The notes under the pieces are model-generated. The model saw only the letters and a program-made list of their open reading frames with translations, ran no database searches and was not told the origin of the DNA. From the NCBI RefSeq assembly GCF_018734325.1, contig NZ_CP073754.1:186001-250000 (forward strand): a stretch of DNA of 64,000 nt, given 5' to 3'. Source of the stretch: Methylomonas paludis (GTDB lineage Bacteria > Pseudomonadota > Gammaproteobacteria > Methylococcales > Methylomonadaceae). The position numbers and the translations under genes are program-made. The number at the start of each line of letters is the position of its first letter. The first letter of the stretch is position 1. Shown here one piece after another: positions 1-64,000 of this stretch.

Positions 1-1
1 T

Positions 2-334
2 GAAGAAGCCGACGGCATGATCCTCGGCACCCCCACCATCAACGGCGATGCCGTTAAGCCGATCTGGGATTTATTATCTTCGCTCACCGTGGTAAACCTG
101 AAAAACAAATTGGGCGGGGTATTCGGCTCATATGGCTGGACTGGTGAAGGAGTCAGGTTGGTGGAAGATCGTTTGCGCGGCTTGAAGCTACGTGTGCCCA
201 TTCCAGGACTAAGGGTGAAATTAATTCCCACCGACGATGAAATAGTGGAATGTCAGGCCTTCGGCTTGGAACTGGCCCAGGAGTTAATGGGGTTGCGGGC
301 AGCAAGATCGGTAGACATGGCCGACCTGCCTTAA
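2..334 (+). CDS. A-type flavoprotein (FprA-like), C-terminal flavodoxin domain, 5' end outside window
   Basis: The reading frame is open from the first bases of the window, so only the C-terminal part (about 110 residues) is present. The visible part reads GTPTINGDAVKPIWDLL, then GVFGSYGWTGEGV, then VPIPGLRVKLIPTDDE. This is typical of the flavodoxin (FMN) domain of FprA / flavo-diiron proteins, which reduce oxygen or nitric oxide in the cytoplasm; the GTPT and GSYGWTGE stretches would be FMN-binding loops. The metallo-beta-lactamase-like diiron domain would lie upstream and cannot be seen. Its position beside nif ferredoxins fits oxygen scavenging or electron transfer for nitrogenase, but that role is inferred. 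An internal ATG at 17 is not the true start. Confidence 0.8.
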   Translation, partial: EEADGMILGTPTINGDAVKPIWDLLSSLTVVNLKNKLGGVFGSYGWTGEGVRLVEDRLRGLKLRVPIPGLRVKLIPTDDEIVECQAFGLELAQELMGLRAARSVDMADLP

Positions 335-400
335 GCAAACAGCCTGGCTTAAACAGAATAACAATACGGTGATCAGTCAATAGCTTGTACACCAGACTAG

Positions 401-496
401 GTTCGCCGTTATGCGGATTTGCCGGTTAAATTAATCGGCATTATTCCGGCAGGTCATATTCAGCTTGATGATGTCCAAACCATTGTCAGCAAATAA
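401..496 (+). pseudogene. possible decayed coding remnant in the 335-720 intergenic stretch
   Basis: Between the flavoprotein and the ferredoxin there are 386 bases with no intact gene. One short open stretch of 31 codons, directly after an in-frame TAG, reads VRRYADLPVKLIGIIPAG and then HIQLDDVQTIVSK before TAA. It has a protein-like composition but no start codon or ribosome site, and I do not recognise the family. It may be the tail of a lost gene or chance. The rest of this gap holds the hairpins noted separately. Confidence 0.25.
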
Positions 497-612
497 TGCA
501 AAAGATTGAACCGCAACACCTGTAAAAAATGGCAAACCGCTAACGTCGAACTGTGTATTTAGTCCGTACCCAAAAAGTGCAGACTAGCCGATTTAAGGAC
601 AAATCGGTGTCC

Positions 613-655
613 TCATTGCCGTCAGGCAATGAAAATCTGGAATCATCACGATTCC
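613..655 (+). promoter_or_regulatory. two consecutive hairpins in the ferredoxin leader
   Basis: TCATTGCC (613-620) pairs with GGCAATGA (625-632) across a 4-base loop, and GGAATC (639-644) pairs with GATTCC (650-655) across a 5-base loop. Neither is followed by a T tract, so they look like leader structures or RNA-processing sites rather than terminators. I found no clear TGGCAC-N5-TTGCA sigma-54 promoter in this gap, so the genes below may be transcribed from farther upstream. Confidence 0.35.
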
Positions 656-678
656 AAACCGGCTGATCCTCAGATTAG

Positions 679-1008
<330 letters not shown>

Positions 1009-1022
1009 GGGGGGATAAGACT

Positions 1023-1373
1023 ATGGCATTAGTAACATTTACCAATCCGGAATACCGGGACAAAACTGTTTATGCAGTAGCCGGTAGCCATACCCAAACT
1101 TTGCTGAAACTGGCTCGGGAAAACAAAATTCCCATTCAGTTTGAATGTGAAGATGGCGATTGCGGAACCTGCCTGATCAAAGTGTCCAGCATAGATAAAA
1201 AAAATCAGCGCATGGGCGGCCCGTTAACCGAAAAAGAAAAAACTATACTCAAGCAAGCCGGCAAAGTCACTGCCGCAGAACTGGAAGCCATGATAGTTGA
1301 TGACTTACCCTGCGAATGGCGACTGGCTTGTCAGATGATCGTCAGAGATGAAGACATTCGTGTAGAGTATTAA
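1023..1373 (+). CDS. FeSII (Shethna II)-type [2Fe-2S] nitrogenase-protective ferredoxin
   Basis: The 116-residue protein resembles the Azotobacter FeSII (Shethna) protein over its whole length: PIQFECEDGDCGTCLIKV, then LTEKEKTILKQAGK, then RLACQMIVRDEDIRVEY. Ligands are C42, C47, C50 and C103, with an extra Cys at 97. In Azotobacter this protein binds the MoFe and Fe proteins under oxidative stress and locks nitrogenase in an inactive but oxygen-tolerant complex. The central Lys/Glu-rich insert (residues 58-90), typical of FeSII and absent from ordinary ferredoxins, supports the call over the preceding ferredoxin. A GGGGGGA ribosome site precedes the ATG. The setting between another ferredoxin and nifQ fits. 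The identification is from memory of the family, not from an alignment. Confidence 0.8.
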   Translation: MALVTFTNPEYRDKTVYAVAGSHTQTLLKLARENKIPIQFECEDGDCGTCLIKVSSIDKKNQRMGGPLTEKEKTILKQAGKVTAAELEAMIVDDLPCEWRLACQMIVRDEDIRVEY

Positions 1374-1405
1374 AAAAACCTGCCACAAATAGCCGGACAA
1401 AATCT

Positions 1406-2014
1406 ATGAGCTGCCAACCGATGATCCAAAACCAAGAGCCTCAGCAAGTCTCATGTTTAAAAAAATCACGGCAGCAGCACTACGAAGAGTTAATGGCTTG
1501 CGCCGGCCAGTCCTCTAGCAAGGTCTGGCTGGCCCAAATGATTTCCAGTTGGCTGGTCGGAGCAGGAGTACTCCCGGATTATCTGGGTTTACAGCCAGAG
1601 CAGTTTCGGCAACTGCTGCAACAATGCTTTTCAGGCTACTGTTTACCCGTTACCGCCTTGTCTGGACAGGTTTCAGATTTTAGCCGCATGCTGGAAAAGC
1701 AGGATCTGGAACAACTACTAAGCCGTTACGCCAATCCAGAAGCCGAATATAACCAATGGCTGATCAGTATTATAGTGACCGCCAGTTTAGGTAGTGATCA
1801 TCTCTGGCAAGATATGGGCTTATGGAGTCGACAGGACTTAACCGCCATGTTGGCCCGGCATTTTCCGGAACTGACTGTCAGAAACAGCAAGGATATGAAA
1901 TGGAAAAAATTTCTCTATAAACAGCTTTGCGAAGCCGAAGGCCTATACGTGTGCCGCGCCCCCAGCTGCGAGGTTTGTCTGGATTATCACAACTGCTTTG
2001 GTGCGGAAGTATAA
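1406..2014 (+). CDS. nifQ: NifQ, molybdenum donor for FeMo-cofactor synthesis
   Basis: The C-terminus carries the NifQ cysteine signature C-X4-C-X2-C-X5-C: C183, C188, C191 and C197 in CRAPSCEVCLDYHNC. It is preceded by the family motif MKWKKFLYKQLCEAEG. NifQ carries a Mo-Fe-S cluster and delivers molybdenum to the NifEN/NifH machinery. The length of 202 residues is normal. It follows FeSII by 32 bases on the same strand. Its partners nifE and nifN lie about 53 kb away in this window, so nif genes here are split into at least two loci. Confidence 0.92.
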   Translation: MSCQPMIQNQEPQQVSCLKKSRQQHYEELMACAGQSSSKVWLAQMISSWLVGAGVLPDYLGLQPEQFRQLLQQCFSGYCLPVTALSGQVSDFSRMLEKQDLEQLLSRYANPEAEYNQWLISIIVTASLGSDHLWQDMGLWSRQDLTAMLARHFPELTVRNSKDMKWKKFLYKQLCEAEGLYVCRAPSCEVCLDYHNCFGAEV

Positions 2015-2053
2015 AATTCAACAAGGATGAGCTTGAATTCGGATCGTAATGGC

Positions 2054-2629
2054 TTACAAGCCATTCCAAGGCTTATACAACCCAGCCACTTCCAGGCCAA
2101 ACATATCCAAAATCCGTCCCACCCCCTCATTTACCATGGCCGTTAAAGAATCGGATTTGTTATAAAACGCCGGCATCGGTGGATAAATAATACCGCCCAT
2201 CTCAGTCACAGCGGCCATATTGCGAATATGGGCCAGATTCAACGGAGTTTCTCTGGGGATCAGCACGGTTTTCCGGCGTTCTTTCAAGGCCACATCCGCT
2301 GCTCGCGAAATCAGATTATCGCCAAAACCATGTGCCACTGCCGCCAGCGTTTTCATCGAACACGGTGCAATGACAATGCCTTCAGTCTTAAAAGAACCGC
2401 TGGCAATAGAAGCGGCAATATCATCAATGCCATGAGTGACATCCGCCAGCGCATACAATGTGCGCCTATCCATAGCCAGCTCGTACTTCAGATTCACCAG
2501 ACCTGCCGCCGAAATCACCAGATGCGACTCCCAATCCGGCTGCGCGCGTAAAATCTCCAGCAAGCGCACCCCGTAAATCGCACCGGTTGCCCCGGTCATG
2601 GCAACCACCAAGCGTTTCTTATCTGCCAT
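2054..2629 (-). CDS. ubiX: flavin prenyltransferase UbiX
   Basis: This 191-residue flavoprotein has the UbiX start MTGATGAIYGVRLL (residues 11-24), the SGSFKTEGIVIAPCSMKTL region, and VLIPRETPLNLAHIRNM. It makes prenylated FMN from FMN and dimethylallyl phosphate for the decarboxylase UbiD in ubiquinone synthesis. It is convergent with nifQ, with 39 bases between stops that contain a weak hairpin (ATTCAA/TTGAAT). It is followed on the same strand by pip after 8 bases' separation on the gene's 5' side, consistent with one transcript. Confidence 0.92.
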   Translation of the reverse strand: MADKKRLVVAMTGATGAIYGVRLLEILRAQPDWESHLVISAAGLVNLKYELAMDRRTLYALADVTHGIDDIAASIASGSFKTEGIVIAPCSMKTLAAVAHGFGDNLISRAADVALKERRKTVLIPRETPLNLAHIRNMAAVTEMGGIIYPPMPAFYNKSDSLTAMVNEGVGRILDMFGLEVAGLYKPWNGL

Positions 2630-2637
2630 ACAAAGCC

Positions 2638-3579
2638 CTATACCAGGTTAGCCATTTCATCGGTTGCCGCCACCAGGGCAGAGATCATTTCCTCGCCACG
2701 GGCAATGTGCCCGGCATTGGCCAGAATCTGCAAACGCGCCAGCGGCAAAGCCTGCTGCAACAACCAGCCGCTCTGCAATGGACAAGTCAAATCGTTTTGA
2801 CCATGAATGATGATACAGGGAATTGCCGGCAAAGATTGGCAACCCGCCAGAATCTGATTTTCAGCCATAAAATAATCATGTTTGGCGTAATGTAGTTCCA
2901 TACGCGCCTGCAACAAGTCTTGATCGCTAAGTTCGGTTGCATCAGGCTGAAAATCATTGCCCAGAGCCACTTTAGCCCCCCAGTTCAGCCATTGTTTGGC
3001 AACCTGTTTGGCCAGTTCAATATCGTTGCCAAACACACAATCACAAATCAGCTGGGCAAAATTGCCTGAATTATCCTGGGGCAGGCTGTCCAGCAAAGCT
3101 TGCCATTGCTGCGGATAAATATGATTAACCCCATGTCCGAGAAACCAGTCCATATCAGCACGCCGGGCCAGAAACACGCCGCGCAAAATCATGCCCAATA
3201 CCCGTTCCGGGAATTGTTGGGCATATAATAAGGCCAAAGTCCCGCCCCAGGAGCCGCCAAACAGCAGCCATTGGCGAATGCCCAAACCCGCCCTGATCAA
3301 TTCCAGATCAGCCAGCAAGTCCTGAGTGGAATTCTCGCGCAATTCGCCAAAGGGCTGGGATTTGCCGCAACCCCGCTGATCCAGCAGAATAATATGATAG
3401 CGTTCCGGATCAAAAAACCGGCGATGATCAGGCTTGGTGCCGGAACACGGGCCGCCATGCAGAAAAACCACCGGAATTCCCGCTGGATTGCCGGACTGCT
3501 CCACATAAACCCGGTGAATGTCACCCGCTTCCAGAAAAAATTCATGGAAAGGGCTAATCTCAGGATAAAAATATTTCAT
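2638..3579 (-). CDS. pip: proline iminopeptidase (alpha/beta hydrolase)
   Basis: The 313-residue alpha/beta hydrolase matches the S33 proline iminopeptidase pattern. It has the oxyanion motif HGGPCSG near residue 41, LLDQRGCGKS near 65, nucleophile S110 in GGSWGG, an Asp in HGQNDLTCP and a His in NAGHIARGEE. It removes N-terminal proline from peptides in the cytoplasm. It lies head to tail with dapE and ubiX. No signal peptide is visible. Confidence 0.9.
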   Translation of the reverse strand: MKYFYPEISPFHEFFLEAGDIHRVYVEQSGNPAGIPVVFLHGGPCSGTKPDHRRFFDPERYHIILLDQRGCGKSQPFGELRENSTQDLLADLELIRAGLGIRQWLLFGGSWGGTLALLYAQQFPERVLGMILRGVFLARRADMDWFLGHGVNHIYPQQWQALLDSLPQDNSGNFAQLICDCVFGNDIELAKQVAKQWLNWGAKVALGNDFQPDATELSDQDLLQARMELHYAKHDYFMAENQILAGCQSLPAIPCIIIHGQNDLTCPLQSGWLLQQALPLARLQILANAGHIARGEEMISALVAATDEMANLV

Positions 3580-3592
3580 ATACTGCAGGCGC

Positions 3593-5067
<1,475 letters not shown>

Positions 5068-5069
5068 GT

Positions 5070-5312
5070 TCAGGCATCTCCGGCCAACAACTCGTCCAGT
5101 TCAGGCAGAGATTTATCGGCTTTGGCGCGGGCTTTGTAAACATCCACAAACTCCATGAAAGCTTGTTCAAGATCGTCCAGAACCTCTTCCTCGTCAGTGA
5201 TATCACCTTCCGGGATTTCGTCGGATTCCAGATAATCTTTTTGAATGGCAATTTCGCCGTTCAAGGAGAGTAGGGCAAGAATTAAGGCGTTATTGGAAAT
5301 ATTTTCAGGCAT
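5070..5312 (-). CDS. small acidic protein of unknown function upstream of the yffB-like gene
   Basis: This 80-residue, strongly acidic, cytoplasmic protein (MPENISNNALILALLSLNG, then DITDEEEVLDDLEQAF) has no cysteine and no membrane segment and is probably helical. It ends two bases before the ArsC-like gene begins and so is probably translated in the same operon with dapE. I do not recognise the family. The tight operon spacing and the coding-like composition support it as a real gene. Confidence 0.6.
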   Translation of the reverse strand: MPENISNNALILALLSLNGEIAIQKDYLESDEIPEGDITDEEEVLDDLEQAFMEFVDVYKARAKADKSLPELDELLAGDA

Positions 5313-5725
5313 GCTGTATGTGCGGGTTAGGAAAGAGAAGGGGTGTTTTGTCGGTTGTAAACAGACACCATTAACGCAACGCAGTTCAACTATACGATAG
5401 AAATATCACACATTTGTGAAAAAACTGGTTTGCGCAAAAGATCATCTGCTCTGCCGAAATTCGAAAAACTCATGGTTGATAAAGGCTAATTCACTGAAAT
5501 CGTTAAAATAAGCCAGTGTAACCGCCATCAGAATTCATTCTACCATTGTAACCCATTACCAGGCAGCGATGCCATTTTGATCTTGGTCGCAAGACTAGTG
5601 GTACACCAATGTTATATTGACGGATGAACTTTACCCATTGGCTGCCAGGACAACCCGGCAGCCAATCAAGCTAGCCGTCAAAGTAATGATGGTCAACCAC
5701 TAGAGTGGCAGAGCAATAAAATGTT
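5313..5725. other. intergenic stretch with one perfect hairpin
   Basis: About 410 bases show no convincing gene on either strand. The only structure I see is TTGGCTGCC (5638-5646) facing GGCAGCCAA (5657-5665), a perfect 9-bp stem with a 10-base loop and no T tract. The promoter of the leftward acidic-protein/dapE operon should lie near 5320-5420, an AT-rich area. Confidence 0.5.
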
Positions 5726-5757
5726 ACTCCATCCCTTCAGTTATAAAAGGATGGAGT
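5726..5757 (-). terminator. rho-independent terminator of the FKBP gene
   Basis: ACTCCATCC (5726-5734) pairs with GGATGGAGT (5749-5757), a 9-bp stem. Read on the minus strand it lies just after the stop codon of the FKBP gene and is followed by AACATTTTATT, a modest T-rich run. Confidence 0.65.
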
Positions 5758-5770
5758 TCAAGCGCCCAAC

Positions 5771-6250
5771 TTATTTAGCTTTGATCAATTCCACATCAAA
5801 AATCAAAGTTGAGTTAGGGCCAATATCCGGGCCGGCTTGGCGTGCGCCATAAGCCAGATTAGCCGGAATAAACAATCTGGATTTACCGCCTTCTTTAATC
5901 AGCTGCAAACCTTCGGTCCAGCCCGGAATAACCCGGTTTAATGGAAACGAAGCCGGTGCGCCGCGTTTATATGAGCTGTCAAAGACTTTGCCGTCGATAG
6001 TGGTGCCTTCATAATGCACCGTCACGGTATCAGTTGCTTTAGGGGTTGCGCCAGTGCCTTCGGTCAGCACTTGATATTGCAAACCGCTGGCAGTAGTGAT
6101 CACGCCGGGTTTTTTCGCATTTTCGGCCAGAAAGGCAGTGCCGGCGGCCTGGTTTTCTTCCGGTGTGGTGGCATTGGCCATAGAGAACATCGCAAATCCT
6201 ATTAAAAAAGCAATTAAAGTAGCGATAACACGCTGTTGAGTGTTTTTCAC
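5771..6250 (-). CDS. periplasmic FKBP-type peptidyl-prolyl isomerase
   Basis: Residues 1-27 form a Sec signal peptide (hydrophobic core TLIAFLIGFAMF, cleavage after MANA). The rest is one FKBP domain: VTVHYEGTTIDGKVFDSSY, FPLNRVIPGWTEGLQLI, IPANLAYGARQAG and STLIFDVELI. It catalyses proline cis-trans isomerisation during folding of exported proteins. At 159 residues it lacks the long dimerisation helix of Mip/FkpA, so it resembles the small FklB/Mip-like exported forms. It is monocistronic with its own terminator. Confidence 0.92.
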   Translation of the reverse strand: MKNTQQRVIATLIAFLIGFAMFSMANATTPEENQAAGTAFLAENAKKPGVITTASGLQYQVLTEGTGATPKATDTVTVHYEGTTIDGKVFDSSYKRGAPASFPLNRVIPGWTEGLQLIKEGGKSRLFIPANLAYGARQAGPDIGPNSTLIFDVELIKAK

Positions 6251-6409
6251 AGTGACTCCTTGAGTTGAATAAACTAAAAGTAACTATTCGTGTTTATGCC
6301 TATCAAGATAAGCCATAAACCCAGCGTCTATGCCCAAACTTAATGCACATCAAACTTCGTTGCGTTGGACTCCATGCCAAGCAAACCGCATAGCTACCCT
6401 ATCAGTTTA

Positions 6410-7000
6410 TCAGTTTTCCGCTTCCAATTCCTGACGACAGCCAGACAATTGTCCGTCATACATCACCGCACGCTGTTGAGTTTTTTGTGCAGTGTTCAAC
6501 AGCCATTGCTTAGGCCGGTAACTGCTGTTTTGAAACCCCTTATGGCCTTCGTGATAACTTAAATACAAGTTTTTGGTATCGTTCAGCGCCAAACCCAATC
6601 TCTGATGGCTGATACTGCAATACCAAGCCACAAAATCACAACTGTCGCCAAAATCTTCCCGGTCAGCCCAACTATTGCCGCTGGCTTTCTGATACTCCGC
6701 CCAAGCCTCATTCTTAGCCTGCGGATAACCATAAGCACTGCTGGAGCGAAACCAGGGAATAAACCCCAAAATCAGCGGTCGGGGCGGCTGCGCATCGGCC
6801 ACGAACCGGGATTCCTGATAAATAATCGCCATCTGCACCGCAATCGGCGCCCCCCAGCGCCGTGCCGCGCTGAGGGTATAGCCATACCAGTCATCCTTCT
6901 CACGAAAAATTTGGCAAACATCCTCTATATGCTTGGGTGGTGTAGATGCACAGGCTGATAATAGCGTTAAGCAGATCAGGATTAAGGAATGCATTTTCAT
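6410..7000 (-). CDS. lipoprotein with lysozyme-like transglycosylase (SLT) domain
   Basis: The N-terminus is a lipoprotein signal with lipobox LSAC, lipidated at C17. Residues 50-170 resemble a lytic transglycosylase domain: MAIIYQESRFVADAQ places the catalytic Glu at 63, followed by SSAYGYPQAKNEAWAEYQ and LYLSYHEGHKGF. It probably cleaves peptidoglycan at the outer-membrane face, or serves as an inactive scaffold. Four Cys after the lipid Cys (for example in CDFVAWYC) suggest disulfides. No partner genes are adjacent. Confidence 0.8.
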   Translation of the reverse strand: MKMHSLILICLTLLSACASTPPKHIEDVCQIFREKDDWYGYTLSAARRWGAPIAVQMAIIYQESRFVADAQPPRPLILGFIPWFRSSSAYGYPQAKNEAWAEYQKASGNSWADREDFGDSCDFVAWYCSISHQRLGLALNDTKNLYLSYHEGHKGFQNSSYRPKQWLLNTAQKTQQRAVMYDGQLSGCRQELEAEN

Positions 7001-7059
7001 CGCAACAGAGCAGGGAGCAAAGTGTGGCCAGTGTTAGTAATTATAGCCTGAAAGGTGGC

Positions 7060-7290
7060 TAAAGCTTGGGATGGGGAAATGAGCTAAGCATGCAAGGCGG
7101 CTTCGGCCAGGCCAACCACCAAAACCGCGCGGGCGTTTGATGTTCAACCATCGCGAAAACACCCTGCGCGGGACTGCTATAACCTAAGACATCGCAGCGT
7201 AGTCTTTATAAAAGCAGGGTCAGAGCGATTCAACAATGTCCTGTCCTGCGCTTGAGCCAAAATTAACCTATTGCCGTGTAAGTAAAACAA
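7060..7290 (+). repeat. copy of a long dispersed repeat (about 200-240 bp)
   Basis: The stretch runs through GGCTTCGGCCAGGCCAACC, a run of CGCGCGGGCGTTTG, CATCGCAGCGTAGTCTT, AGCAGGGTCAGAGCGATTCA and CGCTTGAGCCAAAAT. The same order of blocks recurs at about 23280-23520 and 59620-60440, and partly at 13795-13860. It fills most of the gap between the lipoprotein gene and tRNA-fMet. It carries no gene and looks like a degenerate interspersed element. Confidence 0.7.
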
Positions 7291-7315
7291 CAGCCCACGC
7301 AAAACCAATAGGCAA

Positions 7316-7350
7316 CAAAAAAGGCCTAGGTCATTAAACCTAAGCCTTTA
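7316..7350 (-). terminator. rho-independent terminator of tRNA-fMet
   Basis: On the minus strand AAAGGCTTAGGT pairs with ACCTAGGCCTTT (12 bp with one G-T wobble, 6-base loop), and the second arm runs into a T tract. It begins nine bases after the CCA end of the tRNA. Confidence 0.85.
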
Positions 7351-7358
7351 ATTTTGTC

Positions 7359-7435
<77 letters not shown>

Positions 7436-7489
7436 ATTGATCTAAACATTATGTCATCAAAATAGCGGAATAGCAAGTTGTTTTTAAAA

Positions 7490-7521
7490 TTGAGATAAAG
7501 ATGCTGCCATCTTTATCTCAA
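7490..7521 (-). terminator. 14-bp perfect hairpin, terminator of the ugd transcript
   Basis: TTGAGATAAAGATG (7490-7503) and CATCTTTATCTCAA (7508-7521) form a perfect 14-bp stem with a 4-base loop. Read leftward it is followed by TTTTAAAAAC, so it probably ends the leftward ugd transcript before tRNA-fMet. Confidence 0.75.
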
Positions 7522-7626
7522 ATCGACTGTAATACAACGTCTTGCAACTTAATAGCTTTAACAGTCCTCAACAAAGCTTGACCTGTATCTCTTGTAGCGA
7601 TTTAGCCAACCCAGGCCAAAGCCTGC

Positions 7627-8952
7627 TTAGGGACGGCCAATGGCGTAGTATTCCAAGCCATTTTGTCTTACGTGTTTAGGGTCATACATATTCCGGCCAT
7701 CGAAAATCACTTTGTCTTTTAACAGCAGACTCAATTGTTCGAAGTTCGGGCTGCGGAATTGCTTCCATTCAGTCACGATAATTAAAGCATCTGCCGCTTT
7801 TAGGGTATCGTCCTGATTATCAACATACTCAAGGCCCGCCGGCTGGTCACCATAAATCCGCTTGGCTTCGTGCAGCGCTTCAGGGTCATAAGCCTGTACT
7901 TTGGCGCCGGCAGCGATTAAAGCGTCGATTACCACTCTACTAGGCGCTTCACGCATATCATCGGTATTGGGTTTGAACGCCAAGCCCCACAGCGCAAACA
8001 CTTTGCCTTGTAAGCTGCCTGAATAATGCGCGGTAATTTTCTCGAATAAACGTAGTTTTTGTCTATCATTCACATTTTCAACAGCGCTCAGCAACTCGGC
8101 ATTGTAGCCATAATCCCGCGCAGTTCTTTCCAGAGCTTTTACGTCTTTAGGGAAGCAAGAGCCGCCGTAGCCGCAACCGGGATAGATGAAGCTATAGCCG
8201 ATACGACTGTCGGAACCGATGCCATGGCGGACATTTTCAATGTCCGCACCCAGGCGTTCAGCCAGATTTGCCAATTCGTTCATGAAGCTGATTTTAGTCG
8301 CCAGCATGGCGTTCGCCGCGTATTTAGTCAATTCGGCGGAACGAATGTCCATGGCGATTAAACGGTCACGGCTGCGATTGAAGGGCGCATAAAGTTCTTT
8401 CAATAATTCAGCCGTTCTAGGATTATCGGTACCGACAATAATCCGGTCAGGTTTCATAAAATCGTCAAGCGCAGAACCTTCTTTCAAGAACTCAGGGTTG
8501 GAAACCACATCAAATTCCAGTTGCTCGCCACGTTTGCCTAATACCTCTAAAACCGTATTTCTCACTTTATCGGCAGTACCCACCGGAACCGTAGATTTAT
8601 CGATAATGACCTTATATTCGGTCATGTGCTCAGCAATGCTTTTGGCAACAGCCAGCACATATTTAAGATCCGCAGAGCCGTCTTCGTCAGGTGGAGTGCC
8701 AACCGCAACAAATTGAAACAAGCCAAAGTCAATGGCTTCTTTGGCATCAGTGGTGAAATGTAAGCGTCCGGCAGCTTGATTGTCCTTGACCATTTCTTCC
8801 AGGCCAGGCTCATAAATCGGAATAATACCTTGTTTCAGCTGGTCAATTTTACGTTGGTCAACGTCCATGCACATAACCTGATTGCCGACATCTGCTAAAC
8901 ATGCGCCGGTGACCAAACCAACATAACCACTGCCAAATACAGTTATTTTCAT
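7627..8952 (-). CDS. ugd: UDP-glucose 6-dehydrogenase
   Basis: The 441-residue protein has the Rossmann start [19 protein letters not shown], a second signature [14 protein letters not shown], and the catalytic C266 in [15 protein letters not shown]. It oxidises UDP-glucose to UDP-glucuronate with two NAD+, supplying uronic acid for exopolysaccharide. It directly follows the beta-hydroxyacid dehydrogenase gene with no gap between the two, so the two are cotranscribed. The exopolysaccharide genes at 33-39 kb could use the product, but there is no physical link. Confidence 0.95.
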
Positions 8953-9822
8953 CTACAAATCTCCTTGTGAGTTATTGAATTTTTGTTTCAAACGAAACAG
9001 CGCCGAAATGTCTTCGTCGCCGAAACCTTTTGCCATCAAATTTGCGTAATCGGTCAGCGTTGCTTCAGTTAACCGGCAATCAATAGCGGATTGTTGAGCC
9101 ATCTCGCGGCAAATCAACAGATCTTTATGATGTAAAGCCAATTTGAAGCCAGGCTTAAAAATACCTTGGATCATGGTTTTGCCGCGATGTTGTAGAAACC
9201 AGTTGCCGGCGGCACCTCCAGAAATGATATCAATAACTTTTTCTAAATCCAGATGCTGCCCAACCGCAAAGGCCAGGGCTTCGCAAACTGCCTGATTGAT
9301 ACCGGCTGCCATAATTTGATTAACCGCCTTGCAAGCTTGTCCGGCACCGCTATCGCCCATATGTTCTATTCTTGCTGCAATCACTTCCAGCCAGGGTTTT
9401 ACTTGGGCCAAAGCCATTGCATCCCCGCCAACCATCATTGCCAGAGTACCTTTATTTGCCCCTTCCACACCGCCCGATACAGGCGCATCAAGAAAACAGG
9501 CCTGTTTTTCACTTAAAATGGCTGCCGCTTGCCTAGCTGTCACACTGCTGATAGTCGAGGTATCAATCACCACCGTACCAGGCTTAATGGATAAAGCCAA
9601 GGCAGACACCACCTCCAGAACGTCCCGGTCCGCTGAAACGCAAATAAAAATTATCTCCGTGTCAGCCGCCAAGGCCTGCGGACTGGCATAAACATTCACG
9701 TTAAACTCGGTGGTTTTGCCCGGGCTGCGATTGTATACCCCATGCAGATAACCCTGCCGGGCTAAATTATGCGCCATTCCGCGTCCCATGGCTCCCAAAC
9801 CGATAAAGCCGACTCTCATCAT
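8953..9822 (-). CDS. beta-hydroxyacid dehydrogenase (GarR/MmsB family)
   Basis: The 289-residue NAD(P)-dependent enzyme has VGFIGLGAMGRGMAHNLA (residues 4-21), the substrate motif DAPVSGGVEGANKGTLAMM (112-130) and the catalytic K165 in GAGQACKAVNQI. The family includes tartronate semialdehyde reductase, 3-hydroxyisobutyrate dehydrogenase and succinic semialdehyde reductases. The sequence alone does not fix the substrate. It abuts ugd and shares its direction. Confidence 0.88.
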   Translation of the reverse strand: MMRVGFIGLGAMGRGMAHNLARQGYLHGVYNRSPGKTTEFNVNVYASPQALAADTEIIFICVSADRDVLEVVSALALSIKPGTVVIDTSTISSVTARQAAAILSEKQACFLDAPVSGGVEGANKGTLAMMVGGDAMALAQVKPWLEVIAARIEHMGDSGAGQACKAVNQIMAAGINQAVCEALAFAVGQHLDLEKVIDIISGGAAGNWFLQHRGKTMIQGIFKPGFKLALHHKDLLICREMAQQSAIDCRLTEATLTDYANLMAKGFGDEDISALFRLKQKFNNSQGDL

Positions 9823-9859
9823 ATCAGCACCTGAAATCTTGTCTAGTTTTCTGCGCTAC

Positions 9860-11707
9860 TCACTTCTCAAGATAAGTATAGGCATTTAAGCCGGTTAGCA
9901 GTTCTTGTTGAAATAACAGCTTTTGTTGCGGGGTTAATGCGCTATCGTCCAGTTTGTGTTGATAAGCGGTTTTTAGAGTTTCAGTATCAATATGCACATA
10001 ATCCAGTAACTCACTGACATTTTCACCCAACATAAAATCGCCAAACCGATAACCGTCAGGGCTAAGTTCGATATTAATGGAATGCGTATCACCAAACAGA
10101 TTATGCATATCGCCCAAAATTTCCTGATAAGCGCCCAGCATAAAAAAACCTAATAAATAGGGTTGTTGCAAATCAATGTGGTGCAAAGCCAAAGTATTGC
10201 TGATATTCTGCTGATCAACATACTGGTCGATACGGCCATCCGAATCACAGGTCAAGTCTTGCAACACCGCCCGAATGGTGGGTTGCTGATCCAGTTTATG
10301 GATCGGCATGATAGGGAAAATCTGATCTATACCCCAGATATCCGGCATGGATTGAAACAGCGAAAAATTGCAAAACACCTTATCCGCCAATTTTTCCTCC
10401 AGTTCCAGAGCAATCTCCCGATGTTGATGATTATCCAGATTCAGATTGCCCTGGATATGCCGGCAAATGCCGATATAGTGTTGTTCAGCTGCAGCCAGTT
10501 CAGTTAATGTCAAATCGCCCTGTACAAACTCAGCGCGGGCTTCAGAAATAGCAAATTGGGCATTATGATAAGTTTCCGCTACATTCAGTAAAGCCAATTC
10601 ACTATTAGCCGGTTCACCCTGCAGGCATTCAACCTCAGTCACATTGGTAATCATCACCGCATGATGAGCAGTAATGGCTCGGCCAGATTCAGTAATAATA
10701 TGAGGATGCGGTAACTCAAACGCCTGACAGGTTTCGGCAAAACTGCGCACGATATTCTCGGCATATTCTGCCAGACTATAGTTGATGGAACATTCCCGCC
10801 GTGAACCGCTGCCATCATAATCCACACCCAGGCCGCCGCCGGCATCCACCGTGGAAATTTTGGCACCCAGTTCATGCAGTTGCACATAAAATTGACCGGC
10901 TTCCTTAAGGGCCAGTTTTATATCGTGGATATTGGCAATCTGCGACCCCATGTGAAAATGCATCAACTGTAAACAATCCAGCAAATTAACTTCCCGCAGC
11001 CGGGCCAGCAATTGCAGGATTTCACAGGCATGCAAGCCGAATTTGGATTTCTCACCGCCACTATTCTGCCATTTACCGGAACTGATGGTGGATAAGCGTA
11101 CCCTCACACCCAATTGCGGCTGTACGCCAAGTTTAGCGGCTTCCTCAATAATGATTTCCAGCTCGGAAGGCTTTTCAATCACAATAAACACCCGCAAGCC
11201 CAGCAACTGGCCCATCAGCGCCATGCGAATATAAAAACGATCCTTATAGCCGTTGCAAACAATCACACCACCTGGTTTTGCCAAGCCCAGAATGGCCAAA
11301 AGCTCCGGCTTACTACCGGCCTCCAGGCCGATGCCGTCCGCACAAACAATGCTTTCCACCACATTGCCCTGTTGATTGACTTTGATAGGGTAGACCGGGG
11401 TATAAAGCCCCTGATAGGCATGTTGACGGCAGGCATCGGTAAAAGCCTGTTGCAGTCTGCGAATCCGGTCTCCCAAGATATCAGTAAAGCGCACCAGTAC
11501 CGGAAACTGTAAACCTCTGTCCTGTAAAGCCTGAGCAATCTCAAATAAATCAATTTCAGTGGCATTGCCTGATTGCGGTTTAATGCAAACATTGCCTTGA
11601 TTATTGATAGAAAAATAACCATCGCCCCATTGCTGAATAGCATAAAGTTGCTTTGATTGTTCAATCGACCATTGCTGTGCTTCCACCCATGCTCCCAAGC
11701 CCGTCAT
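9860..11707 (-). CDS. speA: biosynthetic arginine decarboxylase
   Basis: The 615-residue PLP enzyme has the LYTPVYPIKVNQQGNVVE motif with the Schiff-base K109, and a HMGSQI loop, followed by DAGGGLGVDYDGSGS. It converts arginine to agmatine for polyamine synthesis. The length is close to that of E. coli SpeA. It is divergent from speE across 61 bases, so the two genes probably share a control region; no agmatine ureohydrolase gene (speB or aguA/B) lies in the window. Confidence 0.95.
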   Translation of the reverse strand: MTGLGAWVEAQQWSIEQSKQLYAIQQWGDGYFSINNQGNVCIKPQSGNATEIDLFEIAQALQDRGLQFPVLVRFTDILGDRIRRLQQAFTDACRQHAYQGLYTPVYPIKVNQQGNVVESIVCADGIGLEAGSKPELLAILGLAKPGGVIVCNGYKDRFYIRMALMGQLLGLRVFIVIEKPSELEIIIEEAAKLGVQPQLGVRVRLSTISSGKWQNSGGEKSKFGLHACEILQLLARLREVNLLDCLQLMHFHMGSQIANIHDIKLALKEAGQFYVQLHELGAKISTVDAGGGLGVDYDGSGSRRECSINYSLAEYAENIVRSFAETCQAFELPHPHIITESGRAITAHHAVMITNVTEVECLQGEPANSELALLNVAETYHNAQFAISEARAEFVQGDLTLTELAAAEQHYIGICRHIQGNLNLDNHQHREIALELEEKLADKVFCNFSLFQSMPDIWGIDQIFPIMPIHKLDQQPTIRAVLQDLTCDSDGRIDQYVDQQNISNTLALHHIDLQQPYLLGFFMLGAYQEILGDMHNLFGDTHSINIELSPDGYRFGDFMLGENVSELLDYVHIDTETLKTAYQHKLDDSALTPQQKLLFQQELLTGLNAYTYLEK

Positions 11708-11768
11708 AAAGAAGCCTAAATTCTAAAGTATAATAGCCTAGCTTATATGACTTTTTTAGGACAACATC

Positions 11769-12614
11769 ATGCTAGACGATCAATGGTTTAGTGAAGCAGT
11801 CAGTTCCGATGGCTCTGCATTCTCACTCAAAATCAAGCGTAAACTCCACGAAGAACAATCAGAATTCCAGTTTCTGGAAATATATGAGACCGAACATTTC
11901 GGTAATCTGATGGTGATCGATGGCTGTACCATGGTTTCCACCCGTGATAACTTTTTCTATCACGAAATGATGAGTCACCCGGTTTTATTTACTCATCCCA
12001 ACCCGAAAAGAGTCTGGATTATCGGTGGCGGCGATTGCGGTACCCTGAAGGAAGTACTCAAACATCCAAGTGTAGAACAAGCCGTGCAAATCGATATCGA
12101 CGAGCGGGTAACCCGATTAGCGGAAATTTATTTTCCGGAATTGTGCGAATCAAACCACGATCCGCGAGCGGAACTCAAATTTATTGACGGTATTAAATGG
12201 GTAAAAGATGCCGCGCCGAATAGCGTTGATATCATCATCGTCGACAGCACCGATCCGGTCGGCCCCGCAGAAGGCCTGTTTTGTGCCGAGTTTTACCGTG
12301 ATTGTTTTAACTGTCTCAGCGAAAACGGCATTGTCGTGCAGCAAAGCGAGTCCGCCCTGTTCCACATGAAAATTCTGGCCGAAATGCGCGGCGAAATGCA
12401 GGCTGCCGGTTTTAACCATCAGCAAACCGTATTTTTCCCACAATGTCTGTATCCTTCCGGCTGGTGGAGTGCCACTATGGCCAGTAAAACCGACTTATCG
12501 GTTTTCAGAGAACAGGATGCCGCCAACAAAAGCTTTGAAACCGTTTATTACAACCGGGATATTCACAAAGCCAGTTTGGCCATGCCGGAGTTTTTCAAAA
12601 AAGCCTTTGCTTAA
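11769..12614 (+). CDS. speE: spermidine synthase
   Basis: The 281-residue aminopropyltransferase has the SAM-binding GGGDCGTLKEVLKHP (residues 86-100), VQIDIDERV, and the catalytic D159/D162 stretch VDSTDPVGPAEGLF. It transfers an aminopropyl group from decarboxylated SAM to putrescine. A TATAAT-like box at 11729-11734 may be its -10 element. It is divergent from speA, giving a compact polyamine locus. Confidence 0.95.
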   Translation: MLDDQWFSEAVSSDGSAFSLKIKRKLHEEQSEFQFLEIYETEHFGNLMVIDGCTMVSTRDNFFYHEMMSHPVLFTHPNPKRVWIIGGGDCGTLKEVLKHPSVEQAVQIDIDERVTRLAEIYFPELCESNHDPRAELKFIDGIKWVKDAAPNSVDIIIVDSTDPVGPAEGLFCAEFYRDCFNCLSENGIVVQQSESALFHMKILAEMRGEMQAAGFNHQQTVFFPQCLYPSGWWSATMASKTDLSVFREQDAANKSFETVYYNRDIHKASLAMPEFFKKAFA

Positions 12615-12639
12615 CTCAGACACAATAGCCTGAATGAGA

Positions 12640-12667
12640 GGCGGATTTACCAGTCTGGGAATCCGCC
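12640..12667. terminator. hairpin between convergent genes
   Basis: GGCGGATT (12640-12647) pairs with AATCCGCC (12660-12667) between the convergent ends of speE and the Gfo/Idh gene. No T tract follows, so terminator function is only probable. Confidence 0.4.
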
Positions 12668-12685
12668 CTGCCTGCGGCAAGGGGT

Positions 12686-13696
12686 TTAAATCACAACGCG
12701 CTGACCACTGGCTGCTGCCTGTATAGCGGCAACGATAATTTGGCAGTTTTCTCTGGCATCACTTAGCGCCAGGCCAGGTGCTGAATCGTTTAACACGCAA
12801 TCAGCAAAATGTTCGACTTCCAGCCGGAAATGATTAGCGGCAGGCAAGCGCTCCTCGCTTTGCCGGCCATCTTCATTCCACCAGGAAATAATCGGCACAT
12901 CGCCGGGTAATTGCCAGACGATATGGCATTTAATGCCGCCCTGAGTGCCAACGATTTCATATTCGCAGCGTCGGGCACGGGCAAAACTGAAATCAAATTG
13001 GGCAAATTTACCGTCGCCAAAATCCAGCACACCGCTGCTGGCTATATCCGCACCACTTTCCACATAGCTGGCCTGTGCCGTGACAGCCACCGGCAGGCCG
13101 GAAAAAAATTGGCGTAGCGAATGGATCGCGTAACAGCCGATGTCCCACATCGCCCCGCCGCCGTGTGACACATCCTCAGCCAGGCGATACAGACGGGCCG
13201 GACGCATCATAAAAGAAAAGCTGGCGCGTACCGAGCGAATTTCGCCAATCAAACCAGCAGCAATCAGCTCTTTAACACGCTGATGCTGCGGATGAAAACG
13301 GTACATAAAACCTTCCATAACCTTAACATTATAGCGTCGGGCCGCCGATTCAATCGCATCGACATCAGCCACAGTCAAGGCCAGTGGTTTTTCGCATAAC
13401 ACATGCTTGCCCTGGGCAATAGCGTGTAAAGTCCACTCAGCGTGTTCTTGATTGGCCATCGGCACATAAAGCGCCTGGATACGCTCATCACTCAGCAAAG
13501 CATCAGGATCATCATAGTAACTGACCCCGGTCGTGCCGGGCGCGTATTTCTGCAGCACTTCCTGAGCTGCGCCGGGCCGGCGGCTGGCAATCGCCACCAG
13601 TTCCGAATTTTTGGCTTCGACTATGGCAGGCAGCATACGCTCATTAATACGCGCAGCGCCCAAGATACCCCAGCGCAGTTTGGCTTGATTATTCAT
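12686..13696 (-). CDS. Gfo/Idh/MocA family oxidoreductase
   Basis: The 336-residue product begins MNNQAKLRWGILGAARINE with a Rossmann NAD(P) site, followed by VLCEKPLALTVADVDAI (the family's EKP motif) and the sheet domain with DIGCYAIHSLRQFF. It resembles glucose-fructose oxidoreductase and trans-1,2-dihydrobenzenediol dehydrogenase relatives; the substrate is unknown. An in-frame ATG 82 codons upstream would be possible, but that extension translates a REP palindrome and has no ribosome site, whereas AGAGGG lies before 13696. Confidence 0.85.
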   Translation of the reverse strand: MNNQAKLRWGILGAARINERMLPAIVEAKNSELVAIASRRPGAAQEVLQKYAPGTTGVSYYDDPDALLSDERIQALYVPMANQEHAEWTLHAIAQGKHVLCEKPLALTVADVDAIESAARRYNVKVMEGFMYRFHPQHQRVKELIAAGLIGEIRSVRASFSFMMRPARLYRLAEDVSHGGGAMWDIGCYAIHSLRQFFSGLPVAVTAQASYVESGADIASSGVLDFGDGKFAQFDFSFARARRCEYEIVGTQGGIKCHIVWQLPGDVPIISWWNEDGRQSEERLPAANHFRLEVEHFADCVLNDSAPGLALSDARENCQIIVAAIQAAASGQRVVI

Positions 13697-13839
13697 AGTA
13701 ACCCTCTCGTACAAATTTGTATTCAGCGTACAAGAGCCCCTTTTAAAAAGCAATGTTTGCGTTAATAATTGATACCTCAGCTTAAACCAACCAGATCGCA
13801 GCGTAGCCTTGATCAAGGCAGAGTCAGCAGAATTCAACA

Positions 13840-14780
13840 AAACCCTCACCACACCCTCATTCGCGCCAACCACGTAGCCCGGATGCAGCGCAGCGGAATC
13901 CGGGGAATCGAAGCCCAATACACTTGCCACAGCTAGAACCAAGCATTAAGGCATCGTCTTAATTTTAAAATCCAACGCCAGACAGGTTAAATGTCAATAT
14001 CCGCACCGACTCACAAACACCTCTTTTCGCGCCAAGCAAGTAGCCTGGATGCAGCGCAGCGGAATCCGGGAATCGAAGCTAATACGCTTTCCATAGCTAG
14101 AACCAAGCATTAAGGCATCGTCTTAATTTTAAAATCCAAAGCCAGACAGGTTAAATGTCAATATCCGCACCGACCACAAAACACCCTCATTCGCGCCAAG
14201 CAAGTAGCCCGGATGCAGCGCAGCGGAATCCGGGAATCGAAGCCAATACACTTGCCACAGCTAGAACCAAGCATTAGGGCATCGTCTTAATTTTAAAATC
14301 CAAAGCGAGACAGGTTCAATGTCAATATCCGCACCGACCACAAAACACCCTCATTCGCGCCAAGCAAGTAGCCTAGATGCAGCGCAGCGGAATCCAGGAA
14401 TCGAAGCTAATACACTTGCCACAGCTATAACCAAGCATTAAGGCATCGTCTTAATTTTAAAATCCAAAGCCAGACAGGTTCAAAGTCAATATCCGCACCG
14501 ACCACAAAACACCCTCATTCGCGCCAAGCAAGTAGCCTGGATGCAGCGCAGCGGAATCCGGGAATCGAAGCTAATACACTTGCCACAGCTATAACCAAGC
14601 ATTAAGGCATCGTCTTAATTTTAAAATCCAAAGCCAGACAGGTTCAAAGTCAATATCTGCACCGACCACAAAACACCCTCATTCGCGCCAAGCAAGTAGC
14701 CCGGATGCAGCGCAGCGGAATCCGGGAATCGAAGCCAATACACTTTCCACGGCTCGAACCAAATATTAAAGCGTCGTTGT
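13840..14780. repeat. tandem array of six 164-bp units built on a REP palindrome
   Basis: Six direct copies follow each other. Their GTAGCC anchors are at 13874, 14040, 14204, 14368, 14532 and 14696, a spacing of 166 and then four times 164. Each unit holds a palindrome CCCGGAT...ATCCGGG around GCAGCGCAGCGGA, a second hairpin ATTAAG-N7-CTTAAT followed by TTTAAAA, and a spacer ending in CGCACCGACC. The first and last units are the most diverged. It occupies the whole gap between apaH and the Gfo/Idh gene, with no gene inside. The same palindrome occurs singly at 20185. Confidence 0.92.
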
Positions 14781-14892
14781 CCCTAAAGCCAATTAATCTG
14801 GAAACGCTGCCCTCCTCAACGATAGCAATGAAGCATTTCCCCAAAAGTCTCAGACCAAGGAGCCCGATAGCGATGGCCTGTTGCCGCGTGAA

Positions 14893-15723
14893 TTAATCAA
14901 ATTCCAGCGGGTTTTGGCTGGCCTGACAATCAATACTAATCCGTTGCGGTTCATCAGCCAGCTTCAATGCCGTTAACTGACCGCCCCACAGACAGCCGGT
15001 ATCGATCGAATAACAATTAAAGCCCTGATAAAACCCCAAGGTTGACCAGTGACCAAAGATGATACGCATATCCAGGCTTTGCCGGCCCGGTACCGCAAAC
15101 CAGGGCAGGTATCCTGCCGGTTGGCTGCCGGGTGCGCCTTTACTGCTAAAATCAAGTTCTCCGGCAGCTGTGCAAAAACGTAAACGGGTAAAACAATTCA
15201 CGGCAAAGCGCAAACGCTCAGTTTTCGGTAAGTCATCCCGCCAGATATTGGGCTGATTTCCGTACATGGCTTTAAAAAAATCCAGATAATCTACGCCCTG
15301 CATAGCTTGTTCGGTTTCCAGAGCCAGTTTGCGGGTCAGGGCAAAATCCCATTGCGGCGGTAAACCGGCATGCAACATACAGAACTGCTCATTGTAGTAA
15401 AACAGTGGCTGTTGTCTCAGCCAGTGAATCAATTCCTGACAATCCGGGGCTTTTAAAATGTGCTGTAAAGTATCTTTTTTGGACGATTTAACCTGTAAAA
15501 TCACCGTCGCCAACAAATGCATATCATGATTGCCCAGTACCGTAATAGCCGCGCCGCCCAGCCCTCTGACAAAACGCAGAGTTTCCAGCGAATGTGGGCC
15601 GCGATTGACCAGATCACCGGCCAGCCAGAGCTGGTCATGCCCCGGATCAAATTTAATCTGGTCTAATAGGCGGCGAAACTCAGCGTAACAACCCTGGATA
15701 TCACCAATCGCATAAATCGCCAT
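14893..15723 (-). CDS. apaH: symmetrical bis(5'-nucleosyl)-tetraphosphatase
   Basis: This 276-residue metallophosphoesterase hydrolyses Ap4A to two ADP. It has the motifs GDIQGCYAEFRRLL (residues 7-20), GDLVNRGPHSLETLRF and GNHDMHLL, plus the C-terminal IDTGCLWGGQLTAL of ApaH. The start overlaps the apaG stop by one base (TGATG), the classical apaG-apaH arrangement of gammaproteobacteria. Confidence 0.95.
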   Translation of the reverse strand: MAIYAIGDIQGCYAEFRRLLDQIKFDPGHDQLWLAGDLVNRGPHSLETLRFVRGLGGAAITVLGNHDMHLLATVILQVKSSKKDTLQHILKAPDCQELIHWLRQQPLFYYNEQFCMLHAGLPPQWDFALTRKLALETEQAMQGVDYLDFFKAMYGNQPNIWRDDLPKTERLRFAVNCFTRLRFCTAAGELDFSSKGAPGSQPAGYLPWFAVPGRQSLDMRIIFGHWSTLGFYQGFNCYSIDTGCLWGGQLTALKLADEPQRISIDCQASQNPLEFD

Positions 15724-16100
15724 CAGTGCAAAATACGCGGAATGGATAAGGTAAACTTGGGGATAGGCGCTTTAAAGCTTTCGCCGTTATCAGACAGCAT
15801 TTGATATTTGCCCTGCATCACGCCCACCGGAGTTTCTATCATGGCGGCACTGGTATAACGAAATGAATCGCCGGGGTGCAAATATGGATGCTCACCCACT
15901 ACCCCTTCGCCGTTCACCTCCTGAATCTTACCGTTAGCATCGGTAATCAACCAGTGGCGGGTCATCAGTCTGGCTGGTGTAGCACCCACATTGGTAATAG
16001 TGATAGTGTAAGCAAATACATACCTATTTTGTTCGGGTGAGGATTGCGCCTCTATATAATAGGGCGTAGCCTCGACTAAAATTTTATTTTTTTCGCTCAT
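15723..16100 (-). CDS. apaG: ApaG protein (Co2+/Mg2+ efflux-associated)
   Basis: With the start MSEKNKILVEATPYYIEAQ the product is 125 residues, the same length as E. coli ApaG. It contains the family's YVFAYTITITNVG, HWLITDANGK, EVNGEGVVGE and AAMIETPVGVMQGKYQM. The fold is a fibronectin-like beta sandwich, and the role in metal homeostasis is known only genetically. An ATG 12 codons upstream (16136) is also open, and neither start has a strong ribosome site. It is translationally coupled to apaH. Confidence 0.9.
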   Translation of the reverse strand: MSEKNKILVEATPYYIEAQSSPEQNRYVFAYTITITNVGATPARLMTRHWLITDANGKIQEVNGEGVVGEHPYLHPGDSFRYTSAAMIETPVGVMQGKYQMLSDNGESFKAPIPKFTLSIPRILH

Positions 16101-16260
16101 GGCGGAGTCATGTGGCTGATAAACTGGATATTTCAACGTAAGTTAGCGCTAAACGCAAGATCAACGTCCGGTATAATAACCCTACACTGGATATAGCTGG
16201 AAATATACAGCAATCCGTCGGCTAAAAAATAAAATTTATGCATGCCAAACCCACAAAACC

Positions 16261-17631
16261 ATGAGTCAACAGTCTAAACCTTTGCACATTCACATATTAG
16301 GTATCTGCGGTACTTTTATGGGTGGACTGGCCCTAATTGCCCGTGAATTAGGCTATACCGTCAGCGGTTCGGACCAGAATGTCTATCCGCCCATGAGTAC
16401 TCAATTGCAGGAACAGGGAATTAGCCTAATGAACGGCTATAAAGCCGAAAATCTGGATATTAAGCCGGATCTGGTGGTGATAGGCAACGCCTTGTCGCGC
16501 GGTAATCCGGAAGTGGAAGCTGTGTTAAATCGTGGGCTGCACTATGTATCCGGCCCGCAATGGCTGGCGGAACATGTATTGCAGGATCGCTGGGTATTGG
16601 CCGTGGCAGGGACGCACGGTAAAACCACTACCACCAGCATGTTAAGCTGGATTCTGGAATATAACGGCTTTAAGCCCGGTTTTTTAATTGGCGGAATTCC
16701 GTTGAACTTTGGTATCTCTGCCCGGCTGGGCGAGTCGGATTTCTTTGTTATCGAAGCCGACGAATACGATTGCGCTTTCTTTGATAAACGCTCCAAATTC
16801 GTGCATTACCGGCCGCGCACCTTGATTCTCAATAATCTTGAATACGATCACGCCGATATTTTCGAGAATCTGGATGCCATCAAAAAACAATTTCATCATT
16901 TACTGCGTACCGTGCCGGGCGAAGGCCAGATCATAGCCCCAGTGGTTGATCCGCATATCAGCGATGTGCTGGCCCAGGGTTGCTGGACCCCGGTAGTCAC
17001 TACCGCAATCGGTGAGACCGCCGATTGGCAAGCCGAGTTATCGGCAGCAGACGGCAGTCAATTCGGCGTCAGCTTTCAGGGCCAGTTCCAGGGCCAGTTA
17101 CACTGGTCACTCAATGGCCGGCATAATGTCTACAACGCCCTGGCAGCCATAGCCGCTGCCAGACATATCGGAATTCAGGCAGCCGCTGCCATCCAGGCTT
17201 TGCACCACTTTGAGAATGTCAAACGCCGGATGGAAGTTATTGTCAAACGTCAGGGCATAACCGTCTATGACGACTTTGCCCATCATCCCACCGCCATTAA
17301 AACCACCCTGGACGGCTTGCGCAAACAAGTGGGGTCAGCCAGAATCATAGCCATCGTCGAGCCGCGTTCCAACACCATGCGTCTGGGTGTGCATACCCAA
17401 TCACTGGCCGAATCGCTGGCCGAAGCCGATGACGCCATCATCTACCAGCCAGACAACCTGGGTTGGGATTTAAGCAGCTTATTACAATACAACCAGAATA
17501 TCCGGATCATCGATAATCTGGATGCCATAATAGGCTTGGTAAAAGCAGCAGCCGGCACAGAAAGCCATGTGCTGTTGATGAGTAACGGCAGTTTTGGTGG
17601 AATTTACCGGCGTCTGGCCGAAGAGGTCTAG
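16261..17631 (+). CDS. mpl: UDP-N-acetylmuramate:L-alanyl-gamma-D-glutamyl-meso-DAP ligase
   Basis: The 456-residue Mur-ligase relative reattaches recycled murein tripeptide to UDP-MurNAc. It shows the N-terminal HILGICGTFMGGLALIARE typical of Mpl, the ATP loop AGTHGKTTTTSML (116-128), and DDFAHHPTAIKTTL in the C-terminal domain. It stands alone, convergent with dsbA. Confidence 0.95.
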   Translation: MSQQSKPLHIHILGICGTFMGGLALIARELGYTVSGSDQNVYPPMSTQLQEQGISLMNGYKAENLDIKPDLVVIGNALSRGNPEVEAVLNRGLHYVSGPQWLAEHVLQDRWVLAVAGTHGKTTTTSMLSWILEYNGFKPGFLIGGIPLNFGISARLGESDFFVIEADEYDCAFFDKRSKFVHYRPRTLILNNLEYDHADIFENLDAIKKQFHHLLRTVPGEGQIIAPVVDPHISDVLAQGCWTPVVTTAIGETADWQAELSAADGSQFGVSFQGQFQGQLHWSLNGRHNVYNALAAIAAARHIGIQAAAAIQALHHFENVKRRMEVIVKRQGITVYDDFAHHPTAIKTTLDGLRKQVGSARIIAIVEPRSNTMRLGVHTQSLAESLAEADDAIIYQPDNLGWDLSSLLQYNQNIRIIDNLDAIIGLVKAAAGTESHVLLMSNGSFGGIYRRLAEEV

Positions 17632-17655
17632 CCCACTGATTGCAGTGCCGGGAAC

Positions 17656-17682
17656 GCCTGGGTTAGTCACACCAACCCAGGC
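17656..17682. terminator. hairpin between convergent mpl and dsbA
   Basis: GCCTGGGTT (17656-17664) and AACCCAGGC (17674-17682) form a perfect 9-bp stem midway between the two stop codons. A T tract is missing on both sides, so it may be a bidirectional but imperfect terminator. Confidence 0.5.
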
Positions 17683-17699
17683 TGAAAGCAGCCAACAGC

Positions 17700-18308
17700 T
17701 TATTTGGCCTGACTTTCCAGTTTAATCAGCTCGTTAGCAACTGGCAGCATATTGTCCTGAGATTTGGCTGAAGGCCCGGTAACCCGGTACTTGCCGTTGA
17801 TAATCAAAGTCGGTACGCCGGTAATACCATAACGCGGCCCCAGGCTTTCCGCCTGACGCATTTTCGCGTCAACCGCAAAAGAATTGTAAGCCGCCCGGAA
17901 GTCTTCATCTTTCACGCCATGTGCAGTAAAAAATGCCGCCAACTCATCTTCGGTAGCCAGTTTTTGCTTTTTATTCTGTACAGCATCAAATAAATCGGCA
18001 TGGACTTTATCCAGAATACCCAAAGATTCGGCAGTAAAAAATGCTTTGGCATGTTTGCCCCACAAATCGCTAAAAATGGCAGGCTGACGCTTAAACTCCA
18101 CATTGGCCGGTTTGGTTTTTAACCATTCACTGACCGCAGGTTCAAAATGGTAGCAATGCGGACAGCCGTACCAAAAAAACTCGATGACTTCAATTTTGTC
18201 CGGGTTCTGTACAGGCTGAGCCGGGCTCAGTGTTTCATAGCCGGCATCAGCATGTGCTTGGCCGGCAGCTAAAAGGCAATATCCCAAAAAGGCTAAAATT
18301 TTCAACAT
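17700..18308 (-). CDS. dsbA: periplasmic thiol:disulfide oxidoreductase DsbA
   Basis: The protein has 202 residues, a signal peptide ending near AGQAHA, and a thioredoxin fold with active site C49-P-H-C52 in FFWYGCPHCYHFEP. The cis-proline loop is TGVPTLIING. It introduces disulfides into exported proteins. It is 24 bases downstream of cytochrome c4 and shares its transcript, an arrangement also seen in pseudomonads next to engB. Confidence 0.93.
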   Translation of the reverse strand: MLKILAFLGYCLLAAGQAHADAGYETLSPAQPVQNPDKIEVIEFFWYGCPHCYHFEPAVSEWLKTKPANVEFKRQPAIFSDLWGKHAKAFFTAESLGILDKVHADLFDAVQNKKQKLATEDELAAFFTAHGVKDEDFRAAYNSFAVDAKMRQAESLGPRYGITGVPTLIINGKYRVTGPSAKSQDNMLPVANELIKLESQAK

Positions 18309-18332
18309 GATAATGCTCCCTGATTATCAAAT

Positions 18333-19013
18333 TTATTTTAAAGTGGAAATGTAGTAAGCAACCGCTTTGATTTCCTGATCACTCATTTTTACCGCAATCA
18401 TGTGCATCATGTTTTCTTTGCTTTTGCTGCGTACACCGGTTTTGAAATCGGAAAGAGTCTTAATCAGATAATCGGCATGTTGAGAATGCAGAGCCGGGAA
18501 TGCCGCCGGCTTATTACCTTCAGCGTAAGGGCCGTGACAGGCGACACAGGCAGAAACAGCCGTGGCCAGATTACCGTTGCGATATAAATCACTACCCTGA
18601 GCAATCAGCGTGGTCAATTCAGCTTTTTTCTGGTCGTCCGTTTTGGCCGGCGCATCATCATCGTCATCGCTGACTGGCAACACAGGTGGCGGATTAGCAG
18701 AGATTTTGCTGTTTGCATAGTATTCGGAAATTTCATCAACCGCCTGATCGTCCAGGCCGGCAGCCAAAGCCGCCATCATTGGCGATATCCGGGCGCCAGA
18801 TTTAAAGGCTTGTAATTGTTTAACCAGATAGGCTTTATGTTGACCGGCCAGTTTTGGAAAACCGGGCATTTGGCTATTACCATCTTCGCCGTGGCAGCCG
18901 GCACAGGATGCGGCTTTGGCTTTACCGGGGCCGGCATTACCTTGAGCGCCGGCAATGCCGGGTGCAGCCAGCAGCGCAAAAGAAATGGAGACAGTCAGCA
19001 GTGTTTTTATCAT
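18333..19013 (-). CDS. diheme cytochrome c4
   Basis: After a signal peptide (cleavage near GIAGA) the 226-residue protein has two c-type haem sites: C37-A-G-C40-H41 and C156-V-A-C159-H160. Each lies in a cytochrome c domain with Met ligands nearby (ISPMMAALAAG and the MMHMIAVKMS stretch). The linker carries an unusual acidic run, SDDDDDAPAKTDDQKK (residues 115-130). Cytochrome c4 carries electrons from the bc1 complex to terminal oxidases in the periplasm. The gene is divergent from engB. Confidence 0.93.
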   Translation of the reverse strand: MIKTLLTVSISFALLAAPGIAGAQGNAGPGKAKAASCAGCHGEDGNSQMPGFPKLAGQHKAYLVKQLQAFKSGARISPMMAALAAGLDDQAVDEISEYYANSKISANPPPVLPVSDDDDDAPAKTDDQKKAELTTLIAQGSDLYRNGNLATAVSACVACHGPYAEGNKPAAFPALHSQHADYLIKTLSDFKTGVRSKSKENMMHMIAVKMSDQEIKAVAYYISTLK

Positions 19014-19067
19014 TATGGACCCCTGTGAGGAATATTAATCAATGTAATCAGTAAGTATTGTTTTTAG

Positions 19068-19197
19068 TAACTATTCAGCGTCCAAGTATCACTTTAAAAA
19101 ACAGGCAGTAGTAGGATGCGCTAAACGCAGTGCAGCGCATCATTCGAAGCTGAATGCTTATTTAAAAAGGATCATCCAAATTTAGGCTGAATAATTA
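19068..19197. mobile_element. 130-bp MITE-like element with 12-bp terminal inverted repeats
   Basis: The left end TAACTATTCAGC (19068-19079) matches the complement of the right end GCTGAATAATTA (19186-19197) at 11 of 12 bases. The middle contains a palindrome GATGCGCT...AGCGCATC around AAACGCAGTGC. No protein is encoded. Related full or partial copies are at 23075, 23516, 28895, 30054, 58944 and 59587. The remaining 330 bases up to engB show no further gene. Confidence 0.75.
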
Positions 19198-19526
19198 TTT
19201 TTTTATACGTCACCGGTCGCTAAGACAGTTAGTGACTTATTTTTTATCTATCGGATAGTTCCCGGCGTAAGCCAATAAACTGCTCTCCCTATTTGCAAAA
19301 GGGCAGGGGATTTTTCTATGGTCAGGTACTCAGCCAAACCATTTCCAACTAAACCAAGTCCAACGGGAACCTCTGTCAAACCATTACTTCCCCGTCGCTA
19401 CGGCCTCCTTCCGCAGCCCGATTTACTGCAAAAATGTATTAAACACGCTAATCCAAGCCTATAAAGCCGATCAGTCGCTATAATAGACCGATTCTAACCG
19501 ATTTATTTTCACTTAGCGAGATAGCG

Positions 19527-20168
19527 ATGAATCCAGTGTACCACCAGGCCAAATTCATCTGCAGTGCGCCCCGCCTCAAGGACGCACCACCAGATCAGGG
19601 CATGGAGATTGCTTTTGCCGGCCGCTCCAACGCCGGCAAGTCTAGCGCCATTAACACGCTGGTGCAGCAAACTGCTCTGGCGCGGGTCAGCAAAACGCCG
19701 GGCCGCACCCAGTTACTGAACTTTTTTGAGCTGGATGCCAAACGTAAACTGGTGGATTTACCGGGCTACGGTTATGCCAAAGTGCCGGAAGCCGTCAAGC
19801 GGGATTGGCACGCCATGATGGAAACATATCTGCACGAACGCAAAGCCTTGAGCGGCATCGTACTGGTAATGGATGTTCGTCATCCGCTCACCGAGTTTGA
19901 TTGGCAACTGGTCAGATGGTGTGAACACGCCAAATTACCTTTGCATATTCTGCTCACCAAGGCCGACAAATTAAATTTTGGCGCGGCCAAAAATACCTTG
20001 TTGAAAGTCCAGCGTGATTTAAGCGAAGTCAGTGTGGTGATAAGTTTGCAGTTATTTTCCTCATTGAAAAAAACCGGCACCAAAGAACTGCACAAATTAC
20101 TTGATGAATGGTTTCTGTTTTCCCAAAACAGCAAGCAAGCCCCAGCCATCGACACCGATATTGCCTGA
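19527..20168 (+). CDS. engB: ribosome-assembly GTPase EngB (YsxC/YihA)
   Basis: The 213-residue TRAFAC GTPase has G1 at [10 protein letters not shown] (residues 31-40), G3 in [12 protein letters not shown] and G4 in LTKADKL. It acts in late maturation of the large ribosomal subunit. It lies between divergent cytochrome c4 and convergent polA, the usual gammaproteobacterial neighbourhood. Confidence 0.95.
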
Positions 20169-20184
20169 TATATAAAATGTCCAG

Positions 20185-20222
20185 CGTAGCCAGGATGCAG
20201 CGATAGCGGAATCCGGGAATCA
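20185..20222. repeat. single REP palindrome between engB and polA
   Basis: GTAGCCAGGATGCAGCGATAG followed by CGGAATCCGGGAATC is a slightly degenerate copy of the palindrome that forms the core of the 164-bp array. It sits between two convergent stop codons, a common location for REP elements. Confidence 0.75.
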
Positions 20223-20251
20223 CATTGCCTGACAACTTGGGTAGCAAAGCA

Positions 20252-22966
20252 TTAATGCGCCTCATCCCAGTTCAGGCCGCTTCCCACGTCCACCACCAGC
20301 GGTACATCCAGCTCAGCCGCCGCACTCATAATCCGGCGAATATTGGCAATGCAGTCCTCTAATTGAGCGTCCGCCACTTCAAACACCAGTTCGTCATGCA
20401 CCTGCATAATCATTTTTAAATCCGCCCCACTGTGGTATATCCACTGATCGCAAGCCAGCATGGCGCGTTTGATAATATCGGCGGCACTGCCCTGCATAGG
20501 GGCGTTAATGGCGGTACGTTCGGCATATTGGCGTTGGGCCGGATTGCGGGCATTGATATCAGGCAAATACAGGCGGCGGCCAAACAGCGTTTCCACATAA
20601 CCTTGCTGCCGGGCCAGTTCGCGGATATTATCCATATATTGCTTCACCCCTGGATAACGACTGAAATACAAATCAATATACGATTGAGCTTGATTGCGCG
20701 ACATGCCCAACTGCTGAGCCAGGCCAAATGCCGACATACCGTAAATCAGACCAAAATTAATGGCTTTGGCGGAACGGCGTAAATCATGAGTCACCTGATC
20801 CAATGCCACACCGAATACCTCCGCTGCAGTGGCGCTATGCACATCCACCCCTTGCGAAAAAGCCGCCAGCAGGCCGGCATCACCGGACAAATGCGCCATG
20901 ATACGCAACTCAATCTGCGAATAATCGGCCGCCACCATGGCATAGCCGGGCGGTGCAATAAAAGCCTGACGAATTTTTCGGCCTTCTTCACTACGAATCG
21001 GAATGTTTTGCAGATTGGGGTCACTGGAAGATAAACGTCCGGTAGCCGCCACCGCTTGATGATAAGAAGTATGCACCCGACCGGTTTTGGCATTGACCTG
21101 TTGCGGCAATTTATCCGTATAAGTCGATTTCAACTTACTCAGGCTGCGAAAATCCAGAATCAGTTTAGGCAAAGGGTAGTCTAACGCCAGCTCCTGCAGT
21201 ACAGATTCATCGGTAGACGGTTGGCCTTTGGGGGTTTTCTTCAAAACCGGCAAATTCAGACGGTCATACAAAATTTCCTGTATCTGCTTCGGCGAGCCCA
21301 GATTGAATACCGATCCAGCCAAATCATGCGCCTGCTGTTCCACGCTGATCATGCGCTGAGCCAGTTCCAGACTTTGCTGGGCCAACATGGCGCTGTCTAT
21401 CATCACCCCGTTGGCTTCAATACGGGTTATCACGCCAAGCAAGGGAATTTCTATATCATTATATAAAGCCCACAAGCGCGGGTGTTGTTGCAGTTGTTCA
21501 GACAGGGTTAGATGCAAACGCAGGGTAATATCGGCGTCTTCGGCGGCATATTCAGCGGCCTGTTCGACAGCTACTTCCTGAAAACCGATTTGCTTGGCGC
21601 CCTTGCCGGCAATATCCTCATAATGTATGGTGTCCACGCCCAAATAATGCTTGGCCAGATCATCCATATTATGTTTACTGGCCGTGCTGTTCAACACATA
21701 AGATTCCAGCATAGTGTCGTGACGAACACCGCGCAAAGTAATGCCATGATTGCTCAGCACATGGGCATCGTATTTTAGGTTCTGACCAAGTTTGGCCTTG
21801 GCTTCGTCCTCCAGCAGCGGCTTTAAGCGGTTTAAAATAGCCTGACGCTCAAGTTGAACCGGAGCATCGGTATATTCATGCGCCAGCGGCACATAAGCCG
21901 CCTGTCCGGCTGTCACCGCAAATGACACGCCAACAATTTCGGCCTCGCTATAATTCAGGCTGGTGGTTTCAGTATCAAAGGCAAACAACTCGGCCTGCTC
22001 AAGTCTGTTCAACCAGCTATCAAACTCAGTCTGTTCCAGAATCAATTGATAATCTTTAACTGGCACAGCCGGAGCCGGTGCTGGGGTTTGCGGCTGAGCG
22101 CTGCCGGTTTCGTTCAGGGTTTTCAGCCAACTGCTAAAGCCCAGATTACCCAATTGCTCGCGCAAGCCGGCAATATCCGGCTCGCGGCGTTTCAAATCCG
22201 CCAAGGAATAATGCAAAGCTACATCACATTTAATCGTGGTCAAAGTACGGGATAAGGGTAATTGCGCCAGACTGCTGCGCAAATTCTCGCCTATCTTGCC
22301 CTTAATCTGATCAGCATGTGCCATCAGATTGTCCAAATCACCGTATTCCTGCAACCATTTAGCGGCGGTTTTCGGCCCAACTTTCGGCACGCCGGGAATG
22401 TTGTCAACCGCATCGCCCATCAAGGCCAGATAATCAATAATCTGTTCCGGTTTCACCCCAAATTTGTCTATCACGCCTTGAATGTCCAGCACACTATTGG
22501 TCATCGTGTTTTCCAGAGTGATCTGCTCCGTCACCAATTGCGCCATATCCTTGTCGCCGGTGGAAATAATCACCTCCAAGCCCTGCCGGGCTGCATTCTG
22601 GGCCAGACTGCCCAACACATCATCCGCTTCCACACCGTTTTCAATAATTAAAGGCAAACCCAGAGTACGGATCAAATCATGCAGCGGCTGAATCTGCACT
22701 CTTAACTCATCCGGCATTGGTGGCCGGTGAGATTTATATTCATCATATAAATCATGCCGAAAAGTCTTGCCCGGCGCATCAAACACCACCGTAAAATAAG
22801 GCGTATTGTAATCACTGATCAATTTACGCAACATATTGGATACCCCGTAAATGGCGTTAGTCGGTTCGCCACGGGCATTAGTCAACGGCGGCACGGCATG
22901 AAAAGCGCGAAACAAAAACGACGAGCCATCAACGAGTATCAGTTTTGGGGCAGCAGAATCGGACAT
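20252..22966 (-). CDS. polA: DNA polymerase I
   Basis: The 904-residue enzyme has three domains: a 5' nuclease (LILVDGSSFLFRAFHAV at the N-terminus), an intact 3'-5' exonuclease (FAFDTETTSLNYSEAE, the D-x-E pair), and the polymerase with motif A (DYSQIELRIMAHLSGD), motif B (RRSAKAINFGLIYGMS) and motif C (MQVHDELVFEV). The start MSDSAAPKL at 22966 is chosen because homologues start here; a 21-codon upstream extension has no support. Length is close to the 928 residues of E. coli Pol I. Confidence 0.95.
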   Translation of the reverse strand: MSDSAAPKLILVDGSSFLFRAFHAVPPLTNARGEPTNAIYGVSNMLRKLISDYNTPYFTVVFDAPGKTFRHDLYDEYKSHRPPMPDELRVQIQPLHDLIRTLGLPLIIENGVEADDVLGSLAQNAARQGLEVIISTGDKDMAQLVTEQITLENTMTNSVLDIQGVIDKFGVKPEQIIDYLALMGDAVDNIPGVPKVGPKTAAKWLQEYGDLDNLMAHADQIKGKIGENLRSSLAQLPLSRTLTTIKCDVALHYSLADLKRREPDIAGLREQLGNLGFSSWLKTLNETGSAQPQTPAPAPAVPVKDYQLILEQTEFDSWLNRLEQAELFAFDTETTSLNYSEAEIVGVSFAVTAGQAAYVPLAHEYTDAPVQLERQAILNRLKPLLEDEAKAKLGQNLKYDAHVLSNHGITLRGVRHDTMLESYVLNSTASKHNMDDLAKHYLGVDTIHYEDIAGKGAKQIGFQEVAVEQAAEYAAEDADITLRLHLTLSEQLQQHPRLWALYNDIEIPLLGVITRIEANGVMIDSAMLAQQSLELAQRMISVEQQAHDLAGSVFNLGSPKQIQEILYDRLNLPVLKKTPKGQPSTDESVLQELALDYPLPKLILDFRSLSKLKSTYTDKLPQQVNAKTGRVHTSYHQAVAATGRLSSSDPNLQNIPIRSEEGRKIRQAFIAPPGYAMVAADYSQIELRIMAHLSGDAGLLAAFSQGVDVHSATAAEVFGVALDQVTHDLRRSAKAINFGLIYGMSAFGLAQQLGMSRNQAQSYIDLYFSRYPGVKQYMDNIRELARQQGYVETLFGRRLYLPDINARNPAQRQYAERTAINAPMQGSAADIIKRAMLACDQWIYHSGADLKMIMQVHDELVFEVADAQLEDCIANIRRIMSAAAELDVPLVVDVGSGLNWDEAH

Positions 22967-23074
22967 TTGCAGTCTGTAGGCATAGGTTAGGTTGGCGGCA
23001 ACGATACAGGGCCAGGGGGCTGGGTGCAAGTGGATATTGTTGCCGCAGGGGATGTTGGCTAAGACTTTACCAGG

Positions 23075-23270
23075 AAATTTTTGTCACTATTCAGCCTATT
23101 GAAAAGTAGTCTCGTAGCCTCGATGCAACGCAGTGGAATCGAGGAACATCGAAGCAGATTGCCCCAAAAATCCAATAGGATGTTTCAAAGCCGTTTACTC
23201 AAATCACTTAAACGTCAAAACCTCAATTTCGCAACGCTGAATCGAGGCTACTCTGAATAGTTACAAATTT
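23075..23270. mobile_element. 196-bp MITE-like element with long terminal inverted repeats
   Basis: AAATTTTTGTCACTATTCAG at the left (23075-23094) is the inverted match of CTGAATAGTTACAAATTT at the right (23253-23270), differing by two extra T and one base. Inside is a REP-type palindrome GTAGCCTCGATGC...GTGGAATCGAGG at 23114. It shares its ACTATTCAG terminus with the 19068 element. No gene is encoded. Confidence 0.7.
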
Positions 23271-23274
23271 CTTA

Positions 23275-23520
23275 GTCATGTAGGGTGGCTTCGCCGCCAG
23301 GCAAGCCATCAAAACTTCGCGGGTGTTAGGTGTTTAGCTATCGCAAAAACACCCAGCGCAACGGGCTAGCATAGCCTGCATCATCACGCCCCGTAGCCTC
23401 GATGCAACGCAGTGGAATCGAGGGATTCGCAGCGTAGCCTTAATCAAACCAGGGTCAGCGCAATTCAACAATGCCCTCTACCGCTTGAGCCAAAATCAAT
23501 TATTAACCCAAACGTAGCCT
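23275..23520. repeat. dispersed long repeat with a CCTCGAT/ATCGAGG palindrome
   Basis: The blocks are GTAGGGTGGCTTCGCCGCC, CGCGGGTGTTAGGTGTTTAG, GTAGCCTCGATGCAACGCAG (23393), CGCAGCGTAGCCTTAATC, AGGGTCAGCGCAATTCAAC and CGCTTGAGCCAAAATC. The same blocks in the same order occur at 7060-7290 and 59620-60440. No coding capacity is evident. Confidence 0.75.
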
Positions 23521-23622
23521 TAAAAAACACCCAGCTGTAGGATGCACTAAACGCAGGGCAGCACATCATTTCAAGCTAACTGATTGTTTAAAAAGGTCAT
23601 ACAATATTATGCTGAATAATTA
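23521..23622. repeat. right part of a MITE-like copy
   Basis: TTAAAAAACACCCAGC, GATGCACTAAACGCAGG, then TTGTTTAAAAAGGTCAT and the terminal GCTGAATAATTA (23611-23622) match the right two thirds of the 19068-19197 element. The left terminus is missing and the long dispersed repeat adjoins it. Confidence 0.65.
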
Positions 23623-23663
23623 CCAATTCATTTAAGATTTGTATCAATAGCGCAGTCACTTCG

Positions 23664-24638
23664 CTAATTCAAACCATCCAGTTTCAACATGCTGCCGATA
23701 CTATGCCCAAAACTTGCGCCCAGTTTGCCGGCCAAACGATCCAGCAAATGTTCCTGCGGAGTAAAATTGACCTTTTGTTCAGTACCCAATACATCGCGGG
23801 CCACCGAATCGATACTGCCGAAATCATCGGCCAAACCCAGTTTCACACCATCGGTACCAGCCCAGACCAGTCCGGAAAATAATTGCCCGGCATCGGCTGC
23901 CTTGATTCGATCGCCACGGCTTTCCCTAATCGCCGTAATGAATTGCTGATGCACTTCATCCAGTTGGGTTTGCATGTGCAGGGCCTCCTCCTTTTTCACC
24001 GGCGAAAAAGGATCCAGTAAGGCTTTGTGGGTACCGGCGGTCAGCAGGCGGCGCTCAATGCCCAGTTTATCCATCACATTAGTAAAGCCAAAGCCGTTCA
24101 TGATCACACCAATAGAGCCTATCAGGCTGGATTGACTGACATAGATTTTGTCACTGGCTGCCGCCACGTAATAACCGCCTGATGCACAAATATCAGCCAC
24201 CACGCTATAGAAGGGCAGATCAGGGTGGAGTTTTTTCAGACGTTTGATTTCTTCGTAAATATAGGCAGATTCCACCGGACTGCCGCCAGGTGAGTTGATG
24301 CTCAAAATCACCCCCAGCGTGTTTTTATCTTTGACGGCATCCTGCAGACCGGCAATCACTGTTTTAGCCGTGCTGTCCTCGCCGATCACACCGTGCACAT
24401 CGACAATGGCGACATGTTTTTTATCCCCGTTGCTCATATCCCCACTAAATTCCGGATATATCGAGAAAGCCAGAATCGCGCTCAGATAGCCAAATGCCAG
24501 CAGTTTAAAAAAGATACCCCAGCGTCGGGCCTTTTTTTGTTCTTGCAGGGCGGCCAAGGCCAGATTTTCAATTAGCTGTCTTTCCCAACCGCTTGCCTGG
24601 GTTTCGGCATGTTGTTCTTGATCCTGATGGTTTGTCAC
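23664..24638 (-). CDS. sppA: S49 family signal peptide peptidase (SppA-type)
   Basis: The 324-residue protein has one N-terminal membrane anchor (about residues 41-62) and a periplasmic S49 protease domain: ILSINSPGGSPVESAYIYEE, nucleophile S153 in CASGGYYVAAA, and general base K205 in TAGTHKALLDPFSP. It is the short 36-kDa form rather than the duplicated E. coli SppA. It degrades leftover signal peptides in the inner membrane. It follows the HAD and rluC genes after 4 bases, so the three form an operon. Confidence 0.9.
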   Translation of the reverse strand: MTNHQDQEQHAETQASGWERQLIENLALAALQEQKKARRWGIFFKLLAFGYLSAILAFSIYPEFSGDMSNGDKKHVAIVDVHGVIGEDSTAKTVIAGLQDAVKDKNTLGVILSINSPGGSPVESAYIYEEIKRLKKLHPDLPFYSVVADICASGGYYVAAASDKIYVSQSSLIGSIGVIMNGFGFTNVMDKLGIERRLLTAGTHKALLDPFSPVKKEEALHMQTQLDEVHQQFITAIRESRGDRIKAADAGQLFSGLVWAGTDGVKLGLADDFGSIDSVARDVLGTEQKVNFTPQEHLLDRLAGKLGASFGHSIGSMLKLDGLN

Positions 24639-24642
24639 TCGG

Positions 24643-25299
24643 TTAAGCCTCGTTAAATAATTCCAGTAAATCGGTAGGATAATCCAGACAAAATAAAGGC
24701 TGGTATTGTTCTAAAATATCGGCAGAATGTGCGCCGCAGGTCACGCCAACTGCGGCTATGCCGGCATTGAGCGCCATCTGCAAATCGTGTATCGAATCAC
24801 CTATCATCAAGGTACGCTGCTTATCAATACCCAGTTCCGTCACAATTTCATTCAGCATTAGCGGATCGGGTTTGGATGCGGTCTGATCAGAGCTGCGCGT
24901 GGTGCAAAACAAATCGCTTACTTGGCAAGCCTGCATCACCTGTTGCAAACCGGTGGATTTTTTCCCGGTCGCTACAGCCAGACGGTAGCCGCTTTCGCGC
25001 AATTGTTGCAGCATTTCATACACGCCCGGAAACAGGTCGGCGCGGCTGATTAACCGGGACGAAAAAGTCCGGCTATATTGTTTGACGATCAATTGGCGTT
25101 TGGTCTCATCAACATCCGGAAATAAGGCGGCTATGGCGTTTTCAATACTCAAACCAATGATGTCCTTGGCGGCTTGGGTCGGCGGCACCGGGCAGTCATA
25201 TTGTTCGGCAGCCTGTTGGATACAATGCACTATCCAGTCCACCGAGTCCATCAGCGTGCCGTCCCAGTCAAAAATAATTAAATCAAAGCGGTTTTTCAT
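24643..25299 (-). CDS. HAD-superfamily phosphatase (phosphoglycolate phosphatase-like)
   Basis: This 218-residue HAD hydrolase has nucleophile D11 and acid D13 in FDWDGTLMDSVDWI, the motif II/III region VATGKKSTG and motif IV MIGDSIHDLQMA. It lies between rluC and sppA and overlaps the end of rluC by 17 bases. HAD genes in this position are conserved in gammaproteobacteria and usually annotated Gph-like, but the natural substrate is not established. Confidence 0.88.
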   Translation of the reverse strand: MKNRFDLIIFDWDGTLMDSVDWIVHCIQQAAEQYDCPVPPTQAAKDIIGLSIENAIAALFPDVDETKRQLIVKQYSRTFSSRLISRADLFPGVYEMLQQLRESGYRLAVATGKKSTGLQQVMQACQVSDLFCTTRSSDQTASKPDPLMLNEIVTELGIDKQRTLMIGDSIHDLQMALNAGIAAVGVTCGAHSADILEQYQPLFCLDYPTDLLELFNEA

Positions 25300-26242
25300 G
25301 GCTGAGTAAAAGTTCCAAATCTTCTGGTAATGGGGCGTTAAAACTTAAGGCTGCGCCAGTGACCGGATGGGCAAATTGTAATTGTTCGGCATGTAAAAAT
25401 AAGCGTTTATGGCCGCGCTTTTTAAAGGCCTTATTGGTGGCATCGTCACCATAGCGGTCATCGGCTATGATAGGGTGGCCCAACCAGGCGGCATGTACCC
25501 TAATCTGATGGGTTCTGCCGGTTTTAGGGGCCGCATGAACCAAAGTGGTATCCTGAAACTGTTTTAAGCGGGTAAACAGCGTTTCGGCAGATTTTCCGGC
25601 TTGACTAACCACGACCATGCGTTCGCCGCCGTTCTGGATATTTTTCAACAAAGGCACATCCACCACCTGTTTTTTATGCTTGAACTGGCCGGCCAGCAGG
25701 GCCAGATAAGTTTTGCGTATGCCGTCCCCTCTGAACAACTCGTGCAGCAGTTTCAGCACCGAACGCTTTTTGGCGATCAACAGACAGCCGGATGTTTCCT
25801 TATCCAGCCTATGCACCAGCTCCAGAAATTTCTGCTGAGGTCTGATCTGGCGCAAGGCCTCAATCACGCCGGAATTGATGCCGCTGCCGCCATGCACAGC
25901 AAAGCCGGCAGGTTTGTTTAACACGATAAAGCCATCGTCTTCGTAAATGATGTGGTTTTCCAGGCTGTATTTCAAACTGGGCTGGACAATAATGTCAGCC
26001 GGTTTTTCCGCCACTCTTACCGGTGGAATACGCACAATATCGCCAATTTCCAGCTTGTAGCTGACATCGGCCCGGCCTTTATTGACTCGTACCTCGCCTT
26101 TGCGGACCAGCCGGTATATTCGGGTTTTGGGCACACCTTTAAGATAGCCAATCAGGAAATTATCCAGGCGTTGTTCGTGGTTTGCCTCGGTTATCTCCAG
26201 CCAATGGACTTGTGAATTAATCTGGTTTTCTGGGTTCTTCAT
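25283..26242 (-). CDS. rluC: 23S rRNA pseudouridine synthase RluC
   Basis: The 319-residue product (start MKNPENQINSQVHWLEI) has an S4 RNA-binding domain (about residues 25-75) and a RluA-type catalytic domain with D147 in LVHRLDKETSGCLLIAKK. It forms pseudouridines at positions 955, 2504 and 2580 of 23S rRNA in E. coli. An upstream in-frame ATG at 26299 exists but has no support. rluC is divergent from rne, the same arrangement as in E. coli. Confidence 0.93.
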   Translation of the reverse strand: MKNPENQINSQVHWLEITEANHEQRLDNFLIGYLKGVPKTRIYRLVRKGEVRVNKGRADVSYKLEIGDIVRIPPVRVAEKPADIIVQPSLKYSLENHIIYEDDGFIVLNKPAGFAVHGGSGINSGVIEALRQIRPQQKFLELVHRLDKETSGCLLIAKKRSVLKLLHELFRGDGIRKTYLALLAGQFKHKKQVVDVPLLKNIQNGGERMVVVSQAGKSAETLFTRLKQFQDTTLVHAAPKTGRTHQIRVHAAWLGHPIIADDRYGDDATNKAFKKRGHKRLFLHAEQLQFAHPVTGAALSFNAPLPEDLELLLSHEKPL

Positions 26243-26655
26243 GTGACAAATGATAACAATATATCGCCAAGCATGGTTTAAAATTGCTGCCATGAGCAAA
26301 GCTTGTTATATTAGGATGGTCTATCCTCGGATTGACTTCGGATTATAAAAATTTAGACACTAGATGTTCGGGTATTTATACCCTTACTAACCTAAGAATT
26401 TTTCGGGTTTTATCACTCAGCCCATGATGAGTGACCTGCATCCTTTGAATAGAGTTCGGTATAACAGATTTCCCCTAATTCAAGCGCCCGTCCCGGTAAG
26501 CACAACCCCTTACCGCTTCCAGAAAACGAGCATGATAGCTGTTTTTTTCACGCTGGCCGCTGACAATAAAAATTTGGGAAACCACGCCGCCTTTATCTGC
26601 GACAATCAAGCCTGTTTCATCTCTAGATTGGATGCATAGAATACAAGGAATAATA
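26243..26655 (+). promoter_or_regulatory. rluC-rne divergent control region and long rne leader
   Basis: About 410 bases hold the divergent promoters and the rne 5' leader. A hairpin TCACTCA (26413-26419) / TGAGTGA (26428-26434) is visible. In E. coli a long structured rne leader mediates autoregulation by RNase E. The length and place fit that, but sequence homology is not shown. No small gene is convincing here. Confidence 0.45.
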
Positions 26656-28863
26656 ATGAAAAGAATGCTTATCAATGCCACGCAGGCCGAAGAGCTGCGT
26701 GTTGCTTTGGTAGATGGTCAGAAACTTTACGATTTCGACATCGAAGTTCCTTCAAAAGAACAAAAAAAATCAAATATTTATAAAGGTATTATCACCAGAG
26801 TAGAGCCCAGTCTTGAGGCGGCCTTCGTCAATTACGGCGCAGAAAAACACGGCTTCTTGCCTTTAAAGGAAATTGCTCCGCAATACCGCAGTCATGATAC
26901 TGAAGATGGTAAGCCGGCCGGTAAAGCCAGTGTCCGGGAAGGCCAGGAAATTGTGGTTCAGATCGAAAAAGAAGAACGCGGCAACAAAGGTGCGGCCTTA
27001 ACCACCTATATCAGTCTGGCCGGCACCTATCTGGTGTTAATGCCCAATAATCCCAAAGCCGGCGGTATTTCCCGACGTATCGAAGGCGAAAACCGTAGCG
27101 AATTGCGTGAAACCATGGCGGCTCTGGAAATACCGGACACTATGGGCTTAATCATCCGCACAGCCGGTTCCGACAAAAATGTCGAAGAACTGCAATGGGA
27201 TCTAAATTACCTGATGCAACTGTGGGAAGCCATCGACCGCTCCAGTTCCGAACAGACCGCACCGTTTTTAATCTTTCAGGAAAGCAATGTCATTATTCGG
27301 GCATTACGCGATCATTTACGCGGTGATATCGACGAAATCCTCATCGACCAGGAAGCCTCATTCAAGCTGGTGCAAAACTTCCTGAAACAAGTGATGCCGC
27401 ACAATCTGCATAAAGCCAAACTTTATCAGGATAGTGTGCCCTTGTTCAGCCGTTACCAGATCGAAACCCAGATCGAGATGGCCTATAAGCGCGAAGTCAC
27501 CCTGCCATCGGGCGGCTCTATCGTCATAGACCACACCGAAGCACTGACCTCTATCGATATCAACTCTGCCCGTGCCACCAAGGGTAGCGATATCGAAGAA
27601 ACCGCACTCAATACCAATCTGGAAGCGGCGGATGAAATTGCCAGACAATTGCGTCTACGCGACCTTGGCGGTTTATTTGTCATCGATTTTATCGATATGA
27701 TGTCCAATAAGAACCAGCGCGATGTGGAAAACCGGTTGCGCGATGCCTTAAAAATCGACCGGGCCCGGATCCAGATTGGCCGCATTTCCCGGTTCGGCTT
27801 GATGGAAATGTCCAGACAGCGCCTAAGACCGTCATTGGGCGATTCCACCCAGCTAACCTGTCCGCGTTGTAAAGGTCAGGGCACCATCCGTAATGTCGAA
27901 TCAGTCACGCTGGCCGTGTTGCGTCTGATTGAAGAAGATGCCATGAAAAAAGGTACCGAGCGCGTCATTGCTCATTTACCGATAGATTGTGCGACCTTTT
28001 TACTCAACGAAAAGCGCGCAGCCATCCAGGAGCTTGAGGCTCGTTTAGGCGTCAGCATCGTAGTATTGCCCAGCAAACATCTGGAAACCCCGTCCTACGA
28101 CATAGAGCGCATTAAATCTCTGGAGGGTCTGGAAGATAAAGCCAGCCATCAGCATATCAAGGAAGAAGATATCAGCGTCCCGGAATTCGCCAAACAGGCC
28201 GGACCCAAATTCGAAAAAGCCGCTGTAAAAGAGTTTCTGCCCGATGCCCCGGTACCAGTACAAAACAAAAGAACCTCAACCAGTCTGATTCAGCGGTTCT
28301 GGCAAAAACTGATAGGCAAAACCATAGAAGCTGATATCAGCGAAAAACCCGCAGCCAATAGCGAAGAAAAACCCAAACAGGGTCGCAACAATAATCGTAA
28401 AGACAGAGTTGCCGGTCGCAATGGCAAGCGCCATAAACGTAACCCCAACCCCAATAATCCGAACAATCCCAATGCAGCGGTGGAAAACCCAAATCCTCAG
28501 GAAGCCAAGCCGCAGACGGAAAATAGCGGGGCAGTCGAAACTGCTGCCAAACCGGCTAATAATCCGGCTGGGACGCAGGAACGTACTTCGCGCCGTGGCC
28601 GTAATCGCCGCCGGCCGCGTAATGCCGGAGACAGAAAACCGGATGCCAATAGCGGCGTAGAGGGTAATCATCAGCATCAGGATAGACCGGTAAACGTCAA
28701 TAATCATGGCGAAAACGAAACCAGACAGCAGGCAGGTACCAGTTACGCCTATGAGTTTGCCGAACGCACCCAAAAATCCGAACAGCCGGCAGCACAACCA
28801 GCCGCTGAAACTTTCCGTCCCGAGCCGAATACCCGGCCAACGGGTACCGATTCCAGCGATTAA
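26656..28863 (+). CDS. rne: ribonuclease E, short C-terminal form
   Basis: The start [16 protein letters not shown] is preceded by AAGGA. The catalytic half has the S1 domain, [20 protein letters not shown] and [12 protein letters not shown] (the two metal-binding Asp), and the zinc link [14 protein letters not shown]. It initiates mRNA decay and processes rRNA and tRNA precursors. At 735 residues it is far shorter than the E. coli protein (1061); the tail is low-complexity, Arg/Asn/Pro-rich ([19 protein letters not shown] near residue 600), and could bind RNA or degradosome partners. Confidence 0.93.
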
Positions 28864-28894
28864 TTCAAATGACTGCGTTAATTTAGATTCGGGG

Positions 28895-28968
28895 TAACTA
28901 TTCGGCGCCCAAGCCTTTAAAAAAAGGCGATTGTAGGGTGTGCTAACCGCAGTGCAGCGCGTCCTTAG
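28895..28968. repeat. left part of a MITE-like copy
   Basis: TAACTATTCGGCGCCCAAG, a TTTAAAAAAAGG run and GTGTGCTAACCGCAGTGCAG follow the left half of the 19068 element. The right terminus is absent; the copy ends against the stop codon of the next leftward gene. Confidence 0.6.
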
Positions 28969-28977
28969 CTTTCACCG

Positions 28978-29202
28978 CTAGGGATGCGCAGTTGCTTCAG
29001 CTATCTGACTATGGTTATATTCAGCCAATAGCGCCAGTATTTCCGCTTCGCAACCGCCGCAGCCCGAACAGGCACCGGTAATTCTGGATATTCTGTCCAG
29101 ATTAACTATACCTTCGCCTATCAGCGCCTTGATTTGGGCTACGGAAGTACCGCTGCATGGGCAAATCGGTTTCGGTTTTGCTTCGGAAGGGGTTTGATTC
29201 AT
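28978..29202 (-). CDS. BFD-like [2Fe-2S] protein linked to modE
   Basis: This 74-residue protein has a BFD-like pattern: C14-P-C16 in KPICPCSGTS, then C45, C48 and C51 in GACSGCGGCEAE. Bacterioferritin-associated ferredoxins and the middle domain of NifU/NirB use C-X-C...C-X2-C to hold a 2Fe-2S cluster. It overlaps the modE stop by four bases (ATGA), so it is cotranscribed with modE. A role in Mo- or Fe-cluster electron transfer is inferred from this linkage. Confidence 0.75.
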   Translation of the reverse strand: MNQTPSEAKPKPICPCSGTSVAQIKALIGEGIVNLDRISRITGACSGCGGCEAEILALLAEYNHSQIAEATAHP

Positions 29203-30011
29203 ATTATTACCGCTAAAATCACTGCATTGCTTTTAAATACCGCGTAAGCCGGTACCCCTGGTGCCAATCCCAATGCTGCAGTGCTGGGCTGAGTCAGCAT
29301 CACTGTCAGGCTGTCATCACCAGGCAAACGCAATACCACTTCACTTTCAATACCATCGTCATGGATACGGATGACACTGCCAGGCAAACAATTACGCGCC
29401 GATAAGCGATAATCTGCCAAATCGGTTAACAGATTAATTTCGGTACTGTTAATCAGCAACAAAACTTCGCGACCAATACTAATTTGCAAGGACTCCAGTT
29501 CCGCAATAGTCAGAGAAATCACAATATTCTCCCCGCCTTTTAAAGCGGCTAACACCTCAACATAAATACTGCCGGTCTGGATGGCGACGATGGTGCCAAA
29601 CAATTGATTGGTGGCGCTGGTTTTAATGTTCAAGGGTTTCAGCAGCAGCAATGTATCGGTATCGGCCTCCAATTCTTGATTCAATTGTTGTAAAAATTGC
29701 TGATGACGATACTCCAGACTGGTAAACAGGGCCAATAACGCCCGGCCTGCACTGGTTAAACTGGTGCCGCCACCTTTGCTGCCGCCGGTAGCGGTGGAAA
29801 TCAAGACCTTAGGCGAAAAATTATTGGCGCGTTCAATAATTTGCCAGGCGCCTTTATAGCTCAAGCCGACTTGTTTGGCTGCTTGATTGATAGAGCCCAG
29901 TTCATCTATGGCTCTTAATAACTTGATCATTCGCTTATCCAGCGTTCCGGCCAGACTTATTTCGCCCTGAACCCATGCAGCGTTTTGTAGTGGCTTGGTT
30001 TTTTTGGTCAT
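29199..30011 (-). CDS. modE: molybdate-responsive regulator ModE
   Basis: The 270-residue protein has an N-terminal winged helix (LGSINQAAKQVGLSYKGAWQ, then GGSKGGGTSLTSAGRALL, the ModE signature) and two C-terminal Mop domains (TSATNQLFGTIVAIQTGSIY and LSARNCLPGSVIRIHDDGIE). With bound molybdate it dimerises and binds ATCGcTATATA-type palindromes. Such a site lies 225 bases upstream (30236-30263). It is divergent from the mop/modC/modA genes it probably controls. Confidence 0.93.
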   Translation of the reverse strand: MTKKTKPLQNAAWVQGEISLAGTLDKRMIKLLRAIDELGSINQAAKQVGLSYKGAWQIIERANNFSPKVLISTATGGSKGGGTSLTSAGRALLALFTSLEYRHQQFLQQLNQELEADTDTLLLLKPLNIKTSATNQLFGTIVAIQTGSIYVEVLAALKGGENIVISLTIAELESLQISIGREVLLLINSTEINLLTDLADYRLSARNCLPGSVIRIHDDGIESEVVLRLPGDDSLTVMLTQPSTAALGLAPGVPAYAVFKSNAVILAVII

Positions 30012-30053
30012 GATTTTCCAGAGACAGGGTGAATGAACGCTATAGTCTAATTG

Positions 30054-30187
30054 TAACTACACAGCATTCAAGTATTCCTTTAAAAACAGGTGCTTGTGGG
30101 CTGTGCTAAACGCAGTGCTGCGCAGCGTTGCAAGCTAAATAATTGTTTATAAAGGAATAAATAAAAAGCTTGTCCTAAGTAATTATA
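30054..30187. repeat. degenerate MITE-like copy between modE and mop
   Basis: TAACTACACAGCATTCAAG, CTTTAAAAACAGGTGC, GTGCTAAACGCAGTGCTGC and TTGTTTATAAAGGAATA follow the 19068 element in order. The right end is diverged (CCTAAGTAATTAT). It separates the modE start from the ModE box. Confidence 0.55.
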
Positions 30188-30235
30188 TCTAATTTTAGAG
30201 CATTGTTTATTAAAATAAAACAGACAATTTCTTAA

Positions 30236-30263
30236 ATCGTTATTTACTTTTATATATAGCGAA
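30236..30263. promoter_or_regulatory. ModE operator (molybdate box)
   Basis: ATCGTTATTTA (30236-30246), a 6-base spacer and TATATAGCGAA (30253-30263) match the known ModE consensus ATCGCTATATA-N6-TATATAACGAT in half-site sequence and spacing. It lies between divergent modE and mop, 167 bases before the mop start. Confidence 0.8.
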
Positions 30264-30429
30264 ATATACTAGAGCTTAGCGAGCTGTGTTTTGCTGTGTT
30301 ATCTGTTCTGCTTGTCATCTCAACGGGTGTTAGGCGCTGGTTCCAAAAATTCAAGCGAGTTTACCCAGAAAAAGTTTCTGTGTCGCTGTATGATATTGGT
30401 TTTACCACAATCCAGATAAGGAACTTAAC

Positions 30430-30858
30430 ATGAAAACAAGTGCGCGCAATCAATTCAACGGTACAGTAACTGATCTGCGTATCGGTACTGTCAATGCTGA
30501 AGTTCATGTCGGTCTGGCCGGTGGCGAAACCATCGTCGCTTCAGTAACTAAAGAATCGGTCGAAACGCTGGGTATTAAAACCGGTTTGAGTGTTATCGCG
30601 CTGGTCAAAGCCCCGCAAATCATCATTATCAGTGATTTCGGCAGTTACAAAATCTCGGCCCGCAACCAGTTGGCCGGGACTATCACTGAAGTTAAACATG
30701 GCCCGGTGAATGCCGAGATTGATATTGAACTAAAAGGTGGTCAAAAAATAGCGGCTACCGTTACCAATGATAGTGTAGAAGCGTTGGGCTTACAAAAAGG
30801 TCAAATCGCAACTGCCGTGTTTAAAGCCGGTGCGGTATTGTTGGCCGTGCCAAGTTAA
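30430..30858 (+). CDS. molybdenum-binding di-Mop protein (ModG-like molbindin)
   Basis: The 142-residue protein is two tandem Mop domains: residues 1-68 (TSARNQFNGTVTDLRIGTVN) and 72-141 (ISARNQLAGTITEVKHGPVN). Each has the conserved SARNQ and the EALGLKxG region. Di-Mop molbindins such as Azotobacter ModG form trimers that store up to eight molybdates in the cytoplasm and buffer Mo supply for nitrogenase. A good AAGGAA site precedes the ATG. It is 61 bases upstream of the ModC-like gene. Confidence 0.9.
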   Translation: MKTSARNQFNGTVTDLRIGTVNAEVHVGLAGGETIVASVTKESVETLGIKTGLSVIALVKAPQIIIISDFGSYKISARNQLAGTITEVKHGPVNAEIDIELKGGQKIAATVTNDSVEALGLQKGQIATAVFKAGAVLLAVPS

Positions 30859-30919
30859 ATCAAGCAAATCTGTGCTTAACCAGTATGGTTGACGCAGATG
30901 GGGAATATAAGGTTGGGAC

Positions 30920-32095
30920 ATGCTGCTGGATATGAATGTAAAGCTACGTCGGGGTCATTTTGATCTGACCACACAATTCTCGGTACACGATACCAGTGTG
31001 GGTTTGTTCGGGAAATCCGGTGCCGGCAAAAGTACGGTATTGGGTCTGATAGCCGGAACTATTCAGCCGCAAAGCGGACATATCAGTCTTAACGGCAAGA
31101 TATTGTTCGATAGCCGCAAAGGCATCATCATGCCGCGTGAACAACGCCCGGTTGGTGCAGTTTTGCAAATAGACTGCGCCGATTCCAGTGAAACAGTGCG
31201 GGATAATTTAAACTCGGCTTATCACCGCACCTTAAAACAGCGCCGCCTGTTTAAGCTGGATTATCTGATTGGCTTGTTGGAACTGGGGACAATACTTGAT
31301 GATACTATCCAGTTGCTGTCTGCTGGTGAACGGCAGCGGGTGGCTTTGGCGCGGGCTTTGTTAAAAGCACCCAAAATATTATTGCTGGATGAAACCTTTG
31401 CTGCCATAGGCAACGGCTTTCGTGCCCAACTGCTGCCGATTCTGAAGCGCTTACAAGACGAGTTTGGTCTGCCGGTATTGTATGCCAGCCAGTCCTTAGG
31501 TGAGATACTGGATTTAACCGATCAACTGGTGGTACTTGAACAAGGTAAGGTCTTGCGTAGCGGTTCGTTGCGTGAAGTAGCCAAACAGCAGGATATTTTC
31601 AGCTACTTGGGAATATGCCAGATAGACAATATTTTACCGGTGAACATACGGCATCATGACCGTATAGCCGGCTGCAGTATGGCAGATAGCTTTGGTTTGC
31701 CCTTAACCTTACCGTTACGCCCCCAATTTAAAGTCGGCAGTCAAACTCAGGTATCAATTCGGGCTAGGGATATTGCCCTGTCACGTAGTTACATCGAAGG
31801 TATCTCCATTCAAAATCAAATCAAAGGCCGGATTTGCGCCTTGATTCCCAGCGGTGAAAGCGTTATTGTCCAAGTTGACTGTGGTGGAACCCTGCTGGTC
31901 GAAATCACACCGGGTGCTTGCCGCAATATGGGTTTACAGGAAGGTGAAATTGTTTATTGCCTGATTAAAACCCATGCCTTGGTATACATTAATGAACTAG
32001 ATGCACTGCCTTATCAGCGTGTGGTCAATCATGGTGACGGCTACTATTATCTGGGGGCAACCGGATCAGCCTCTGCAGATATTTCTGCACATTAA
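30920..32095 (+). CDS. ModC-like ABC ATPase with altered catalytic loops
   Basis: The 391-residue protein has an ABC domain followed by a Mop/TOBE region (NQIKGRICALIPSGESVIVQ). Walker A is GKSGAGKST (31-39), the Q-loop Gln is Q83, and Walker B with Glu is LLLDE (154-158). Three positions are unusual: the signature is LSAGERQR (133-140) instead of LSGGE, the D-loop has AIG instead of ALD, and the switch His of the H-loop is Gln191 (YASQSLGE). ModC normally energises molybdate import through ModB, but no modB is adjacent. It may be a weak ATPase or a regulatory paralogue. Confidence 0.8.
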   Translation: MLLDMNVKLRRGHFDLTTQFSVHDTSVGLFGKSGAGKSTVLGLIAGTIQPQSGHISLNGKILFDSRKGIIMPREQRPVGAVLQIDCADSSETVRDNLNSAYHRTLKQRRLFKLDYLIGLLELGTILDDTIQLLSAGERQRVALARALLKAPKILLLDETFAAIGNGFRAQLLPILKRLQDEFGLPVLYASQSLGEILDLTDQLVVLEQGKVLRSGSLREVAKQQDIFSYLGICQIDNILPVNIRHHDRIAGCSMADSFGLPLTLPLRPQFKVGSQTQVSIRARDIALSRSYIEGISIQNQIKGRICALIPSGESVIVQVDCGGTLLVEITPGACRNMGLQEGEIVYCLIKTHALVYINELDALPYQRVVNHGDGYYYLGATGSASADISAH

Positions 32096-32133
32096 GTTGT
32101 CATCAACACATTGTTAACCCATAGGAAGTCAAA

Positions 32134-32898
32134 ATGTTTAAGCATGATTTAAAACGTATGATAGTCAGTGTCTGCCTGATTTTGGCAACTTGCCAGATTC
32201 GGGCAGAAACCACCTTGGTCGCGGTGGCCGCCAATTTCACCAAGCCCATGAACGAAATTGTTGCAGAATTCCAAAAAGCCAGTGGTCATAGCGTCAACCT
32301 GTCTTTCGGTTCTTCCGGTAAATTTGTCGCACAGTTGGAGAATGGCGCGCCATTTGAAATATTTTTGGCGGCAGATGAAAAAAATCCCAGCAAATTGGTG
32401 CAATCGGGGTTGGCTGTGTCCGACAGTCAATTTACCTATGCTATCGGTAAGCTGGTACTCTGGTCTAATGCCAATGATTATGTGGATGGCGAAGGTCAAA
32501 TTCTCAGCAATGGCAATTTTAAACATTTGGCCATTGCTGATCCCAAGCTGGCGCCTTATGGGGCTGCGGCCTTGGAAGTATTAAGCAATAAAGGATTGTT
32601 GGCAAAGTTGCAACCATTGTTCGTACAAGGTGAAAACATTGCCCAAACCCATGAATTCATCAGTACCGGCAATGCTGAATTGGGCTTTATTGCCCTGTCG
32701 CAAGTCATAGAAAACGGCAAAATCGGCAGCGGTTCCGGCTGGATTGTGCCGACTGATTTATATACCCCAATTCGTCAAGATGCCGTTCTGTTAAAAACCG
32801 GAGCAGAAAATCCGGCGGCACTGGCTTTGCTGGAATTCCTGAAATCCCCACCAGCTCAGGCTATCATCGAAAAATACGGTTACCAATTGCCCAAATAG
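32134..32898 (+). CDS. modA: periplasmic molybdate-binding protein ModA
   Basis: The 254-residue protein has a signal peptide cleaved near A24 and a mature start TTLVAVAANFTKPMNEIVAEF. It also has the oxyanion-binding loop SFGSSGKFVAQLENGAPFEI, then FLAADE and IADPKLAPYGAAALEVL, typical of ModA. It captures molybdate or tungstate in the periplasm. It follows the ModC-like gene by 38 bases. The permease modB is missing, and the next gene is on the opposite strand and unrelated, so the transporter is incomplete here. Confidence 0.92.
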   Translation: MFKHDLKRMIVSVCLILATCQIRAETTLVAVAANFTKPMNEIVAEFQKASGHSVNLSFGSSGKFVAQLENGAPFEIFLAADEKNPSKLVQSGLAVSDSQFTYAIGKLVLWSNANDYVDGEGQILSNGNFKHLAIADPKLAPYGAAALEVLSNKGLLAKLQPLFVQGENIAQTHEFISTGNAELGFIALSQVIENGKIGSGSGWIVPTDLYTPIRQDAVLLKTGAENPAALALLEFLKSPPAQAIIEKYGYQLPK

Positions 32899-32992
32899 CC
32901 GCTGTACTTTCTCTAAACTACCCACAAAAGCGGGCTTGTTAGGTTTTCTTGGCTTAAAGAGACGTGGCAAGATTAAGCAAATCAACTCATAG

Positions 32993-33844
32993 TCATAAAT
33001 TGGATTTTTCCGTTTTTTCCTGGCTGGAGCTGTTATGATCTTTGCTAACTTGTGGCATAGGGCATTTTGAACCTAGCCAGGATTTAATCGGGTGGAATAC
33101 TTTTGCCAGCAACAAATCTCTAAGGAATAAAAGTAAAAAAATCTGATTTGAAAGCAGATAACGTCCCAGCAGACGCCGCTCCTGAAATAATCGGTACAGC
33201 CACTCCAGGCCCCGGTGTTGCATCCAGGCCGGAGCCCGGGCTATATGACCGGAATGATAGCTGAAAGCCGCACCTACCCCAATTTGTATTGGGGCATGTA
33301 ATTTCGGCAAATGGGCGGCTATCCACTTTTCCTGTTTGGGTGCGCCCAAGGCTACCCAAAGAAAGTCGGGCTTTGCCGCATTAATTAAGTCCACTAGTTG
33401 CTGGTCTTCCGCGGCAGACAAGCTTCGATAAGGCGGGGAATGCCAGCCTACGATTTTGACATCTGGATACTGAGCTGTTGTCAGATTGACCAGATCCTGG
33501 AGCGTTTCAGGGCGGCTGCCCAGAAAGAAATGCTTCCATCCCTTACTGCAGCCGGCTGCTAGACATTTTTGCATTAAATCTGGACCGGACACCCGGTTGT
33601 TGATATTGGCATTGCGTACCAGATTGGCGTACCAAACCAGCGGCATACCATCCATGGTCAATAAAGAACGGTGATTTACGGCATTCAGTTCCTTATCCCA
33701 TAAACCGGTGGTAATAGTATGAACATTGACAATACATACCTGATGAGGGGTTTTTTCATCTATCCAGGTTGCGAACAAATCAAGTGTTGTATCATAAGTT
33801 AGAATAGGGAACTGTAGACCAAGAATATGGACAGTTTTAAACAT
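32993..33844 (-). CDS. WecG/TagA/CpsF-family glycosyltransferase
   Basis: The 283-residue GT26 enzyme has NVHTITTGLWDKEL, TMDGMPLVWYANLV, the DLMQKCLAAG stretch and LWVALGAPKQEKWIAAHL. The family transfers UDP-sugars (ManNAc, ManNAcA or glucuronate) onto undecaprenyl-PP-linked acceptors at the inner membrane. It is the first of several polysaccharide genes; UDP-glucuronate from ugd could be its donor, but this is inference. Confidence 0.88.
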   Translation of the reverse strand: MFKTVHILGLQFPILTYDTTLDLFATWIDEKTPHQVCIVNVHTITTGLWDKELNAVNHRSLLTMDGMPLVWYANLVRNANINNRVSGPDLMQKCLAAGCSKGWKHFFLGSRPETLQDLVNLTTAQYPDVKIVGWHSPPYRSLSAAEDQQLVDLINAAKPDFLWVALGAPKQEKWIAAHLPKLHAPIQIGVGAAFSYHSGHIARAPAWMQHRGLEWLYRLFQERRLLGRYLLSNQIFLLLFLRDLLLAKVFHPIKSWLGSKCPMPQVSKDHNSSSQEKTEKSNL

Positions 33845-33879
33845 ATAAATTTAGATTTTTCTAAAAAGCGAATAACAGC

Positions 33880-35985
33880 ATGAAATTACTGAATAAATTA
33901 CATTATTTCTTTCTGATTATAGCATGTTTAAGTGTCTTATCTAGTGGCTATGCTCAAGATTTTTATGTCTCACCTGAGGGTAATGACCAGGCAAACGGCT
34001 TATTTGCCAAACAATATGATCAAACTAATGGTCCTTATCAAACTCTGGCAAGAGCACAATCAGCAGTTAGAGCACTAAAAACCAGTGCCCAGTTTAAAGA
34101 GCCGGTGATTATTCATATTGGTACCGGTATTTATAGTTTGGATCAGCCATTAGTATTCGATTTAAGAGACTCTGGTGTGCCGGGCCGGGAAATTATTTGG
34201 CAGGCCGACAACGGACCGGTGATACTGACCGGTGGCAAACCACTATCTAATTGCGAAAACACCGGGCAATTGTGGACTTGTCCAGTCACCGATTTAAACT
34301 TTGATAATATCAAACGCCCGGCTGATTCCCGTAAAAAGAGCTATTTTAGTCCGTTTCATTTATATATTAATGAACATCGGTATCATTTGGCGCGCTGGCC
34401 AGATACCGGCTGGGCTCATATTAAGCAGGCGTTAACCGAAAAAACCAAATTCTCCAGTTTTCAGGCGCTTCCCGTCATAGCGCAGCAGTCGCAGCTACTG
34501 CAAATCCATATTTTCGCCAGTAACGATTGGCTGGATCAATATCTACCGGTAGCGGAAATCGATAGTGTAAATAATCAAATCACTCTACAATCTGAAACAG
34601 CTTATCCCATATTGAGCGGGCGCCGCTTTTATCTGCAGAACATTCGTTCCGAATTAAATGCTGAAGAGGAATGGTTTTATGATAACAGCAATAACAGGGT
34701 TTTATTTATCACTGCCGCTGGCGCAAAACCAGAAAGGATTATAATCTCGGCACTTAATAATTTGATAAGTATTTCCCAGGCAGGTTATATCAGTTTTCGT
34801 AATCTTACTTTACGTTATACCACCGATGCTGCTATCAGTATTAAACAGGCCCATCATATTAAAATGGATGGCTTGGAAATTAATAATGTGGATGCTTCTG
34901 CGATAGAAGCCATAGATAGCAACAATATTAGTATTATCAACAACCATATTCATGATATCGGTGAGGGTGGTATTTCTATGTCTGGTGGTGAGCGAAAAAC
35001 GCTGAAAGCCGCTAATAATATAGTGCATAACAACTATATTCACGATTTTGCCAATTTAATTCTAACTTATTGTCCTGCGGTAGAAACCAGAGGTGTCGGT
35101 AGCTTCATCACCCATAATTTAATTGATCATGGTTCTGGCGGCGGTGTGACAATCGGCGGTAACGACCATCTCTTAGAAAAAAATGAAATCAGTCATGTTT
35201 GTGAGCAAGCGGCTGATTGCGGCGCGGTTTATGATGGACGGAATTGGACAGACCGTGGAAATGTAATTCGTTACAATAGTTTGCATGATATCTATGGTTA
35301 CGCATTTCAACGAATCAATACTGCCGAGAATACTGTCGAATATGCCCAGAAAGGTGCAGTAGGGGTTTATCTGGATGACGGCATGAGTGGGGTTACTGTC
35401 TATGGTAATATTTTCAATAATGCCGGTTCACTGGCCATACAGTTGGGTGGTGGACGAGATAATATCATACAGAACAATGTGTTTTTCAGCAAAGAGTGTG
35501 CAATTTGCGTGGATGCCCGTTGGCCAGAATACGTGTGGTCGCTTAATCGCAACACCCTGCGCGATGTACCCTATTTGAGCAAACTTTGGCGGAACAGATA
35601 CCCGGCATTGGCCTTGCCTATGCATAACGATATCTGGCCGGAAGGCAATACCATCAAAAGCAATATCATCATCTCCAATAAACAAGATGGCCCGGTTGTG
35701 CAATATATTCTGCCGGCAGAGTCCAACGATATTTCAAACAATATCGTCTGGAGTACTCTGGGTAATTTTAAGGTGCTCTACAATATACTGGATAGGCCAA
35801 ATACATTAGGTGATGTGAATTGGCAAGATTGGATAAAGCTGGGGGTAGAGAAAAACAGTGTTTTGGCCGATCCTTGTGTAAGCCAGATTAGTTCAACTAA
35901 AGTCAGTTTTTGCAGTAAAGCACCATTGGCAAAAATCGGTTTTCAGGCCTTGCCGGAAGATATCGGCTTAATTCCCCAGCGGTAA
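33880..35985 (+). CDS. exported right-handed parallel beta-helix protein
   Basis: The 701-residue protein has a signal peptide (cleavage near SGYAQ, residue 26) and starts DFYVSPEGNDQANG, a DUF1565-like motif common in polysaccharide lyases and epimerases of the pectate-lyase superfamily. Repeated turns such as NNISIINNHIHDIGEGGISM and NIVHNNYIHDFANL build the beta-helix. Placed among glycosyltransferases, it may modify or degrade the exported polysaccharide. I cannot name the reaction. Confidence 0.8.
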   Translation: MKLLNKLHYFFLIIACLSVLSSGYAQDFYVSPEGNDQANGLFAKQYDQTNGPYQTLARAQSAVRALKTSAQFKEPVIIHIGTGIYSLDQPLVFDLRDSGVPGREIIWQADNGPVILTGGKPLSNCENTGQLWTCPVTDLNFDNIKRPADSRKKSYFSPFHLYINEHRYHLARWPDTGWAHIKQALTEKTKFSSFQALPVIAQQSQLLQIHIFASNDWLDQYLPVAEIDSVNNQITLQSETAYPILSGRRFYLQNIRSELNAEEEWFYDNSNNRVLFITAAGAKPERIIISALNNLISISQAGYISFRNLTLRYTTDAAISIKQAHHIKMDGLEINNVDASAIEAIDSNNISIINNHIHDIGEGGISMSGGERKTLKAANNIVHNNYIHDFANLILTYCPAVETRGVGSFITHNLIDHGSGGGVTIGGNDHLLEKNEISHVCEQAADCGAVYDGRNWTDRGNVIRYNSLHDIYGYAFQRINTAENTVEYAQKGAVGVYLDDGMSGVTVYGNIFNNAGSLAIQLGGGRDNIIQNNVFFSKECAICVDARWPEYVWSLNRNTLRDVPYLSKLWRNRYPALALPMHNDIWPEGNTIKSNIIISNKQDGPVVQYILPAESNDISNNIVWSTLGNFKVLYNILDRPNTLGDVNWQDWIKLGVEKNSVLADPCVSQISSTKVSFCSKAPLAKIGFQALPEDIGLIPQR

Positions 35986-36035
35986 ATAACTGACCATTAT
36001 TGTACTATTCAGGGCAGAGAAAAGTCCTGTTGCTA

Positions 36036-37112
36036 TCAGTTAAGTATGGATTTTAATACACCTTTTGCACAAGCTGCCCAGGTAAATTCATTTAATACCG
36101 CCCGGCGTTGGTTTTGTAACTCCACGCTGTTTTCCTGGTTCAGCAATTCAACTATTTTGCGGCCTATTGCTGCGCTATCATCAAGAGCCACATAATTAGC
36201 GGTGCCTTTGGAAATTTCGCGTAATACCGGAATATCACTGCATAACACCGGCGTGCCATGTGCCAATGCTTCAAGCGGCGGAAAACCAAAGCCTTCAGTG
36301 AAGGATAAAAACAAAAACAGTTCAGCATAGGCAAAATAGGCATGTAATTCGCTGGCATAAGCTGCTTTTATCGATGTGACTCCGTCTTGCGCGGTTGTTT
36401 CGATGCCGCATATAAACAGCGGTAATGGTGAATCTGTCTGATGACGATAAGCCTGATATGCCGCCAATATGCCTTCGGCATTCTTGTGCGGCAAGGTCGA
36501 GCTCATGGCAAAAATATAGGGATGTGGGTAAGGGCGGGGACCTGGTGCAGGTACCGAAATACCGTTATATATCATTGCCACTCCTTGGGTTCGGCCAGTA
36601 CGTGCAGCAATGTCATCCCTAGTTGCTTGGGAAATGGCAATAATTCGGTCTGCATACTTGGTACTGGAAACGATGGAATTATTGATAAACCATTCCTCCA
36701 GTCGGCCAAAATATCCCGGGAAATGTTCGGCATACCATAGTGGAATCAAGTCGTGAATAATCACCACTGTTTTTAGGGCTGGTGACAGGGTTTTAAGCAA
36801 TTTCGGGCAAAAGCCTTTGGGCGAAAAATACACGTCTGCCTGCAGTTTTCGGGTTTCAATGGCCGCTCTGCCAAAAAACCAGATTAATCTGGCTATTTTT
36901 CTCGGCGGGGTTGCGGAAACCAATATGGTGCGAACTCGGGGATGCTGATAGCTAAAATCGTGTTGATTGGCACTGTTGCATATAACCAATAATTCGGTTT
37001 TATCATCAATCTCCTCGACCAACGCTTTAAGCAGATTTTTGGCGTAGTTATAAATGCCCAGGCTTTTGCCTTGCCCTTGAATCAGTTCATAGGCGTCGAA
37101 GATTATGCGCAT
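36036..37112 (-). CDS. GT4-family glycosyltransferase
   Basis: The 358-residue protein has an N-terminal GQGKSLGIYNYAKNLL and the C-terminal GT-B donor-site motif LSFTEGFGFPPLEALAHG with the E-X7-E pair. It would add a sugar from a nucleotide donor to a growing polysaccharide repeat on the cytoplasmic face. It lies 13 bases downstream of the next GT4 gene, in one operon. Donor and acceptor are unknown. Confidence 0.88.
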   Translation of the reverse strand: MRIIFDAYELIQGQGKSLGIYNYAKNLLKALVEEIDDKTELLVICNSANQHDFSYQHPRVRTILVSATPPRKIARLIWFFGRAAIETRKLQADVYFSPKGFCPKLLKTLSPALKTVVIIHDLIPLWYAEHFPGYFGRLEEWFINNSIVSSTKYADRIIAISQATRDDIAARTGRTQGVAMIYNGISVPAPGPRPYPHPYIFAMSSTLPHKNAEGILAAYQAYRHQTDSPLPLFICGIETTAQDGVTSIKAAYASELHAYFAYAELFLFLSFTEGFGFPPLEALAHGTPVLCSDIPVLREISKGTANYVALDDSAAIGRKIVELLNQENSVELQNQRRAVLNEFTWAACAKGVLKSILN

Positions 37113-37125
37113 ATGTTTTCCTCCA

Positions 37126-38280
37126 TTAATTTATGCTGTGTCTGGGGTTGCTTAAGAAATTCAGCAGATGTTTAGCCGTTACCGAGCTTTGGTATTTGTC
37201 TAAAAAACGTTGCCGGGCCGTTATCCCAGTCCTGTGCAGCCAATTTTTATCCTTAATGGCGTTAGCAATCACAAGTGCGGCAGCATTAGCATCATCGGTA
37301 GGCAAAGCCAGGCCTACGCTATTGGCTTCACCCAGAATTTCTGAAATACCGCCTACCGGAAGTGCGAATACCGGACGACCGCGTGCCAGGGCTTCCAGTA
37401 GGCTCACCGGCAAATTTTCCAGCGTCGCGGTATGAATACATGCTATATGGTTATCAATCAGCGCGGCGGCATTTTTTACAAAACCGCGAAAAACTACATA
37501 ATCCTGAATCTGCAAAACCGCACACAATTGTTCAAGTTTGGTTCGATCCGGACCCTCGCCAACGATGGTTAAACGCAACATCAGACCTTGTTTATGCAAT
37601 GCCGCTAATATTTCCAGTGCGTATTGCTGGTTTTTTCGATTTTCCAAACTGCCGATGCTGATCAAATCAGCGTCGATAAGCTGGTTGGCAGTCAGACCTG
37701 GATCGGGTAAGAAATTGGGAATGATGGCGTAAGGAACCTTGGCAATAGCCGGTATGCGTTTAGTTAATTCAGTGTGCATAAATTGTGAGACAAACACCAA
37801 ACCATCCAGTTTTGGTAATACCTCGGCCTCAAATTTTCGGATAGATCTATATAACCCGCCGTCAGTTTGCAAATAGCCTTTGCCGGCCCATTCGTCTGCT
37901 TGGGAAATATTAAAGTGCACAATCAGAATAACCGGCAGATTTCTGGATGACCGGGCTGTCAGAGCCGCAGCGGCCGAAACCGGACATTGGGCATAAATAA
38001 TACCCTGTTTTACCAGTGGCAATTGCTGCTGCAAAGCCAGGCGTAAAAAATAAGCATGCCAATATCGATACCACCAGACACTTAAGGGGCCGGATAGCTT
38101 ATCCAGCACTTTTCTGACAGCAAAAATCGGATAAACCAGCCATTTATAATAAGAAAATGAGGTAATCAATCTGTTTTTTATAGATTGACTGTCAAGAAAC
38201 TCACGAAAACAATTAATATGGGTTTGTACGCCGGTTTCTCCATATGGGCGCATAATCGTAGCAATAATAATTTCCGGCAT
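37126..38280 (-). CDS. GT4-family glycosyltransferase
   Basis: The 384-residue GT-B enzyme shows LISIGSLENRKNQQYALEIL, LTIVGEGPDRTKLEQL and the donor motif TATLENLPVSLLEALARGRP. It forms a pair with the gene at 36036. A 185-base AT-rich gap separates it from the third GT4 gene upstream and may hold its own promoter. Confidence 0.88.
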   Translation of the reverse strand: MPEIIIATIMRPYGETGVQTHINCFREFLDSQSIKNRLITSFSYYKWLVYPIFAVRKVLDKLSGPLSVWWYRYWHAYFLRLALQQQLPLVKQGIIYAQCPVSAAAALTARSSRNLPVILIVHFNISQADEWAGKGYLQTDGGLYRSIRKFEAEVLPKLDGLVFVSQFMHTELTKRIPAIAKVPYAIIPNFLPDPGLTANQLIDADLISIGSLENRKNQQYALEILAALHKQGLMLRLTIVGEGPDRTKLEQLCAVLQIQDYVVFRGFVKNAAALIDNHIACIHTATLENLPVSLLEALARGRPVFALPVGGISEILGEANSVGLALPTDDANAAALVIANAIKDKNWLHRTGITARQRFLDKYQSSVTAKHLLNFLSNPRHSIN

Positions 38281-38465
38281 CGCTGATTCTTAATTGAATT
38301 GATAATTTATGGATCATGCAAACAAAGTAGCGTTAAACCTGCAAGTTTTCAGCTATCCCTGCTGCTTGATATGCACCATAGCCCAAGCTTGAGTATGACC
38401 GGATATAGTATATAGTGAATTGCTGCTAAACGTTTTTCTCAAACAGCATTTTTATATTGCAGATG

Positions 38466-39572
38466 CTAAGGATTGCTTTCTGTAGCAGCTTGTTGAATGG
38501 CCTGAATTAAGCCGTCTGCCGATTGGTCAAAATTATATTGGCTGACTTGCAGACGGCTATTTGCCGAAAATCGTTGGTATAGATCAGTATCCTCAAGTAA
38601 TTTAATTGCGGCATCCACCCATAGTTCAACCTGCAACTCTCGCACAAAGCCATTAAAATTATCGACCACCAATTCCGAAGCGACTCCCGCATAGGGGGAT
38701 ACCAAAACAGGTAAGCCTGCTGCACAGGCTTCATTGGCAACCACGCCCCAAGGATCCCATTCAGTAGGGAACATAAAAATCTTGGCATCGGCATAGCGGT
38801 ACGGTAATTCATCCTGGCTGACATAGCCATGAAAACGGCAGATGACATGTTCTTGTAATTCCTCGCCTAGCTTACGGATTTGTGCGACCATTTCACCATT
38901 GCCGACAAAATCCACTCTGATCTTTCTGCCTAGTCGTAAAGCCACACCCTTGGCCACATGTAACACAAACAATGGCTGTTTATGGGCAACAAAACGACCA
39001 CAGAAAATAAAATCGGCACCATCGGTTGCCGGTAGTGTGCTGAATCTGGCATTATCTGTTGCCAGACAGGCTAAATGGATATGCTGATCGGCAACACCAA
39101 AATATCTGAATAAAGCCCGTGATCCTTGGCAAGCGCCTACAAAAGCCTTGCTGCGGGCCAAAACCACGCGGCGTACCAAGCGATGCAGCCAAGTCAGAAT
39201 TTTTTCTGATTGCAAAGTGCCATCGGTCATAGCTATATGAGGCACCCCAAAGCGTTGCGTCCACAAAAAAGCGATTAAAAAAGTGGGAATATAGCCGGTG
39301 GTAATTACTACATCTGGCCGTAACCGGCTTAATAATTGCCAAACATGCAAATCAAAATGCATAAAACGGCGTTGCATAGCATAATATCGGCCAGCCAGAA
39401 AATTAAGCTTAAAACCGTAATCCGTAGGGTCGGTTGATGTATCAATATGCGGTTGTGCGCAAAACACCAACTCAAGATCAATGCCATCAGTTTCAGCGAC
39501 ACGCCGCCATACTGGAACCCGATACGGGGCAGGTACATTGGTGACAATTACCGCTTTGATGTCTGAGGTCAC
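38466..39572 (-). CDS. GT4-family glycosyltransferase
   Basis: The 368-residue protein has NVPAPYRVPVWRRVAE at the N-terminus, FIFCGRFVAHKQPLFVLHV and the donor-site FPTEWDPWGVVANEACAAG. It resembles transferases of exopolysaccharide clusters in methylotrophs and cyanobacteria. It is the most upstream gene of the leftward group. No wzx, wzy or initiating sugar-phosphate transferase lies in the window. Confidence 0.88.
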   Translation of the reverse strand: MTSDIKAVIVTNVPAPYRVPVWRRVAETDGIDLELVFCAQPHIDTSTDPTDYGFKLNFLAGRYYAMQRRFMHFDLHVWQLLSRLRPDVVITTGYIPTFLIAFLWTQRFGVPHIAMTDGTLQSEKILTWLHRLVRRVVLARSKAFVGACQGSRALFRYFGVADQHIHLACLATDNARFSTLPATDGADFIFCGRFVAHKQPLFVLHVAKGVALRLGRKIRVDFVGNGEMVAQIRKLGEELQEHVICRFHGYVSQDELPYRYADAKIFMFPTEWDPWGVVANEACAAGLPVLVSPYAGVASELVVDNFNGFVRELQVELWVDAAIKLLEDTDLYQRFSANSRLQVSQYNFDQSADGLIQAIQQAATESNP

Positions 39573-39983
39573 GAGAATAAGGCCTTAGCGAAAAAAATTA
39601 AAAATGGGCTCAATAAGTAATGTCGGAAACACTGCGTTTTGGGCAGCTATCAAGTTAATTGCTATTATTAACCAAGCAAGGTTCAAAGATTATTCAAGAT
39701 TGAGTGTCTGGTGAATTAACATTATCAATAACCTGAAGTTCCTGGCATGATCTTCTCTGCCATGACCAAATCTATTAAATTATACACTACACCTCAGCTC
39801 AGTGGGTACTGGTCGTGATATAAAACCAGACTTAAATTAACTCAAAATTAAATGAAGATTTACGGGCTTGGTAAAATCGGTGAGCTTGGTTGTGATTGGT
39901 TATAATGATAAACAGGGAAATTGCTAACGGCGCATGGATAGACTGTTTGGCCCGTTTTGCGGCCGCTACTGTGGGGATGAAAA
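39573..39983. other. divergent intergenic region before ndh
   Basis: About 410 AT-rich bases separate the leftward glycosyltransferase from the rightward ndh. I see no gene, no repeat-family copy and no strong hairpin. Promoters for both sides must lie here. Confidence 0.5.
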
Positions 39984-41285
39984 ATGGCAGAGAATATATA
40001 TAAGATATTGATTGTTGGGGGCGGAGCTGCCGGTTTGGAATTGGCGACTTATTTGGGACATAAACTGGGTAAAGCCGGTTTGGCGGAAATTACCCTATTG
40101 GACGCTTCTTCCACGCATATCTGGAAACCGTTATTACACGAAGTCGCTTCCGGCACATTAGCTGAAGCTGAAGAAATTGAGTATCTTGCCCAGGCTCATC
40201 GCAACCACTTTTTGTTTCGGCTGGGCCGAATGGAAGGTTTGAATCGTCAGGAAAAAGAGATTTACGTTAGTCCTACCGTTAATGATCAAGGTGTGGTATT
40301 AATTCCACGGCGCACCTTTAAATATGATGTTTTGGTCATGGCCACCGGCAGTGTCAGCAATACCTTCGGTATCAAAGGGGTAGATCAGCACTGTATGTTC
40401 ATCGACACCACTGCTCAGGCATTCCGGTTTCAAAAACAATTGGTGGAAACCTATTACATTAAATCCTATGCCGGTGCCAATAGTCTTAAAGATAAACCCT
40501 TGTCTATAGTGATCGTCGGTGCCGGTGCGACTGGAGTGGAGCTTTCCGCTGAACTACATCAGGTTACCCGCTTGCTTGCCACCTATGGTCTGGAAGATTC
40601 GGACAAGGTTAAAATCACTATTATTGAAGCCGCCACCCAATTACTACCGGCCTTACCACCGCGCTTATCGCTGGCGACCCAGCAACAACTGGTGAAACTG
40701 GATATCAGTTTGAAGTTGGGGCGCAGAGTGATCGAAGTCACCGAAAATACTGTCTTGACCCATGACGGTGAAATATTTGATGCCGACTTGAAAGTGTGGG
40801 CAGCCGGCATCAAAGCGCCGGACTGGATGAAAAATTTGGATGGTCTGGAAACGAACCATATCAACCAGTTAGTCGTTAACCAGTATCTGCAAACCAGTGA
40901 TGAAAATGTCTATGCTATCGGAGACTGTGCCGCCTGCCTTTGGACCGGACATAAAGGTAATGTACCGCCCCGCGCCCAGGCCGCTCATCAGCAAGCCGCC
41001 ACGGTAGCCAAAACTATACTCAACCGCCTGAAAAATAAACCGCCGGTGACTTTTGTTTACCAGGATTACGGCTCACTGGTTTCCTTGGGTAAATACAGCA
41101 CGGTGGGTAGTTTGATGGGCAGTCTGATGGGTACCGTCAGCGTAGGTGGTTTCATTGCCTATATGGTGTATTTATCCCTATATAAAATGCATCAGGTTGC
41201 CATTCATGGCTATTTCCGTACCGCCATGTTGAGCTTATCAAACCTGTTTCGACGCAGTACTCATGCCAAAATTAAAATGCATTAA
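39984..41285 (+). CDS. ndh: type II NADH:quinone oxidoreductase
   Basis: The 433-residue flavoprotein has the FAD site ILIVGGGAAGLELATYLG (residues 8-25), the NADH site IVIVGAGATGVELSAELH and the second FAD motif VYAIGDCAAC. The C-terminal part (GSLMGSLMGTVSVGGFIAY and onward) is the amphipathic membrane anchor typical of NDH-2. It passes electrons from NADH to quinone without proton pumping. High respiratory flux of this kind can protect nitrogenase in aerobic diazotrophs, but that link is inference. Confidence 0.92.
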   Translation: MAENIYKILIVGGGAAGLELATYLGHKLGKAGLAEITLLDASSTHIWKPLLHEVASGTLAEAEEIEYLAQAHRNHFLFRLGRMEGLNRQEKEIYVSPTVNDQGVVLIPRRTFKYDVLVMATGSVSNTFGIKGVDQHCMFIDTTAQAFRFQKQLVETYYIKSYAGANSLKDKPLSIVIVGAGATGVELSAELHQVTRLLATYGLEDSDKVKITIIEAATQLLPALPPRLSLATQQQLVKLDISLKLGRRVIEVTENTVLTHDGEIFDADLKVWAAGIKAPDWMKNLDGLETNHINQLVVNQYLQTSDENVYAIGDCAACLWTGHKGNVPPRAQAAHQQAATVAKTILNRLKNKPPVTFVYQDYGSLVSLGKYSTVGSLMGSLMGTVSVGGFIAYMVYLSLYKMHQVAIHGYFRTAMLSLSNLFRRSTHAKIKMH

Positions 41286-41403
41286 GCAGGGATGAATAAA
41301 AATCAAACACTGTTTTTCCAGTTTAACGCTATCATAAGCCGGACAAATAATATGTCCTGTACTTAAATGAGTCGGTAGTGACTGCTTGCCACTCGAAGCA
41401 GCA

Positions 41404-41446
41404 TGACGGAGGACAGGCCTTATTCCACGGGTCTGTCCTCATGTCA
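41404..41446. terminator. hairpin after ndh
   Basis: GAGGACAG (41409-41416) pairs with CTGTCCTC (41433-41440), and outer TGAC/GTCA arms extend the stem across a small bulge. No T tract follows. It is a possible rho-aided end of the ndh transcript or an mRNA-stabilising structure. Confidence 0.4.
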
Positions 41447-41488
41447 CGCCAAGTAAAATAATCTAAAATAAAAATCGAGTTAACTACA

Positions 41489-42010
41489 ATGTTAGAAATT
41501 GAATACGAATTCCGGGAACAAGATCTGGTTCATTTTAATGAGCTAAGAGTAGCCGGTGACCTGGAGTTGCAGAAAAAAATCCGTCAGAATCGCTTATTTG
41601 TGCCTGGCATCATGTTTTTTGTCGGCTTGTTTTATTATATTTACTATGTGGATATGCTGACCACAGCCTATATAACAGTGTTGGCCGTGGCTTGGGCAGT
41701 AAGTTCGCCGTACATCATGAAAATGGATATGCGTCGGCAGTTTTTCAAACATTACACCGAAGCAGAGAAAAAAGCCCTGTTCGGTATTCATGTGTTGACC
41801 ATAGAGCCGGAGTTTCTCCAGGAAAAATCACCTGGCGGCAAACACAAAACGGCTTGGCGGGAAATGCTGCGGGTTGAACGGCATAAAGAATATGTTTTTA
41901 TCTATGTCGATATTGATGCGGCTATCGTTATCCCACGCGAAACCGTCAAGAAAGGCGACCTAAAAGCCTTCGCCAAACAGGTGGAAGGCATGATAGAGCG
42001 CTTAGGCTAA
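41489..42010 (+). CDS. YcxB-like membrane protein
   Basis: The 173-residue protein begins LEIEYEFREQDLVHFNELR, has two closely spaced membrane segments (about residues 36-75, with FVPGIMFFVGLFYYIYYV), and a cytoplasmic domain with the YcxB-like pattern LTIEPEFLQEKSPGGKHKTA and FIYVDIDAAIVIPRET. The function of this family is unknown. It is monocistronic, convergent with darP. Confidence 0.75.
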   Translation: MLEIEYEFREQDLVHFNELRVAGDLELQKKIRQNRLFVPGIMFFVGLFYYIYYVDMLTTAYITVLAVAWAVSSPYIMKMDMRRQFFKHYTEAEKKALFGIHVLTIEPEFLQEKSPGGKHKTAWREMLRVERHKEYVFIYVDIDAAIVIPRETVKKGDLKAFAKQVEGMIERLG

Positions 42011-42032
42011 CAACGGAGCAAAACTGCTGTAA

Positions 42033-42596
42033 TTAAACAGATTCGTCTTCTTCCTGAATCTCCTCGCCGCTGATTAATTCCTTCAGGTATCGATACAGCA
42101 AACGGGAAGATTTGGGTGGTTTGGCTTCCTTGATTTCCTTTTGGGCGTTACGTTGCAATTGCCTTAAATATTGACTGTCGGCCAATGGATATTCACTGAT
42201 GAACTGAGTGAGTTGCTCCGTGCCGTTGTCAGCCAATAACACATCACGCCAACGCTCAGCCTGATGATGTTCCCTTACCGCGTGAGCGCTGCGGTTTTTC
42301 AAGCGTGCCAGTTTTTCCTCTACCGCTGCGGTATCCAGGTTTCTAAGCTGTCCGGTAATATATTTCAACAAGCGCTTTCTGGCGGAATTAGACGGCATTT
42401 TGCCGGCATCCCGCAAGGCCTGTTCTATGCTGTCCGGTAATTCAAATTCGGCAATTTGGGCGGCTGATAATTGGCATATCTCTTCAGCCATCGCAAATAC
42501 TGAAGCAATTTCTTTCTTGATTCGGGTTTTATTGGGACGAATAGCATAAGGTTCACCTAATTCGTCATCATCTATTTCATATTCTTCGTCGTTCAT
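42033..42596 (-). CDS. darP: ribosome-associated protein DarP (YjgA, DUF615)
   Basis: The 187-residue, highly charged protein matches the DUF615 pattern: NKTRIKKEIASVFAMAEEI, ARKRLLKYITGQLRNLD and the conserved C-terminal KEIKEAKPPKSSRLLYRYLK. YjgA/DarP assists late assembly of the 50S subunit in E. coli. The acidic N-terminus (NDEEYEIDDDELGEPY) is typical. Confidence 0.9.
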   Translation of the reverse strand: MNDEEYEIDDDELGEPYAIRPNKTRIKKEIASVFAMAEEICQLSAAQIAEFELPDSIEQALRDAGKMPSNSARKRLLKYITGQLRNLDTAAVEEKLARLKNRSAHAVREHHQAERWRDVLLADNGTEQLTQFISEYPLADSQYLRQLQRNAQKEIKEAKPPKSSRLLYRYLKELISGEEIQEEDESV

Positions 42597-42597
42597 T

Positions 42598-42780
42598 TCA
42601 AACCATTGCTAATAAAAAATCGCAAACAGCGCCAGAGTCTGTCTGACAAAAAGCGGTGTGGGCTGCTTGATAATAGGGCGTTTGGTAATTGTATGCTGTA
42701 GCCGGTTCAAAATCAGATAGGCTGGTGTGCAAATCGCCAATAGCGCCGTTGTTGGTATAGTTTAACAAATCCCCGGCCAT
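42598..42780 (-). CDS. possible small protein upstream of darP (60 aa, doubtful)
   Basis: The frame runs from an ATG to a TGA that is followed, after one base, by the darP start (TGAAATG), which would allow translational coupling. The sequence (MAGDLLNYTNNGAIGDLH, then YNYQTPYYQAAHTAFCQ) matches no family I know and has no clear ribosome site. It may instead be leader sequence. Confidence 0.25.
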   Translation of the reverse strand: MAGDLLNYTNNGAIGDLHTSLSDFEPATAYNYQTPYYQAAHTAFCQTDSGAVCDFLLAMV

Positions 42781-42840
42781 AGCATTGACCTGTTTAGAGT
42801 ATTAAGCTAACTGCTTTTCTTGAATACTGTTGCTAAGCCC

Positions 42841-43010
42841 TTATCCCCACTGGATAACAGCGGTTTAATCACAAAAGCTGTGGATAACTCTGTGGATTAG
42901 ATGTCATTAGTGGTGCTTATCTACCGGTATTGTTGGTTTTTTGTCAGATTGTATAAAAAATGATCAACAATTTTTGTGATAACAAATCAATAGCTTATAA
43001 AATTGATCAG
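42841..43010. promoter_or_regulatory. cluster of DnaA-box-like 9-mers beside an AT-rich stretch
   Basis: Within 60 bases there are TTATCCCCA (42841-42849), TGTGGATAA (42879-42887, the exact complement of the consensus TTATCCACA) and TGTGGATTA (42891-42899). An AT-rich run with two GATC sites (near 42962 and 43005) follows. No dnaA, dnaN or gidA gene is adjacent, so this is more likely a DnaA-titration or regulatory site than oriC. A weak TTG-started frame at 43003-43185 (hydrophobic N-terminus) is not convincing as a gene. Confidence 0.5.
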
Positions 43011-43234
43011 AAATTCAATAAGTTATTTTGTCAAGTTCTTTACAGTTTTACTGGTACTGGTTTTGATGTGCATAAGTTGCTTGACAGCTGACGGAATTCC
43101 AGCACCAGATAGACAGGTAAAAACCTGGATTGTGGCACTCACCCAGCGGGATGCAGTGAAATTTATTAACGGCTTGGGCAATTAAGAAGTCTTAACGATT
43201 AAAATAATGCAAAGGCTTAACCTCTATAGCCAAG

Positions 43235-43313
43235 CGTCATTCTCGAGTAAGTGGGAATCCAGGTATCGAGGGCAGTGCCTGTGAACTGGGTTCCGGCCTG
43301 CGCGGGAATGACG
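43235..43313. repeat. 79-bp inverted repeat with GTCATTC/GAATGAC ends
   Basis: CGTCATTCTCGAGTAAGTGG at the left and CCTGCGCGGGAATGACG at the right form imperfect inverted ends around GGAATCCAGG and CTGGGTTCCGG. It is of the interspersed type found in many proteobacterial intergenic regions. Only one copy is seen in the window. Confidence 0.6.
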
Positions 43314-43424
43314 ATCTGGTTTTTAAAGCAGTTGTACGCTTTTACTTATTAGCCGAAAAAATAATGCTGTGTAATTGTTAAAAACTGGAATTTTCTTGAA
43401 AAATAAGTTGTTACTCCATACAAT

Positions 43425-43630
43425 GGAAAGGAATCTTTCAGGTGCCTAAGCTGTAATCAGCCGCTTAGCTTAATCAGGAAGTCGGTACGGTGGAAAAGTT
43501 TTCCGCTTAAGCCGACGCTGCCCCCGCAACGGTAGATAAGTAAAGAACTGCATTTATGCCACTGTGCTTTAAGCGTGGGAAGGTTTGTAGTTCAGGTTAA
43601 TCGCCACTTATGAGCCCGGAGACTGGCCAG
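43425..43630 (+). ncRNA. cobalamin riboswitch
   Basis: The conserved elements occur in order: CAGGTGCC at 43439, TAATCAGGAAGTCGGT, the core GCCGACGCTGCCCCCGCAAC, GCCACTGTGC, GTGGGAAGG and the closing TGAGCCCGGAGACTGGCC (43609-43626), the B12-box region. It lies in the btuB leader and should repress the downstream transport genes when adenosylcobalamin is plentiful. An expression platform, probably hiding the ribosome site, would lie at 43630-43750. Confidence 0.92.
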
Positions 43631-43753
43631 AGAGATCATTCGAGACAGCGGCGGGCTGTTACGGAATGGTCTAAGCCTCTGTCTTCGTCTGTTTCGTTAC
43701 CCTTTCCCCTCTGTCGTTTTTTACCCGAATGCGCGGCGGGCGCAGAGGACAAT

Positions 43754-45685
43754 ATGCAAAAAATTTTGTTCAGTTCTTTAATGCTGGCGGGTGTCAGCTT
43801 ATCTGTTAATTTACACGCAGATACCAGTACTACCGGCAGTGATAACGATGACAATCAAGCTCAACAGCTTGGCAAAGTAGTCGTCACAGCTACTCGCACC
43901 GAAACCCCGGAAAATCAGATCGGTAGTGCTGTTACTGTGATTACCGGCGAAGAGATTGCTGCTAAGCGCCTGACCAGTGTGGCGGACGCCTTACGTACCG
44001 TACCTGGCCTGGATGTGATTCGTGCCGGCGGTCAGGGGCAGCAGACTTCAGTGTTTATGCGCGGTGCTAATTCCAATCACACCCTGGTCATGATAGACGG
44101 TGTTGAGATGAATGACCCATCAAGCCCAACCGGTGGATTCGACTTCGCCTTTCTACAAACCGACAATATAGAGCGTATAGAGGTATTGCGCGGTGCCGCC
44201 AGCGCAGTATATGGCTCAGACGCCATCGGCGGTGTTATCAACATCATCACCAAAAAAGGTCAGGGCCCGACAAAATTCACAGGTACAGCAGAAGGCGGTT
44301 CTTTCGGCACCTGGAAAACCGGCGGCGCGGTGTCTGGCGGCACCCAGCGGGTCAACTACAGCCTGGATGCCTCACGATATGAGACCAATGGCTTTTCTGC
44401 GGCCGATCAAAATCTGCAAGGTAATAGCAGTCCCAATGCCTATCGCAACACAACCGTCAGTGGACGCAGCAATGTCAAAGTCAATGATGCGTTGGATTTG
44501 GGTATGACCATGCGTTATAACGGCGGCAAGGCTTTTCTGGATGATTGCGGTGGCCCAAATTGTGACGACCAGAACGAATGGAATACCTTTCATGAATTGT
44601 TTACCAGGGGCTTTGGTCATTTACAATTGTTTGACGGCAAATGGGAGCAAACCTTAGGCTTGGCCTATAGCCGCAGTGACCGGGGCACTATCAACCAAAA
44701 CCAGTATGCACCGGTTAATCCTTATAGCTGGACAGCGCAAAATCTGGGTGAAAAATTAAAACTGGATTATCAGAGTATTTTTCACATCAATAAAGCCAAT
44801 ACAGCCACAATGGGCGTAGAAGAAGAAGGCGATAGCTTACATAGTTCGGCCACTTATGATGGTAGTTCATCCGGCGTTATCCCGATCAAGACCATGAACA
44901 CCCAGGGCTATTATTTACAGGATCAGCTGCAGCTGTTTGAACGATCTTTCACCACTTTTGGGGTTAGATATGATGATAATAACCGTTTTCCCGGTCATGT
45001 CACCTGGCGTGCCAACGAATCGTTTCTGATCAAAGAAACCGGTAGTCGGTTAAAAGCCAGTTACGGCACCGGCTTTAAAGCCCCCGCATTGCAACAGCTC
45101 TACGATATCATTTATGGTACCGGCAACCCCAATCTCAAACCCGAAACCAGCGTCAATTGGGATGCCGGGGTGGAACAGGATTTATGGCACGACAAAATTA
45201 CCGCCGGCGCCACCTACTTTAATAATGTTTTTAATAATCTGATTCAGGGTAATATTGCCCAAAACTATCTGAATCAGAATATCGGTCATGCTAAAGCCAG
45301 CGGGGTAGAAACGTTTTTTGAAGTAAGGCCCTATACCGATTTAAGCTTACGCGGCACCTACACCTACCAACAGACCAAAAATTTAGATACCGGTAGTCAG
45401 CTGATTCGCCGGCCCAATGACAAAGCCAGTTTTGATATCGATTACCGCTTCTTGGAAAAAGCCCACCTGCATGTCAACGTGCTGGTAGTCGGTCATAAGG
45501 CAGATGTAGATCCGACTGGAGTGGCCGGCTATACCCTGTTAAATTTGTCCGGCAGTTACGATCTTCATCCAAAATTACAACTGATTGGTCGCATTGATAA
45601 CTTGCTGGATAAACGCTATGAAGAAATATATGGCTACGGCACCTCCAGCATCGCCGGCTACGGCGGGATAAAAACCACCTTCTAG
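43754..45685 (+). CDS. btuB: TonB-dependent vitamin B12 receptor BtuB
   Basis: The start MQKILFSSLMLAGVSLSVNL is preceded by AGAGGAC; it gives 643 residues with a signal peptide cleaved near A22. An ATG 48 codons upstream lies inside the riboswitch and is rejected. The TonB box is within LGKVVVTATRTET. The plug has VADALRTVPGLDVI, EVLRGAASAVYGSDAIGGV and NIITKKG, and the barrel ends in a C-terminal aromatic (KTTF). It imports cobalamin across the outer membrane. The riboswitch upstream fixes the substrate class. Confidence 0.93.
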   Translation: MQKILFSSLMLAGVSLSVNLHADTSTTGSDNDDNQAQQLGKVVVTATRTETPENQIGSAVTVITGEEIAAKRLTSVADALRTVPGLDVIRAGGQGQQTSVFMRGANSNHTLVMIDGVEMNDPSSPTGGFDFAFLQTDNIERIEVLRGAASAVYGSDAIGGVINIITKKGQGPTKFTGTAEGGSFGTWKTGGAVSGGTQRVNYSLDASRYETNGFSAADQNLQGNSSPNAYRNTTVSGRSNVKVNDALDLGMTMRYNGGKAFLDDCGGPNCDDQNEWNTFHELFTRGFGHLQLFDGKWEQTLGLAYSRSDRGTINQNQYAPVNPYSWTAQNLGEKLKLDYQSIFHINKANTATMGVEEEGDSLHSSATYDGSSSGVIPIKTMNTQGYYLQDQLQLFERSFTTFGVRYDDNNRFPGHVTWRANESFLIKETGSRLKASYGTGFKAPALQQLYDIIYGTGNPNLKPETSVNWDAGVEQDLWHDKITAGATYFNNVFNNLIQGNIAQNYLNQNIGHAKASGVETFFEVRPYTDLSLRGTYTYQQTKNLDTGSQLIRRPNDKASFDIDYRFLEKAHLHVNVLVVGHKADVDPTGVAGYTLLNLSGSYDLHPKLQLIGRIDNLLDKRYEEIYGYGTSSIAGYGGIKTTF

Positions 45686-45937
45686 GGTTTCGGGAGGTGG
45701 GGTTGTTCTGGTTAAGTCTGGCTTATTCTCCACTCAGGGCGGCATTGGCATATAATAAACAACATGATCCATCTTGCTGTTGTGGAGCCAAACTTACTAT
45801 GCTTAGCCTCAATAAGCAACGCGGAAGCGAGGATATTGGCAGTAAATTCCTTACTGACACAGCGTCTTATCAAAGTTTAGGCCAGCGATGACACCTATTT
45901 ACTATTTATTTAGCTGCAAAATTAACGGAGTTTAACT

Positions 45938-46507
45938 ATGAATGTAACACAGGCATTAGCCATTAGACCTGCCGCAGTCGGCTTAATGCTGTTGATGGCC
46001 GCCACCCGATTTCACCATTTTGGTACCGCTGTTTCCTTACCGGACGCTTCTCTGGCGGTGTTTTTTCTGGCCGGATTCTGGCAAAGTGGACGCTATTTGT
46101 TGGTCGCCTTATTAATAGAAGCCGGTTTAATAGACTATCTAGCCATTAACCAGTTAGGCGTTAGTGATTATTGTATTTCATTCGCTTATGCCTTTTTGCT
46201 GCCCGCTTATGCACTGCTCTGGCAAACCGGCAAATATTGTGGCAAACAGGCCATGTCTACCCTGACCGCTGTCGCAAAAACCTTGGTCTGGCTGGTTATG
46301 GCCGTTTCAGCGGCATTTTTTATCTCGGATACCAGCTTCTATTTACTGTCAGATAAAATTAGCGATATGTCCTGGAGCCAATATGCTCAGGGTTTTGTCT
46401 TATATTACCCCTCATATCTTGGTGCCGCCGTGATGTACAGCGCCTTGCCGATCGGTTTGCTTAAACTGGCAAAATTACTCATCACCCCAATCCGGCAAAC
46501 GGTCTAA
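45938..46507 (+). CDS. BtuM-like putative inner-membrane cobalamin transporter
   Basis: The 189-residue hydrophobic protein has about six membrane segments and follows btuB by 252 bases on the same strand, within reach of the riboswitch. It has the stretch LIDYLAINQLGVSDYCIS with a Cys at 79. BtuM proteins are solitary ECF S-component-like B12 transporters of about 200 residues whose conserved Cys near position 80 ligates the cobalt. Size, topology, Cys position and context fit, but I have no alignment. The alternative is an uncharacterised ECF-like S-component. The 252-base gap shows nothing else convincing. Confidence 0.55.
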   Translation: MNVTQALAIRPAAVGLMLLMAATRFHHFGTAVSLPDASLAVFFLAGFWQSGRYLLVALLIEAGLIDYLAINQLGVSDYCISFAYAFLLPAYALLWQTGKYCGKQAMSTLTAVAKTLVWLVMAVSAAFFISDTSFYLLSDKISDMSWSQYAQGFVLYYPSYLGAAVMYSALPIGLLKLAKLLITPIRQTV

Positions 46508-46574
46508 ACCATTAAACACTGCAGGGTCCAACTGATCCTGCAGTGTGCGTTGTAAACCATCGAGGGTCAGGCCG

Positions 46575-47225
46575 CTATTTATTTTGAAAAAACTTAGCCC
46601 GTGCCGCCGTGCGGTCAGCGCTGACCTGCTGTACATGCGGTCGGCTTTCAATCAAGTTCAGATAAGCTTCTATACCCGGAATCAGTTCAATCACCAAATT
46701 TTTGCCGTAAATGTTTTGTGTGACATAGCCCACCACCTGCAAATGTGGCCAAGCTACCACATCCGCCACCCCAAACCGTGCACCTAATGCAAAAGGACTA
46801 AACTGGAACAGTCTGGCCAAACCGGACAAGCCAGTCGTCAACTTGGTATAAACCTCTTCTTTCACTTCAGCGGAAACCGGAGTGCCAAACAACACTTCCC
46901 CGTATAAGCGTCGCGCCACCAATTCCACATTCAGTTCCAGATGCTGAATAAACTCCCGGCATTTAGCGCGTTGAAAGGTATCGGTCGGAAATAAAGGCTG
47001 GTCAGGAAAAGCCTCTTCCAGATATTCCAGTATGGCCTGCGATTCCGAAAGATAACCGTCCGGAGTTTTAATAAAGGGGATTTTACCCAGCGGGGATTTT
47101 TCTAATATCTGCGTATCCCGGCTAGGCGCAGTCAACTCCTCAGTAAATGGAATATCCTTTTCCTTCAGTGCCAGTTTGACCTTATTGTAATAGTTGCTAA
47201 TGGCCAGGCCATATAGGGTGATCAT
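46575..47225 (-). CDS. glutathione S-transferase family protein
   Basis: This 216-residue protein has an N-terminal thioredoxin-like domain (ITLYGLAISNYYNKVKLAL, then EKSPLGKIPFIKT with the cis-Pro and LSESQAILEYLEE with the Glu-Ser glutathione site) and an all-helical C-terminal domain. The substrate is unknown. It is divergent from a TetR gene across a 108-base region with two operator-like palindromes, so it is probably derepressed by an electrophilic or toxic ligand. Confidence 0.9.
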   Translation of the reverse strand: MITLYGLAISNYYNKVKLALKEKDIPFTEELTAPSRDTQILEKSPLGKIPFIKTPDGYLSESQAILEYLEEAFPDQPLFPTDTFQRAKCREFIQHLELNVELVARRLYGEVLFGTPVSAEVKEEVYTKLTTGLSGLARLFQFSPFALGARFGVADVVAWPHLQVVGYVTQNIYGKNLVIELIPGIEAYLNLIESRPHVQQVSADRTAARAKFFQNK

Positions 47226-47261
47226 CTAAGCATTCTCCGCGAGGTTTAAAAACAGAAAAAA

Positions 47262-47306
47262 AGACAGACTGATCTGTCTATTGAAATAATACAGACTGGT
47301 CTGTAT
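47262..47306. promoter_or_regulatory. two palindromic operators between GST and tetR genes
   Basis: AGACAGACTGATCTGTCT (47262-47279) and ATACAGACTGGTCTGTAT (47289-47306) are both 18-bp perfect or near-perfect palindromes sharing the core ACAGAC-TG-rTCTGT. Their centres are 27 bases apart. Paired sites of this type in a TetR/target divergent gap are the expected repressor operators. Confidence 0.8.
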
Positions 47307-47333
47307 AATTTCAAATTATTTTTCACAATTTTT

Positions 47334-47897
47334 ATGGCGCGTAATCTTCAGGCACATATACTTCATACAGCTTCCGGCTTGTTTTATAGTCATGGCATCC
47401 AAGCTACCGGGATAGATGCAATTGTCAACGCATCCGGTGTCGCCAAAATGACGCTGTATAAATATTTTCCTTCCAAAGAAGCTTTGGTGGTGGCGTATTT
47501 GCGTAAAAATGCTCAAGACTTGCTGGCCCAGATCCATTCAGGCATACAAGCCAAAAGGATTGATCAGACTGCTGACAAACTGCTGCTGGTATTTGACGAG
47601 TTTACGAAGATATTGGCGAGTCCGGGTTTTCGCGGCTGCCCATTCATTAATGCGGCTGCAGAATATGCTGATCCGGCTCACCCCGTGTCACAGGCCGTTG
47701 CCGAGTTTTACCGAACCCTAACCGAAATGCTGACCGAATTGGCCCGTCAAGCCGGCATCAATAAACCGCAACAATTAGCGGGCCAATTAGTCATGTTGAT
47801 TTCCGGCGCTATTGTCACAGAACAAATCCATAAACAAGGCCTGGCAATGCCAATTGCTTATGCCACTGCGCAGCAATTGATTAAGCTAAGTCAGTAA
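47334..47897 (+). CDS. TetR-family transcriptional regulator
   Basis: The 187-residue repressor has the TetR helix-turn-helix at residues 7-52 (ILHTASGLFYSHGIQATGID, then SGVAKMTLYKYFPSKEALV) and a helical ligand domain with a Cys in FRGCPFINAAAEY. That motif occurs in AcrR/NemR-like regulators that sense electrophiles through a Cys. It probably represses itself and the divergent GST gene through the two palindromes. Confidence 0.9.
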   Translation: MARNLQAHILHTASGLFYSHGIQATGIDAIVNASGVAKMTLYKYFPSKEALVVAYLRKNAQDLLAQIHSGIQAKRIDQTADKLLLVFDEFTKILASPGFRGCPFINAAAEYADPAHPVSQAVAEFYRTLTEMLTELARQAGINKPQQLAGQLVMLISGAIVTEQIHKQGLAMPIAYATAQQLIKLSQ

Positions 47898-47944
47898 CCA
47901 TGTATTAAGGCCGAACAACGCTAAAAGCAAGGTTAAATCAAAGC

Positions 47945-49192
47945 CTAATGCTGATTAATTGGTAACTGCAAGGCTAACAACTTTACCGGGTGGCACAACT
48001 TGGCGCCATGACGCTGCAAAAAAGCCGTACAGGCAAAATTGCTGCTTAACACCACATCAGCCGGGGCTGCTGATATACAATCCAGTTTCATTGCCCGTAG
48101 GCGTTGAGCATTGCCGGGATGGGTCAGCATATAACTGCCGCCCGCCCCGCAACAGAGGTTATTGTCTGCCAATGGCGCAATACTCAGTTCGGGGATTTTT
48201 TCCAGCAAAGCATAAACAGCCTGCTGATTTTTCAGAACATTGCGTTGACTGCAAGGTTCATGGACTGCTACCTTGATGCTGGCAGGCCTGAGTTTAAGTT
48301 CGGTAGGCCAATGACTGAGTAAAAACTGATTAATATCCTGCAAGCGCTCATGAAAAACTTGGGCAGCTGCGGTATCTTCACTTTGATATTCATGCAACAT
48401 GGCACCACAGCCGGATGCGGCATACAACACCGCCTCAACATCAAGAGCATTAAACACCGCCAGATTATTTTCAATCAAATTCTGGGAGGTGATCCCATTA
48501 TGTTGGTGGATAGCGCCGCAGCAACTTTGCTGGGCCGGTACCAGCACGTCATAAGCTATCGCATTCAGCAGCTTAATGGCGGCAGTCAAATTTTCCCGGT
48601 CAAAATGCTCGGCAATACAGCCGCTGAATAAGGCCACCCGACCACGACAGGGGAGTGAAGTGCGATAACGCCCGGCTAAAGCAGTCATTGCCGGAGTAGT
48701 CATGATCGCATCAGTCTCTGCCACACCGAGTTTTAGCAAAATACCGGTCGCTCTAAGTAGCGCCTGCAAACCGGATTTTCGATAAAACACCAGCGCGGGC
48801 ATTAGTGCAGCTCGCCAGTTTTTATGGTCTATCAGCCACAAAGCCAGTTTGGCCAAACGTCCTGGCGCAGTAGCCACAGTCGCAAGAGCTTGATCAAATA
48901 GCGCACCATAAGCCATCCGACTTGGACAGACCGTTTCACAGGCCCGGCATTGCACGCAATTGCGCAAATGCTGATGTTCAGCTGAACTCACTGGCTCTTG
49001 GCTCACCAATATTTTGCTGATAGTGCGAATTCGCCGCCGTGGTGTTTCTTCATCAATTTCAAACAACCGGAAGGTAGGGCAATGACTTACACACATCCCG
49101 CAACGCATGCATTCAGCGGCTTCGGGAATATAAGGCCCATCTGGTGCGGCAACTGGATCATCTTCGCTGCCAAAATCCATGAAATCGAACAT
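47945..49192 (-). CDS. GlcF/LutA-like iron-sulfur oxidoreductase at the end of the nif operon
   Basis: The 415-residue protein has two 4Fe-4S motifs, C28-X2-C31-X2-C34-X3-C38 (CMRCGMCVSHCP) and C79-X2-C82-X2-C85-X3-C89 (CVQCRACETVCP), and two CCG domains (SCCGAIHQHNG and NLCCGAGGSYML). It matches the iron-sulfur subunit of glycolate oxidase (GlcF) in layout, but no glcD or glcE flavoprotein gene is near. It starts one base after the stop of the preceding gene in the nif operon. A role in electron delivery linked to nitrogen fixation is inferred from this; true glycolate oxidation is the alternative. Confidence 0.82.
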   Translation of the reverse strand: MFDFMDFGSEDDPVAAPDGPYIPEAAECMRCGMCVSHCPTFRLFEIDEETPRRRIRTISKILVSQEPVSSAEHQHLRNCVQCRACETVCPSRMAYGALFDQALATVATAPGRLAKLALWLIDHKNWRAALMPALVFYRKSGLQALLRATGILLKLGVAETDAIMTTPAMTALAGRYRTSLPCRGRVALFSGCIAEHFDRENLTAAIKLLNAIAYDVLVPAQQSCCGAIHQHNGITSQNLIENNLAVFNALDVEAVLYAASGCGAMLHEYQSEDTAAAQVFHERLQDINQFLLSHWPTELKLRPASIKVAVHEPCSQRNVLKNQQAVYALLEKIPELSIAPLADNNLCCGAGGSYMLTHPGNAQRLRAMKLDCISAAPADVVLSSNFACTAFLQRHGAKLCHPVKLLALQLPINQH

Positions 49193-49193
49193 A

Positions 49194-49637
49194 TCAAGAC
49201 TCCATGACTTTTACATAAGCGCGGCGTAACAATTCCATTTCTGCCGGTGGTCTGCCGCGTAAAGCTGGCAGGGTTTTTAAACAGCAATCCAACTTGGACA
49301 TCAGTTTATGTGGCGGATCCAGCACCGTAAAGCGGGCCATATAAACGGTAATAATCCCACCGGGTGCATCAATCTGCTCACTAAAGCCTGGCTCAGCGCG
49401 TAACAAATCTGTATCCAGCCGTAAAATCCGGTTGATCACATTCACCAGAGCGGCAGGGTGCATGGTAATCTTGCTTGACTCCACCTCGTCCTCCTCCAGC
49501 GCTTCAGATAATGCCGGTAAGGCCTTGGGAAAGCACACACTGCCGTTTGCTTGTTGAGCAAACAAAGTTAACGCACTGATATCGCCCTTGTAATACAGCA
49601 ATAACCGATGATGATTGAAAACGCTAAGATCGGTCAT
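49194..49637 (-). CDS. nif-operon protein of unknown function (147 aa)
   Basis: I do not recognise this protein. It is soluble, without signal or metal-binding clusters apart from a single CC pair (KLDCCLKTL). Segments include LLLYYKGDISALTLFAQQAN and GGIITVYMARFTVLDPPH. It lies 3 bases downstream of the DUF364-like gene and 1 base upstream of the GlcF-like gene, so it belongs to the nif transcript. Presumed accessory role. Confidence 0.65.
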   Translation of the reverse strand: MTDLSVFNHHRLLLYYKGDISALTLFAQQANGSVCFPKALPALSEALEEDEVESSKITMHPAALVNVINRILRLDTDLLRAEPGFSEQIDAPGGIITVYMARFTVLDPPHKLMSKLDCCLKTLPALRGRPPAEMELLRRAYVKVMES

Positions 49638-49640
49638 GCC

Positions 49641-50603
49641 TCAAACAGTACTGAACTGATCCCAGAGAGGTTTATAGCTGCTATCCAGGCGCGATAAGCG
49701 GATATTTACTCGTTCCAGCAAAGCGTAATCCGGAAAACGGCTACTATTACCGGCGCTATACCAAGCTTCCATCGCCGCAGACAACCGGGATCTCTCCGCA
49801 GCGCAATCGGCAATTTGTTGTTTCAGCCAGCTCATACTCTGATTTGGGTTCAGATCGGCAATCCGGTAACGCAAACCGCTGCCGAAAATTTTTACCCCAC
49901 CGCCCTGAGCCACAGTTTGTTGCAAAGTCTCTACATCATTAACTTCCACCCCAGCCAGATAATCAATGCCAAATTCATGGAGCTGCGGCAACCAAGGCAC
50001 GGTCGGCCCCATTAAGACAGTTTTTGCATTGCCGGCTAATTCTGCCAAGCGAGGAAACGTCTTATTAGTAATTGAACTGGCAGTTAAAAACACCCAATCA
50101 GCCTGAGGCAACAAAAACTCACAGGCAGAATCAGGTAAATCGGCCGCAATCGGCTGCTTTTCCAAAATGGTCAGCCGCATTTGCTGTTCATAGCGTTCAA
50201 TACCCGGATAACGGCCTATCACCACCACATTTTTACCCTGTAAGTCCGGTAAAAAATAATCGAATACTGCCAGATTGGGATATTCGCTAATATTAGCCAA
50301 GCCAATCGAGTCCGGCAATGGCCTGCTGTTGATACAGCTATTGATAGCAGCCATCGCCACCGTGGCTTTATAAGGTTCCCATTCCAAAATCCAGGCGGCG
50401 ATATCGGTCAACGCCATCCCTGATAATGTCCCGGACCAGGGCAGGGTACGAGTGGGCAAGCCTGGACTCATAGCTAACCCGGCACCGTTGTGAGCCGAAT
50501 TACGGCAAAGCGTCCACACCAGACCAATAAACACCTGATCAATCACAGCATTGCTGCTGCAATAATCAATCAGTAATTCATAGAGGCGCTTGGGATTATG
50601 CAT
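49641..50603 (-). CDS. DUF4213/DUF364-like putative metal-chelation protein in the nif operon
   Basis: The 320-residue protein resembles the DUF4213-DUF364 (putative heavy-metal chelation) architecture. The C-terminal half has VVVIGRYPGIERYE, DWVFLTASSITNKTFPRLAE and VLMGPTVPWLPQLHEFGID, followed by a loop LAGVEVNDVETLQQ. The N-terminal half contains GLVWTLCRNSAHNGAGLAM. The family is linked to metal or cofactor handling, but its biochemistry is unproven. Inside a nif operon with NifE/N/X it may take part in Mo or Fe-S cluster delivery. Confidence 0.72.
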   Translation of the reverse strand: MHNPKRLYELLIDYCSSNAVIDQVFIGLVWTLCRNSAHNGAGLAMSPGLPTRTLPWSGTLSGMALTDIAAWILEWEPYKATVAMAAINSCINSRPLPDSIGLANISEYPNLAVFDYFLPDLQGKNVVVIGRYPGIERYEQQMRLTILEKQPIAADLPDSACEFLLPQADWVFLTASSITNKTFPRLAELAGNAKTVLMGPTVPWLPQLHEFGIDYLAGVEVNDVETLQQTVAQGGGVKIFGSGLRYRIADLNPNQSMSWLKQQIADCAAERSRLSAAMEAWYSAGNSSRFPDYALLERVNIRLSRLDSSYKPLWDQFSTV

Positions 50604-50609
50604 AAGGGC

Positions 50610-50990
50610 TTATTGCGGGATATCCAGTAATTTAGCTTCCACCTTAATATTATCCAGTTTACCCCAGGCATTGATAGCTTCCACAAACCAGCGCTTTTTA
50701 GTAGGGTGGGGTTGCACCACATCATATTCCGCGTAGAAACTACCATCGCCATAAAATTTGATCTGGCCGATGCGCTGCTTAGCCGTATCATACCAATAGC
50801 CGGTCAAATCCTGACTTTGCGTATAAGGATCTACCACCAAATGAAACACCGCCGCATCAAATTCCGGGCTTGGTAACTTAAGTTCTAACGGAAAACCCAG
50901 TTTAGCGATACATTCGGCTATCTTTCCGCATACAGTTTGACCATAGACACGTTTTTCATCAATCTGCATGTTTACATCGCTACTACTCAT
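50610..50990 (-). CDS. nif-operon protein of unknown function (126 aa)
   Basis: This small soluble protein is not recognised. The C-terminal half looks beta-rich with many aromatic residues (LTGYWYDTAKQRIGQIKFYG, then DGSFYAEYDVVQPHP and KKRWFVEAINAWGKLDNIKV). Two Cys lie near residues 21 and 27. It starts one base after the TPR gene ends and ends 6 bases before the next gene, so it is cotranscribed. Function unknown. Confidence 0.65.
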   Translation of the reverse strand: MSSSDVNMQIDEKRVYGQTVCGKIAECIAKLGFPLELKLPSPEFDAAVFHLVVDPYTQSQDLTGYWYDTAKQRIGQIKFYGDGSFYAEYDVVQPHPTKKRWFVEAINAWGKLDNIKVEAKLLDIPQ

Positions 50991-50991
50991 A

Positions 50992-51492
50992 CTAATCCTC
51001 GTTTAAAGCTTGGGCCAACTGCATAATCACCGAGCCGCCGGAACGGTCTTCCGGATCAAGTTGCTTTAATAATGTCAGAATATACTGCGCATCATCAGTC
51101 TGATCCTGGCGCAGCTTAATAAACGCCAAGGCTTTCAGCGTATACAAATAAAACAGACTAACCTCGCTGGCGTACATATCCCAAGATGCGGCAACAGCTG
51201 CCAACTGCCGGTAATTGCCGGGAAAGCCGCCCTGCAGAGCGGCAGCGGCCAGTCCGGCGTGAACTTCACGTTCGGCTTCATCCAAACGACCCTGATAAAA
51301 ATAAAATTTATACAGAGCAAAATAAGTTTGCAAGCAGCTGCCGTCCAGTTGCTGGGCCTGCTTAAACAAAGCTTCGGCCCTGGGTCTGTCGACATGATTG
51401 GCCACTACACCGGCTTGTAATAACTGATTAACCGCTTCAGGTAAATCGGGGCTGAACAGTACCCGCTCCTCAAGCACCGACAGCGCCTGCAT
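50992..51492 (-). CDS. TPR-like helical protein of the nif operon
   Basis: The 166-residue protein looks like tetratricopeptide helices: RAEALFKQAQQLDGSCLQTY, then FALYKFYFYQGRLDEAEREV and a later KALAFIKLRQDQTDDAQYIL pair. TPR folds mediate protein-protein contacts. It sits 2 bases downstream of the FeSI gene. It may be a scaffold for nitrogenase assembly proteins, but there is no direct evidence. Confidence 0.7.
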   Translation of the reverse strand: MQALSVLEERVLFSPDLPEAVNQLLQAGVVANHVDRPRAEALFKQAQQLDGSCLQTYFALYKFYFYQGRLDEAEREVHAGLAAAALQGGFPGNYRQLAAVAASWDMYASEVSLFYLYTLKALAFIKLRQDQTDDAQYILTLLKQLDPEDRSGGSVIMQLAQALNED

Positions 51493-51494
51493 GA

Positions 51495-51818
51495 TTACCA
51501 GACCTCGGCAGGGGCCTGCAAGGCAGCAACCGGTGTACCGCCCAATAAATGCTGATCAATAATGGTTTTCACATCATCTTTAGTCACCCGGCCATACATA
51601 ATCCCTTCAGGATAAACCAGCACACTAGGTCCCAGCATGCAAGGACCCATGCAACCGGTATTGGTCAAGCCGATTTTTTCGAATAAATTACGGGATTGAA
51701 TCTCATTCATAAACTCATTCATCACTTCCGCACAGCCACTGCTGGAACAGGAGCCGCGTGGATGCCCCTGCGGGCGATTCTGAGTGCAGACAAAAACATG
51801 TTTTTCGGGTCTAGGCAT
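51495..51818 (-). CDS. FeSI (Shethna I)-type thioredoxin-like [2Fe-2S] ferredoxin
   Basis: With the start MPRPEKHVFVC (CAGGAG upstream) this is 107 residues and resembles Azotobacter FeSI over its length: NRPQGHPRGSC, NTGCMGPCMLGPSVLVYPEG and QHLLGGTP to the C-terminal PAEVW. Ligands are C11, C24, C56 and C60, with an extra C29. Thioredoxin-fold 2Fe-2S ferredoxins of nif clusters interact with the MoFe protein in Azotobacter. A longer start 13 codons upstream is rejected. With the FeSII gene at 1023 the window holds both Shethna types. Confidence 0.85.
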   Translation of the reverse strand: MPRPEKHVFVCTQNRPQGHPRGSCSSSGCAEVMNEFMNEIQSRNLFEKIGLTNTGCMGPCMLGPSVLVYPEGIMYGRVTKDDVKTIIDQHLLGGTPVAALQAPAEVW

Positions 51819-51899
51819 GGCAGGCTCCTGTAGGGAAATATGGGCAGTAGTAATCAATCACCGGAGCGGCAAGCACCGCTCACAACAGCAGCAGTCGGC

Positions 51900-52217
51900 T
51901 TAAGCCGCAATCTTAGGTTCATGAGTAAAGCAGTCTTTAGGGCAAACTTTAGAACAGGCCTCGCAACCTATGCAATCAGCCGGATTTTTCAACGTCATTA
52001 CCTGACTGTTATCGTCATCGTCCTCAAAATCCGCATAACTATCATCAAACTGCTCAGCTTCCAGCACTTCATCCTTGTCAACCAAATCAAAAACATCGCG
52101 TGGACACACTTTAAAACAGCGTCCGCAACCAATACAGGTGCGTGGATTCAGATTGGTTACATAAGCAGGCGTCCAAACCGTACCACCAAAAGTCGTTCCG
52201 GTAATAAATTCGCTCAT
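51900..52217 (-). CDS. fdxB: nif-specific ferredoxin III (2[4Fe-4S])
   Basis: The 105-residue protein has C28-X2-C31-X2-C34-X3-C38 (CIGCGRCFKVCP) and C82-X2-C85-X2-C88-X3-C92 (CIGCEACSKVCP), separated by an acidic stretch rich in D/E (residues 48-70). The N-terminal TGTTFGGTVWTPAYV is characteristic of the FdxB family in nif clusters. It donates electrons in nitrogenase cofactor assembly or turnover. GAGGAG precedes the start. Confidence 0.93.
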   Translation of the reverse strand: MSEFITGTTFGGTVWTPAYVTNLNPRTCIGCGRCFKVCPRDVFDLVDKDEVLEAEQFDDSYADFEDDDDNSQVMTLKNPADCIGCEACSKVCPKDCFTHEPKIAA

Positions 52218-52226
52218 AACGGCTCC

Positions 52227-52442
52227 TCAGACTGAGCCGCTGCTGGCGGCCTGAAATTTCTTGTTGGCTTCATCCCAGGCTTGACAGGCATCAAACGTTG
52301 CCTGGGCTATGCCCATCAACTCGCCATAAGCATCCGGTAAGCGGTCTTCAATCAAATCGTGTAAAGCCATAGCCTGCTCACTAGCCAGACGCTTGGTTTT
52401 TTTCACTTCTTTTTCCAATACTTTCAAATCGACTTCGCTCAT
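52227..52442 (-). CDS. CCE_0567-family (DUF683, Rop-like) nif-associated protein
   Basis: The 71-residue helical protein (MSEVDLKVLEKEVKKTKRLA, then ALHDLIEDRLPDAYGELM and FDACQAWDEANKKFQ) matches the small DUF683 proteins encoded between nifX-type genes and fdxB in many diazotrophs. It forms a helical hairpin, and some members bind metals. GAGG lies 9 bases before the chosen ATG; an ATG two codons earlier is too close to it. Confidence 0.85.
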   Translation of the reverse strand: MSEVDLKVLEKEVKKTKRLASEQAMALHDLIEDRLPDAYGELMGIAQATFDACQAWDEANKKFQAASSGSV

Positions 52443-52453
52443 GATCATCTACC

Positions 52454-52927
52454 TCAGGCTTCCGCAACTTCCCGGTATTGCTCGATTAAGGCAACAGCTT
52501 TATTAACCACCAGATCAGTTTTCTCAGCCAAATCCGCCAGACTCGGAAAACCGAAGCGATGCACATCACGCAGAATTTTATCCACCACAATCAGCTTGCC
52601 CACCAGCACAAAAGCCCGGCCAAAACCCTCATGGGTAATATTGATCACCGGTACCGCCATCATGCCGGACTTTTTCTCGATCAGACAGGCAATACTGTTG
52701 TAATAAGCCTTTACCCGCGCCAAAGTGATTTCATCCGGATCACCAACGATAGGGATTTCCCGTTTGCGCTCCTTGGTCAATACCAAAGGATCAATAATTT
52801 TTTCCTGTGACCAGCCTTCATATTTGTCATAAGTATCCATTGCTCGCAATTGCTTGAGCATTTCCACCACCACATCTGAAGTCATGAAAGGGTCGCCGCT
52901 TTCCACGGCAAGAGCGGGTTGAGTCAT
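52454..52927 (-). CDS. NifX-associated nitrogen fixation protein (DUF269)
   Basis: The 157-residue protein has the DUF269 features WSQEKIIDPLVLTKERKREI, DEITLARVKAYYNSIACLIE and RFGFPSLADLAEKTDLV. It is always found next to nifX in nif clusters and is thought to assist FeMo-cofactor synthesis, but its activity is not known. A GGAGAATTACC-ATG context gives a strong start. A GC-rich hairpin at 52955 lies between it and nifX. Confidence 0.9.
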   Translation of the reverse strand: MTQPALAVESGDPFMTSDVVVEMLKQLRAMDTYDKYEGWSQEKIIDPLVLTKERKREIPIVGDPDEITLARVKAYYNSIACLIEKKSGMMAVPVINITHEGFGRAFVLVGKLIVVDKILRDVHRFGFPSLADLAEKTDLVVNKAVALIEQYREVAEA

Positions 52928-52954
52928 GGTAATTCTCCTGTTAGTTAATATTCA

Positions 52955-52972
52955 GGTGGGGCAACCCCCACC
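52955..52972 (-). promoter_or_regulatory. GC-rich hairpin between nifX and the DUF269 gene
   Basis: GGTGGGG (52955-52961) pairs with CCCCACC (52966-52972) across a 4-base loop, a very stable stem in the only gap of any size (94 bases) in the nif operon. It has no T tract. It may act as a partial terminator or an RNA-processing/stability element dividing the operon into nifENX and downstream genes. Confidence 0.5.
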
Positions 52973-53021
52973 ATTTGGATAGTTTTGATTGAACCTGATG
53001 GTCAAGACGGATGATTAAGAC

Positions 53022-53507
53022 CTATTCTTGCCAACCTTCATCTTCCATTTCATCAAAGCGTTTCAGATCCGGGCCCTTATGCAGACTGATTGCTTTAGCC
53101 AGCCAACTGGAAGGCCCGGACTTCATTTCATTCTGCAAATCAGTAATTAAGTCTTTAATAGTACTGCCTTCATGTACCTTGATCGGCTGAATCCCATGAT
53201 TCACAATCTGCTTAATGGCCGAAGCACCAACCGCCTGGCAATACACCGCCGCGCAGCCGTCCAGCAATTGCAGTTTTACCGATAGTTTGTCCTCATTGCC
53301 GTCCTGGGCCAATTCACCAAATTGAGCGGCTTCCAGTATTTCCGCGTTTTCTGGATCTACCGCATACACGGCAAATGACTTGGCGGAACCAAAATGCTGA
53401 TTGACATGCAGCATATCCGAGGTAGCAAAAGCGACTTTAATAGCAGTTTCCATAGGCACTCTCTGTTCATGGTTATGCACAATGTGCATGCGGCGAGTTA
53501 ATGACAT
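53022..53507 (-). CDS. nifX: NifX, NifB-co/VK-cluster carrier
   Basis: The 161-residue protein has the NafY/NifX core [39 protein letters not shown] and [19 protein letters not shown]. It binds FeMo-cofactor precursors and passes them between NifB and NifEN. The long start [13 protein letters not shown] agrees with Azotobacter NifX and overlaps the end of nifN by 10 bases. Confidence 0.92.
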
Positions 53508-54895
53508 GTTGCTGAACTAGTATTACGTTCTGATTCAGGTTTTTGCGCATAAATCGAGTGATAAACTTCGATTTCTTCATGCGCAAAATTAATCACCAGA
53601 TTGGCCAGATCAAACAGAGCCTGACGGGTGCCGCGATAGCCTATCCAGGTTTTCTGATAACCGCCGATGATGTCGTAAAGGGGAAAACCGGCGCGCAGCA
53701 CTGGAATCCCTAAGCGCTCGGCACTGGCAACAGTATGCGAATTACCAATCAGCAATTGCGCCTTATGCTCTTTAGCCAGCAATTCCAGATCCTCCAGATC
53801 ACCAATCTTAATACTGGCAACCGGAGTAGTGGCCAGTATCGGCGCATTGGCCGCACTGATAGCTGCAACTACTTCTGCCCCCATACCCTGCACCAGATGA
53901 ATAAAAGCATTCAATTGATCGGGGTCAGCGGCAATGGCCACCCGTAACTGGCCAAGCATAAAATGGGTATCCAGCATAGCGTCCTGCAATTGGGCGCGCT
54001 GCCGCTCAATAACTGCCGGTACTGGCACTTCACTGATTTCGGCCAAAGCCATAATCAAAGCATCATTGGCCTGCAAACCATATAAATGATCAAAATGGTG
54101 GCTAGGCACCCCGGTTCTCTGCTCCAGCAGTTCACCGGCCTTGAACAAAGACGCACCGATCACCAGCGTGGCCTTGGCCTCACCCAGCGTATACACTTCA
54201 GAAATCGGCGTACCGCCGATAGTAACCGGCGAAAATTCATCCTCAGTCAGACTACCGTCCAAGGAATCAGAAATATCCGGCAGAATCACCGGTCGCAAAT
54301 TGAACTGTTCAATCAAATGACGTAAGGTTTCCAAATCGCCTGGTGTCAGCATCGGACTAACCAGCACATTAACCTGACGTTGCCGATTACCCGGCTTAGT
54401 GCCCGCCACAGCTGCTTCCGGTACCAGTGCATTAATCAATTCGTAAACAGCCGCCGCGTAACCACTTTCCACACAACCGGTGAAATCCGGTGTGTTAACC
54501 GCCACCACAGCCACATGAGCATATTGCGGATATTTTTCCCGAAACTCCCGAACATTGCGGTGTACATCAGCACCTTGAGTTTCCGCCAGCCCAGTGGTTA
54601 ACACCATCACCAGTGCCGGATTGGATTTTTCGGCAATCGCCTTAATACCTTCAATCACATTCTCATCAGCGCCCAGCACAGAACTGGCCTGATCCATCGC
54701 CGTTGTTTGCAAAGGAATCGGCTCACGGAAATGCCGGACAAAAAACACCTTGGCAAATGCCGTGCACCCTTGAGAGCCATGTAACATAGGCATGGCCCGG
54801 TCAAAACCCAGACAGGCCAGCGAACCACCCATAGGTTGACTGGCTTTTAAAGGATTAACCGATAAAGCTTTACTGCGTTTCAGTACCTCAGCCAT
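53498..54895 (-). CDS. nifN: NifN, FeMo-cofactor scaffold subunit
   Basis: The 465-residue protein has the nitrogenase-like features [40 protein letters not shown] and [20 protein letters not shown]. NifN pairs with NifE to form the scaffold on which FeMo-cofactor is completed. Cys44 in GSQGC corresponds to one of the cluster ligands. It starts one base after the nifE stop and overlaps nifX. Confidence 0.95.
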
Positions 54896-54896
54896 A

Positions 54897-56333
54897 TCAA
54901 GCCGCCTGTGATTGCAAGTCGCTGACCGGTTCGGCCAATGCCGTCTTTGTCACGCCACTACGCCACGGCGCCGGAGCCCGCACCGCCTGCCATACCGGAC
55001 TTTCCATAGTCAAAGCCAGCTGCCGTACTAACTCCAGCATGCCCTGATAACCTTCATAACCGAATTCGCGTTCCTGATTAATATCCAGAAACGGGATACG
55101 CGCCTTCAGCGCGGTATACATATTCCGGCCACCAGCGATCAGAATATCGGCCTTGTAATCGCGGACGATTTGCAGCAGCGCTTTCGGACTGCCGTCTTCT
55201 ATCATTAAAGTATCTTCACCCATCAATTCCCGAATTCGAGCCTTATCTTCCTCAGTGGATTTTTTAGTGCCGGTGGCAACCACCACCATACCCAAATCCT
55301 GCAAAGCAGAAATCACCGACCAGCTTTTCACCCCGCCGGTAAACAGCAGTACCCGCTTGCCTTTCAAACGTTCCTTCCAGGGAGCCAGTTCGGTGCGAAT
55401 CCGGTTTTCCTCGCGTTCAATAATGGCTTCGGTGCGGGCAATCAAATCCGGATCGTCTATCACCCTGGCAAAATCGCGCAAAGCCTGACTAGTATCGGTG
55501 ATGCCATAAAAACTACCCTCAAACCACGGCGTACCGTATTGTTTTTGCAAACGCCGGGCAACATTCACCATCGCCTTGGAACAAACCATCATATTCACTT
55601 CAGCCTTATGCATAGTTTGCACCTCACGGAACCGGGCATCCCCGGAGAGCGTGCACAATACCCGCAGGCCCATTTCATCCAGTAAAGGCAGTACATGCCA
55701 GAACTCCCCGGCAATGTTGTATTCACCCACCAGATTCACATCATGAATCTTAATGCCGCGCAGTTCACTGCCAGGCGGTAAGGGGTCGGGGTCACGGGTG
55801 CCTATCACATGATTAACCATAGCATCACCGGCAATCCGGTTACCCAGATTCTTGGTACCATAAAAACCGGCGCAATCAATCGGCACCACCGGAACATTCC
55901 AGCGCTCCTGGGCGGATTTGCAGATGGCATTAATATCGTCGCCCACCAAAGCCGGCACACAAGTGTTGTAAATAAACACCGCCGGAGGATTAAAACTGTC
56001 TATAGCTTGTTTGATAGAGTGAAACAGCCGCTTTTCACTGCGGCCCATAATCACATCCTGTTCAGTTAAATCAGTTGTCATACCGGTGCGGTACAATTCC
56101 GAGCCAGAAGAGCGGGTACCCCGGTTGTCCCAGGAACTGCCAGCACAGGCTATCGGGCCGTGGACTATATGGGCCACATCGGCAATCGGCAGCAGGGCAA
56201 TCTGGGCGCCGTCAAAAGCGCAGCCCCCGGCCGCCGTACCCGGTTTGGGTTTGGCGCAACCGGATTTTTCCTTCTTGTTATGCTCACAAGCCGGTTCGTC
56301 TAACAGTTCCGCAATATCTTTGCTCGATTTCAT
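54897..56333 (-). CDS. nifE: NifE, FeMo-cofactor scaffold subunit
   Basis: The 478-residue product ([17 protein letters not shown]) has [53 protein letters not shown] and [17 protein letters not shown], all NifE-specific. It forms a tetramer with NifN that converts NifB-co to FeMo-cofactor. An ATG ten codons upstream (56363) lies next to the -12 box of the sigma-54 promoter, ahead of any possible transcript start, so the start at 56333 with GAGGT upstream is chosen. First gene of the 11-gene operon. Confidence 0.95.
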
Positions 56334-56363
56334 AGCCACACCTCGCTGTTTTGGTATAAACAA

Positions 56364-56379
56364 TGCAACCGGTGTGCCA
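56364..56379 (-). promoter_or_regulatory. sigma-54 promoter of the nifE operon
   Basis: On the minus strand TGGCAC-ACCGG-TTGCA matches the -24/-12 consensus TGGCAC-N5-TTGCA exactly, about 31 bases before the nifE start codon. Confidence 0.92.
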
Positions 56380-56423
56380 TTTGTTAATAATTTGATTTTA
56401 AATAAATTTTTGGTATAAAGCTG

Positions 56424-56439
56424 TGTCGTAAATCCGACA
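56424..56439. promoter_or_regulatory. NifA upstream activator site
   Basis: TGT-CGTAAATCCG-ACA fits the NifA consensus TGT-N10-ACA exactly and lies about 50 bases upstream of the -24 element, a usual distance. Confidence 0.85.
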
Positions 56440-56537
56440 AAAATGGTTTTGTGGTATGGCGCAGGGCTACAAAATTAATTTGGTATACTGTGCAGCGTGA
56501 GCATTAGGTTTAAAAATTGTCAGGAGTCAAGTCAGTG

Positions 56538-58919
56538 ATGAAATATAAAGGATTATGGTATTACGCAGTTTTGCTGGTTTTTTTGGGTTGGTGTGTCATC
56601 TCGTTTCGGGCTGACATCGCCCAGATCAAATTACTGCCGGTGGTTCAGGCCTGGGATAAAGTGCTGCTGGCCCTGGCCTTATCCCTGCTGAATTATTTGC
56701 TGCGCGTTATGCGCTGGACAGCCTATCTCCAACGCCTGGGGCACGGTTTGACGTTTCGTTTCTCGGCATTGACCTATCTTGCCGGTTTTGCCTTTACCCT
56801 GTCGCCAGGCAAAGTCGGGGAAATGGTCAGAGGCCGTTATCTGCAAAAATCCGGTGTTCCCTTGACCAGTACCGCAGCAGCGTTTTTTGTAGAACGCCTG
56901 CTGGATTTGCTGGCCATGATCGCCTTGGCAACCCTGGCAGTTGCATACTCCAGCTATCAATCCCTGATCTGGGGAGCGGTTGCCGTCATCATCGTCATCA
57001 TGGCCTTATTAACCATTGCCCCCTGGTCAGCCATCATGCAGCGATTGGAGGCACAAAGCTGGTTGCCGGTATTTTTCCGGCGCATTATCCATACTGTCTT
57101 GTGTACCCTGCTTTCCGCCAGAGCGCTGCTGCAGCCGGGTATCCTGCTCAAAGGCTTTGTGTTGGGCCTGATAGCCTGGGCTTGTGAAGGTGTGGGCCTG
57201 ATGGTACTGGGCAACATCCCACCCGAAGTAGGCATGGATGTCAGTGCGGCGGTAGGCATCTACTCAATTGCCGTGATCGTCGGCGCCCTGTCATTTCTAC
57301 CAGGCGGACTGGGCGGCACCGAGGCCCTGATGGTGGCCCTGCTTGCTGCACACGGCTATACCATGCCGGATGCCATTCTACTAACCCTGGTCTGCCGCCT
57401 GCTGACCCTGTGGTTTGCCGTGCTGATAGGCTGGATAGCCGTATTCATGCTGCGTCCCCAGCCAGACCGGCGCATCAAAGTACCGGACGATCAGCCGGAA
57501 ACCTTGTCAATACCCTTATGTGTCGATCTGGACGGCACCCTGATACACAGCGATCTATTATTGGAAACCTTAGTATTGCTGCTCAAGCGTAATCCTTTAT
57601 ACGTTTTTCTGGTGCCGGTCTGGTTATTAAAAGGCAAAGCCGCCATGAAAGCCCAAATTGCCGCACGAGTCAGCCTCAACCCGGCCGCCTTACCCTACAA
57701 CAAAGCCCTGCTGGGTTGGTTGCACAGTCAGCGGCAGGCCGGTCGTCAACTCTGGCTATGTACAGCATCCAATCAGCGTCTGGCAGATGCCGTAGCCGCC
57801 CATTTACAGATTTTTAACGGAGTACTGGCCAGTACCGATCAGCTTAACCTGTCCGGGCGCAAAAAAGCCGCAAAACTGGTGCAGCAATTTGGTACCAAAG
57901 CTTTTGATTACTGTGGCAACGCCCATATCGACCTAGCGATTTGGGCAGAAAGTCGTGCCGCCATCACCGTAAATGCCGGGGCAAAATTGCAGCAACAAGC
58001 GGAAAAAATAGCCGAAATAGCCGGAATATTCCCCAAGTCCAACGGCTTGCTGCGGCCTATCCTAAAGGCAATGCGCCTGCATCAGTGGGCCAAAAACGTA
58101 CTGATTTTCGTGCCCTTGGCGGCTGCCCATAAACTGAGTGACTTTATTAGCGTTCAACAGACGCTGATGGCCTTTCTGGCGTTTGGTTTCTGTGCCTCCT
58201 CCGTGTACTTGCTCAACGACATGCTGGATTTGGAAGTAGACCGCGAACACCCCAGAAAATGCCGGCGGCCCTTCGCATCCGGCAGCCTGTCGCTGGCTTA
58301 CGGCCTGGTGCTGATACCCTTGCTGCTATTGGCAACCCTGCTGCTGGCGCTCAACCTGCCCGGCAAATTCTGCTTAGTGCTGGCCGGCTATTATCTGCTC
58401 ACCATCGCCTATTCCTTTGGATTGAAACGCATCGTCTTAATCGACACCATCACCCTGGCCGGTTTATACACCGTTCGCATCATTGCCGGTGCCACCGCCA
58501 TCGCCGTGCCCTTGTCGTTCTGGTTGTTACTGTTTTCGGTGTTTTTATTCTTCAGTCTGGCGCTGGTCAAACGCTATGCCGAACTGGATGCCATGCAGCG
58601 GCAGGGCAAACTCAAAGCCGCCGGGCGCGGCTATCGCATCCAGGATCTGCCCATGCTGCACAGTATGGGCAGCTCTTCCGGCTATTTATGCGTACTGGTA
58701 CTGGCTTTATATATCAACTCCCCGGATATCCAGGCCCTGTACCACCACCCCCAGGTCATCTGGTGCCTGTGTGTCCTGCTGCTGTACTGGATCAGCCGCA
58801 TCTGGCTAAAAACCCATCGCGGCGAAATGCACGACGACCCGGTCATCTTCGCCCTAAAAGACAAAGCCAGCCTGCTGGTCGGTGCTCTGGCAGCCCTGGT
58901 CGCGGTGCTGGCAGTGTGA
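56538..58919 (+). CDS. three-domain membrane fusion: UPF0104 flippase-like + HAD + UbiA prenyltransferase
   Basis: From the ATG at 56538 (CAGGAG upstream; a GTG one codon earlier or a TTG at 56517 are alternatives) the protein has 793 residues. Residues 1-305 are multi-pass and resemble the LPG-synthase membrane/AglD family (GFAFTLSPGKVGEMVRGRYL, SFLPGGLGGTEALMVALLA). Residues 325-490 are a HAD domain with DLDGT at 330-334, but motif IV reads CGNAHIDL with Asn for the first Asp. Residues 505-793 are a UbiA-type prenyltransferase with YLLNDMLDLEVDREHPRK, like decaprenyl-phosphate phosphoribosyltransferases. HAD-UbiA fusions are known; the added UPF0104 part suggests a lipid-linked sugar is made, processed and flipped by one protein. 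Confidence 0.85.
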   Translation: MKYKGLWYYAVLLVFLGWCVISFRADIAQIKLLPVVQAWDKVLLALALSLLNYLLRVMRWTAYLQRLGHGLTFRFSALTYLAGFAFTLSPGKVGEMVRGRYLQKSGVPLTSTAAAFFVERLLDLLAMIALATLAVAYSSYQSLIWGAVAVIIVIMALLTIAPWSAIMQRLEAQSWLPVFFRRIIHTVLCTLLSARALLQPGILLKGFVLGLIAWACEGVGLMVLGNIPPEVGMDVSAAVGIYSIAVIVGALSFLPGGLGGTEALMVALLAAHGYTMPDAILLTLVCRLLTLWFAVLIGWIAVFMLRPQPDRRIKVPDDQPETLSIPLCVDLDGTLIHSDLLLETLVLLLKRNPLYVFLVPVWLLKGKAAMKAQIAARVSLNPAALPYNKALLGWLHSQRQAGRQLWLCTASNQRLADAVAAHLQIFNGVLASTDQLNLSGRKKAAKLVQQFGTKAFDYCGNAHIDLAIWAESRAAITVNAGAKLQQQAEKIAEIAGIFPKSNGLLRPILKAMRLHQWAKNVLIFVPLAAAHKLSDFISVQQTLMAFLAFGFCASSVYLLNDMLDLEVDREHPRKCRRPFASGSLSLAYGLVLIPLLLLATLLLALNLPGKFCLVLAGYYLLTIAYSFGLKRIVLIDTITLAGLYTVRIIAGATAIAVPLSFWLLLFSVFLFFSLALVKRYAELDAMQRQGKLKAAGRGYRIQDLPMLHSMGSSSGYLCVLVLALYINSPDIQALYHHPQVIWCLCVLLLYWISRIWLKTHRGEMHDDPVIFALKDKASLLVGALAALVAVLAV

Positions 58920-58943
58920 TTGCGCGGTACTTTAAAAATGGGC

Positions 58944-59003
58944 TAACTATTCAGCGTCCAAGTATCTATTCTTATCAGCGTACGATTATTCGCTGAAGAA
59001 TTA
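58944..59003. mobile_element. 60-bp minimal MITE-like copy
   Basis: TAACTATTCAGCG (58944-58956) and CGCTGAAGAATTA (58991-59003) are inverted ends with 11 of 13 matches, and the interior starts TCCAAGTATC like the 19068 element. It fills the gap between the fusion gene and the DUF1348 gene. Confidence 0.6.
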
Positions 59004-59062
59004 CCGTAATGCCTTAACTGAGCTGCAAGCAGCCATATCCCGTTAATTCGTTGCCCGCAGAG

Positions 59063-59542
59063 TTAAAGCCCCAACTCACTAAGTCCAGGATGATCATCAG
59101 GCCGCCGCCCAAGCGGCCAACGAAATTGACGTTCAGCCTCCGTAATAGCCAAATCATTAATCGAAGCATAACGCCGCCGCATCAGACCGTTAGCATCAAA
59201 CTCCCAGTTCTCATTACCGTAAGAACGAAACCACTCACCATCATCATTGTGCCACTCGTAGGCAAATCGCACCGCAATGCGGCTATCCGTAAAACCCCAC
59301 AGCTCTTTTATTAACCGATACTCATGCTCCTTCGCCCATTTCCGGGTCAAAAAAGCGATGATCTGCTCCCGGCCTACCGGAAATTCAGCCCGATTACGCC
59401 ATTGGCTGTCAACCGTATAAGCCAGCGCCACCCGCTCCGGATTTTTGCCATTCCAGCCATCTTCCGCCATACGGACTTTTTGGCTTGCCGTTTCGTAGTT
59501 AAACGGCGGTAAAGGTGGCCGAGCCGCTTCATTGGTACTCAT
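59063..59542 (-). CDS. DUF1348 (NTF2-like) protein
   Basis: The 159-residue protein has the DUF1348 pattern: [40 protein letters not shown], and [20 protein letters not shown], with the C-terminal [14 protein letters not shown]. The fold is an NTF2-like cone with a hydrophobic pocket. No enzyme role is established. It has a good start (AGGAGT upstream) and stands alone among repeats. Confidence 0.9.
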
Positions 59543-59586
59543 AGAAAACTCCTGATCAGTAAAGGTGTGAGTGTTTAAAAAGTTTG

Positions 59587-59770
59587 TAACTATTCAGTAT
59601 CCAAGTTCAGCGGACTGCCATAGCCTGAATCATCGCGCCCCGTAGCCTCGATGCAACGCAGTGGAATCGAGGGCTTCGCAGCACAACCTTAATCAAACCA
59701 GCGTCAGCGGAATTCAACAATTCCCTATACCGCTTGAACCAAAATCAATTATTAACGCAAATATAGCCAT
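59587..59770. repeat. MITE-like left end joined to the dispersed long repeat
   Basis: TAACTATTCAGTATCCAAG at 59587 is the left terminus of the MITE-like family. It is followed by GTAGCCTCGATGCAACGCAG (59642), TTAATCAAACCAGCGTCAGC and CGCTTGAACCAAAATC, blocks of the long dispersed repeat. No gene. Confidence 0.65.
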
Positions 59771-60778
59771 GTAGGGTGGCTTCGCCGCCAGGCAAGCCAC
59801 CAAAACTACGCGGGCGTTTGGCGTCTAGCTATCGCAAAACACCCAACGCAACAGAGGCCAGCATAACCTGCATCATCGCGACCCGTAGCCTCGATGCAAC
59901 GTAGTGAAATCGAGGGCTTCGCAGCACAACCTTAATCAAACCAGCGTCAGCGAGATTCAACAAGGTCCTTACAAAACCTGGGGGCCGCCATGATGCTGCA
60001 CATAAGACCAGCCGGATTCCGATACAATGGCCTGATAAAAAAAATCACATCGGCTAATAAATTCAGCCCCCAACTCACTGATGCCCATCTCAGCTTCGTC
60101 AACCATGTAAGGTGGCTTCGCCGCCAGGCAAGCCACCAAAACTACGCGGGCGTTTGGCGTCTAGCTATCGCAAAACACCCAACGCAACAGAGGCCACCAT
60201 AACCTGCATCATCGCGACCCGTAGCCTCGATGCAACGTAGTGGAATCGAGGGCTTCGCAGCACAACCTTAATCAAACCAGCGTCAGCGAGATTCAACAAT
60301 GTCCTTACAAAACCTGGGGGCCGCCATGATGCTGCACATAAGACCAGCCGGATTCCGATACAGTGGCCTGATAAAAACAATCACGCCGGTTAATAAATTC
60401 AGCCCCCAACTCACTGATGCCCATCTCAGCTTCGTCAACCATGTAGGGTGGCTTCGCCGCCAGGCAAGCCACCAAAACTACGCGGGCGTTTGGCGTCTAG
60501 CCATCTCAAAACACCCAACGCAACAGAGGCCACCATAACCTGCATCATCGCGACCCGAAGCCTCGATCCAACTTAGTGAAATCGAGGGCTTCGCAGCACA
60601 ACCTTAATCAAACCAGCGTCAGCGAGATTCAACAATGTCCTTACAAAACCTGGGGGCCGCCATGATGCTGCTCATAAGGCCAGCCGGATTCCGATACCGT
60701 GGCCTGATAAAAACAATCACGCCGGTTAATAAATTCAGCCCCCAACTCACTGATGCCCATCTCAGCTTCGTCAGCTCA
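59771..60778. repeat. three tandem copies of a 336-bp unit
   Basis: The units begin at 59771, 60107 and 60443 with GTAGGGTGGCTTCGCCGCC or a one-base variant, and each continues through a CCTCGAT/ATCGAGG palindrome, AACCTGGGGGCCGCCATGAT, CATAAGACCAGCCGGATTCC and CAACTCACTGATGCCCATC. Copies differ by only a few bases, so amplification was recent. Because 336 is divisible by three, short open frames recur in each unit (for example 59990, 60299, 60635), but they lack ribosome sites and I do not call them genes. Confidence 0.92.
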
Positions 60779-60903
60779 TTCAAAATCACGGTTAACCTAA
60801 AGACTGGACGTAAACCCAATCTGGGCAAACGCAGTCACCATGCTCATTCTCCTGTAATACCGGTGACAGCAACTGCCGCCGGATTAACCATAAAGTTTAA
60901 GGT

Positions 60904-61374
60904 TCAGGCCGCCATTTTCAGCTCAACTTTGGGAAAGTCGATTTCCACCCGGCTGGCTTTACCTATCATATTGGTCAATATATTCATCCCCACATGGGTG
61001 ATAATCTCCACCAGAGGCCGAGCGAATTTTACCGCAACCGCCGCTTTGCCATCTTCACTGCTGGCTAAACGATTGCACTCAATTTCACTAAGCGTTAAAC
61101 CGGTTTTACGGCCAAGCGCAGTATGCGCAGACACACAATATTCACAGCTATTTTGCTGCGCCACCGTTAAAGCAATCCGCTCTCTGGTTTGCGGGCTTAA
61201 ACGGCCTTCACTGGCAATGCCGTGCAAACCCAAAAAAGCCCGCAAAGCCGTAGGCGAGTTGGCCAGCACTTTCAAAAAATTCGGCACCATGCCCAATTTA
61301 GACTGAATGGCCTGCAATAAAGCCAGTTGTTCAGTATTAGCGGTTTCAGTAGTTACAATGTTAATGCGGCTCAT
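60904..61374 (-). CDS. carboxymuconolactone decarboxylase-family (AhpD-like) protein, internally shortened
   Basis: The 156-residue protein has the AhpD-like redox site C77-E-Y-C80-V-S-A-H84 and typical surroundings (LGMVPNFLKVLANSPTALRA, SPQTRERIALTVAQQ). Relatives of about 180 residues have a further segment between the FAR helix and the NILTN helix. Here KFARPLVEIITHVGMNILTN joins them directly, suggesting an in-frame loss of about 24 residues. It could still be a thiol peroxidase-like protein. Preceded by GGAGAATT. Confidence 0.82.
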   Translation of the reverse strand: MSRINIVTTETANTEQLALLQAIQSKLGMVPNFLKVLANSPTALRAFLGLHGIASEGRLSPQTRERIALTVAQQNSCEYCVSAHTALGRKTGLTLSEIECNRLASSEDGKAAVAVKFARPLVEIITHVGMNILTNMIGKASRVEIDFPKVELKMAA

Positions 61375-61969
61375 GATAATTCTCCACTTCTGATGTTGAT
61401 TAAGTGGTTTACCCGCAATGCTTGGGGTGAGTAAACTTTAACGGAGAACGTAAAAATCAAGAATATCCTAAATTTACAATATTTAATTCCAAAAAATGGA
61501 ATAATGAATAGGCTAAGGCGATAAGTCGCAATCCATACGGCAACGAAATACCGTAAAAAAATGTTTGTAACGAGATATATCGAGTATCGCTGACAATACG
61601 TCGTCTGACGGTTGGTATTTCATGCACGGATTGGAATATTTGAGTTACAGCGATTTGTTAAAACTGAATTTTATCCAGATAATTGGTGTAATCTGAATCA
61701 AACTTTGATACTAGTGGCGGCGAATAAAATTTCCTGAATCCGTGTTCCTTTCGGTTTAAGTGAGGGCAGTCGCGTTTCAGACGCGTTTTTTAAAAAAATC
61801 TACCACCAATCGAAATTTAACTGCCGTTCATCAAGCCCTCAGTCGCAAAAATCAATCGTTTCCATGGTATTGCCGGCATCGCCAGATGAAAAACCTGACG
61901 CCAAGACAAGCAATCTTCTTCTCTACCCGGAGAATCAGCTCGTAACCAGCATCTCAGCTTTCGCGCCGC
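61375..61969. other. intergenic stretch including the distal end of the IS1380 element
   Basis: About 595 bases contain no convincing gene. The part next to 61970 is the 3' flank of the IS1380 transposase, but I could not place the element's terminal inverted repeat. A short hairpin CGCGT (61771-61775) / ACGCG (61781-61785) is followed by TTTTTT on the plus strand. Confidence 0.5.
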
Positions 61970-63232
61970 TTATCCTGATGCAAAGCCAGGCTGCACCACC
62001 AATCGCTCTTGTAAATAAGCGAATACTTTTGCCACGGGTGAGGCGCACCCTAAGTCCAGCCACCATTGCCGGGCTTTGTGGATCACCTGGGCTGCTCGAT
62101 ACATGACTTCTTGCAGCACCGTTCGTAACCGCCGTCGTTTTGCCGGATGACGTATTGGCGCCAAGTCGCCAGTCAAGCCCAGTTGACCAATCAGTCGCAA
62201 GCAATTATAGGCAAACATACCCATTCTCAATAGACAGTCGTTGGTCTCAAACTTTCCAGATGGTAAGCGTTCCATATCCAGGTCAGTTTTGAATTCCGAA
62301 TGAAATTGTTCATGGGTGCCGTGGTCGCGGTAGCGTTCAATGACGGTTTCTTCGGGTTCCTCCAGACTCGTCCACCAGCCTTCCAGTTGAATGTCCGGCA
62401 GTAATAGCATCTGGCCGTGCTTATTGCTCGTGCGTTCAATGATCCGCACGACCAGTCTGAAGGGGCGAGTCTGTTTTTTCCAAGCACGTTCCACCGTCAG
62501 TGTCATTAACGCTTCCCGTTTACCGGGGCGTTTTTCAACAAAGGCGCCGGCCGCTTCCGCTTTTTCTAACCAGGATGTCTTATCTTGCCGTCTTGGATTC
62601 CACTTGATCAAGTATTCAAAGCGCCTGTTCATGGCTGCCCAGCGTTCTTTCTCAGCCGCAACCGTAAATAACAGTTTGGCGCTATCAAACCCTGAGTCTT
62701 TGCGTAATAACAACGGCAAACCCGGTGCAACCAAGCGCTCAACTCGAGGAAACAGCCTTTCTAGAAAATAATCAATCTCCAGCGATGAATGCCAGCGGCC
62801 TGGACGCAGTTCCAATCCTATACACCAGCCTTCATTGCCCAAATAAGCCGCGACAGGCGTATAGCCATCCACTCCCTGATAGGTTCGACTCACCTCTTCC
62901 TTCTTGGTACCGCTCTGATCCATGACGAAGGTGTCCATGTCCAGACAGACGTAGCCTTTATGCGGCGTAATTGGGGCTTCTGTTCGTTCGATGAGTCGTA
63001 TCGATAGATCATCCACCGGCTCCAGCAGGCTGCCGCTGACACGATCAAGACGTTGCCGCAGCCACACGCTGCCGGGAACCTTACGTACATCCAATGCCTT
63101 CTTGAAAAAACGATCTTCACGAAACGGCTCAACAGCCTCGAAGTCGCTTTTGCCTATACTTAAAAGGCCAACAGTGGTTTTGACTAAATCCGAGGTTTTG
63201 ATACCCTGTGAAACAGGTATTCTACCGTCCAC
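61970..63232 (-). pseudogene. IS1380-family transposase, 5' end cut off by IS66
   Basis: The 420-codon frame has DDE-type features: D in VCLDMDTFVMDQSG, D in LLRKDSGFDSAKL, and the YREK-like RYRDHGTHEQFHSEFK, plus the IS1380-typical VDGYTPVAAYLGNEGWCIGL. The first possible start is a GTG at 63230-63232, two bases from the IS66 terminus at 63234, and the protein begins abruptly inside a conserved-looking region (DGRIPVSQGIKTSDLVKTTV). The original start codon and N-terminus are therefore probably on the other side of the IS66 insertion. The rest is intact, with no frameshift. Confidence 0.7.
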
Positions 63233-63315
63233 CGTAAGCGCTCAATTATCCGCGTAATTCACAACCCTTATGGGCCCTGTCAGACTATCCCCACGCTATA
63301 AACTTGGGATTTACG

Positions 63316-63645
63316 ATGGCATCAACCGAAAGCAATACCGATCACGAATTCTGGCAACGCCATATCGAGCAATGGCACACCTCCGGGTTATCTCAAGCCA
63401 GTTACTGCCGCCAGCAAGCGCTACTTGTCCATCGATTTAGTTATTGGAAGCGCAAGTTCCTGGCAGAGTGCGAACCGATTTCGCCTGATCCAAAAAGCGG
63501 CTTTGCCCGAGTGCAAGTAGCGGCACCTGTCGCCACACCTTCCTCGCCGGGCTTGTCCTTGTGCTTTCGGGATGGCATCCGGTTGACCGGGATTACGCAG
63601 ACTAATCTGGCTTTGATTAAACCCTTGCTTGAGGTATTGCGGTGA
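63316..63645 (+). CDS. tnpA: IS66 TnpA (Orf1)
   Basis: The 109-residue product MASTESNTDHEFWQRHIEQW, with the IS66 Orf1 helix-turn-helix pattern HTSGLSQASYCRQQALLVHR and YWKRKFL, is a helper protein of IS66 transposition. Its stop overlaps the tnpB start (GTGA), so the two are translationally coupled. An ATG four codons upstream is also open. Confidence 0.88.
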   Translation: MASTESNTDHEFWQRHIEQWHTSGLSQASYCRQQALLVHRFSYWKRKFLAECEPISPDPKSGFARVQVAAPVATPSSPGLSLCFRDGIRLTGITQTNLALIKPLLEVLR

Positions 63646-64000
63646 CTTATATCATGCGCCCCGCCTTGGAACTGACAGAGGTCTATCTTTACCGGCAAGC
63701 CATTGATTTTCGCAAATCCCATCGTGGCCTGGCGGCGATTATTGAGTGTGAGCTCGGCCATAATCCGTTTGATGGTGGGCTGTATGCGTTCACCAATCAG
63801 CAGCGAACTAAAATCAAATGTTTGTTCTGGGAAAACACGGGCTTTGTCCTTTATTACAAGGCTTTGGTCGAGGATAAGTTCAAGTGGCCGAAGGGTGATG
63901 AGGCACTGTTAACGTTAACCGGTCAGCAGTTGAATTGGCTTTTGGATGGCTATGACATTAGCGTCATGAAAGGCCATAAAAACCGGCATTATGAATCTGT
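63642..64000 (+). CDS. tnpB: IS66 TnpB (Orf2), 3' end outside window
   Basis: The frame starts at GTG 63642 or ATG 63654 and stays open to the last base. It shows the IS66 Orf2 pattern: EVYLYRQAIDFRKSHRGLAA, then FDGGLYAFTNQQRTKIKCLF and LYYKALVEDKFKWP. TnpB is needed for IS66 movement, with TnpC (the DDE transposase) expected next. Partial, so the total length cannot be judged. Confidence 0.88.
   Translation, partial: MTYIMRPALELTEVYLYRQAIDFRKSHRGLAAIIECELGHNPFDGGLYAFTNQQRTKIKCLFWENTGFVLYYKALVEDKFKWPKGDEALLTLTGQQLNWLLDGYDISVMKGHKNRHYES

Follow-up and report, generated by a model that had tools for sequence, protein, structure and literature searches.

A NafT-containing gene block at the end of the nifENX operon of Methylomonas paludis, with a probable role in MoFe protein maturation or repair

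The nifENX operon of Methylomonas paludis is closed by a tail of five genes, and the question raised by this locus is what these genes contribute to nitrogen fixation. They lie in a window of 64,000 nucleotides (contig NZ_CP073754.1, positions 186,001 to 250,000 of the forward strand), which is the whole stretch of DNA analysed here. A preliminary description, made from the sequence alone, treated the five genes as poorly known, placed them under the sigma-54/NifA promoter of nifE and proposed that they form an accessory nitrogenase module. All five open reading frames were found on the minus strand at the coordinates given there, and they are regarded as real genes because each has conserved homologues. 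The promoter elements and genes are as follows, in the order of transcription.

56424..56439, minus strand: NifA upstream activator-like site TGT-N10-ACA, 60 bp upstream of the sigma-54 promoter
56364..56379, minus strand: sigma-54 -24/-12 promoter of nifE, TGGCACACCGGTTGCA, a perfect match
54897..56333, minus strand: nifE, ATG start (the listed reading frame opens with TTG at 56363); TIGR01283, 705.7 bits in a search of its own genome
53498..54895, minus strand: nifN, from conserved order
53022..53507, minus strand: nifX; TIGR02663, 116 bits (cut-off 112)
52454..52927, minus strand: DUF269 NifX-associated protein; TIGR02935 and PF03270
52227..52448, minus strand: Rop-like nif protein; PF05082
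51900..52217, minus strand: fdxB, nif-specific ferredoxin III; TIGR02936, 118.2 bits (above the equivalog cut-off of 80.55)
51495..51818, minus strand: FeSI-like (Shethna I-like) [2Fe-2S] thioredoxin-like ferredoxin; PF01257
50992..51492, minus strand: TPR-like protein, 166 aa, counterpart by collinearity of the FeSI-adjacent gene of A. vinelandii; PF14559 weak
50610..50990, minus strand: U126, a 126-aa family without a Pfam or NCBIfam match
49641..50603, minus strand: DUF4213-DUF364 protein of a nif-linked subgroup with a C-terminal extension; PF04016 (3.3e-38) and PF13938 (1.5e-18)
49194..49637, minus strand: U147, NafT homologue, 147 aa; from profile and template-free AlphaFold model
47945..49192, minus strand: GlcF-like Fe-S protein; PF02754 and PF13183

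The tight spacing at the end of the operon was borne out, with gaps of 1-6 bp (FeSI-TPR 2 bp, TPR-U126 1 bp, U126-DUF364 6 bp, DUF364-U147 3 bp, U147-GlcF-like 1 bp); wider gaps occur higher in the nifE operon (FdxB-FeSI 81 bp, NifX-DUF269 94 bp). The FeSI-like protein yielded 137.5 bits against NF041613 (FeSI/Shethna I), below the equivalog-domain cut-off of 195, yet shares 50% identity with its positional counterpart in A. vinelandii, hence the name used here. The promoter proposed for nifE was located as TGGCACACCGGTTGCA at 56379-56364 on the minus strand, the sole match in the window with at most one mismatch. The TGT-N10-ACA motif by itself is not rarer than chance would have it (11 in the window, 13.9 expected); the pair of promoter and upstream site is kept ahead of nifE in 37 of 40 loci. 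No second sigma-54 site was found between nifE and the end of the operon. A split of the operon by a terminator was rejected: terminator-like sites between nifE and the operon end do not exceed chance (10 versus 10.8 expected), and the nifX-DUF269 gap, in which a 7-bp GC hairpin can form, is over its full length no more prone to fold than shuffled sequences (z -1.0). These signals suggest a single transcript spanning all genes of the operon.

Regarding the 147-residue protein, membership in the NafT family was established by two routes. Its profile matched the PDB chains 9cjf_E (3.5e-13) and 8eno_E (3.6e-13), the two NafT entries being the only ones to stand out, and the template-free AlphaFold model (pLDDT 84.4) yielded the same two chains as top Foldseek matches (E 1.5e-8 for 8eno_E, with a TM score of 0.84 by target, and 2.7e-6). 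Identity to NafT of A. vinelandii is about 29%. Weak Foldseek matches to Nudix proteins (best 6e-3) were far below those to NafT, and a Nudix assignment was discarded. In A. vinelandii, NafT binds MoFe protein deficient in homocitrate (PMC9968304, PMC11612016); it docks on the NifDK surface, overlapping the Fe-protein site, in the state that lacks homocitrate and has a loosened cofactor pocket. The published contact helix comprises residues 117-131 (L122, L123, R124, A/V126, Y127). In an alignment of 84 sequences, these five positions (Y or F at 127) and Ser14 are near-invariant, and the helix and Ser14 rank among the best conserved parts of the protein. For His9, His11, His95 and Arg16, a metal-binding cluster or salt bridge has been proposed; these contacts were reported for a single protein and do not define the family in the literature, and the residues are replaced by Y, G, L (or F) and L in all 48 Methylomonadaceae sequences; the suggested metal site is thus not conserved across a large group of NafT proteins. 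Because of these replacements, the docking mode in Methylomonadaceae may differ from that in A. vinelandii. At the published contact residues of NifD no compensating change was found: H195, H196, D200 and Y281 are present in 14 of 14 Methylomonadaceae NifD proteins.

The same gene order follows nifENX in A. vinelandii (FeSI Avin_01520 to NafT Avin_01560), under the same type of nifE promoter; DUF269, Rop, FeSI, TPR, U126, DUF364 and NafT are common to both. The block was read as collinear in the A. vinelandii genome (NafT identity 100%) and in Pseudomonadaceae. The M. paludis block differs in the replaced docking-loop histidines and Arg16, in the longer C-terminus of DUF364, in the additional GlcF-like gene and in a nifE located about 156 kb from nifH. 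The nif island of P. stutzeri A1501 (PST1336-PST1344) has the same order, with DUF269, DUF683, 4Fe-4S and 2Fe-2S ferredoxins and after them five conserved hypothetical genes (PMC2820453); it has no GlcF-like gene, and an additional NifA/RpoN promoter is listed at its 4Fe-4S ferredoxin gene. TPR, U126, DUF364 and NafT are therefore a little-studied block at a known position, shared with A. vinelandii, and the label 'poorly known' no longer fits the 147-residue protein. No phenotype data for Avin_01530-01550 were found in the open literature.

The TPR-like protein matched PF14559 with E 3.6e-5 and 24.4 bits, slightly under the Pfam gathering score of 25. Structure prediction, proposed earlier for both small proteins, connected the 147-residue one to NafT and left the other without a clear relative in the PDB: the confident model of U126 (a long helix and a six-stranded sheet, pLDDT 91.7) gave no Foldseek match below E 0.001, and its best VIA score was Z 5.1, to OspA.

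Co-occurrence with nif was strong. In Methylococcales, nifE was present in 92 of the 95 genomes with NafT (Fisher p 2e-34, in counts that ignore phylogeny), and in samples of the class Gammaproteobacteria NafT (8/185) and U126 (5/141) were found solely in nifE-positive genomes; the view that the tail families occur mostly without nif was rejected on these counts. Among 63 diazotrophs, NafT was paired with U126 (p 5e-6), TPR (p 4e-6) and DUF364 (p 0.02), in counts that likewise ignore phylogeny. Among plasmids, a search for U147 and U126 found only Methylococcus sp. EFPC2. U147 was not detectable in 18 of the 110 nifE-positive Methylococcales genomes, so that NafT is dispensable in evolution. 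NifA/sigma-54 promoters precede all three arrangements in which the module occurs, not only nifE but also a pnfA-like gene (23/23 loci, Methylomonadaceae) and nifV (9/11), and expression of the module from such promoters is predicted. The proposal of an accessory nitrogenase module is well supported, since the genes occur in diazotrophs only, keep company with nif and stand downstream of such sites. Co-induction with nifE was foreseen as well; strong co-induction is not certain, because the P. stutzeri genes that lie from the 2Fe-2S ferredoxin gene to PST1344 (both excluded), equated with the tail genes by gene order, rose only 1.28-, 1.28-, 3.69- and 2.56-fold during N2 fixation, compared with 35.8-fold for nifE (PMC2820453).

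The tail is probably a NafT-centred block for MoFe protein maturation or repair, with the GlcF-like protein as a lineage-specific redox partner. The published binding data point to maturation or repair; no function of NafT other than binding has been published, and no other protein was reported, in the literature found, to recognise homocitrate-deficient nitrogenase. By analogy, U147 would dock on its own NifDK as A. vinelandii NafT does when homocitrate is lost, and would keep immature or turnover-damaged MoFe protein off the electron-transfer cycle during cofactor insertion or repair. TPR166, U126 and DUF364 are its operon partners across diazotrophs; DUF364, in which most of the interdomain pocket of the family member of known structure is kept, is probably an enzyme whose substrate is a small molecule related to the cofactor. 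The GlcF-like protein, added beside NafT in Methylomonadaceae, probably acts as redox partner in the repair step, which is the weakest link. NafT bears on how nitrogenase is repaired after homocitrate loss; its conserved operon partners can now be named, as can an Fe-S partner specific to the lineage and a connection with pnfA, and knowledge of the block may be of use when stable nitrogenase is engineered into new hosts.

An unlikely alternative is that the block helps to load molybdenum or a chelating ligand for FeMo-cofactor; DUF364 would then be the key enzyme, and NafT no more than a sensor. Both domains of the DUF364 protein exceed the Pfam cut-offs (PF04016, 131.1 bits versus 23; PF13938, 67.3 bits versus 23.5) and align to PDB 3L5O (Dhaf4260, a DUF4213-DUF364 protein) over 243 positions (E 1.4e-36). 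Counterparts of the pocket residues Gly129, Glu148, Thr174, Thr182 and Asn83 are kept, whereas Arg42, Gly39 and Asp180 are changed to Pro, Ala and Asn, and about 70 additional C-terminal residues and the nif context set the protein apart. Homologues of DUF364 are found beside genes for the transport of Mo, W, V and Fe (PMC2954201), modCBA follows the block in P. stutzeri (PMC2820453), unlike in M. paludis, and an ABC ATPase reading frame lies 3' of NafT in A. vinelandii; however, the operon in the window contains no transporter gene, and nif-type DUF364 occurs in just 6 of 13 NafT genomes outside Methylococcales. No link of DUF364 to nitrogen fixation was found in the literature searched.

Little probability is assigned to a redox chain in which the FeSI-like and GlcF-like proteins and PnfA-like, a neighbour in other species, deliver electrons to nitrogenase or protect it from oxygen. 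The GlcF-like protein carries two intact ferredoxin-type CxxCxxCxxxCP motifs (Cys28/31/34/38 and Cys79/82/85/89, invariant in 26 sequences) and two CCG domains, over 20 loci have the NafT-GlcF pair in an operon with a pnfA-like gene ahead of it, and a pnfA mutant of P. stutzeri has low nitrogenase activity (PMC2820453). The GlcF-like protein resembles GlcF, the iron-sulphur subunit of glycolate oxidase, over its full length and in domain order, but scores far under the cut-off of the equivalog NF008434 (175.5 versus 333 bits), lacks an adjacent GlcD/GlcE partner and adjoins NafT instead; no gene for a GlcD-type flavoprotein stood beside it in the loci inspected. In Methylomonadaceae it lies directly 3' of NafT in 50 of 52 loci, accompanying it in the pnfA and nifV operons too, whereas it was absent from the loci read outside this family despite the presence of NafT; it is a Methylomonadaceae addition to the NafT block. 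What has been published on NafT, moreover, deals with the loss of homocitrate and the blocking of access for the Fe protein, not with electron donation, and the NafT literature found does not mention a redox partner.

Under the preferred reading of a NafT-centred repair block, the two Methylomonadaceae features might be read jointly as a dedicated redox repair complex, in which NafT with its remodelled docking loop would grip homocitrate-deficient MoFe protein and the GlcF-like protein would supply electrons or clusters for re-seating the cofactor; this joint reading is held to be doubtful. Tyr9 is found in all NafT sequences accompanied by GlcF and His9 in all those without it outside Methylomonadaceae, with three exceptions within that family (L061, L022 and L049). 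The correlation was not accepted as evidence of coevolution because it involves one clade.

That the tail genes are passengers, kept because nif clusters move as blocks and without any role at nitrogenase, is very improbable: the 18 nifE-positive Methylococcales genomes without U147 and the weak induction in P. stutzeri would fit it, but the NafT-GlcF pair is kept through three operon contexts, each behind NifA/sigma-54 sites, NafT binds the MoFe protein in A. vinelandii, and in L061, a genome without detected nifE, the block has decayed, with DUF364 reduced to a fragment.

The window lies in a 3.67 Mb single-contig genome whose relatives are Methylococcales. The gene order of the operon is:

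Minus strand: nifE, nifN, nifX, DUF269, Rop-like, fdxB, FeSI-like, TPR166 (TPR-like, 166 aa), U126 (126 aa), DUF4213-DUF364, U147 (147 aa), GlcF-like (Fe-S protein)

The tight spacing claimed in the preliminary description for the last five genes was confirmed (intergenic gaps of 1-6 bp). The sigma-54 promoter of the nifE operon is a perfect match and the sole one in the window when one mismatch is allowed; a NifA-type site lies 60 bp above it, and 37 of 40 loci keep this pair ahead of nifE. The nifX-DUF269 gap holds a 7-bp GC hairpin without a T run (52928-53021, minus strand), a possible processing site.

The U147 family profile was compared with the PDB sequences and yielded two chains at 3.5e-13, both nitrogenase-associated factor T (NafT), the next matches being 0.6 or worse. 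With a template-free AlphaFold model of U147 (pLDDT 84.4; input only the window and related methanotroph sequences), Foldseek placed the same two chains at the top (E 1.5e-8 and 2.7e-6). The 126- and 147-aa tail proteins had been labelled as unknown, which is partly wrong, as by profile and Foldseek the 147-aa protein is a NafT homologue. NafT is Avin_01560 of Azotobacter vinelandii, where it co-purifies with the MoFe protein (NifDK) from a nifV deletion; its site there partly overlaps the binding place of the Fe protein, and alkaline turnover-inactivated MoFe protein is also bound in vitro (PMC9968304, PMC11612016).

Among 84 family members the best conserved parts of NafT include the published contact helix and Ser14, but His9, His11, His95 and Arg16 are not among them (Methylomonadaceae carry Tyr at 9, Gly at 11, Leu or Phe at 95 and Leu at 16). 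NifD His195, His196, Asp200 and Tyr281 are unchanged. Judged from sequence, the docking face is kept, because contact helix, Ser14 and the NifD contact residues are conserved, but the suggested histidine cluster is not a general feature, because its three histidines are replaced in Methylomonadaceae. The changed loop coincides with presence of the GlcF-like gene, yet both mark one clade. Further NafT-family paralogues (103-110 bits; L062, L065, L066, L067) lie outside nif clusters in genomes of one Methylococcales family (f4); their loop retains His9 and Arg16, and the second Arg of the helix is Trp. Another from that family, also outside nif (L063, 8484-8963), adjoins NifK-like ORFs in two frames (9015-9476; 45% and 40% identity), which look like a nifK remnant.

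Regarding 201 Methylococcales genomes, and taking no account of phylogeny, U147 was found in 95, nifE in 110 and both in 92, with 18 nifE-positive genomes lacking NafT. Where U147 occurs without nifE, an intact copy adjoining a DUF364 fragment (G126, locus L061) and a partial copy at a contig end (G100) look like relics, and G029 holds an intact paralogue. In class-wide samples, NafT matches (8/185) and U126 matches (5/141) all fell in nifE-positive genomes; among 63 nifE-positive genomes outside Methylococcales, NafT (13), U126 (15), TPR (28) and DUF364 (13) co-occurred above chance, again with phylogeny left out of the counts. A NafT sequence search in 328 genomes of one family found one 5.37 Mb genome with 100% identity, ordered nifE-nifN-nifX-DUF269-Rop-FeSI-TPR166-U126-DUF364-NafT, each gene paired with a window gene by profile or BLAST; the tail block from TPR166 to NafT is common to the methanotroph window and Azotobacter. 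This order, minus some genes, recurs in further genomes of the searched family, in several other Gammaproteobacteria and in two genomes classed only to the same phylum. The proposed association of the tail genes with nitrogenase is borne out. At the corresponding places of the published P. stutzeri island, DUF269 and DUF683 are followed by two ferredoxin genes and a run of five conserved hypotheticals; genes in the same order as the tail were induced 1.3 to 3.7-fold, versus 35.8 for nifE (PMC2820453). A second TPR166-like gene follows nifV-cysE in many nif clusters, including that of A. vinelandii (L017 7234-7734, L072 6358-6885, L103 9414-10163).

What is new is the pairing of NafT with the GlcF-like gene. 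Of 52 Methylomonadaceae loci (family inferred from locus titles), 50 have the GlcF-like gene directly 3' of NafT, as do four further genomes of that family (L072-L075); none was seen beside NafT in the loci of other families examined. Glycolate oxidase GlcF was ruled out as its identity, because it scored 175 bits against a model cut-off of 333. The pair is intact in three contexts, namely the nifENX tail, a nifV-cysE-FeSI operon, and a pnfA-like operon that is divergent from nifH or near nifL-nifA-rnf. TGG-N8-TTGC and TGT-N10-ACA were present upstream of pnfA-like genes in 23/23 Methylomonadaceae cases and of nifV in 9/11 loci. The A. vinelandii gene divergent from nifH (54% identical to the pnfA-like gene) is equated with PnfA (PST1325) by position, size and published homology, not by alignment to PST1325. 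In some methanotrophs a small Ras/Roc-like GTPase gene sits between the pnfA-like gene and DUF364-NafT-GlcF (L019 3188-3787, L027 8427-9014).

We consider NafT-centred maturation or repair of the MoFe protein the most probable function, with moderate confidence. U147 would bind NifDK of its own species, its operon partners would assist, and the GlcF-like protein may have a redox role. The main counter-evidence is the weak P. stutzeri induction and the absence of NafT from some nifE-positive Methylococcales. Supply of a metal or ligand, which partly overlaps this reading, is unlikely. For DUF364, an enzyme with flavin-like, pterin-like or metal-chelating molecules as substrates was predicted (Miller et al., PMC2954201); the window protein aligns with both domains of Dhaf4260 (3L5O), retaining pocket residues Gly129, Glu148, Thr174, Thr182 and Asn83, with Arg42 changed to Pro, Gly39 to Ala and Asp180 to Asn (numbering inferred as chain index minus 19). 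Electron transfer or oxygen protection, likewise partly overlapping the NafT-centred function, is quite improbable. The U126 model is confident (helix plus sheet), and no clear relative was found for it among PDB structures.

Divergent from nifE, an 800-aa ORF (56517-58919, plus strand) resembles by eye a flippase/synthase-like membrane domain fused to a HAD-like phosphatase and a UbiA-like prenyltransferase. A direct-repeat stretch (59990-60850) encodes the near-identical peptide LSFVNHVxWLRRQASHQNYAGVWRLAI every ~310-340 bp, with ORFs on both strands, and transposase-like ORFs occupy both strands at the window's end (61970-64000).
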